Part shown: one piece after another, positions 1 to 32,597 of the stretch
Numbering within the stretch: position 1 is the stretch's first letter
Layout of the letters: each line of letters opens with the position of its first letter
Source: Deltaproteobacteria bacterium
Lineage (GTDB): Bacteria > Desulfobacterota > Desulfovibrionia > Desulfovibrionales > Desulfomicrobiaceae
Reading direction: 5' to 3'
Assembly: GCA_009930495.1 (NCBI GenBank)
Contig: RZYB01000012.1
Span: 1-32,597 of the forward strand
Length of the DNA stretch: 32,597 bases
Position numbers and translations under genes: made by a program
The notes under the pieces: model-generated
Databases searched by the model: none
What the model was told of the DNA's origin: nothing
Seen by the model: the letters and a program-made list of their open reading frames with translations, nothing else

Positions 1-1
1 G

Positions 2-334
2 ATGGTCGGCTGGCATTCCGACACCGAGGATTCCGCCAACTACTCCGAATACCTGCTGATGTGCCCCAACAAGGAAACCGGCAAGGGCCAGTACAACAGT
101 GGCAATTACTGCAATCCCAAGCTGGACGAGCTGGTCAACAAGGCCAATGTCGAAAACGACCGTGCCAAGCGCAAGGCCCTGCTCCAGGAAGTGGAAAAGA
201 TCGCCTACGAGGACGCCGCCTACGTGCCCCTGCACTGGCAGAATCTGTCCTGGGCCGCCAAGAAGGGCGTGGACATCGCCCCGGTGGTCAACATCATGGA
301 CTTTCCCTACCTGGGCGACCTGATCGTAAAATAG
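2..334 (+). CDS. Peptide ABC transporter substrate-binding protein, C-terminal part (5' truncated)
   Basis: Only the last 110 residues are in the window; the gene starts outside it. The fragment resembles the C-terminal lobe of family 5 (DppA/OppA-type) periplasmic binding proteins. It has the GWHSDTEDSANY stretch, a later helix with NPKLDELVNKA, and the late segment AAYVPLHWQNLSWAAKKGV, which in this family precedes the end of the protein. It would bind peptides or a similar small ligand in the periplasm and deliver it to the permease pair encoded just downstream. The 192-bp gap to the first permease holds several hairpins, including a terminator-like one, so the binding protein can be made in excess over the membrane parts. 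The ligand cannot be told from this fragment. Confidence 0.85.
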   Translation: MVGWHSDTEDSANYSEYLLMCPNKETGKGQYNSGNYCNPKLDELVNKANVENDRAKRKALLQEVEKIAYEDAAYVPLHWQNLSWAAKKGVDIAPVVNIMDFPYLGDLIVK

Positions 335-337
335 ACC

Positions 338-349
338 CTGTCATGACAG
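338..349. repeat. 12-bp perfect palindrome just after the binding-protein stop codon
   Basis: The sequence CTGTCATGACAG is self-complementary and begins three bases after the stop codon. It could be an operator half-site pair or chance. No protein can be assigned to it. Confidence 0.3.
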
Positions 350-393
350 ATCGGCCCGATGCCATGCGCGCGGGTCGATCGGTATCGTTTAGG

Positions 394-413
394 CCTTGGA
401 ACTTGATCCAAGG
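394..413 (+). repeat. Stem-loop in the gap between binding protein and permease
   Basis: Seven-base arms, CCTTGGA and TCCAAGG, flank a six-base loop. It has no T-tract, so it is more likely an mRNA-stabilising or processing hairpin than a terminator. Such structures are known between binding-protein and permease genes of ABC operons. Confidence 0.4.
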
Positions 414-431
414 GCAAACAGTGTGTACGCG

Positions 432-464
432 GGGCAGGCTTTTTTGAGTGGCCTGCCCTTTTTT
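432..464 (+). terminator. Terminator-like stem-loop (attenuator) between binding protein and permeases
   Basis: GGGCAGGC (432-439) pairs with GCCTGCCC (451-458) across an 11-base loop and is followed directly by six T. This has the form of an intrinsic terminator. Because the permease genes follow without an obvious promoter, it probably lets only a fraction of transcripts continue into the transporter genes. Confidence 0.7.
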
Positions 465-526
465 GAATACTCATCACGGTTCGACCGGCCAGCTCTTTCG
501 GCCGTTCGGGCAGCAACGGATCCGCC

Positions 527-1501
527 ATGTTCGCATTCATTGTCCGCCGCGTCCTCCAGGCCATCGTGGTCATGCTCATCATCAGCTGCATCGGCTTTGC
601 CCTGAAGCAGAATGTCGGCGACCCGGTGCGCGAGTTGACCGGCATTTCCGTCTCCGCCGCCGAGCGTGATGCCATCCGCGAAAAACTGGGCCTGAACGAC
701 CCATTCCCGACCCAGTACATCCGCTTCCTGAAAGGGGCCATGCACGGCGACATCGGCCAGTCCTTTTTCTACAAGAAGCCGGCCATGGAGGTTATTCTGA
801 ACAAGGCTCCGGCCACGTTGGAACTGGTCATCGTCTGCTCGATTTTCATCGTGGTCCTGTCCATCCCCATGGGCATTTACAGCGCCATCTACCCCAAACG
901 CATCCTGTCCCGGCTGATCATGGCCATGAGCACCATCGGCGTATCCGTGCCCATTTTTCTCATCGCCATCCTCATGATTTACGTCTTTTCCATTCAACTG
1001 AACTGGCTGCCGTCCTATGGACGCGGCGAAACGGTCAATGTCTGGGGCTGGGAATCGGGTCTGCTGACCATGGACGGACTCAAACACCTCATTCTCCCGG
1101 CCACGGCCCTGACCGCGCTCATGCTGCCGCTCTTCGTGCGCCTGATCCGCTCCGAAATGATGGAGGTGCTTCAGAGCGAATACGTCAAGTTCGCCTGGGC
1201 CAAGGGCCTGCCGCGTGTGCGCATCTGGTTCGTGCACGCCTTCAAGAACACGCTGCTGCCGGTCATCACCGTGGGCGGCGTGCAGATCGGAACCATGATC
1301 GCCTTCACCATCCTGACCGAGACGGTCTTTCAGTGGGGCGGCCTTGGCTTTTTGTTTCTGGAGGCCGTGGAACGAGCCGACACCTCGCTTCTGGTGGCGT
1401 ATCTCATTTTCGTCGGCATCGTTTTCGTGGTGGTCAACACCGTGGTCGATATCATCTACGGACTGGTCAACCCCATGGTCCGCATCACAGGAAGGAAATA
1501 A
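527..1501 (+). CDS. Dipeptide/oligopeptide ABC transporter permease, DppB/OppB type
   Basis: Inner-membrane permease of 324 residues, the usual length for the DppB family. An N-terminal membrane helix (about 7-25) follows the start MFAFIVRRVLQ, which is typical of the family. The cytoplasmic coupling (EAA) loop is at about 218-240 (EYVKFAWAKGL then a run to NTLLPV), and several more hydrophobic segments lie between 98 and 310. It should pair with the next permease to form the channel for the peptide captured by the upstream binding protein. The stop codon TAA abuts the next ATG, so the two are translationally coupled. The start lacks a strong ribosome-binding site, and it lies about 60 bp after the terminator-like hairpin. 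The substrate is unknown. Confidence 0.93.
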   Translation: MFAFIVRRVLQAIVVMLIISCIGFALKQNVGDPVRELTGISVSAAERDAIREKLGLNDPFPTQYIRFLKGAMHGDIGQSFFYKKPAMEVILNKAPATLELVIVCSIFIVVLSIPMGIYSAIYPKRILSRLIMAMSTIGVSVPIFLIAILMIYVFSIQLNWLPSYGRGETVNVWGWESGLLTMDGLKHLILPATALTALMLPLFVRLIRSEMMEVLQSEYVKFAWAKGLPRVRIWFVHAFKNTLLPVITVGGVQIGTMIAFTILTETVFQWGGLGFLFLEAVERADTSLLVAYLIFVGIVFVVVNTVVDIIYGLVNPMVRITGRK

Positions 1502-2419
1502 ATGCGACTCTGGCACAAATTCCGGGGCTCCTACGCCCTGTACAGCTTTCTGCGCGACCCCGTGGCCATGGCCAGCTTCGTCACCCTGGCCATCCTGACC
1601 CTGGCCGCCTTCGGCGCGCCCATCGTGGCCCCGCACGATCCTTATGACACCACGACCATCGACATCATGGATTCGGAACTCCCGCCGTCCTGGATGGAAA
1701 ACGCGGACCAAAAATTTCTACTCGGCACCGACGCCCAGGGTCGGGACATGCTCAGCACCATGCTGTACGGCATGCGCATCTCCCTGGTCATCGGCGTCGG
1801 AGCCGTTTTCATGCAGGCGGCCATCGGCATCGTGCTCGGCCTTATCGCCGGCTACAAGGGCGGACGCATCGACAATTTCCTCATGCGTCTGGCCGATGTG
1901 CAACTCAGCTTCTCGACCCTGATGGTGGCCATTTTTCTGTCGGCCATTTTCCAGGCCGTGTTCGGCGTGGCCGCCTTCGAGCAACTGGCCGTGCCCTTTT
2001 TGGTGCTGGTCATCGGCATCGCGGAATGGCCGCAGTACGCGCGCACGGTGCGGGCCTCGGTCCTGGCCGAAAAGAAAAAGGAATACGTGGAGGCGGCCCG
2101 CGTCATGGGTCTGCCCTCAAGCCGGATCATGTGGCGGCACATTCTCCCGAACACCATGTCCCCCATTCTGGTCCTGTCCACGGTCCAGGTGGCCCACGCC
2201 ATCATGAGCGAGGCGGCCCTGTCCTTCCTGGGCCTGGGCATGCCTATCACCAAGCCGTCCCTGGGCTCGCTCATCAACGCGGGTTTTGACTACATCTTCA
2301 GCGGCGCGTGGTGGATCACCATGTTTCCCGGCTTCCTGCTGGTGCTGCTGATCCTGGTCATCAACCTGCTCGGCGACTGGGTGCAGGATGTCCTCAACCC
2401 CAAACTCTACAAGGGCTAG
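1502..2419 (+). CDS. Dipeptide/oligopeptide ABC transporter permease, DppC/OppC type
   Basis: Second inner-membrane permease, 305 residues. It has the DppC layout: a short cytoplasmic N-terminus, a first helix around 20-40, a periplasmic segment ending in FLLGTDAQGRDMLSTMLYGMR (the family's GTD-x-x-GRD signature is at about 73-81), then a bundle of helices. The EAA coupling loop is at about 194-215 (EYVEAARVMGLPSSR). The late segment EAALSFLGLGM is also diagnostic. The start codon follows the preceding stop with no gap, and the preceding gene end (GGAAGG) provides the ribosome-binding site. It forms the translocation pore with the upstream permease and is driven by the two ATPases that follow. 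Confidence 0.94.
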   Translation: MRLWHKFRGSYALYSFLRDPVAMASFVTLAILTLAAFGAPIVAPHDPYDTTTIDIMDSELPPSWMENADQKFLLGTDAQGRDMLSTMLYGMRISLVIGVGAVFMQAAIGIVLGLIAGYKGGRIDNFLMRLADVQLSFSTLMVAIFLSAIFQAVFGVAAFEQLAVPFLVLVIGIAEWPQYARTVRASVLAEKKKEYVEAARVMGLPSSRIMWRHILPNTMSPILVLSTVQVAHAIMSEAALSFLGLGMPITKPSLGSLINAGFDYIFSGAWWITMFPGFLLVLLILVINLLGDWVQDVLNPKLYKG

Positions 2420-2423
2420 GCCG

Positions 2424-3401
2424 ATGACCACACTACTCGATGTTCAGGACCTGGTGGTCAAATTCCGGCTGCGCGGGGGTGACCTGACGGCATTAAACGG
2501 CATCAATTTCACCCTGGCTCCAGGCGAGCGCATGGGATTGGTGGGCGAATCCGGGGCAGGCAAGTCCGTGGCCGGCTTTTCCATCATCAACCTCATCAGC
2601 AAACCGGGCTTCATCGCCTCGGGCCGGGTCCTGTTCGAGGGCGAGGAAATAAGCAGCTACCCCCTGGAGCAGATGCGCGACATCCGCGGCAACCGCATCA
2701 GCATGATCTTTCAGGACCCGATGATGACCCTCAATCCCGTCCTGACCATCGGCACGCAGATGGTCGAGACCATCCTGGCCCACAACAGGGTCAGCCCGGC
2801 CCATGCCCGGGAAATCGCCCTGGAAAAGCTGTCCAAGGTCTACATTTCCTCGCCGGGCAAACGCCTGGGCCAGTATCCGCACGAACTCTCCGGCGGCATG
2901 CGACAGCGCGTGGTCATCGCCATCTCGCTTCTGACCAACCCCAGCCTGATCATCGCCGACGAGCCGACCACGGCCCTGGACGTGACCATCCAGGCCGAGG
3001 TCATGGCCCTGCTTCTGGAGCTGTGCAAAAACGAAAACATGGGCCTTATCCTCATCACCCACGATCTGGGCGTGGTCTCGCAGGTGACCGAAAAAATCTG
3101 CGTCATGTACGCCGGACGCATCGTCGAGCAGGGACCGACCGAGGCCATCGTGTCCGCCCCGCGTCACCCGTACACGCGGGGTCTGATCAAGGCCCTCCCC
3201 CAGGGCGCCACCGGCCAGAAACGCCTGCATCAGATTCCGGGCATGATGCCCAACCTGACCAGCATCCCGGCCGGATGCGCCTTTCACCCGCGCTGCGAAT
3301 ACGCCATGGACATCTGTCGGAAGGTCACGCCGCCACTGTTCGGGGACGCGGCCACGGGCCTGGTCGCCTGTCATCTCCACGCCGGAGTCACCAACGCATG
3401 A
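2424..3401 (+). CDS. Peptide ABC transporter ATP-binding protein, DppD/OppD type
   Basis: Cytoplasmic ATPase of 325 residues. It has Walker A GESGAGKS (41-48), Q-loop FQDP, signature LSGGMRQR (about 155-162), Walker B LIIADEP and switch histidine in ITHD. The C-terminal oligo_HPY extension carries four cysteines (GCAFHPRCEYAMDIC, then VACH). In crystal and cryo-EM structures of this family such cysteines hold a [4Fe-4S] cluster, which is inferred here. An in-frame ATG at 2388 exists but would overlap the permease by 32 bases; the ATG at 2424 sits four bases after the permease stop and gives the normal N-terminus MTTLLDVQDLVVKF. It overlaps the next gene by four bases (ATGA). Confidence 0.94.
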   Translation: MTTLLDVQDLVVKFRLRGGDLTALNGINFTLAPGERMGLVGESGAGKSVAGFSIINLISKPGFIASGRVLFEGEEISSYPLEQMRDIRGNRISMIFQDPMMTLNPVLTIGTQMVETILAHNRVSPAHAREIALEKLSKVYISSPGKRLGQYPHELSGGMRQRVVIAISLLTNPSLIIADEPTTALDVTIQAEVMALLLELCKNENMGLILITHDLGVVSQVTEKICVMYAGRIVEQGPTEAIVSAPRHPYTRGLIKALPQGATGQKRLHQIPGMMPNLTSIPAGCAFHPRCEYAMDICRKVTPPLFGDAATGLVACHLHAGVTNA

Positions 3402-4414
3402 CAACCAACACCACCCTCGTCCGCCTCGCCAATGTGGTGAAGCATTTCGACATTTCCGGCGGCTTTCTGGACCGGATCAGTTTCTCCGGTGGCCGGCCGC
3501 ATCTGACCACGACCACGGTCAAGGCCATCAACGGCGTCAGCCTGGACATCAAGCAGGGCGAAATCCTGTCCGTGGTCGGCGAATCGGGCTGCGGCAAGTC
3601 CACCCTGGGCCGGACCGTGCTTGGCCTCTACCCGCCCACCAGCGGCGAGATTTTCTTTCGGGACACGCGTATCGACAATCTGTCCCAAGCCGCCATGCTC
3701 CCCTTCCGGCGCAAGATGCAGATGGTCTTTCAAGACCCCTACGCCTCGCTCAATCCGCGCATGACCGTGCGCCAGATTCTGGAAGAGCCGACCCATTTCC
3801 ATTTTCCGGACCTCTCACCGGCCGAAGTCCGGGACAAGGTGGCGGAGGTCATGAATCAGGTCGGCGTGGACCCGGCCTGGGCCGGACGCTTTCCGCACGA
3901 ATTTTCGGGCGGCCAGCGCCAGCGCATCAGCATCGCCCGGGCTCTGACCGTCGATCCGGAATTCATCGTCGCCGACGAGCCCATCTCGGCCCTGGACGTG
4001 TCCATCCAGGCCCAGATCCTGAACCTGATCATGGACTGCCAGGAGCGCTTCGGCCTGACCTACATGTTCATCACCCACGACCTGTCCGTGGTCGAGCACA
4101 TCAGCACGCGCGTGGCCGTCATGTACCTGGGGACCCTGTGCGAACTGGCCAGTCGGGACAACCTCTACGGCCAGCCCCTGCATCCCTATTCCCGCGCCCT
4201 GCTCTCGGCCATTCCCAAGCTCGGGTCCAAGGGCTTCGGGCACATGCGCCTCAAGGGCGAGGTCCCCACGCCCATCAACCTGCCCACGGGCTGTGTCTTC
4301 CACACCCGCTGTCCGTACGCGAACGACCGCTGCCGTCGGGAAATTCCACTGCTGCGCCCCCAGGCCAACAGCTCCCTGGTCGCCTGCCACGGTCTGGAAG
4401 AAGGCCGACTCTGA
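3398..4414 (+). CDS. Peptide ABC transporter ATP-binding protein, DppF/OppF type
   Basis: Second ATPase, 338 residues. Walker A GESGCGKST is at 61-69, signature FSGGQRQR near 169, Walker B FIVADEP, then D-loop SALDVS and ITHD. The oligo_HPY tail again has four cysteines (GCVFHTRCPYANDRC and VACH), so both ATPases of this system appear able to bind an iron-sulfur cluster. An insert at 20-40 separates the first strand from the usual VKAINGVSL strand, as is common in DppF. The start ATG overlaps the preceding stop in ATGA. The stop TGA overlaps the next start in TGATG, so all five downstream genes form one coupled unit. Confidence 0.94.
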   Translation: MTTNTTLVRLANVVKHFDISGGFLDRISFSGGRPHLTTTTVKAINGVSLDIKQGEILSVVGESGCGKSTLGRTVLGLYPPTSGEIFFRDTRIDNLSQAAMLPFRRKMQMVFQDPYASLNPRMTVRQILEEPTHFHFPDLSPAEVRDKVAEVMNQVGVDPAWAGRFPHEFSGGQRQRISIARALTVDPEFIVADEPISALDVSIQAQILNLIMDCQERFGLTYMFITHDLSVVEHISTRVAVMYLGTLCELASRDNLYGQPLHPYSRALLSAIPKLGSKGFGHMRLKGEVPTPINLPTGCVFHTRCPYANDRCRREIPLLRPQANSSLVACHGLEEGRL

Positions 4415-4926
4415 TGGACAGGCCCACGGCACGCACGGTCGGCGCCAGCGCGACCATCATGACCCACCGTCCCCTGCCCGAGGACGCCAATCCGGCCGGC
4501 AATGTCCACGGAGGGGTCATCCTGAAGCAGATCGATCTGGCCGGGGCGGTCTGCGCCATGCGCCACGCCCGGGGCATGAGCGTGGTCACGGCCAGCATCG
4601 ACCGCATGGAGTTCAAGGCTCCGGTGCACGTCGGAGAGCTCATGCTCCTGCACGCCAGCGTGAACATGGTCGGCCGTAATTCCATGGAAATCGGGGTACG
4701 GGTGGAGGTGGAAAACCTGTTCACCGGCGAGGTGCGCCATGCGGCCTCGGCCTACCTGACCTTTGTCGCCATGGGCCCGGACAAAAAGCCCACCCCCGTG
4801 CCGGAATTGGTTCTGGAAACGCCGACCCACGAACGCCGCAACCGCGAAGCCCAGATGCGCCGCCAACTGCGCCAGGAAGAACGGCAGCGGGAACGGCTGG
4901 CCCAGGCATCGGAAATCGGGGCATGA
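4414..4926 (+). CDS. Acyl-CoA thioesterase, hotdog fold (YciA/BACH type)
   Basis: Protein of 170 residues with a single hotdog domain. The active-site region NPAGNVHGGVILKQIDLAG (26-44) matches the YciA/BACH acyl-CoA hydrolase pattern, with the likely catalytic Asn26 and Asp41. The motif ASIDRMEFKAPVHVGE (60-75) is also typical. The enzyme hydrolyses acyl-CoA to free acid and CoA in the cytoplasm; chain-length preference cannot be read from sequence. The last 30 residues are rich in Arg, Glu and Gln and look like a helical tail. The start shares one base with the stop of the ATPase gene. Its position at the end of a peptide-transporter operon is unexpected and may hint that the imported ligand or its product becomes an acyl-CoA, but this is speculation. 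Confidence 0.88.
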   Translation: MDRPTARTVGASATIMTHRPLPEDANPAGNVHGGVILKQIDLAGAVCAMRHARGMSVVTASIDRMEFKAPVHVGELMLLHASVNMVGRNSMEIGVRVEVENLFTGEVRHAASAYLTFVAMGPDKKPTPVPELVLETPTHERRNREAQMRRQLRQEERQRERLAQASEIGA

Positions 4927-5025
4927 CAGCCTGATCCCGGACCTCCAGGCTCGTGTTCCTTCGGGTTTACAACCAGCTTCCTTCCGTCTAGGGGACAGGC
5001 ACTTTTTTGATCAAGGAGACTTCCC

Positions 5026-5649
5026 ATGCACGCACTCATCATTCTCGTGGCGTCCTATATCGCCCTGCAAATTTTTTCCGACATCGGCTCCCTGCGCATT
5101 GTCATGCTTGGCGGCATGTCCATTGACGCCGGGACCTTCATCTATCCCCTGACCTTCACTTTGCGCGACATGGTCCATAAGACCATGGGCAAACAGGGGG
5201 CGCGGCTGATGATTCTTACCGCCGCTGGCTTCAATCTGCTCATGGCCCTGTATTTCTGGCTGGTGGCCGCCTTGCCGGCGGACATGGGCGTGGGCGCGCA
5301 GCCGGAATTCGGACAAGTCTTGGCGCCCTTGTGGCGGCTGGTCTTCGCCTCCATCGTGGCCGAGGTCGTGGCCGAGATGACCGACACCGAGGTCTACAGC
5401 ATGTGGAAGGAACGGGTCACGACCCGACATCAATGGTCCCGCGTGCTGGTCAGCAACGCGGTCAGCATTCCCCTCGACAGCCTCATCTTCTGCTGGATCG
5501 CCTTTGGCGGCCTGTTCGACTCGGCCGTGGTCTGGTCGATTTTCCTGAGCAACACGCTGATCAAATTCGCGGCCACGCTCATCTCCCTGCCAGGAATCTA
5601 TCTGGTCAAGGAAAAGGACGGGCCGCAATCCTCGCCATCGAACTGCTAA
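5026..5649 (+). CDS. yhhQ: Queuosine-precursor transporter, YhhQ family (COG1738)
   Basis: Integral inner-membrane protein of 207 residues with about six hydrophobic segments. It matches the YhhQ family: short N-terminal helix, the GTFIYPLTFTLRDMVHK segment (about 36-52) and the loop AEMTDTEVYSMWK near 118-130. Family members take up queuosine precursors (preQ0/preQ1) for the tRNA anticodon modification. The ATG has a good ribosome-binding site (AAGGAG about eight bases upstream). It is separated by 99 bp from the thioesterase gene, and I could not recognise a preQ1 riboswitch in that leader. A strong terminator directly after the stop ends the unit. It may have its own promoter or be read through from the transporter operon. 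Confidence 0.88.
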   Translation: MHALIILVASYIALQIFSDIGSLRIVMLGGMSIDAGTFIYPLTFTLRDMVHKTMGKQGARLMILTAAGFNLLMALYFWLVAALPADMGVGAQPEFGQVLAPLWRLVFASIVAEVVAEMTDTEVYSMWKERVTTRHQWSRVLVSNAVSIPLDSLIFCWIAFGGLFDSAVVWSIFLSNTLIKFAATLISLPGIYLVKEKDGPQSSPSNC

Positions 5650-5680
5650 CGAAAAAGCCGGGTCATGCCCGGCTTTTTCG
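5650..5680. terminator. Bidirectional intrinsic terminator between yhhQ and the cinA-type gene
   Basis: A perfect 13-bp stem (5650-5662 with 5668-5680) has a five-base loop TCATG. The arms contain five A on the left and five T on the right, so it reads as a terminator in both directions and serves both convergent genes. Confidence 0.92.
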
Positions 5681-5682
5681 TT

Positions 5683-6525
5683 TTACCGATCCACGTCGTC
5701 ACCCTGGGGCTCGGGCCGATCGCGATACGAAATGGACAGCGTGTCAAGCCCGGCCCGCAAATCCGTGCACGCGGCCCGCAACAGACGCACGCGTTCGCGC
5801 TCTTCGCCGCCGGTCACGGTCAGGATGATGTCCAGTTCCGGATTTTCGCCAACCGTCGTGGCCAAGGATTTGATGTAGACACGCGGATGGTCCGGAACAA
5901 CACGACTCAGGACCGGTTCCAGAATGGATTCATCGTTACAGCGCACCGTGATGGCCCAACTGTTCGACCCTCCCTGGCCAAAGGTTTCATCCAGGAAATC
6001 TTGCAAGGAATGGGTGATGATCCCCTTGAGCTCCGAAGGCACGCCGGGCAGGCTGATAATGGCCGTCTTGCCGACACGGGTCAAAACGCCGGGAGCCGTG
6101 CCGCCCGGATTGAAAAGCGGCACCCCGGCATCGGGTAGCCAGGCCATTTTTTCCCTGGCTGGATTGAGGCCGCCCTCGGCCATGACGCCCTGCTCGAAAA
6201 ACCAATCATACTGATCCTTGACCATCTTCAAGGCCAGGGGATCAAGGCGCAGGGGCAAGCCCGCGCCCCGGGCCACCGCGGCCAGCGTCAAATCATCCGC
6301 CGTGGGGCCCAATCCCCCGGAAGTAAAGACAACATCCACGCCACGATCCAGGGCCGCGCGCACGGCATTGGCGATGTCATCGGGAATATCGCGCAGGACA
6401 GTGGCCCTGGCCACGAATCCACCACGTCCATGCACCAGCCGACACAGCCAGTTGGTGTTGGTGTCCTTGATGTCGCCAACCAAAATCTCGTTGCCAATAA
6501 TCAGAATTTCCACGGTCGCTGTCAT
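5683..6525 (-). CDS. CinA-type molybdopterin-binding-domain protein, lacking the PncC domain
   Basis: Protein of 280 residues. It has the COG1058 signature: GNEILVGDIKDTN (11-23), TSGGLGPTADDLT (68-80) and a later NPGGTAPGV. This domain binds ADP-ribose- or pterin-like ligands. In CinA it sits beside a C-terminal NMN amidase (PncC) domain, which is absent here: full CinA is about 410 residues. The stand-alone version may be a pyrophosphatase-type enzyme of pyridine-nucleotide repair, though this is family inference. The chosen ATG at 6525 has AGGAGG eight bases upstream; in-frame codons further up have no such site. It converges on yhhQ. Confidence 0.85.
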   Translation of the reverse strand: MTATVEILIIGNEILVGDIKDTNTNWLCRLVHGRGGFVARATVLRDIPDDIANAVRAALDRGVDVVFTSGGLGPTADDLTLAAVARGAGLPLRLDPLALKMVKDQYDWFFEQGVMAEGGLNPAREKMAWLPDAGVPLFNPGGTAPGVLTRVGKTAIISLPGVPSELKGIITHSLQDFLDETFGQGGSNSWAITVRCNDESILEPVLSRVVPDHPRVYIKSLATTVGENPELDIILTVTGGEERERVRLLRAACTDLRAGLDTLSISYRDRPEPQGDDVDR

Positions 6526-6980
6526 GATGGATCCTCCTGGGCGAAACCTAGCCCATAAAGACCAAGCTGGACAATCCCACGCCGGGAGCAAACCCGAACC
6601 AGGTCGGCACGCCAAGGGACTGTGCAACCCCGATCATGACCGCATCCCGGGGCACGTCCAAACGGTTGATCCGTGTTTGGCCGGCGGGTCTGATCCAGGC
6701 CAGGCCACCGACACTGGAGCATCAACTCCATAATGCCTCACTACATCATGCCAAAACGACAAGAATATCGAAAATGCAATGCGTTATAGACAATCATTCG
6801 AGGCAAATCCGAGCCCGACGGCATCACCGTCGAAAGGTTGCATTCAATGCCGGCATCGGCTAGAGACGATAATTGTATGCAAGTATCGAAAAATTCGGCC
6901 GGCCTTTTTCCCGTTCCAGCTCCCGACACGCCCCTTCCCCGCCCAGCCGGTTTTCTTCACCACCAACACGAGGTAAACAC
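6526..6980. other. 455-bp intergenic region between divergent cinA-type and 3D-domain genes
   Basis: No convincing gene. The right half (about 6730-6900) is richer in A and T than its surroundings and should hold the promoters of the divergent genes. A GATAAT hexamer is at 6868-6873 and TTGCAT at 6838-6843, but their spacing (24) is wrong for one sigma-70 promoter, so no promoter is called. On the minus strand an open frame without a normal start runs from about 6721 to a TAG at 6548-6550, 22 bp before the cinA-type start. Its last 30 residues are hydrophobic (for example VPTWFGFAPGVGLSSL). It could be a small membrane peptide or the remnant of a lost gene. Confidence 0.5.
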
Positions 6981-7466
6981 ATGAATGGTCATGGTGCATT
7001 TGTCGTGACCTCGCTCTTTTTCGTCATTATCTCCACCCTGGTCGGATTCACGGTCAACGCCGTGACCCGGATGGAGGCGGGTAATTATTACGTTCCCCGG
7101 ATCGAAGCCCTGAGCGAGGAAAAACAGGACCTGCTCCGCCAAATCGCGGAACTGAGGGACACCAAGGTCCGTGAACTGACGATCACGGCCTACAGCCCGA
7201 CCGTCGCGGAATGCGGCCCCAACCCGACCGTCACGGCCAGCCTGGCCAAGGTTCGTCCGGGCATTGTCGCGGTCAGCCGGGATCTTTTCGCCCAGGGATG
7301 GGTTTTTGGCAAAAAAGTCTATGTCAAGGGACACGGAATCTTTGAAATCGCGGATTTGATGAGCAAGAAGCACTCCCAGCGGATGGATATCTTTATCCCG
7401 GACACCAACGAGGCCAAGCGCTTTGGCAAAAAACAAGTCACGGTCGCGCTGCTTTCCCCAAGTTGA
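6981..7466 (+). CDS. Membrane-anchored 3D-domain protein (COG3584)
   Basis: Protein of 161 residues. One membrane segment (8-28) is followed by a short coiled coil (about 39-66, IEALSEEKQDLLRQIAELRD) and a 3D domain (67-158). Features of the domain are AYSPTVAECGP (70-80), VRPGIVAVSRDLF (91-103), the loop GWVFGKKVYVKGHG, and the three conserved acidic residues Asp125, Asp136 and Asp141. The 3D fold is a double-psi beta barrel related to MltA and RpfB-type murein-cleaving proteins, so a role at the peptidoglycan is likely. It is anchored in the inner membrane facing the periplasm. The ATG at 6981 has GAGGT eight bases upstream. In-frame codons from 6873 would add an implausible basic leader. 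A strong terminator follows. Confidence 0.85.
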   Translation: MNGHGAFVVTSLFFVIISTLVGFTVNAVTRMEAGNYYVPRIEALSEEKQDLLRQIAELRDTKVRELTITAYSPTVAECGPNPTVTASLAKVRPGIVAVSRDLFAQGWVFGKKVYVKGHGIFEIADLMSKKHSQRMDIFIPDTNEAKRFGKKQVTVALLSPS

Positions 7467-7492
7467 AAACGCGACCGGCGGACGACATGAAG

Positions 7493-7525
7493 AACCCCCT
7501 GACGGTGTGCGCCGTCAGGGGGTTT
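7493..7525 (+). terminator. Intrinsic terminator after the 3D-domain gene
   Basis: AACCCCCTGACGG (7493-7505) pairs perfectly with CCGTCAGGGGGTT (7512-7524) across a six-base loop; only three T follow. It lies between convergent genes and probably serves both directions. Confidence 0.8.
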
Positions 7526-7547
7526 CGTGATCTTGGGGCCACGTAGC

Positions 7548-7850
7548 CTAAAACGTATAGTCCACCATCCGCCGTTCCGCGACCACGGCGGAAATGAAGC
7601 CCACGCATTTCTGGTGTTCCGGGTGAACCTGGTAGGTTTGCAGGTCCTCGGCGGTCTCGAAGACCGTGTACAGCACCACGTCCGTTTCGGGAATGGACGC
7701 GAACACGTCCGTGCTCACGGTCAAGCCTTTCAACTCCGGAATCAACCCGGGCAGGGCTTCAAGCATGGACTTCATGATGGCCGCGTTCTCGGCGGCGGTT
7801 TTGCCCTCGGCGTTGTCCTTCAATTTCCACATGACAATATGGCCAACCAT
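7548..7850 (-). CDS. Dabb-domain (stress-responsive alpha/beta barrel) protein
   Basis: Small protein of 100 residues, the usual length for a stand-alone Dabb domain. It begins MVGHIVMWKLKDNAEGKT, has a central helix IMKSMLEALPGLIPELKG, and the strand VVLYTVFETAEDLQTYQVHPEHQ, in which the Y-x-x-H-P-x-H element is the family hallmark. Dabb proteins are dimeric ferredoxin-like folds. Some bind small hydrophobic molecules or act in stress responses, but no precise role can be given. The ATG at 7850 has GGAGGA six bases upstream, located in the 11-bp gap after the nadD stop. It is the last gene of the proA-nadD-Dabb unit. Confidence 0.85.
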   Translation of the reverse strand: MVGHIVMWKLKDNAEGKTAAENAAIMKSMLEALPGLIPELKGLTVSTDVFASIPETDVVLYTVFETAEDLQTYQVHPEHQKCVGFISAVVAERRMVDYTF

Positions 7851-7861
7851 GTCTTCCTCCG

Positions 7862-8536
7862 TTAACTTGTCCAAAAATGATGAAAATAATCCGGTTCGAT
7901 CCGCATCCGCCGCCGCACGGCATCGGGCACCAAGGCCGTCACATCCCGCCCGTGCAAAAATTTCTCCCGGACCAGACTGGCGCTGATATCCAGGCGGGGG
8001 ATGGTCACGAACACCACCCGCTGTCCACCCTCGATGCGGCGCACCGCCGTTCCTTCCGCGCTCCACGTCCAGTGCGCGCTCATGAACCGGTCCACGGCCG
8101 CCAAGTCAAGGCCGCTCCGGTCCGCCACGACGATGTCCGTGACCAGGGGCAATTCCAGACCCCGATGCCAGTCACGCAGGGTCAAAAAATCCGTGCTGCC
8201 CATGATGAACGCGAACCGGGTGTCCGGAGTCGCCGCGCGCAGCCGGGCCATGGTTTCAAAGGAATAGGACGGACCATCCACCTCGGCCTCGATGGCGCTG
8301 ACGCCCAGGCCGTCCACTCCGGCCACGGCCTCCCGGATCACGTCAAGACGCAGGGCAAAGGGCAACAGCCCCAGCTCCGGCTTGTGCGGCGGAACATGGG
8401 CCGGAACCAAGTCCACCCGGCGCAAATTCAAGGCTTCGCGCGTTTCGATGGCCATGCGCAGATGGCCATTGTGCAGCGGATTGAACGAGCCGCCAAAAAT
8501 TCCGACGGCTCCGGCCAGAACCTCGTCCCTATTCAC
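7862..8536 (-). CDS. nadD: Nicotinate-nucleotide adenylyltransferase
   Basis: About 224 residues. It transfers AMP from ATP to nicotinate mononucleotide, the step that makes deamido-NAD in NAD synthesis. The nucleotidyltransferase signature GGSFNPLHNGH is at 15-25, the PAHVPPHK loop follows, and the C-terminal ISASLVREK corresponds to the ISSTxxR motif. The start is uncertain. GTG at 8536 overlaps the proA stop by eight bases and has a G-rich ribosome-binding site (AGGGGCAGG) just upstream. TTG at 8554 would add six residues. The overlap with proA shows translational coupling. Confidence 0.93.
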   Translation of the reverse strand: MNRDEVLAGAVGIFGGSFNPLHNGHLRMAIETREALNLRRVDLVPAHVPPHKPELGLLPFALRLDVIREAVAGVDGLGVSAIEAEVDGPSYSFETMARLRAATPDTRFAFIMGSTDFLTLRDWHRGLELPLVTDIVVADRSGLDLAAVDRFMSAHWTWSAEGTAVRRIEGGQRVVFVTIPRLDISASLVREKFLHGRDVTALVPDAVRRRMRIEPDYFHHFWTS

Positions 8537-9788
8537 GCACCTGCCCCTGACCAAAGACGATGAATTTCTGACTGGTCAGTTCCTGCACGCCCATGGGTCC
8601 GTAGGCGTGAATCTTGGACGTGCTGATGCCGATTTCCGCGCCCAGCCCCAATTCCCCGCCATCGTTGAAACGGGTCGAGGCGTTGATCAGCACGCAGGAT
8701 GCGTCCACCGTGTTCAGAAAGCGCATGGCCCGGTCATGGGCGGCGGTCAGGATGGCCTCGGAATGGCCCGAACCATGCGCCGCGATATGCGCCTCGGCCT
8801 CGGCCTGGGAAGCGACAACCTTGACGGCCATGGTCAGGCTCAAAAACTCGAAGCCATAGTCCTCGGACGTGGCCGCCGTGGCCGTGGACCCAAGCAGGGG
8901 CAGGGCGTTGGGACAGGCCCGATACGCCACGCCAAACGGGGCCAGATGCGCGGCCAGGCGGGGCAGGAAGGAAGCCGCGATGTCCTGGTGCACGAGCAGG
9001 CATTCCAGGGCGTTGCAGACTCCGGGACGCTGCACCTTGGCGTTTTCGATGATGGCCAGAGCCCGATCCTGATCGGCGTCCTGATGCACGTAGATGTGGC
9101 AGACGCCCTTGTAATGCTTGAGCACGGGCATGGTCGCGGCCTTGACCACGGCCCGGATCAGTCCCTCGCCGCCGCGCGGGATGACCACGTCGATATGCTC
9201 GTCCAGGGCCAGCAGATGGCTGACGGCGGCGCGGTCCGTGGTCGGGACCATCTGCACGCACCCAGCGGGCAGCCCGACCTGGTCCAGCGCCCGCTGGAGC
9301 AGGCCGCCCAGGGCTAGATTGGAATGATAGGCCTCGGACCCGCCGCGCAGGATGACGCTGTTGCCGGCCTTGAGGCACAAAATGGCCGCGTCGATGGTCA
9401 CGTTGGGACGGGACTCGTAGATGATGGCGATAACGCCGAGGGGAATGCGCATGCGTCCGACCAAAAGCCCGTTGGGCCGACGGACCATGTTCTCCACCTC
9501 GCCCACCGGATCGGGCAGGGTGGCCACGTGGCGGCAGGCCCCGGCCATGGAGGCCACGGTCTTGTCCGTGATGCGCAGTCGGTCCACGCGGGCCGCGTCC
9601 AGGCCGGCCGCCTGGGCCGCGTCCAGATCCTTGGCGTTGGCCGCGAAAATCTCGGCCGTGGACGATTCAAGCAGCCCGGCCAAAATGGTCAAAGCCTCGT
9701 CGCGCCGACGGCCGGGGGCCGTGGCCAGCTCGCGGGAAGCGGTCTTGGCGGCCCGGGCCAGGGCAAGCATTTGTGATTCCAGATTCAT
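8529..9788 (-). CDS. proA: Gamma-glutamyl phosphate reductase (proline synthesis)
   Basis: Protein of 419 residues, the usual ProA length. It reduces gamma-glutamyl phosphate with NADPH to glutamate semialdehyde, the second step of proline synthesis in the cytoplasm. The aldehyde-dehydrogenase-like catalytic segment KVQRPGVCNALE (251-262) carries the catalytic Cys258. The cofactor-domain strand IPLGVIAIIYESRPNV (115-130) and LRGGSEAYHSN (147-157) are diagnostic. The ATG at 9788 has GGAG about ten bases upstream. It heads the operon with nadD and the Dabb gene. The gene for glutamate 5-kinase (proB) is not in the window. Confidence 0.97.
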   Translation of the reverse strand: MNLESQMLALARAAKTASRELATAPGRRRDEALTILAGLLESSTAEIFAANAKDLDAAQAAGLDAARVDRLRITDKTVASMAGACRHVATLPDPVGEVENMVRRPNGLLVGRMRIPLGVIAIIYESRPNVTIDAAILCLKAGNSVILRGGSEAYHSNLALGGLLQRALDQVGLPAGCVQMVPTTDRAAVSHLLALDEHIDVVIPRGGEGLIRAVVKAATMPVLKHYKGVCHIYVHQDADQDRALAIIENAKVQRPGVCNALECLLVHQDIAASFLPRLAAHLAPFGVAYRACPNALPLLGSTATAATSEDYGFEFLSLTMAVKVVASQAEAEAHIAAHGSGHSEAILTAAHDRAMRFLNTVDASCVLINASTRFNDGGELGLGAEIGISTSKIHAYGPMGVQELTSQKFIVFGQGQVRE

Positions 9789-9848
9789 CCCTCACTCCGT
9801 CCTTGGTTGCGGTTCAATCGATTGTCGAAAATTTGATCAAAACGGACT

Positions 9849-9880
9849 ATACCAACCCCCGCCCACGCGCAAGAAAACGC
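9849..9880 (+). repeat. 32-nt direct repeat, copy 1
   Basis: Exact copy of 9917-9948, separated by 36 nt. It begins ATACCAACCCCC and ends AAGAAAACGC. Flanking bases on both sides differ between the copies. The period of 68 is not a multiple of three, so this is not a protein repeat. Confidence 0.9.
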
Positions 9881-9916
9881 CGTCGGGCAGCACTCTCATC
9901 ACGCGAGGCGGCAGGA

Positions 9917-9948
9917 ATACCAACCCCCGCCCACGCGCAAGAAAACGC
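9917..9948 (+). repeat. 32-nt direct repeat, copy 2
   Basis: Second exact copy of the 32-nt unit at 9849-9880. Only two copies are present. The unit has no clear internal dyad in both copies, which speaks against a CRISPR repeat. Confidence 0.9.
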
Positions 9949-10016
9949 GGCCGGAAGGGATGGGTTCGAAAATAAATTCCCCGTGATTTCAACATGCTTT
10001 TCACGCTCCAATCTCT

Positions 10017-10045
10017 TTGACCTTTTGTTGGTTTGCGCCTACAGA
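10017..10045 (+). promoter_or_regulatory. Possible sigma-70 promoter of the TPR gene
   Basis: TTGACC (10017-10022, five of six consensus bases) is followed after 17 bases by TACAGA (10040-10045, three of six). It lies about 46 bases before the start codon. The weak -10 box makes this tentative. Confidence 0.3.
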
Positions 10046-10091
10046 AGCAAAGCTTTAACAATAATGGCAATTTGCTTTCAAGGAGCGCCGC

Positions 10092-10751
10092 ATGGAAGAC
10101 AAAACTGGACAGATAGATATTTTAAAGACCATCGAACAGGAAATGGATTCGGACATCCATCCGTTTTTGAAAAAAATCCTGGACAACATCAAACCCCTTG
10201 CCTGGGCCGTGGGCGGGATCATCGCCGCCGCAGCCGTGTATTCCGGGGTGACCAGCTATCAGGAAGCCCAAAGAGCCAAGGCCGTCAGCCAGCTGGGCGG
10301 CATCCTCATCCAGACCGAATCAGCCGACCGGACCCAGCGGCTGGAAGAGTTCGCCGCCACCGCCCCGGCCGATCTGCGTGTCGCGGCCCGGTTGGAACTT
10401 GCCAAGGTTTACATGGACACCAAGGACTTCGACAAGGCAGCCAATGCCTGGAGGGCCGTGGGCGGCAGCGACGTGTCCGACATGCGCATTGTCGCCGGCC
10501 TGGGAGAGGCCAAAAGCTTCATGATGCAGGGCGAGCACGCCAAGGCCGCCGACCTGCTCGCCAATCTGAAACAAAACGCCAACGACGAATATCAGGCCAT
10601 GATTTCCGGCACCCTGGCCTTTGCCGCCGAAAAGGCTGGGCGCATCGACGTGGCCATCGCCGAGTACGAAGCCCTCAAGGCCAAGGGTGACAGCAATACC
10701 GCCTATCTCGACTACAAAATCGCCGCCCTCAAGGCAAAACCCCAAAGCTGA
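10092..10751 (+). CDS. YfgM-like membrane-anchored tetratricopeptide-repeat protein
   Basis: Protein of 219 residues: a cytoplasmic N-terminus of about 34 residues, one membrane segment (35-55, rich in Ala, Gly and Ile), then a helical domain of TPR-like repeats. Examples are LRVAARLELAKVYMDTKDFDKAANAW and IVAGLGEAKSFMMQGEHAKAADLL. This is the architecture of YfgM (TPR_21 family), a periplasm-facing protein that in E. coli contacts the SecYEG translocon and chaperones. That role here is family inference only. The ATG at 10092 has AAGGAG seven bases upstream. It is 101 bp ahead of the sigma-54 activator gene and may or may not share its transcript. Confidence 0.75.
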   Translation: MEDKTGQIDILKTIEQEMDSDIHPFLKKILDNIKPLAWAVGGIIAAAAVYSGVTSYQEAQRAKAVSQLGGILIQTESADRTQRLEEFAATAPADLRVAARLELAKVYMDTKDFDKAANAWRAVGGSDVSDMRIVAGLGEAKSFMMQGEHAKAADLLANLKQNANDEYQAMISGTLAFAAEKAGRIDVAIAEYEALKAKGDSNTAYLDYKIAALKAKPQS

Positions 10752-10799
10752 CCCTGCGCGCCCTTGGGGCGACGCAAGGGCCCGTCAGAACGCCGTCCC

Positions 10800-10827
10800 G
10801 GCCGGGCGAAGCATTCCTTGCCCGGCC
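10800..10827 (+). repeat. GC-rich stem-loop between the TPR gene and the sigma-54 activator gene
   Basis: GGCCGGGC and GCCCGGCC form a perfect 8-bp stem with a 12-base loop. No T-tract follows, so it is not a classical intrinsic terminator. It ends 25 bases before the activator start codon. Confidence 0.45.
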
Positions 10828-10852
10828 ACGCCACGCAACACCACAGGACATC

Positions 10853-12421
10853 ATGACGAGCGACGAATTTCTGCATTTCCTGCACACGCTGCACCAGACA
10901 GTGCAAAACCTCGATCCGTTGAGCCCTCTTCAATCGAGTCTGGACAGTCTGCTCCAGACCACGGCCGATGCCATGCGCTACAAACGCATGGCCCTGGCCA
11001 TTTTCGATCCCAAAACAAACACCATCCGCTTCGATCTCACCCACGGACACAAGGGACCGGTCAAGGCCACCTATACTCCGGGCCAGGGGGTCACGGGTCA
11101 GGTCTTGGACACGGGCAAATCCATAATCATTGAGAAAATGGAGCGCGACGAGCGCTTTCTGAACAAGGCCATGGGGCGCACCCAAAAGGAACTGACCGAG
11201 TTGGCCTTCATCTGCGTGCCCATCAGCCGCATCGACGCCGACGGCAATCTGGAGGCCCTGGGCGTCCTGAGCGCGGACATTCCCTGCCAGCCCGCCGAGG
11301 TCTTGGCCATGCACTGCGCCTTTCTGGAGGTGCTGGCCTCGGTCATCGCCCGCCAAACCGCTTATCTGCAGGAAAACATGGCCCAGAAGGAACTGTGGGC
11401 ATCCATGGGCTTTCTGGGCGAGAACCTGGAGCGCGAAAAAGCCCTGGACCAGGCCAAGATCGTGGCCACGTCCAAGGCCATGGCCTTTGTCATGGGGCAG
11501 ATTCTGCAAGTCGCGTCCAGCAGGGCCTCGGTCCTGCTGCGCGGTGAGTCCGGCACGGGCAAGGAGCTGTTGGCCGAGAGCATCCACAACGCCAGCTCTC
11601 GGCGGTCCAAGCCCTTGGTGCGCTTGAACTGCGCGGCCCTGCCCTCGGAGCTCCTGGAAAGCGAGCTCTTCGGGCATGAGCGCGGAGCCTTCACCGGCGC
11701 GGTGGGCACCAAAAAAGGCCGGTTTGAACTGGCCCACACCGGCACCCTGTTTCTGGATGAAATCGGCGAGCTCAGCGCCGAAGCCCAGGCCAAGTTGCTG
11801 CGCGCCCTGCAGGAAGGGGAAATTCAACGTCTGGGCAGCGAAAAAACCATCAAGGTCGATGTGCGCATTATCTGCGCCACGCACCAGCCCTTGGAAAATC
11901 TGATCAAGTCCGGAAAATTCCGCGAGGATCTCTACTACCGGATCAACGTCTTTCCCATCTTCATCCCGCCCCTGCGCGAACGCCGGGAGGATATCCTGCC
12001 CCTGGCCGAATACTTCCTGGAATCCTTTGCCAAGGAATACGCCAAGAACATCAAGCGTATTTCCATGCCGGCCATAGACCTGCTGACCCAGTACCAATGG
12101 CCCGGCAACGTCCGCGAACTGCGTAACTGCATGGAGCGGGCGACCCTGATCTGCAACGAGGAAGCCATCAGGACCTATCACCTGCCGCCGACCCTGCAAA
12201 CGGCCGAAAGCTCGGCCACGGACACGCAGCTATCTTTTGGCGAGGCCGTGGGCAAATTCGAACAGGAAATCCTGGTCGAGGCGCTGCAACGCTGCGGTGG
12301 CAACATGCTCCAAGTAGCCAGGGATCTGCGCGCCAGCTACCGGATCATCAATTACAAGATCAAAAAATACAACATCGACCCCAAAAAATACGACGGACGC
12401 AACAAACCGCGCAAACCTTGA
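10853..12421 (+). CDS. GAF-domain sigma-54-dependent transcriptional activator (NifA/NorR-like layout)
   Basis: Protein of 522 residues with three parts. A GAF sensor domain spans about 20-170. A sigma-54 interaction AAA+ domain spans about 200-435, with Walker A GESGTGKE (231-238), the sigma-54 contact loop GAFTGA (278-283), Walker B TLFLDEIGE (298-306) and RLGSEK. A Fis-type helix-turn-helix lies at about 482-507 (GGNMLQVARDLRAS). It would bind upstream of -24/-12 promoters and open RNA polymerase-sigma-54 complexes by ATP hydrolysis; the GAF ligand is unknown. There is no receiver domain, so control by the adjacent kinases would have to be indirect. It precedes the kinase gene by 56 bp. 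Target promoters were not found in the window. Confidence 0.92.
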   Translation: MTSDEFLHFLHTLHQTVQNLDPLSPLQSSLDSLLQTTADAMRYKRMALAIFDPKTNTIRFDLTHGHKGPVKATYTPGQGVTGQVLDTGKSIIIEKMERDERFLNKAMGRTQKELTELAFICVPISRIDADGNLEALGVLSADIPCQPAEVLAMHCAFLEVLASVIARQTAYLQENMAQKELWASMGFLGENLEREKALDQAKIVATSKAMAFVMGQILQVASSRASVLLRGESGTGKELLAESIHNASSRRSKPLVRLNCAALPSELLESELFGHERGAFTGAVGTKKGRFELAHTGTLFLDEIGELSAEAQAKLLRALQEGEIQRLGSEKTIKVDVRIICATHQPLENLIKSGKFREDLYYRINVFPIFIPPLRERREDILPLAEYFLESFAKEYAKNIKRISMPAIDLLTQYQWPGNVRELRNCMERATLICNEEAIRTYHLPPTLQTAESSATDTQLSFGEAVGKFEQEILVEALQRCGGNMLQVARDLRASYRIINYKIKKYNIDPKKYDGRNKPRKP

Positions 12422-12432
12422 TTGCAGGACGC

Positions 12433-12480
12433 CATGGCCCGTGTTAGACAGAGACAAACCTCTTTCCAGGACGGGCCATG
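12433..12480 (+). promoter_or_regulatory. Inverted repeat covering the start codon of the sensor kinase gene
   Basis: CATGGCCCGT (12433-12442) and ACGGGCCATG (12471-12480) are perfect reverse complements with 28 bases between them. The right arm ends in the ATG start codon of the kinase. In mRNA, the hairpin would hide the start codon and the adjacent weak ribosome-binding site. An ATG inside the left arm opens a short frame that runs out of phase into the kinase gene. Confidence 0.5.
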
Positions 12481-13830
12481 CAACTCCTTGTTCCCGCGCG
12501 CAAACATCTCCGGGCCAGAATCCTCGAAAAAATTGGCGCCGATCACGCCGACGGCCCGACCTCGCCCGAAAAGGCCTTGCTTGTTTTTCTCGATCTGAGC
12601 CTGGAATACGAGGCTCTGCGGGAATTCAAATCCCTCTGTGTGCTGGTGCCCGAAGTCTGCCTGAAAACCCCGGCCTCCCTTTACCTGCAAAACCGCCACG
12701 GCGTCTTGCAGTTGCGGCGAACCACGAATTCACAGGGACCCAAGATCATTCATTTTCCCGAGCCTATCTGTCCGGCCGAGGCGCGGATGATCCAGCATGG
12801 CGACTTCCACGCCTTTCCCATCTGCGACCAGACGGTGCCAGACCCCTTGCTGGGCGTGTTTTGCGTGCACAAGCCCCTTTCCCCGGCGGAACAAACCTTC
12901 TTCGCCGAATACACCGAACGCGTCGCCCGGGTCATGAGCCTGAAACAAAGCGTGGTCAGTGGTCGGCAGCGGCTGACCTTCATCAATAATCTGGTCCGCG
13001 ATATCGGGCACAACATCATCGTGCCCAACATGCATTTCAAACTTCTGTTTCTGCGCATGGACAAAGCCCTGGCCGAATTGAGCCGCAGCATCGACAGTCT
13101 GGCCCCACCTCGGGGAGGCGCCCAGGACTCGGCCATCCGGCGCATGCTGCCCGATCAGGTCCGGGATCTGCGGAATCAGCTGACGGTCATCACCAAGCGC
13201 TTTCAACAGTCCAGCCTGTTTCTCGAAAGCCTGCTCCGCCGCGGCCATTTCGAAAAAGGACGCTATGACCTGGTGCTGCGCATGTGCAAATTCAAAAGCC
13301 AGATCCTGGAACCGCAGATGGAACGCTTCCGCTCCCTGCTCCAGGAACAAGGCGTGCGCATCGAAATCGCCCCGGATGTGCATATTGATCAGGAAATCAT
13401 CCTCCACGCCGATTTGGGCCTCTTGAGCCAGGTCGTGGCCAATCTGCTATCCAACGCGGTCAAGTATACCCAACCCGTGCAGACCCCGTCCGGGACCAGT
13501 CGCAAACGCCTGATTTATGGCTGGGACGTCGAACCCAGCGCATTCGGCCCGGACAAGGACGGCATCCGCATTTATATCGCGACCACGGGCAATCCCCTGC
13601 CCGCCGAGGACGCGGCCCGCCTGTTCGAGGCCGACTTCCGCTCGGCGGCCTCGGGACCAGCCGAAGGCACGGGCCATGGTCTGTTCTTCGTGCGGCAGAT
13701 CGTGGGACTCCACGGTGGTCGGGTCAAATACGAACACAACCAGCACATGAACATTTTTTCCATCGTGTTGCCGCACTCCGGCGCACCGGGCGATCCCGCG
13801 GAGATTCCGGCATGTCCCAAAGCATCCTGA
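12478..13830 (+). CDS. Soluble sensor histidine kinase with non-canonical H-box
   Basis: Protein of 450 residues with no membrane helix. A possible GAF-like sensor region (about 30-155) includes FHAFPICDQTVPDPLLGVFCVHK. The dimerisation helix contains NNLVRDIGHNIIVPN with candidate phospho-acceptor His178; the residue after His is Asn rather than the usual Glu or Asp. An unusually long stretch (about 200-250) separates the two helices. The ATPase domain has a good N-box NLLSNAVKYT (322-331) and GTGHGLFFVRQIV (397-409), but where DxGxG is expected it reads ATTGNPLP, so the Asp is missing. It overlaps the next gene by 19 bases. Translation may be controlled by the inverted repeat over its ATG. 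It probably phosphorylates, or works with, the receiver protein that follows. Confidence 0.82.
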   Translation: MQLLVPARKHLRARILEKIGADHADGPTSPEKALLVFLDLSLEYEALREFKSLCVLVPEVCLKTPASLYLQNRHGVLQLRRTTNSQGPKIIHFPEPICPAEARMIQHGDFHAFPICDQTVPDPLLGVFCVHKPLSPAEQTFFAEYTERVARVMSLKQSVVSGRQRLTFINNLVRDIGHNIIVPNMHFKLLFLRMDKALAELSRSIDSLAPPRGGAQDSAIRRMLPDQVRDLRNQLTVITKRFQQSSLFLESLLRRGHFEKGRYDLVLRMCKFKSQILEPQMERFRSLLQEQGVRIEIAPDVHIDQEIILHADLGLLSQVVANLLSNAVKYTQPVQTPSGTSRKRLIYGWDVEPSAFGPDKDGIRIYIATTGNPLPAEDAARLFEADFRSAASGPAEGTGHGLFFVRQIVGLHGGRVKYEHNQHMNIFSIVLPHSGAPGDPAEIPACPKAS

Positions 13831-15257
13831 TCATCGAAGACGACGCGGCGATACGCGCCAGCCTGGCTTCATGGCTGGAAGACGCGGGTTTTCGCAGCCT
13901 TCAGGCCGATTCTTCCGACGCGGGCATGGTGTTCTTCCGCCGGGACCAGCCCGACCTGGTGCTGCTTGATCTGGGCATTGGCGACGCCAACGGCATGGAC
14001 CTGCTCCGGGTCATGAAAAATGAACGCCCAGGCACGCCCGTCATCATCGTTTCCGGTCGCACCCACATCACCGACGCCATCGACGCCTTCAAGGCCGGAG
14101 CCTGGGATTACGTGACCAAGCCCATTGCGAGCATGGAGGTGTTCACCAACAGCCTGCGGAATTGCCTGGCCCAATCCCAGCTTCGGGCGCGGGTCCAGGA
14201 AACCCAGGAGCATCTTCAGGAACTGATTCAGAATCTGCCGGTGATCATCTTCATCATCAACCGATCCCTGGAATTCGAATTCCTGAATCAGACCACCGAG
14301 AGCATTCTGGGCTACCCGCCCGGCGAAATCATGGCCTCGCCCAAATCATTCCTCAAATACATTGTCCCCGAGGACCGCGCCCCGTTCCTGAATACCCTCA
14401 AACGCGCCTTCGAACCCGAAGCGGAGTCCTTCCGTTTGGAATTCAGATTCATGCACGCGAAAGGCTACCAGGTTTTCCTGCACGCGCAGTCCATTGCCCG
14501 CAATCCGGGCCACAAGGGCACGGCCGAACGGGTCGAGGGAATGATCCTGGACGTGACCCGTCATTCCTACATGGACAAAATTTTGCTCCAAAACGAAAAA
14601 CTGAACATGTTGCGGACCATGACCGAGGAGGTGGCCCATGAAATCCGCAATCCCCTGGTTTCCCTGGGTGGCTTCGCGCGCAAGCTACGCGGCCGCTTTC
14701 CGGACGCCATGGAAACCGGGGTCATCCTGGAGGAATGCAATCGCCTGGAACGCCTCATGCTCCGCATCAACGCCTATTTGGAACCCATCGAAGTCAACCT
14801 GACCGGATGTTCCATTCCGGCGACCCTGGCTTTCATCCTGCGCCTGCTTTCCCCCCGGCTGGAACGCCAGGGCATTGTCTGCGAAGTCCGGATTCCGGAG
14901 GATACGCCCAAAATCCACGCCGATCAGGAATTCCTCCACCGCATTTTCATGCACCTGATTTCACAGTCCACCGGGGTACTGACCACCAATGGCCACCTGG
15001 ACATCTCGGCGGCCGAATCCACGGACCTGGTGCATGTCACCCTGCTCCTTTCTCCGGTGCGGACCACCCTGCCCACCCAGGATCGTTTGCTCATGCCCTT
15101 CGAAGGCGGCGACACGCCCAACCTAGCCACCTGCTACCGACTGGTGGAACGGTTGCATGGGCATCTGCACGTGGAGCAGTCCGCCGATCAGGCCCGCGTC
15201 ACCATCACCTTTCTCAAATACCAGCACAAACTGCCCCAGTCCTTCGGATCAATCTGA
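13812..15257 (+). CDS. Receiver-PAS-HisKA protein with degenerate ATPase domain (likely pseudokinase)
   Basis: Protein of 481 residues. A receiver domain (1-120) has the acidic pair Glu9/Asp10/Asp11, phospho-acceptor Asp53 (DLVLLDLGI), the SGR switch region and Lys103. A linker helix and a PAS domain (about 135-250, LPVIIFIINRSLEFEFLNQ) follow. A HisKA helix carries the canonical VAHEIRNPL with His276. The C-terminal part has the length and trace of an ATPase domain (HADQEFLHRIFMHLISQS, then LVERLHGHLHV). However, it lacks the N-box Asn, any DxGxG and the glycine-rich lid, so ATP binding is doubtful. The start overlaps the previous gene, so the two are coupled. It may accept phosphate at Asp53 or at His276 from the partner kinase. 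Confidence 0.85.
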   Translation: MSQSILIIEDDAAIRASLASWLEDAGFRSLQADSSDAGMVFFRRDQPDLVLLDLGIGDANGMDLLRVMKNERPGTPVIIVSGRTHITDAIDAFKAGAWDYVTKPIASMEVFTNSLRNCLAQSQLRARVQETQEHLQELIQNLPVIIFIINRSLEFEFLNQTTESILGYPPGEIMASPKSFLKYIVPEDRAPFLNTLKRAFEPEAESFRLEFRFMHAKGYQVFLHAQSIARNPGHKGTAERVEGMILDVTRHSYMDKILLQNEKLNMLRTMTEEVAHEIRNPLVSLGGFARKLRGRFPDAMETGVILEECNRLERLMLRINAYLEPIEVNLTGCSIPATLAFILRLLSPRLERQGIVCEVRIPEDTPKIHADQEFLHRIFMHLISQSTGVLTTNGHLDISAAESTDLVHVTLLLSPVRTTLPTQDRLLMPFEGGDTPNLATCYRLVERLHGHLHVEQSADQARVTITFLKYQHKLPQSFGSI

Positions 15258-15425
15258 TCCAACCTCTTGAATTCCATCGCCGGCGGCCGTCACAACGATG
15301 GACGAAATCCGTAACATAAGCTATATTGCCTGAAATTTCGGACAAATCCGGCGATATATCATTTCCGGGACCCCAACCATCACCGTGAGCCTCGTCACTG
15401 GTGTTTCACCTTTCAAGGATGCCAC

Positions 15426-16871
15426 ATGAGTAAAGATATCAGCTGCGTCAATGTCGACGACCCCGAACTGGCCGCCCTGTTCCGCCCCTTTGCCCTGAAA
15501 ATGGAACAACAGGGATTGCCGGCCATCGTCATCAACACCTTCAAATGCTATTTCAATCAATTCCTGTATGGTGCCCAAGGCAAGTTCTCCGATCGGGATG
15601 TCATGCCCGTGGACGAGCAGGAACTGGCCGATTATGACGCCATGGATAAATTCAAGCCCCTGGGCGAGCGGACCCTGCACAAGACGGCGGTCATCAAATT
15701 AAACGGCGGCCTGGGCACGAGCATGGGGCTGGAGTCGGCCAAATCCCTCATCCCGGTCAAGGACGGGCTAAGCTTTCTGGATTTGATCCTGCTTCAGGCC
15801 ACGAACATCCGCACCCATTACGGCGTGGATTTTCCGCAGATCTTCATGAACAGCTTCAAGACCCACATGGACACCATGCTCAAGGTCGGCTCGTTCAACA
15901 ACGGCGACACGGGCATTGACTTGGCCTTTCTTCAACATCGCTACCCCAAGATCCTGGCCAAGGATCACTCGCCGGCGTCCTGGCCCCAGAATCCCGAATT
16001 GGAATGGAATCCTCCGGGACATGGCGACATCTACACGGCCATGATCACCTCGGGCATCCTCGACGCCCTGCTCGACAGGGGCTACGAATACGCCTTCATC
16101 TCCAATTCCGACAACCTCGGAGCCATCATGAATCGCCGCCTGCTGGGCTACATGGTCCACAACAAGCTGCCCTTCCTGATGGAGGTGGCCAGGCGCACGG
16201 AACAGGACAAAAAAGGCGGCCACCTGTGTCGGTTGCGCAAGAACAAGCAACTTGCCCTGCGCGAGGTGGCCCAGTGCCCGGACAAGGAGATGGATTCCTT
16301 CTGCGACATCAATAAATTCAAGTTCTTCAACACCAATTCCATCTGGGTGGACCTGCGGATACTGCAATCGGTCTTCGTGTCCCACCGCATGATGCCGCTG
16401 GATCTGATCATCAACCCCAAGACCCTGGACCCACGCGACCCCAATTCGCCCAAGGTGTTCCAGTTGGAAACGGCCATGGGCTCGGCCATCACCAATTTCC
16501 TGAACGCCCAGGCCGTTATCGTGCCCCGCAAGCGCTTCGCGCCGGTCAAAACCACGGCCGACCTGCTGCAGGTCATGTCGGATTGCTTCGTCCGCACCGA
16601 ACGCGACACCATCACGCCCAATCCGATCCGGACAACGCCCATGCCACGAATCGTGCTCGATCAAAAATTCTACAAAAAAATAGACATGTTCTTGGGACGC
16701 TTCCCGAAAACGCCACCGTCGTTGCTGGAATGCTCCAGCCTGACCATCGAGGGCGACGTGCGCTTCGAGGACAACATCCGGTGCACGGGCGACGTCCGCA
16801 TCGTCAATGACGGCCCGGAACAAGCCGTTATCCCGACCGGCAGCGTGCTTGCCGGCGAAATCACGTTCTAG
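15426..16871 (+). CDS. UTP--glucose-1-phosphate uridylyltransferase, eukaryotic (UDPGP) type
   Basis: Protein of 481 residues that makes UDP-glucose and pyrophosphate from UTP and glucose-1-phosphate. The nucleotide-binding loop LNGGLGTSMG (92-101) with downstream Lys106, the segment NSDNLGA (about 222-228), and the C-terminal beta-helix-like repeats (SLTIEGDVRFEDNIRCTGDVRI) mark the UDPGP family. This is the form common in eukaryotes, not the short bacterial GalU. The product feeds lipopolysaccharide, glycogen or trehalose synthesis. The ATG at 15426 has AAGGA upstream. A 168-bp gap separates it from the kinase pair; a TATATT at 15322-15327 may be a -10 box but no good -35 was found. A strong terminator follows. 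Confidence 0.94.
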   Translation: MSKDISCVNVDDPELAALFRPFALKMEQQGLPAIVINTFKCYFNQFLYGAQGKFSDRDVMPVDEQELADYDAMDKFKPLGERTLHKTAVIKLNGGLGTSMGLESAKSLIPVKDGLSFLDLILLQATNIRTHYGVDFPQIFMNSFKTHMDTMLKVGSFNNGDTGIDLAFLQHRYPKILAKDHSPASWPQNPELEWNPPGHGDIYTAMITSGILDALLDRGYEYAFISNSDNLGAIMNRRLLGYMVHNKLPFLMEVARRTEQDKKGGHLCRLRKNKQLALREVAQCPDKEMDSFCDINKFKFFNTNSIWVDLRILQSVFVSHRMMPLDLIINPKTLDPRDPNSPKVFQLETAMGSAITNFLNAQAVIVPRKRFAPVKTTADLLQVMSDCFVRTERDTITPNPIRTTPMPRIVLDQKFYKKIDMFLGRFPKTPPSLLECSSLTIEGDVRFEDNIRCTGDVRIVNDGPEQAVIPTGSVLAGEITF

Positions 16872-16885
16872 GCGCACCAAACGCA

Positions 16886-16922
16886 AAGCAGGGCGCGCTC
16901 CCCATGGGAGCGCGCCCTGCTT
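16886..16922. terminator. Intrinsic terminator between the UDPGP gene and the outer-membrane efflux gene
   Basis: A perfect 17-bp stem (16886-16902 with 16906-16922) has a three-base loop. On the plus strand it is followed by GTTTCG. It lies between convergent genes and can act in both directions. Confidence 0.85.
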
Positions 16923-16949
16923 GTTTCGACATATCCGCCGCCATGGCGA

Positions 16950-18320
16950 TCACCGCCGTGCCACGCCCGCCGCGTCCCCACCCAAAGCCAGATAGATATC
17001 CATCACGCTGATCAGGCGATTGAGACGGTTCTCGGCCAGATCGACTTCCGCGGCCCGCCGCGTTTCCCTGGTTTCCAGCCAGTCCTGCAATGAGATAGCC
17101 CCGGCCCGATAACGCTCCGCCGACATCTCCTCGCTCAGCCGGGCCTGGGTCAGGGATTCTTCCAGCCACGACCGCTCGGCCTCGTACCGCTGTCGCGCGG
17201 CCAGGGCCTTTTCCACGTCCAGCAGGGCCTCAAGCAATGTCTGCCGGAAATTGACCACGGCTTCCTCGTACTGGCTCTGCCCGACCTTGATGTTCAGTCG
17301 CACCGTGTTCCACTGCACGAAAGGCAGGACCAACCCCGCGCCCAGAGTGGCGATGGGATTGTCCAGCACGCTGCGCAACTCCAGGCTGCTGGAGCCAAGG
17401 CTCCCGGTCAGCGTCAGCTGCGGATACATTTCCGCCCTGGCTTGATCCACCTCGGCCAGACTGGCGCGCAAACGCAGCTCGGCGGCGCGCAGATCCGGGC
17501 GTCGGGACAAAAGTTCGGCCGGAACACCGGCGGCAATTTCCGGGAGTGCCCCCCGAGGCAGCGTGCCGCGTTCCGGCACGGCCGTTTGGGGCGGCTGATC
17601 AAACAAAACAGACATGGCCATGCGGCTTTGCGTCCGTTCCTCGACCAACGCCGGCAGAACGGCTTCCTGGGCCGCCAAGTCCTGCCGGGCCTGGACCATA
17701 TCCAGCCCGGACACGGCTCCGGCCTCATGCCGGACGGAAACCAGCTCCAGGGTCTGACGGGCCGTGGCGACGCTGGCCTCGGCCTGGGCAATGCGCTCGC
17801 TCAGATAGGCGATTTTCCAGTATGTTTCGGCCACGGTCCCGATCAGGGTCAACCGGGTGTTCAGCCGGTCCTCGTCCGTGGCCTGGGCTTCCCATTCGGC
17901 CGCATCGCGGGCCGCGGCCAATTTGCCCCACAGATCGATTTCATAGCTCAAACTCGCGGACACGCCGTGTTCGCGGGAAATGACACCGCTCTCCACATCA
18001 CGCGAGGCGGATGTGTCCCCACTGACACTGACGTCCGGCGTAATGTTGGTGCCCGTCAGCCGGGCCTGCAATCTGGCCGTCCGCACCCGGATGGCGGCCG
18101 CGGCCAGATCGTTGTTCCGGACCAGGGCCTGGTCAATCAGGGCGTTCAACACCGGATCGTCAAAGGCCATCCACCAAGGGCCGGCCTGATCCACGGTGGC
18201 GTTCAACGCCGATCCGACCCAGGACGCGGGCAGCGCGACGGGGGGCGTGGAATACTTCGAGCGCAAGGCCGAACACGCGCACAGGGCGCATAAACAAACG
18301 AGTACCGTGAAGAACTTCAT
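16950..18320 (-). CDS. Outer-membrane efflux lipoprotein, NodT/OprM family (TolC-like)
   Basis: About 456 residues. The N-terminus is a lipoprotein signal: a hydrophobic run and then LCACS, with the likely acylated Cys at position 16. The region has four cysteines, so the exact one is not certain. Two OEP domains follow. Motifs include PWWMAFDDPVLNALIDQAL near the start, SYEIDLWGKL, ELLSRRPDLRAAE and the second-repeat VLPFVQWNTVR. It forms the outer-membrane and periplasmic channel of a tripartite exporter, here with the MacA and MacB proteins encoded upstream in the same operon. Two starts are possible: ATG 18326 overlaps the macB stop in ATGA, while ATG 18320 has AGGGA at a better distance and was chosen. 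Confidence 0.92.
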   Translation of the reverse strand: MKFFTVLVCLCALCACSALRSKYSTPPVALPASWVGSALNATVDQAGPWWMAFDDPVLNALIDQALVRNNDLAAAAIRVRTARLQARLTGTNITPDVSVSGDTSASRDVESGVISREHGVSASLSYEIDLWGKLAAARDAAEWEAQATDEDRLNTRLTLIGTVAETYWKIAYLSERIAQAEASVATARQTLELVSVRHEAGAVSGLDMVQARQDLAAQEAVLPALVEERTQSRMAMSVLFDQPPQTAVPERGTLPRGALPEIAAGVPAELLSRRPDLRAAELRLRASLAEVDQARAEMYPQLTLTGSLGSSSLELRSVLDNPIATLGAGLVLPFVQWNTVRLNIKVGQSQYEEAVVNFRQTLLEALLDVEKALAARQRYEAERSWLEESLTQARLSEEMSAERYRAGAISLQDWLETRETRRAAEVDLAENRLNRLISVMDIYLALGGDAAGVARR

Positions 18321-18322
18321 GG

Positions 18323-20272
18323 TCATTCCCTGGCCAACGCCTGAATGGGGTTGAGGCGGGCGGCGTTTCTGGCCGGCAGGAAACCGAAGACCACGCCGAT
18401 CAGGGACGAACAGCCAAAGGCGGCCACGATGGACCACATCGAAAACTGCATGGTCATGGCCGACACGAACAGGGAAAAGACAATACTCGCCCCGTAGGAC
18501 AACAGTATGCCAAACAGGCCGCCGATAAGGCAGACCAGCACGGCCTCGATCAAAAACTGCTGCATGATATCTCCCTGACGCGCGCCCACGGCCATGCGGA
18601 TGCCGATTTCGTGGGTCCGCTCCGTGACCGAGACAAGCATGATGTTCATAACCCCGATCCCGCCCACCACCAGCGAAATGACCGCGATGGCGGAAATGAG
18701 CAGGGTCAGGGTGGCCGTGGTTTTTTTCACGGTCTGCAATATGCTGTCCGAGCTTGAGGTATAAAAATCCTTGGTGCCGTGGCGCTGGGTCAGAAGTTTG
18801 ATGATGCTCTGCTGGGCCAGCTGGTTGGACACCCCGTCGGCCACGCGCACGGTGATGGAATTGAAATATCCCTGCCCCAAAAGCCGGCCCATGGCCGCGG
18901 TGTAGGGAATGAAAACCTGGAGGTTCTCGTTGTTGCCGAAGGGACCGTCCTTCTCGGCCGTAACGCCGATGATCGTGCACGGCAGACTGCCCAGGAGGAT
19001 GACCCGCCCCAGGGGGTCTTCGTGCGCGGCGAACAGCTTGTTGCGAGTGTTGTGGTCGATGACCACGACCTGGGACAGGGCCGCCTCGTCCGCGGACGAA
19101 AAAATCGCGCCCTCGGCGATGTCCAGACCGCGTACGCGGAAATACTCCCGGCCCACGCCCTTGACCGCGGCACTGACCGAAACATTGTCCAGGCGCAGGG
19201 ACACGCTGCCGCTGACGCCGGGAGTGACGCTGTCCACATAGACCTGAGCCCGCAGGGCTGTCAGATCCGACGCGGACAACGTGTGAATTTTGCTTGATCT
19301 TTTATCGCCCCAATCACTGCCGGGCAAGATGTCGATGATATTGGTGCCCATGGAGCTGATATCGTCGATGACCTTTTGGCGGGCCCCCTGCCCCAAGGCG
19401 ACCACGGACACGACAGACATGATGCCGATGATGATGCCGAGCATGGTCAAAAGGGTGCGCATGCGGTGGGCGTCCATGGCCTTGAGCGCCATGCCCAACG
19501 CCTCCACGAACCGCCCCCAGACGGCCAGCATGGGCCGCTCGACCGGATGCGCCGAACGCGCCCGGGCCACGCCCGGGGCAAGCGGCCTGGTGCGCTGGTC
19601 GCTGATGATCTCGCCGTCGCGCAGTTCGATGACGCGCTGGGCGTGGCTGGCCACCTGGGCGTCATGGGTGACCAGGATGATGGTGTGACCGCGTGCGTGC
19701 AGCTCATGCAAAATGTCCATCATCTCGGCCCCACTGGCGCTGTCCAGGGCGCCGGTGGGTTCGTCGGCCAGAATGACGTCGCCGCCGTTCATGAGCGCGC
19801 GGGCGATGGACACCCGCTGCTGCTGTCCACCCGAAAGCTGGCTGGGCCGATGGTTGCGCCGGTCCCCCAGGCCCATGCGGGCCAGAAGTTCCGCGGCCCT
19901 GATCCGGCGTTGGGCCTTGGGCTGCCCGAGATAAACAGCCGGGATCTCGACATTGCGCACCGCGTCCAGATGCGTCAGCAGATGATAGCGCTGAAAAATG
20001 AATCCGAAATACTCCCGCCGCAAACGGGCCAGCTCATTGGCGTCCAATTCTCCGGTTTCCTGTCCGCCGATGCGGTAGCTTCCGGCCGAGGGCTGGTCCA
20101 GGCAGCCCAGAATGTTCATCAACGTCGATTTGCCGGACCCCGACGCGCCGATGATGGCCACCATTTCGCCGGCATCGATGCGCAGGTTGATGTCCTTCAA
20201 GACGGCGATCTCTTCGTCTCCGGCCGGAAACCGACGCCAAACGCCGGACAGTTCAAGCAGGGCCTCGCTCAC
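18323..20272 (-). CDS. macB: MacB-type ABC exporter (ATPase fused to FtsX-type permease)
   Basis: Protein of 649 residues, the normal MacB size. The ATPase part (1-230) has Walker [10 protein letters not shown] (42-50), signature LSGGQQQR (about 146-153), Walker B VILADEP and LVTHD. The membrane part has a first helix near 275-300 ([17 protein letters not shown]), a large periplasmic domain, and three helices in the last 130 residues, ending with the FtsX-type motif [12 protein letters not shown]. MacB uses ATP hydrolysis to drive periplasmic substrates through MacA and an outer-membrane channel by mechanotransmission. Known substrates of the family include macrolides, peptides and siderophores; the one here is unknown. 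The start is GTG, two bases after the macA stop, with GGGGGAG seven bases upstream. Confidence 0.94.
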
Positions 20273-20274
20273 GG

Positions 20275-21459
20275 CTACGCTCCCCCCGGAGGCGGCCCGC
20301 CGGGACCGCGCCTGGGCCGGGTGGCGTTTTCAACGGGCAGATCGGCGGCGCTGCTGTCGCTGACGACAATGACGTCCCCATCCTGAAGCCCTTCCAGAAT
20401 CTGCACATGGACCTTGTCCGAAATCCCGACGCGGATGGGTACCCGTTCCTGCGTCTCGCCGCGCAGCACCGCGATCGTGCCCCGCCCGTCCGCACCCACG
20501 GCCCCCAGGGCCGAGGCTGGAATGCACAACGCGTTTTGCGCCCGGTTCAAGACAATGGTCGCCTGGGCGGTCATGCCGATGCGCAAGGCGTGGTCAAGGT
20601 TGGCCAGGTCGAACAGGCCATTATAATAGATGGCGTCCGCGCTGGAGGCGCTGGTGGAGTCGTCGATGTCCGTGGTCGGCCCCGGCTCGATGGCGCGCAG
20701 CGTGCTCTGATGACGCTTCGTGCCGCCAAGCGTGGTAAAATACACTTCCATCCCCGGCCGGACCTTACCGACGTCGGCCTCGGAGATTTCGGCCTTGACC
20801 GTGATGGTGTCCAAAACAGCCAGAGTCAGGATAGTCGGCACGGTCTGGGCCGAGATGATGGTCTGCCCTTCCTTGGTTTCGATATCCACCACCACGCCGT
20901 CGATGGGCGCGGAAATCTGGGTGTACCCCAAATCGACCTGGGCCGTGTCGACCTCGGTCCGAGCCTGGATGATCTGGGCCTCCAACGCGGCGATCTCGGC
21001 CTTGGTCGTGGCCACCTGGGCCTCGGCGCTTTCCAGGTCGGCCTGGGCCGAGGCGTCGCGGTCGCGCATGCGCTGCTGACGGGTCAGCTCAAGCTGATAT
21101 TGCTTGAGCAGAGCTTCCTTGGCCCGTTTCTGGGCCTGCACATTGGCCAATCCGGCCTGGGCATTATCCAGGGCGTTCTTTTGTTGTTGCGGATCGATCT
21201 CGGCCAGAAGCTGGCCCTTGGTCACCCGGTCGCCCAGGGCGACGTGCAGATGTTGCAGCTGCCCCGAAACCTGCGCGCCGACCTCGACCGTGTTTAGGGC
21301 ATGGACCATGCCGCTGGCCAGAACGGACTCCTCGATGTCCATGCGCACGGCCCGCGCCGTGATCAGCACGGGCTTGTCCGCCCCCCGGTTCATGTACCAG
21401 TACCCGCCCCCGGCCGCCGCCACCACAAGAGCCGCGATTACCCAAAATATCTTTCGCAT
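20275..21459 (-). CDS. macA: MacA-type periplasmic adaptor (membrane fusion protein)
   Basis: Protein of 394 residues. An N-terminal membrane anchor (4-22) is followed by a lipoyl half ([19 protein letters not shown]), a long coiled-coil hairpin rich in Gln and Ala (about 90-175), the second lipoyl half ([21 protein letters not shown]), a beta barrel ([22 protein letters not shown]) and a membrane-proximal domain. It ends in a Pro/Gly/Arg-rich tail. It bridges MacB and the outer-membrane lipoprotein of the same operon. The ATG at 21459 has GGAG six bases upstream. An upstream in-frame start at 21624 would add 55 residues with no signal character, so it was rejected. Confidence 0.93.
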
Positions 21460-21469
21460 CCGTTTCTCC

Positions 21470-21484
21470 GCGATCCGAGATCGC
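21470..21484. promoter_or_regulatory. Short inverted repeat just upstream of macA
   Basis: GCGATC and GATCGC flank a three-base centre CGA. It lies about ten bases before the macA start codon, next to its ribosome-binding site. It could be an operator or an RNA hairpin; no regulator gene is adjacent. Confidence 0.35.
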
Positions 21485-21684
21485 CGTGCGCGCCGTGCAT
21501 CAAAAAAATCCCTCCGTAACGTACAACCGGCCTGGCGACAAAATTCCGCAGCCTGACCGTTGCGGGGCTTTGCATGAACCGCTCCAAATATCCAGGCAGA
21601 GCCCGTACCTCCATTCAATCCCAAAATCCACGCCGATTGATGTAAAGAAATCCAACGGCGACAGTGACCGCGCGTGGACGGAAA

Positions 21685-21713
21685 TTGACCAAAGCGCCTG
21701 ATTCATGTTTGAT
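21685..21713 (+). promoter_or_regulatory. Possible sigma-70 promoter of the plus-strand exporter operon
   Basis: TTGACC (21685-21690, five of six) is followed after 17 bases by TTTGAT (21708-21713, four of six). It lies 32 bases before the ATG of the ATPase gene, inside the 286-bp divergent control region. Confidence 0.4.
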
Positions 21714-21745
21714 CACCGTGGGCAAATACTAACCAGGACTCGACA

Positions 21746-22471
21746 ATGCGCCAAGGCAGATCATCCGATCCAATTTTCCGCGCCCGAGGACTGACCAAAA
21801 TCTACCGCCAGGGCATGGGCCTGGAGGTACGCGCTCTGGACGGCATCGACCTCGATCTTCATCCCGGCGAACTGGTCGTGCTCCTCGGCGCGTCGGGCAG
21901 TGGCAAATCCACCCTGCTCAACATCCTGGGCGGCCTGGATTCTCCCTCCGGGGGGACCATTGTGTATAAGGACCAAAACCTGACCACCGCCAACGACACG
22001 ACATTAACCCGCTACCGACGCGACGCCGTGGGCTTCGTTTTTCAATTCTACAACCTCATACCGAGCCTCACGGCCCGCGAAAACGTGACCCTGATCACGG
22101 ACATCGTCCACAACCCCATGTCCGCCGAAGCCGCCCTGTCGCTGGTCGGACTCGCCGACCGCATGGATCATTTCCCGGCCCAGCTTTCGGGCGGCGAACA
22201 GCAGCGCGTGGCCATCGCCAGGGCCATCGCCAAGCGTCCGGCCGTGCTTCTCTGCGACGAGCCCACCGGCGCATTGGACGTAAAAACCGGCATCACCGTG
22301 CTCGAAGCCATCGAACGCATCAACCGCGAATTTGGCACCCTGGCCGTGATCATCACACACAACGCGGCCATCGCGGAAATGGCCGACAGGGTCATCTTCC
22401 TCTCGGCCGGGCGCATCACGTCCATCCGCGCCCAGACGACACGTCGCCCGGTCCATGAGCTGGAGTGGTGA
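21746..22471 (+). CDS. ABC transporter ATP-binding protein, LolD/MacB-ATPase type
   Basis: Cytoplasmic ATPase of 241 residues, the usual size for LolD-type subunits. It has Walker [10 protein letters not shown] (48-56), Q-loop [18 protein letters not shown], signature LSGGEQQR (about 145-152), Walker B VLLCDEP followed by TGALD, and IITHN where most relatives have THD. Such ATPases energise FtsX-type permeases that do not move substrate across the inner membrane themselves but push it from the periplasm or extract it from the membrane. It heads an operon with the large permease and the adaptor. It stands divergent from macA across 286 bp. Confidence 0.93.
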
Positions 22472-22475
22472 CGCA

Positions 22476-24839
22476 ATGATGGCCCTGACACGAAAACTCC
22501 TGCGCGATCTCGCCGCCATGAAGGGTCAGATGACCGCCGTGGCCCTGGTCATGGCCTGCGGGTTGATGGTCATGATCATGTCCAAGGGCCTGGTCCGCTC
22601 CCTGGAAGCGGCCCGCGACGACTACTACGAACGCAACCGTCTGGCCGACGTATTCTGCGAGCTCAAACGCGCGCCCAACGCATTGGGCCGGGAGCTGGCC
22701 AAAATCCCCGGCGTGGCCTCCGTGGAAACACGGATCAAGGGCTCGCTGAGCCTGGACATGCCCGGCATGCGTTCCCCTGTCGACGGCGTCATCCTGTCCA
22801 TGCCCGATGACCGCCCGTGGCGCATCAACGTGCCGCATTTACGGCGTGGGCGCCTTCCCGAACCGGGACATGGATCGGAAGTCCTGATTTCCGAGGCCTT
22901 TGCCACGGCCCACGGTCTGCAACCGGGGCACACCCTTCAAGCGACCATATACGGCGCTCGCGCCACGTTGCGCATTGTCGGCACGGCCCTGTCCCCGGAA
23001 TTCGTCTACGAAACACGACCCGGCGAGACCGTGCCGGACAACCGGGGTTTCGGCATTTTCTGGATGAACGAACGCGCCCTGGCCCAGGCCTTCGGGCTGG
23101 AAGGAGCGTTCAACAGCGTCGTCGCGACCCTGGCCCCGGGAGGGACCACGGCCGCCGTCAAAGCGCGCCTGGACCTTCTTCTCGCGCCCCATGGCGGACG
23201 GGTGTCCTATGACCGCACGGAACACACCTCCTCAAAGCTCATTGATGACCGCATTGCCATCCTGCGCGGCTTTGCCCTGGCCTTTCCCGCCGTATTCCTG
23301 ACCATCGCGGCCTTCATGACCAGCGCGGCCCTGACACGATTGGTCCGGCTGCAGCGGGAACAGATCGCCCAGCTCAAGTCATTCGGATATTCCTCGGCGG
23401 CCGTGGGATGGCATTATGCCCAGTTCGCTCTGGCCGCCGTGCTTGCGGCAACAATCATCGGCACCGTGATCGGACTGTGGCTGGGGCATGAAATGGTCGT
23501 GCTATACCGACGTTTTTTCCAATTTCCGGAGCTCCTTTTCCGTCCGGATTGGACGGCGCTGGCCCTGGCCCTGGCAGCCAGCGCCGGCGCGGCGTTTCTC
23601 GGCGTGGTCGCGGCCGTGCTCCAGGCCGCCGGCCTGCCCCCGGCCGAGGCCATGCGTCCGGAAACACCACCCCGCTTCGGCCCATCCCTGTTGGAAAAAT
23701 CAGGGCTTACGCGTTTGCTTCCTCCCATGCCCCGGATGGTGCTGCGTAATCTGGAACGCAAACCCGGCCAGGCGCTGTTCACTGTTCTCGGCTTGTCCCT
23801 GGCCACGGCCATACCCATTCTGCCCGGCGCCATGGGTGACGGCATCGCGTATCTCATGGATTTCCAATGGACCCGGTCGCAACGCCAGGACATGACCATC
23901 AGCCTGATCGAACCGGCATCGCCCGCGGCCTTGCACGACCTGGCGCACCTGCCCGGTGTCCTCCATGCCGAACCGTTTCGGACAGTGCCGGCGCTCCTTG
24001 CCCACGGGCACCGGCATCGCCGGGTGGGCATTATCGGGATTGCGTCCGATGCGCGCCTGAACCGCCTTCTGGATGATCAGGGCCGCCCGGTGTCCCTGCC
24101 CAGTTCCGGACTGGTCCTCTCCGCAAAACTGGCCGAAGTGCTCGATCTGCGACCGGGAGATCAGACGCGGGTCGAAGTTCAGGAGGGAACACGGCCCCGT
24201 CTGACCACCGTCATGGTCGAAACCGTCACCGATTTTTCCGGCCTCGGCGCATACATGGATATCCGCGCCCTGAACCGCCTGATGGGCGAGGACCGAATCG
24301 TCAGCGGCGCGTATCTCGCCCTGGACACGGCGCGCACGGACGCATTCCTGGACCGGGCCAAGGAAGTCCCGGCCATCGCCAGCGTGGTTTCGACACAGGC
24401 CGCGCGAAAGAGCTTCGAGTCGGTCATGGGCAACATGATGGACATCGTGCGGTCCGTGTATTTCAGCTTCGCCGTCATCGTTTCGGCAGGCGTCGTCTAC
24501 AACAGCGCCCGCATCGCCCTGTCCGAGCGAACCCGCGATTTGGCCACGCTGCGCGTCCTTGGCTTTTCCCAGGCAGATGTCATCCTCATCCTCCTCGCGG
24601 AGCTGTCCGTGCTGACCCTCGCGGCCCTGGGACCGGGCCTTGTCATCGGGTCGGAGCTGGCCAGACTTCTCGTGCTGACAGCCAGCACCGAATCCGTTCG
24701 CATGCCCCTGGTCGTGACCGTCCATGCCCGGACCACGGCAGTGCTCATCGTGCTGCTGGCCTCTGTCGCATCCTTTGCGTTGGTGGCCCGCCGCGTGCAA
24801 CACCTCGACCTCCTCGGAGTCTTGAAGGCCAGAGAATGA
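22476..24839 (+). CDS. Large FtsX-type ABC permease with two FtsX domains
   Basis: About 787 residues, roughly twice the size of LolC/E. The layout is a first helix near 15-40, a periplasmic domain to about 255, three helices (about 260-385), a second first-helix near 425-450, a second periplasmic domain and three last helices (about 645-775). It ends HLDLLGVLKARE, a typical FtsX-family terminus. This double-unit form is seen in permeases for lipids or peptides where one chain replaces a dimer. The start is chosen at 22476, five bases after the ATPase stop with GGAG upstream. ATG 22455 would overlap the ATPase gene by 17 bases. The stop overlaps the adaptor start in ATGA. Confidence 0.9.
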   Translation: MMALTRKLLRDLAAMKGQMTAVALVMACGLMVMIMSKGLVRSLEAARDDYYERNRLADVFCELKRAPNALGRELAKIPGVASVETRIKGSLSLDMPGMRSPVDGVILSMPDDRPWRINVPHLRRGRLPEPGHGSEVLISEAFATAHGLQPGHTLQATIYGARATLRIVGTALSPEFVYETRPGETVPDNRGFGIFWMNERALAQAFGLEGAFNSVVATLAPGGTTAAVKARLDLLLAPHGGRVSYDRTEHTSSKLIDDRIAILRGFALAFPAVFLTIAAFMTSAALTRLVRLQREQIAQLKSFGYSSAAVGWHYAQFALAAVLAATIIGTVIGLWLGHEMVVLYRRFFQFPELLFRPDWTALALALAASAGAAFLGVVAAVLQAAGLPPAEAMRPETPPRFGPSLLEKSGLTRLLPPMPRMVLRNLERKPGQALFTVLGLSLATAIPILPGAMGDGIAYLMDFQWTRSQRQDMTISLIEPASPAALHDLAHLPGVLHAEPFRTVPALLAHGHRHRRVGIIGIASDARLNRLLDDQGRPVSLPSSGLVLSAKLAEVLDLRPGDQTRVEVQEGTRPRLTTVMVETVTDFSGLGAYMDIRALNRLMGEDRIVSGAYLALDTARTDAFLDRAKEVPAIASVVSTQAARKSFESVMGNMMDIVRSVYFSFAVIVSAGVVYNSARIALSERTRDLATLRVLGFSQADVILILLAELSVLTLAALGPGLVIGSELARLLVLTASTESVRMPLVVTVHARTTAVLIVLLASVASFALVARRVQHLDLLGVLKARE

Positions 24840-26038
24840 ACACCCCTTCCTTGCGCAAAATCCTCCTGGCTGGTGCCGGCCTTGTTCTTGCGGCCCTTGT
24901 CACGATCGGACTGTGGCCACGCCCCACGCCCGTGGAAACAGCCCAGATCCGCTCCGGTCCCATGACCGTCACCGTGACCGAGGAAGGCAAAACCCGCATT
25001 CGCGCCCGATACGTCATCTTCGCACCCGTCGCGGGTTTTTTGCACCGGGTGGAGCTTCGGGCCGGCGATCCAATCCGGGCCGGGCACACCGTTCTGGCAC
25101 AAATTGTTCCGGAACCGGCGGGAATCCTCAATCAACGGGTCAAAGCCGAAACCGAGGCCAGACTACACGCGGCACAGGCCCTCGCCCGGCTGCGTCAGGC
25201 CGATCTGGAGCGCGCCCAGGCCAATCTGGCATTGGCCGAAAAAACGCATCAACGCACCGACGCCCTGCTTGGTGCCGGGGCCGTGTCCCGACACGACTGG
25301 GACACAACAAACGCCCAGCTGCTTGTAACGCGCAAGGAAGAACAGGCGGCCCGCTTTGCCCTGAGCGTGGCGCAATTCGAAATCAGCCAGGTCCAGGCCG
25401 GCCTGCTCCAAACCGCGACACCTTCGAACCAGGGAGCGCACACCGTGACCATCCTGGCTCCGGTGGACGGCTATGTGCTCAATCTGCATGAAGAAAACGC
25501 GCGCACCGTGACTCCGGCCACGGCCATCATGGAAGTGGGCAATCCGCATGATCTGGAAATCGAGGTCGAGCTTCTGTCCAGCGATGCCGTTGGCGTCGAA
25601 CCCGGCGCGGAGGTGGCCATCGAAGATTGGGGCGGCCCGACACCCCTGCGCGGTCAGGTCCGGTTGGTGGAACGAGGCGGCTTCACCAAGATTTCGGCCA
25701 TCGGCGTGGAAGAACAACGGGTCAAGGCGCGTATCGACCTGCTGGAGGTCCCCTCCGCGGGCTTTGAGCTGGGCGACCGTTTCGGAGTCCAGGCACGCAT
25801 CAGCACGTGGCAAAGCGCGGACACGCCGCAGGTTCCCATGGGTGCGCTCTTCCGCCACGGCATGTCATGGATGGTCTTTCGTGTGGACAACGGCGCGGCC
25901 AGACTGCGCGAAGTGCGTATCGATCACATGAATGGACAGAACGCGGAAATCCGCTCCGGACTCGACCAGGGCGACGTTGTCATCGTCCATCCACCCGAAA
26001 ACATCCGGGATGGATCGCGGGTCGCGCCCGGCGATTGA
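24836..26038 (+). CDS. HlyD-family periplasmic adaptor of the FtsX-type exporter
   Basis: Protein of 400 residues. A membrane anchor (7-26) is followed by a lipoyl half (RYVIFAPVAGFLHRVELRAG), a coiled-coil hairpin (about 95-190) shorter than that of MacA, a second lipoyl half (TVTILAPVDGYVLNLHEENA), and beta-barrel and membrane-proximal domains ending in GLDQGDVVIVHPPENI. The TEEGKTRIR segment near the start is typical of adaptors in this subgroup. It joins the double-FtsX permease to an outer-membrane partner. None is encoded in this operon, so the NodT-type lipoprotein of the divergent operon is a candidate. Confidence 0.91.
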   Translation: MNTPSLRKILLAGAGLVLAALVTIGLWPRPTPVETAQIRSGPMTVTVTEEGKTRIRARYVIFAPVAGFLHRVELRAGDPIRAGHTVLAQIVPEPAGILNQRVKAETEARLHAAQALARLRQADLERAQANLALAEKTHQRTDALLGAGAVSRHDWDTTNAQLLVTRKEEQAARFALSVAQFEISQVQAGLLQTATPSNQGAHTVTILAPVDGYVLNLHEENARTVTPATAIMEVGNPHDLEIEVELLSSDAVGVEPGAEVAIEDWGGPTPLRGQVRLVERGGFTKISAIGVEEQRVKARIDLLEVPSAGFELGDRFGVQARISTWQSADTPQVPMGALFRHGMSWMVFRVDNGAARLREVRIDHMNGQNAEIRSGLDQGDVVIVHPPENIRDGSRVAPGD

Positions 26039-26059
26039 AGAGCTGCCGGTCTTGGCGCC

Positions 26060-26101
26060 AAAAACGAAAAAGCCCCGGTAAAAGCGAACTTCCACCGGGG
26101 C
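26060..26101 (-). terminator. Intrinsic terminator of the acetate kinase end of the lactate operon
   Basis: Read on the minus strand, GCCCCGGT (26101-26094) pairs with ACCGGGGC (26079-26072). The stem extends inward through G-U and A-U pairs to a UUCG tetraloop. T-rich sequence (TTTTTCGTTTTT) follows directly. It begins about 20 bases after the ackA stop. It has no T-tract on the plus strand, so it does not end the exporter operon. Confidence 0.88.
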
Positions 26102-26121
26102 ACAAGGAGGGTAGAGCCGTC

Positions 26122-27330
26122 TTATTTCTTCAAAACGTTCATCGTGGCCTGGGCAATGGCCAATTCCTCGTTGGTCGGAACAACCAGCACGGACACGGGC
26201 ATGCCGGGCTTGCCGATGTGACGGGCCTCGCCGGAGCGCTTGGCGTTGACCTCGGCGTCGATGCCGATACCGAGGATGCCGAGGTCCTCGCACACCGCCG
26301 CGCGGACAAAATCATCATTCTCACCGATGCCGGCGGTGAAGACCACTGCGTCCACCCGTCCCAGAACCACGGCGAACGCACCGATATATTTGCGGATGCG
26401 GTACACGAACATATCAAAGGCCAGCTGCGCCTTGGCATCGCCCTTGGCACGGGCGGCATGGATGTCGCGCATGTCGTTCATGCCGCAAATGCCTTTCAAG
26501 CCACTTTTCTTGTTCATGACCGTGTCGATCTCCGCCGCGCTCCAGCCCTTCTTTTCCATCAAAAAGGGCACCAGGGCCGGATCGATATCGCCACAACGCG
26601 TGCCCATCATCAAACCTTCCAAGGGCGTGATGCCCATGGTCGTGTCGACGCACTGTCCGTTGCGCACGGCGGCCATGGAACAGCCGTTGCCAAGATGGCA
26701 GGTGATCAGATTGACCTGCTCCACGGGCTTGCCCAGGAACTCGGCCGACCGGCGGGTGATGTAGGCATGGGACGTGCCATGGAAGCCATAGCGCCGTACA
26801 CGCATGTCCGAGTAAAGTTCGTAAGGTAGCGGATACAGAAAGGCTTTTTCCGGCATGGTCTGGTGGAATTCCGTGTCGAACACGCCCACGGACGGCGCGT
26901 GCGGAAACAGCTCCATGGCCACTTCGATACCGGCCAGATTGGCGGGATTGTGCAGCGGACCAAGCGGAATGTAATCACGGATGACGCCCTTGACCCAGTC
27001 ATCAACCTGGACGGAATGCTTGATTTCCTCGCCACCAAGCAACACCCGGTGTCCCACGGCATGAATTTCCTCCTTGGAGGAAATAACGCCCTTGTCCGCG
27101 TCGGTGATCAGCTCGACAACGCGCTTCATGCCATCCACATGGGAGACAAACTCCTGCTCGAAAACAAACTTCTGCTCGGCGTCCGTGCCGGGCTTGATTT
27201 TATGGGTCAGGGCACCCATGCCCTCGCCAATGCGTTCCACCAAACCCGAACACATGGACGTTTCGGTGTTCATATCGATGAGCTGATATTTGATGGACGA
27301 GCTACCAGAATTGATGACCAATATATTCAT
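26122..27330 (-). CDS. ackA: Acetate kinase
   Basis: Protein of 402 residues, the normal length. It converts acetyl phosphate and ADP to acetate and ATP, the substrate-level phosphorylation step of lactate oxidation. The first signature MNILVINSGSSSIKYQL begins at residue 1. The second, YGFHGTSHAYI, is in the middle, followed by CHLGNGCSMAAVRNG and a late FTAGIGEND. The ATG at 27330 gives the conserved N-terminus; the upstream in-frame start at 27354 was rejected. The ribosome-binding site (GAAGGGA) is rather far from the ATG. It follows pta by 36 bp and is the last gene of the operon, just before a strong terminator. Confidence 0.97.
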   Translation of the reverse strand: MNILVINSGSSSIKYQLIDMNTETSMCSGLVERIGEGMGALTHKIKPGTDAEQKFVFEQEFVSHVDGMKRVVELITDADKGVISSKEEIHAVGHRVLLGGEEIKHSVQVDDWVKGVIRDYIPLGPLHNPANLAGIEVAMELFPHAPSVGVFDTEFHQTMPEKAFLYPLPYELYSDMRVRRYGFHGTSHAYITRRSAEFLGKPVEQVNLITCHLGNGCSMAAVRNGQCVDTTMGITPLEGLMMGTRCGDIDPALVPFLMEKKGWSAAEIDTVMNKKSGLKGICGMNDMRDIHAARAKGDAKAQLAFDMFVYRIRKYIGAFAVVLGRVDAVVFTAGIGENDDFVRAAVCEDLGILGIGIDAEVNAKRSGEARHIGKPGMPVSVLVVPTNEELAIAQATMNVLKK

Positions 27331-27366
27331 GCGAGTACAATCCCTTCTACACAAGTTAAAATCAAA

Positions 27367-29469
27367 TTAAATCAAACCTTTTTCTGCCTGGGCCTGAATG
27401 GCCGTGATGGCCACGGTGTTGACGATGTCGGGCACCAGACACCCGCGGCTCAGGTCGTTGACGGGCTTGTTCAAGCCCTGCAGAACCGGACCGATGGCCA
27501 CGGCGTTGGCGGCGCGCTGCACGGCCTTGTAGGTGTTGTTACCAGTATTCAGATCCGGGAAAACGAAAACCGTGGCCCGGCCGGCAACCTGGCTGCCAGG
27601 CAGTTTCTTGGCGCCCACATCGGGATCGATGGCCGCGTCATACTGAAGCGGACCTTCCAAAAGCAGGCCTGGTGCCATTTCCTGGGCAATGCGCGTGGCC
27701 TCGATAACCGTGTCCACGTCGCCGCCCGCCCCGGAATCACCGGTGGAATAGGACAACATGGCCACGCGCGGATCCACGCCAAAAATACGCGCGGTCTCGG
27801 CCGAGCTGATCGCGATTTCGGCCAACTGCTGGGCCGTGGGGTTCGGGTTCACGGCGCAGTCGCCAAAAACCAGGACGCGGTCCTTGAGGCACATCAAAAA
27901 GACGCTGGACACGATGGACGCGCCCGGCTTGGTCTTGATAATCTGGAAAGCCGGCCGAATGGTGTGGGCCGTGGTGTTGATGGCTCCGGAAACCATGCCG
28001 TCGGCCTGGCCCTTGAAAACCATCATGGTGCCGAAATAGGTCGGATCGATCATGCAGTCGCAGGCCACTTCGCGGGAAACGCCCTTCTTTTTGCGCAAAT
28101 CCATGAAGGTGGCCACATAATCGCCGTAATCAGGCGATTTGCCCGGATCGATCAAATGCGCGCCGTTCAGATTCAGACCAAGCTGCGAAGTCATGGTCTG
28201 GATGGATTTGGGGTCGCCCAGAATGGTCAGATCGACCACGCCCCGGCGCAGCAGGATGTCGGCCGCGCGCAGGATACGTTCGTCAGTGCCCTCGGGCAGG
28301 ACGATATGCTGCTTGTGCTTCTTGGCCTTCTCTATGAGTCCGTACTCGAACATCTGCGGCGTGACCTTGGTGGATTTCCGGGTATTGAGGCGCAGCCGGA
28401 GCTCGTCCGTATCCACGCTTTCCTCGAAAACACCCAGGGCCGAGGCGATCTTCTTCTGATCGTCGGGTTCGATTTTGCCGTACATGTTGTACAGGCGACG
28501 CGCGGTCTGGAAAGTCGCTTCCTTGCCGAGCAGGACAGGCACGGGCACGCCGGTCCAGCCGTCGATGAGCCGGGCCACGCTCTTGCCGGGCACGATGCCG
28601 CCGGTCAGCAGGATACCGGAAATATCCGGATAGGACGAAGACTGTCGGGAAGCCAGACTGCTGACGATGATGTCCGAGCGATCGCCGGGCGTGACCACCA
28701 GACTGCCGCGCTCGATGTAGTTCATGAAATTTTCGATCTGCATGGCCGCGACGACGATGTCGTCCACCTGGGCATCCAGATTATCCTTGCCATAAAGCAC
28801 TTCCGCGCCCATCCACTTCATGACGTCGGCCACGGTTGGTTTCCCCAGGATGGCCACTTCGGGAATGATGAACAGGAGCATGTCGGGCTTGTTCAGGGTC
28901 TTGCGCAAGGCAATACGCAACGCCTCGCGGTCCGGGATATCGGCCCGGTTGACGATGACACCCAGGATGTCCACGGCCTTCTCGGCAAAAGACTCCACGG
29001 CCAATTTGGTGGCGCTGATGATTTCGTGGTCCGTCTTCTGACAGGCATTGGAAATGATCAAAAGCGGACTGCCCAGATTGGCGGCGATGTCGGCGTTGAT
29101 GTCGAACTCAAAGGCCGGGCTGGCGCCCTCGTAATCCGTGCCTTCGATCAGCACGAAATCACATTTGGACTCCATTTCCTTGTATTTGTTGATAATTTTT
29201 TCAATCAACAGGGAGTGCTGACCGGCGTTGACCAGTTCCTTGGCCTGCCGCATGGTCAGGGCGTAGGTCTCATGGTACTGCAGACCCAAATAAAATTGGG
29301 ACAGAACCAGATCAATATCATGATCCTTGCGGTCCGAATCGTCGTTGATGATGGGTCGGAAAAAACCGACCCGCCGGATGTCCCGCAGCAGCATCTGCAT
29401 GACGCCCAGGACAATGGCGGATTTGCCGCTTCGCGATTCCGTCGCCGTGATATAGAGATTATTGGCCAT
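27367..29469 (-). CDS. pta: Phosphate acetyltransferase, long form with N-terminal BioD-like domain
   Basis: Protein of 700 residues. It converts acetyl-CoA and phosphate to acetyl phosphate and CoA. The catalytic PTA domain occupies about 370-700, with LPEGTDERILRAADIL, SYSTGDSGAGGD and the late NTYKAVQRAANAVAIGP. The N-terminal third has a P-loop-like ESRSGKS (11-17) in a BioD-like fold, and the middle is a DRTGG domain. These regulatory parts occur in long Pta enzymes such as that of E. coli. The ATG at 29469 has GAGGG seven bases upstream. It is the fourth gene of the lactate operon, separated from the iron-sulfur subunit by 200 bp of hairpins. Confidence 0.97.
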   Translation of the reverse strand: MANNLYITATESRSGKSAIVLGVMQMLLRDIRRVGFFRPIINDDSDRKDHDIDLVLSQFYLGLQYHETYALTMRQAKELVNAGQHSLLIEKIINKYKEMESKCDFVLIEGTDYEGASPAFEFDINADIAANLGSPLLIISNACQKTDHEIISATKLAVESFAEKAVDILGVIVNRADIPDREALRIALRKTLNKPDMLLFIIPEVAILGKPTVADVMKWMGAEVLYGKDNLDAQVDDIVVAAMQIENFMNYIERGSLVVTPGDRSDIIVSSLASRQSSSYPDISGILLTGGIVPGKSVARLIDGWTGVPVPVLLGKEATFQTARRLYNMYGKIEPDDQKKIASALGVFEESVDTDELRLRLNTRKSTKVTPQMFEYGLIEKAKKHKQHIVLPEGTDERILRAADILLRRGVVDLTILGDPKSIQTMTSQLGLNLNGAHLIDPGKSPDYGDYVATFMDLRKKKGVSREVACDCMIDPTYFGTMMVFKGQADGMVSGAINTTAHTIRPAFQIIKTKPGASIVSSVFLMCLKDRVLVFGDCAVNPNPTAQQLAEIAISSAETARIFGVDPRVAMLSYSTGDSGAGGDVDTVIEATRIAQEMAPGLLLEGPLQYDAAIDPDVGAKKLPGSQVAGRATVFVFPDLNTGNNTYKAVQRAANAVAIGPVLQGLNKPVNDLSRGCLVPDIVNTVAITAIQAQAEKGLI

Positions 29470-29518
29470 GATGTTCCCTCATAAAACGCCGGGCCGATCA
29501 CAGTCCGGCTCGCGCCAA

Positions 29519-29537
29519 GAGCGGCATGACACCGCTC
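29519..29537 (-). repeat. Stem-loop in the pta leader
   Basis: GAGCGG and CCGCTC form a perfect 6-bp stem with a seven-base loop, about 50 bases before the pta start. It has no T-tract and could stabilise a processed pta-ackA transcript. Confidence 0.35.
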
Positions 29538-29573
29538 CGTTTTCCTGGTTGATTACCCAAACCATGCATTTGC

Positions 29574-29598
29574 CAAAAAAAGATGCCGGCCACCGGCA
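29574..29598 (-). terminator. Terminator-like hairpin between the Fe-S subunit gene and pta
   Basis: Read on the minus strand, TGCCGG and CCGGCA form a 6-bp stem with a three-base loop, followed by TCTTTTTTT. The compact stem with a seven-T tract is typical of an intrinsic terminator or attenuator. Confidence 0.65.
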
Positions 29599-29636
29599 CC
29601 GGTATTTCACTCCGAAAAAAAACTGGTGATTCGTGA

Positions 29637-29663
29637 CGGCGCCGATGCCAGCCATCGGCGCCG
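29637..29663 (-). terminator. Stem-loop directly after the Fe-S subunit gene
   Basis: CGGCGCCGATG and CATCGGCGCCG form an 11-bp perfect stem with a five-base loop, starting seven bases after the stop codon. A run of eight T lies 14 bases further on, too far for a classical terminator by itself. It may protect the 3' end of the lctP-glcD-glcF message or act together with the next hairpin. Confidence 0.55.
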
Positions 29664-29669
29664 AACTCA

Positions 29670-30959
29670 TCAAAGGGTTTCCGCGTAGACTTCAATAACG
29701 TGCTTGACCGCGATCCGATCCTGGTGCTGGGACAGCATGTCGGAAATCTGCATCATGCACGCCGGGCATCCGGTGGTCACGACCGAGGCGCCGGAAGCCA
29801 CGATATTGTCGCGCTTGCGGGTGCCGATTTCCTTGGACAATTCGTAATGCTGCAGGTTGAAGCTCCCGCCGGAACCACAACACCGGTCCGGCTCTGCCAT
29901 TTCCACGAATTCCACATTGGGGTTGGTTTTGAGCAGCGCTCGCGGTTGTTCGCTGACCTTTAGGGACTTCTTCAAATGACAAGGGTCGTGATAAGTGACC
30001 TTGGTGCCGTGTCCCTCCACCGGATGCGCCACCTTGAGCACATCGACCAGGAACTGATTTATATCCATGACCTTGGCCGAAAGGGCCGCGATGCGGTCCC
30101 GCATGCTCTGTGTCTTGTCGCCGGACATGAGGGGCCACAGTTCGTGCATGGTCGCGGTACAGGTCGCGCAGGCCGTGAGCAGATAGTCGAAGTTCTCTTT
30201 TTCGAAGATTTCCAGATTGCGCTTCACGAGCTTGTCAAAAGAATCCTTGTCTCCGGAAGCCAGAGCCGGAATGCCGCAACAGGCTTGACCGGCGGGCATG
30301 TAAATGCCGACTTCGTGGTGCGTCAAGACCTTGAGCACTGTCTGCCCCACGTGGGGATAAATCTTGTCGATGACACAGCCCGGGAAAAAAGCCACGCGAT
30401 ACCCACTCTTTCCGGGCAGGGTATTGCGTGCCGGTTCCAGCTTGCGCAAGGACTTCTTGGCCAGGGGCATGAAATGCCGCTCGCCAATGACCGGCATGTT
30501 CAGACGCGAACAGGACGAGCCAATGATCTCGTTGGCTTCCTTGGTGAACGCGCCCTGGAACTTGGAAGCCACGTCCAGCACGGAATTAAACAGCGCAGGT
30601 TTGGTCAAGAGGCCCTGGAAAATGGCCTTCTTGGTGGCCGAAAGCCCCATGTACGTGTTCACGATGACACGGGCCTTGAGGAAAATGTCCAGCACCTTGA
30701 CGCCGCTGGGACAATTGGCCGCGCACGAGCCGCACAAAAGACACTTATTGAGTTTGTCCTGTACTCCTTGCGGATCCTTGATCATCTCATGGGACAGGTT
30801 TTCCAAAAGCGCGATCTTGCCCCGCGCCACGTCGCCCTCGCTCATGGTCTCGGCAAATATCGGACATACCGCCTGACACATGCCGCATTTCATGCAGGTG
30901 ACCATCTGGTCATCCAGCTCCTGCAGCATTTTCGCCAGCTGATGAACGTCTTGAGTCAT
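29670..30959 (-). CDS. Lactate/glycolate oxidase iron-sulfur subunit (GlcF-like, Dld-II partner)
   Basis: Protein of 429 residues. Two ferredoxin-type [4Fe-4S] motifs are at the N-terminus: CMKCGMCQAVCP (22-33) and CLLCGSCAANCP (about 73-84). Two CCG (DUF224) domains follow, with the cysteine sets FFPGCVIDK...ACCGIPA and YHDPCHLKKS...RCCGSGGSF, and a late CPACMMQ. These take electrons from the FAD subunit and pass them on, as in GlcF and heterodisulfide-reductase-type proteins. Gene order equals the D. vulgaris cluster in which this pair acts as a lactate dehydrogenase. The start is four bases after the FAD-subunit stop, and its ribosome-binding site GGAGG lies inside the last codons of that gene, so the two are coupled. 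Confidence 0.93.
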   Translation of the reverse strand: MTQDVHQLAKMLQELDDQMVTCMKCGMCQAVCPIFAETMSEGDVARGKIALLENLSHEMIKDPQGVQDKLNKCLLCGSCAANCPSGVKVLDIFLKARVIVNTYMGLSATKKAIFQGLLTKPALFNSVLDVASKFQGAFTKEANEIIGSSCSRLNMPVIGERHFMPLAKKSLRKLEPARNTLPGKSGYRVAFFPGCVIDKIYPHVGQTVLKVLTHHEVGIYMPAGQACCGIPALASGDKDSFDKLVKRNLEIFEKENFDYLLTACATCTATMHELWPLMSGDKTQSMRDRIAALSAKVMDINQFLVDVLKVAHPVEGHGTKVTYHDPCHLKKSLKVSEQPRALLKTNPNVEFVEMAEPDRCCGSGGSFNLQHYELSKEIGTRKRDNIVASGASVVTTGCPACMMQISDMLSQHQDRIAVKHVIEVYAETL

Positions 30960-30963
30960 TGAC

Positions 30964-32352
30964 TTAGCCTCCGATGATCTTGCCAGGATTGAGCAGATAA
31001 TTGGGATCGACGGCCTTCTTCAGCTTGCGGGAATAAATAATGGTCGCCTTGGTGGTTTCCTTTTCCAGCCATTTGGACTTGGCCGTGCCAATGCCGTGTT
31101 CGCCGGACAAGGTGCCACCGAGTTTCAAGGCCACGTCGAAAATTTCGTCGACGGCCTGCTCCACGCGGTGGAATTCCTCTTTGTCACGCTTGTCGGTCAA
31201 AATGGTCGGGTGCAGGTTGCCGTCGCCAGCATGGCCGAATGTTCCGATCTGCAGCTTGTACTTGGCGGCAACATCATTGATGGCCTTGATCATGGCCGGA
31301 ACCTGACTGCGCGGCACGGTGGCGTCTTCAAGCACGGTTGTCGGACGGGCGCGGGCCAAGGCCGGCAGCGCGTTGCGGCGGGCTTCCCAAAGCTTGTTCT
31401 TCTCGGCGGCGTCCTTGGCCATCTGCACACGGCGGGCGCCGTTCTTTTTGCAGATTTCCAGAACCTTCTCGGCGTCGTCCTCGACCAGGGCCATATGTCC
31501 GCCATCGACCTCGATCAGCAGAATGGCGGCGGCGTCCGTGGGCAGGCCGGCCTTGGTGTAATCCTCGACATAGTTGATGGTCGCGTTGTCCAGAAGTTCC
31601 AGGGTGCAGGGCACGATCTTGTTGGCGATGATCGCGGCCACGGTTTCGGAAGCCTTGTTGATGTCATTGAACTCGGCCAGCATGGCCTTGGACGCAACTG
31701 GCGGCGGAACAAGCTTCAAAATAATTTCGTCAAAGACGCCCAAAGTCCCCTCGGAGGCGACCATCAGCTGGGAAAGATTAAACCCGCTGACGCACTTGAC
31801 CGTCTTGCCACCGGATTTGATGTACTCGCCCTCGACGTTCCAGAAATTCACGCCCATGACATAGTCCTTGGTCACGCCATATTTCAGGCCACGCAGACCG
31901 CCGGCGTTCTCGCTGACATTGCCGCCCAGGGTGGACACGGCCTGGGAACCCGGGTCCGGCGGATAGAACAAACCGCGCTTGGCCACCTCGGCCGCGAATT
32001 TGGCCGTGACCACGCCGGGCTGCACGACGGCGTACAGATCCTGCTCGTTGATTTCGAGGATCTTGTTCAGGCCGTTGGTCAAAATGACCACGCCGTGCTC
32101 CTTGGTCGGGATGGTGCCACCGCTCAGGTTGGTGCCGGCGCCGCGAACCGTCATGGGCAGGTTGTTCTCGTTGCACAGCGCAACGGTCTTGCCGAGCTGC
32201 TCGCTGTTGGTGGGACGGAGCACCAGCTCCGGGATGACCGCGTCGAGCACGGCGGCATCGTAGGAATAGGCGTGCCGGTCGGACTCGCTGTCCAGAACAT
32301 TGTCCTTGCCCAGCAGGTTCTTGAACTCGGTGAGCAGACTCGTGGAAATCAT
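30964..32352 (-). CDS. FAD-linked D-lactate dehydrogenase/glycolate oxidase subunit, GlcD type
   Basis: Protein of 462 residues. An FAD-binding type 4 domain (about 40-215) has VRGAGTNLSGG (about 70-80), PPDPGSQAVSTLGGNVSENAGG and GLKYGVTKDYVMGV. The C-terminal FAD-oxidase domain ends with FGHAGDGNLHP, GTLSGEHGIGTAK and LLNPGKIIGG. The His residues of the GHAGDGNLHP motif belong to the active site in this family. It oxidises D-lactate (or glycolate) to pyruvate and passes electrons to the iron-sulfur partner. Position next to lactate permease favours lactate. The ATG at 32352 has AAGGAG six bases upstream. A terminator-like hairpin lies between this gene and the permease gene. Confidence 0.94.
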   Translation of the reverse strand: MISTSLLTEFKNLLGKDNVLDSESDRHAYSYDAAVLDAVIPELVLRPTNSEQLGKTVALCNENNLPMTVRGAGTNLSGGTIPTKEHGVVILTNGLNKILEINEQDLYAVVQPGVVTAKFAAEVAKRGLFYPPDPGSQAVSTLGGNVSENAGGLRGLKYGVTKDYVMGVNFWNVEGEYIKSGGKTVKCVSGFNLSQLMVASEGTLGVFDEIILKLVPPPVASKAMLAEFNDINKASETVAAIIANKIVPCTLELLDNATINYVEDYTKAGLPTDAAAILLIEVDGGHMALVEDDAEKVLEICKKNGARRVQMAKDAAEKNKLWEARRNALPALARARPTTVLEDATVPRSQVPAMIKAINDVAAKYKLQIGTFGHAGDGNLHPTILTDKRDKEEFHRVEQAVDEIFDVALKLGGTLSGEHGIGTAKSKWLEKETTKATIIYSRKLKKAVDPNYLLNPGKIIGG

Positions 32353-32386
32353 TATTCTCTCCTTGCGTGAGATTCCTAGAGATTCT

Positions 32387-32429
32387 CGAAAAACGGTCCC
32401 GGAAGCCTTGCGCGAACCGCCGGGACCGT
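32387..32429 (-). terminator. Terminator-like hairpin between lctP and the FAD subunit gene
   Basis: Read on the minus strand, ACGGTCCCGG (32429-32420) pairs with CCGGGACCGT (32402-32393) across a 17-base loop and is followed by TTTTCG. It starts eight bases after the lctP stop. The long loop weakens it, so partial read-through is expected. Confidence 0.75.
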
Positions 32430-32436
32430 CGTCAAC

Positions 32437-32597
32437 CTAGAACAAATGCGGCAGGAACACGAAGCTCATCAAGCTGGCGATGATGCCCACGACGATGCCG
32501 TAGAGCACAAAGGGCCAGAAGGTGCGCTTCAGGATCATGCCTTCGCGGCCAATGAGGCCGGTCACGGCGCAGACGGCGACGATGTTGTGAATGCAGA
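32437..32597 (-). CDS. lctP: Lactate permease, C-terminal end (5' part outside the window)
   Basis: Only the last 52 residues are visible, read from the right edge to a TAG at 32437-32439. They include HNIVAVCAVTGLIGREG, which matches the conserved end of the LctP family, then a last membrane helix (FVLYGIVVGIIASLMSFVFL) and a short tail. LctP imports lactate with protons through the inner membrane. It is the gene before the lactate dehydrogenase pair, as in D. vulgaris. Confidence 0.88.
   Translation of the reverse strand, partial: CIHNIVAVCAVTGLIGREGMILKRTFWPFVLYGIVVGIIASLMSFVFLPHLF

Follow-up and report, generated by a model that had tools for sequence, protein, structure and literature searches.

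The transposase gene of IS10 is subject to fold-back protection, in which the start is occluded on messengers reading in from outside, and the thermosensor of Yersinia lcrF is a hairpin over the ribosome-binding site. The closest systems described so far are gene e of phage T4 and I-TevI. According to the passages cited here, longer early messengers of gene e form an inhibitory structure and late promoters located just upstream give rise to shorter, well-translated messengers; the gene e promoter is encoded in the 5′ strand of the hairpin, and in relatives it likewise falls within the DNA for that strand (PMC3014915). Likewise, the cited passages on I-TevI describe a long messenger that is occluded and a late promoter that gives a shorter, translated one (PMC2988022). 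The passages cited for the IS200 transposase gene report a start that is occluded on messengers entering from outside (PMC3196728), and those cited for lcrF an intergenic RNA thermosensor that controls the synthesis of a regulator (PMC3280987).

Here, we describe a putative element of this kind in a window of 32,597 nucleotides (the whole stretch of DNA that was analysed) from a deltaproteobacterium of the sulfate-reducer type (Desulfomicrobiaceae). A cis-repressing start hairpin is a known type of element, of which this would be a new instance; a search of titles and abstract openings, with most subscription journals outside its reach, found no publication on this kinase-start locus. As in the cited passages on gene e and I-TevI, a messenger initiated upstream (known there, proposed here) would fold over the ribosome-binding site or the start. 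In contrast with both, the locus belongs to a bacterial genome and holds regulator genes, and the place of the T4 late promoter would be taken by a sigma-70-like site that is weak in the window. IS10 and IS200 concern transposase genes of insertion sequences, whereas the neighbours in the window are regulators, and unlike the lcrF thermosensor the fold in the window is predicted not to melt in the physiological range. If the transcript start discussed below is confirmed, the element would work like gene e and I-TevI.

The genes around the hairpin all read on the forward strand. The upstream gene (P0002, 10853–12421) encodes a NifA-like sigma-54-dependent activator with GAF-like, AAA+ and Fis-type HTH parts, assigned by Pfam and NCBIfam (PF00158 with 1.8e-71, PF02954 with 2.8e-07; GAF_2 remains under its curated cut-off, and the NifA model of NCBIfam gives 466.1 bits, under its cut-off of 528.85). 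It is followed by a histidine kinase gene (P0001, 450 aa, 12478–13830; HATPase_c with 3.8e-14), the 3′ end of which is overlapped by the gene of a response regulator–PAS–HisKA protein (13812–15257, from a domain search).

Predicted fold at the kinase start

The segment CATGGCCCGT at 12433–12442 is the perfect reverse complement of ACGGGCCATG at 12471–12480, and the last bases of the latter are the ATG (12478–12480) of the 450-aa kinase frame. This confirms the 10-bp perfect inverted repeat, ending in the kinase start codon, to which the earlier note had drawn attention. In an inverted-repeat search the arms lengthen to 21 nt with 81% complementarity and 6 nt between them, giving a left arm at 12433–12453 and a right arm at 12460–12480 (both forward strand), the latter containing the Shine–Dalgarno (SD) sequence, the spacer and the ATG. 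What had been taken for a loop of 28 bases is not open; it is mostly paired and leaves an apical loop of 6 nt (12454–12459). RNA folding around the start, a check proposed beforehand, yielded −31.7 kcal/mol for 12415–12500 (z −3.7) with none of 200 shuffles equally stable, and for a slightly shorter stretch z was −3.9 with one of 200 shuffles as stable. The whole predicted structure (12424–12491, forward strand) includes a lower stem under the ATG, in which 12424–12432 pairs with bases between 12480 (the last base of the ATG) and 12491. By prediction the kinase ATG is fully paired and the SD motif AGGA (12468–12471, forward strand) partly paired, so that start codon and part of the SD lie in a stable fold as expected of a start-occluding hairpin. 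The SD itself scores 4 compared with 3–5 across all 26 gene calls of the window, which is not unusual and does not bear out its earlier description as a weak ribosome-binding site.

In total the window holds nine 10-bp perfect inverted repeats (loops 3–40) at seven distinct places, the expectation from 20 dinucleotide shuffles being 2.0 ± 1.1. The other places are 5648–5682, 7493–7524, 16886–16922, 23554–23586, 29637–29663 and 32393–32429, of which the first three occupy gaps between convergent genes and look terminator-like. For the repeat at the kinase start an intrinsic terminator was rejected, as a pattern scan of the window found none there on the forward strand.

The rarity of such a start was judged against 571 genes called heuristically on 20 stretches of the same genome, 19 stretches of the sister genome G009 and the window; 568 of their starts were used and three dropped for short flanks or N. 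Opening cost was defined as the energy needed to open −15..+3 within −60..+20. With 26.0 kcal/mol the kinase start (12478) ranks first among the 568 (mean 7.4, sd 3.3; next 21.7), and in a longer context (−100..+60) it requires 19.7 compared with a mean of 7.9 (sd 3.2). Two of the 568 starts, the window kinase included, possess a perfect stem of 10 in −18..+3. Further strongly buried starts among those called are L065:10812-11816 (21.7 kcal/mol), L083:5173-5928 on the reverse strand (21.3) and L066:4471-5712 (19.0, with a 9-bp perfect stem).

Occurrence and pairing within the genus

A kinase homologue was found in 15 of the 16 genus genomes searched and the activator, at E 1e-170 or better, in 12 of the 16; in all 12 genomes with both genes the activator stop is located 56–65 bases ahead of the kinase start. 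Opening the kinase start costs at least 10.3 kcal/mol in 12 of the 15 homologues, a value that 16.2% of the 568 background starts also reach (6.7% reach 12.7). The window with 26.0 is followed by G010 (19.9), G002 (18.0), G015 (15.6), G001 (14.9), G014 (14.6), G013 (14.1), G009 (13.6), G007 (13.5), G003 (13.2), G006 (12.7) and G012 (10.3). The exceptions are G005 (7.8) and G011 (7.7) with ordinary kinase starts, and G008 (3.7), in which activator and kinase are both there and the fold is absent. In the longer context some relatives come near the background (G013 8.5 and G012 8.7 vs. its mean of 7.9). Compared with shuffles, the leader reaches a z of −2 or lower in six of the 12 activator-bearing species (window, G009, G015, G002, G001 and G014). 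The leaders of G003, G012 and G007 are no stabler than their shuffles (z 0.1, −0.3 and −0.6), and part of the opening cost in these species is therefore due to base composition; the value for G008 is also about zero. The kinase of G001 shows a 13-bp perfect stem that ends right before the ATG, a length found in none of the 568 background starts.

In three genomes that contain the kinase (G010, G005 and G011; L016, L013 and L014) the activator search gave no match at E 1e-170. The kinase of G010 is directly preceded by a homologue (42% identity) of the 219-aa protein that the window carries at 10092–10751, and the frame upstream of the kinase in G005 resembles the same protein by eye. The kinase ATG of G010 is immediately preceded by the right arm of a strong hairpin that is unrelated (L034:2930-3015, the same place as L016; −34 kcal/mol with z −2.0, a stability equalled by 7 of 200 shuffles). 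Its stem of 11 bp, with two G–U pairs as counted by eye, ends right before the ATG and has an unrelated sequence. An in-frame TAG seen in three kinase matches was dismissed, being merely the ordinary stop at codon 431 or 436.

Outside the genus 16 homologues were scored (L017–L031 and L035), three weaker full-length matches without locus being left out. The ATG candidates of the 16, taken as putative starts, cost 1.3–7.6 kcal/mol in 15 of them and 11.0 in L030, while values up to 14.0 occur among GTG or TTG candidates, which are less likely starts. Homologues that keep the protein start and lose the complementarity, which the earlier note had named as evidence against the hairpin, do exist, namely three of 15 in the genus and 15 of 16 outside, and the start hairpin is therefore a lineage-specific feature.

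The correspondence between the arms was analyzed by pairing the left segment of every species with the right segment of every species (12 species). In nine of them the own pairing is better than both foreign-pairing means, the remaining ones being G006, G003 and G008. For a permutation test eight close groups were formed with one representative each, and G006, G003 and G008 were retained; in all 12 choices of representatives the true pairing falls within the best 0.15–0.65% of 40,320 orders (exact p 0.0015–0.0065). In both five-species sets (window, G009, G006 and G001 together with either G002 or G013) the true pairing is the best of 120 orders. Control segments at +4..+33 and +34..+63 gave p 0.60 and p 0.022, respectively. 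Since the latter value means that relatedness or composition can inflate the test, the excess was compared with 60 offset controls along the coding sequence, and none of these reaches it in any of the three species sets. The lower stem under the ATG was rejected as a coevolving element because the partner test gave it no support (p 0.25).

In an alignment of seven species (A2) with the structure taken from G001, 79.7% of the cells pair vs. 23–42% when the structure is slid, and six of 17 pairs are changed on both sides, including three of the four in the apical stem. Of 500 shuffles of this alignment 20 reached the covariation score, 26 the number of changed pairs, 51 that of changed cells and 52 that of pair types. 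RNAalifold finds the same main and apical stems again, and its covariation term of +0.23 lends no support. Column-wise covariation is modest because the window and G001 pair in different registers in the lower part, the register of the window being its own. Conservation of the pairing in relatives, as the earlier note had envisaged it, is supported: many members of the genus have arms that have changed and match nonetheless, and 12 of the 15 genus starts are costly. Three of the 15 are without a costly start, and G006, G003 and G008 taken singly are exceptions to the pairing through changed letters.

An initiation-occluding hairpin at the kinase start is supported as a predicted structure, best for the window and six relatives. 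The proposal that it could block initiation is supported by the first rank in opening cost and by the matching arms in many members of the genus, and we consider it probable that the hairpin represses kinase translation in the cell.

Possible routes to a free start codon

We suggest that a messenger reading through from the sigma-54 activator gene, itself a presumed species, would fold back at the kinase gene and bury its start codon together with the spacer, and that the kinase would hardly be translated from this RNA. A shorter transcript would begin inside the hairpin, with the −35 to −10 stretch of its promoter overlapping the left arm. On such an RNA, which lacks the left arm, the kinase start would be freer, and kinase synthesis would be uncoupled from read-through out of the activator gene. 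The account as a whole has about even chances in our judgement; release by an internal transcript start is the way out that we favour, if tentatively.

The first 32 bases from the activator stop align to each other without gaps in 11 of 12 species. Right after this stop lies TTGCAG (12422–12427), a putative −35-like hexamer, and 17 bases after it TAGACA (12445–12450), weak in the window, occupies the place where relatives have −10-like TATGNN. From this spacing a transcript would start approximately at 12457–12459, in the apical loop (all forward strand). Sites were rated by E. coli frequencies. With these, the sigma-70-like site TTGCRG-17-TANRNT (TATGNN; TAAGAT in G003) outscores every other within 120 nt in nine of 12 species, where it reaches 8.0–10.5, and scores 4.8 in the window (second best), 2.4 in G001 (third) and −2.1 in G008 (not there). 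For the best site ahead of each background gene the median score is 5.2, with the 90th percentile at about 10; on that scale 8.0–10.5 falls between about the 75th and 95th percentile and is good, not exceptional. Pairing with the start region (RNAalifold consensus) could also explain why TTGCA is conserved, although G008, where the fold is absent, retains TTGC too. A sigma-54 site in the leader was also considered and dropped, the GG-N10-GC spacing fitting, by eye among 12 species, G009, G015 and G006 only.

When the RNA is modelled to begin near the loop, about 7 bases past the −10, the opening cost drops from 12.7–26.0 to 2.5–7.3 kcal/mol in seven species, i.e. to 2.5–5.2 in six of them and to 7.3 in the window (9.6 once further downstream sequence is included). 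These values are close to the opening cost of 6.1 for background leaders of 23 nt. G003, G012, G007 and G014 gain little from the shorter RNA (10.3–14.6 to 7.5–11.0).

Alternatively, there may be one long messenger on which the hairpin represses kinase translation until a protein, a small RNA or a ligand acts in trans to open it. The costly start in 12 of 15 genus homologues agrees with this, as does G010, which has its 11-bp stem before the kinase ATG in spite of lacking the activator gene, and a transcript begun inside the hairpin would fail to free the ATG of four species. The arm sequences, however, differ widely among species, a poor fit to one protein or small RNA, and no Rfam 15 family matches in the window at gathering score; we regard opening in trans as unlikely. 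The earlier note had thought of upstream ribosomes, and translational coupling, in which the hairpin is opened by ribosomes translating either the activator gene or a left-arm frame, would suit both the distance of 56–65 bases in the 12 genomes with activator and kinase and the ATG at the −10-like place common to nine of 12 species. RNA trimmed to a ribosome parked at the upstream stop has its cost reduced from 13.6 to 8.4 in G009, from 15.6 to 6.4 in G015 and from 14.9 to 8.8 in G001, but in the window, with the RNA begun 12 bases after the upstream stop, only from 26.0 to 24.0; the effect is weak in the window and larger in these relatives. The left-arm ATG (12434), once proposed to couple translation, opens an out-of-phase frame of 54 codons (12434–12598, forward strand) that is probably not translated. 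It occurs in the window only among 12 species, and its absence from all 11 aligned relatives led to its rejection as a coupling frame. Nine other species share an ATG 12 bases beyond its position, which either gives frames of 3, 37 or 48 codons or runs on in phase into the kinase. Taken together, coupling appears quite improbable.

The dyad also covers the promoter-like site with its centre near the expected start point, a position that would suit an operator in the DNA of a kinase promoter, bound by a dimeric regulator, the RNA fold then being incidental. Half-sites that differ between species and several pairs kept as G–U, which would break a DNA dyad, speak against it; a recurring operator was rejected because the half-site pair shows no clear excess in the genome (five places vs. 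four for the reversed control), and we hold an operator to be very unlikely. The paired start codon is what an RNA thermosensor would require, and opening by temperature had been among the earlier suggestions; the predicted cost is, however, still 12.4 kcal/mol at 75 °C with the main stem unchanged. A thermosensor was rejected on this predicted failure to melt in the physiological range and is barely conceivable. Finally, the repeat may be due to chance, or the intergenic hairpin may serve stability or processing and take no part in initiation. In favour of this, G008, G005 and G011 do without, several relatives fold no better than shuffles, and the species are few and related. Such a reading accounts poorly for the first rank of the window start among 568 and for partner-specific pairing that no offset control reaches, and is given little probability here.

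Possible meaning for the regulatory locus

With release by an internal transcript start as the favoured route, it is possible, though doubtful, that the principle of T4 gene e operates at a chromosomal regulatory locus. The kinase promoter would then itself form the 5′ strand of the start-burying hairpin, the origin of the messenger and not a ligand would decide on kinase synthesis, and the sequences would drift while promoter and complementarity stay together. In the passages cited above a comparable device is described in a phage and an insertion sequence. Members of the genus differ naturally in having or lacking the fold and make up a small set of variants, in which G008 represents a natural loss. 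If the account is true, translation would be the level at which the second regulator is shielded from read-through out of the first.
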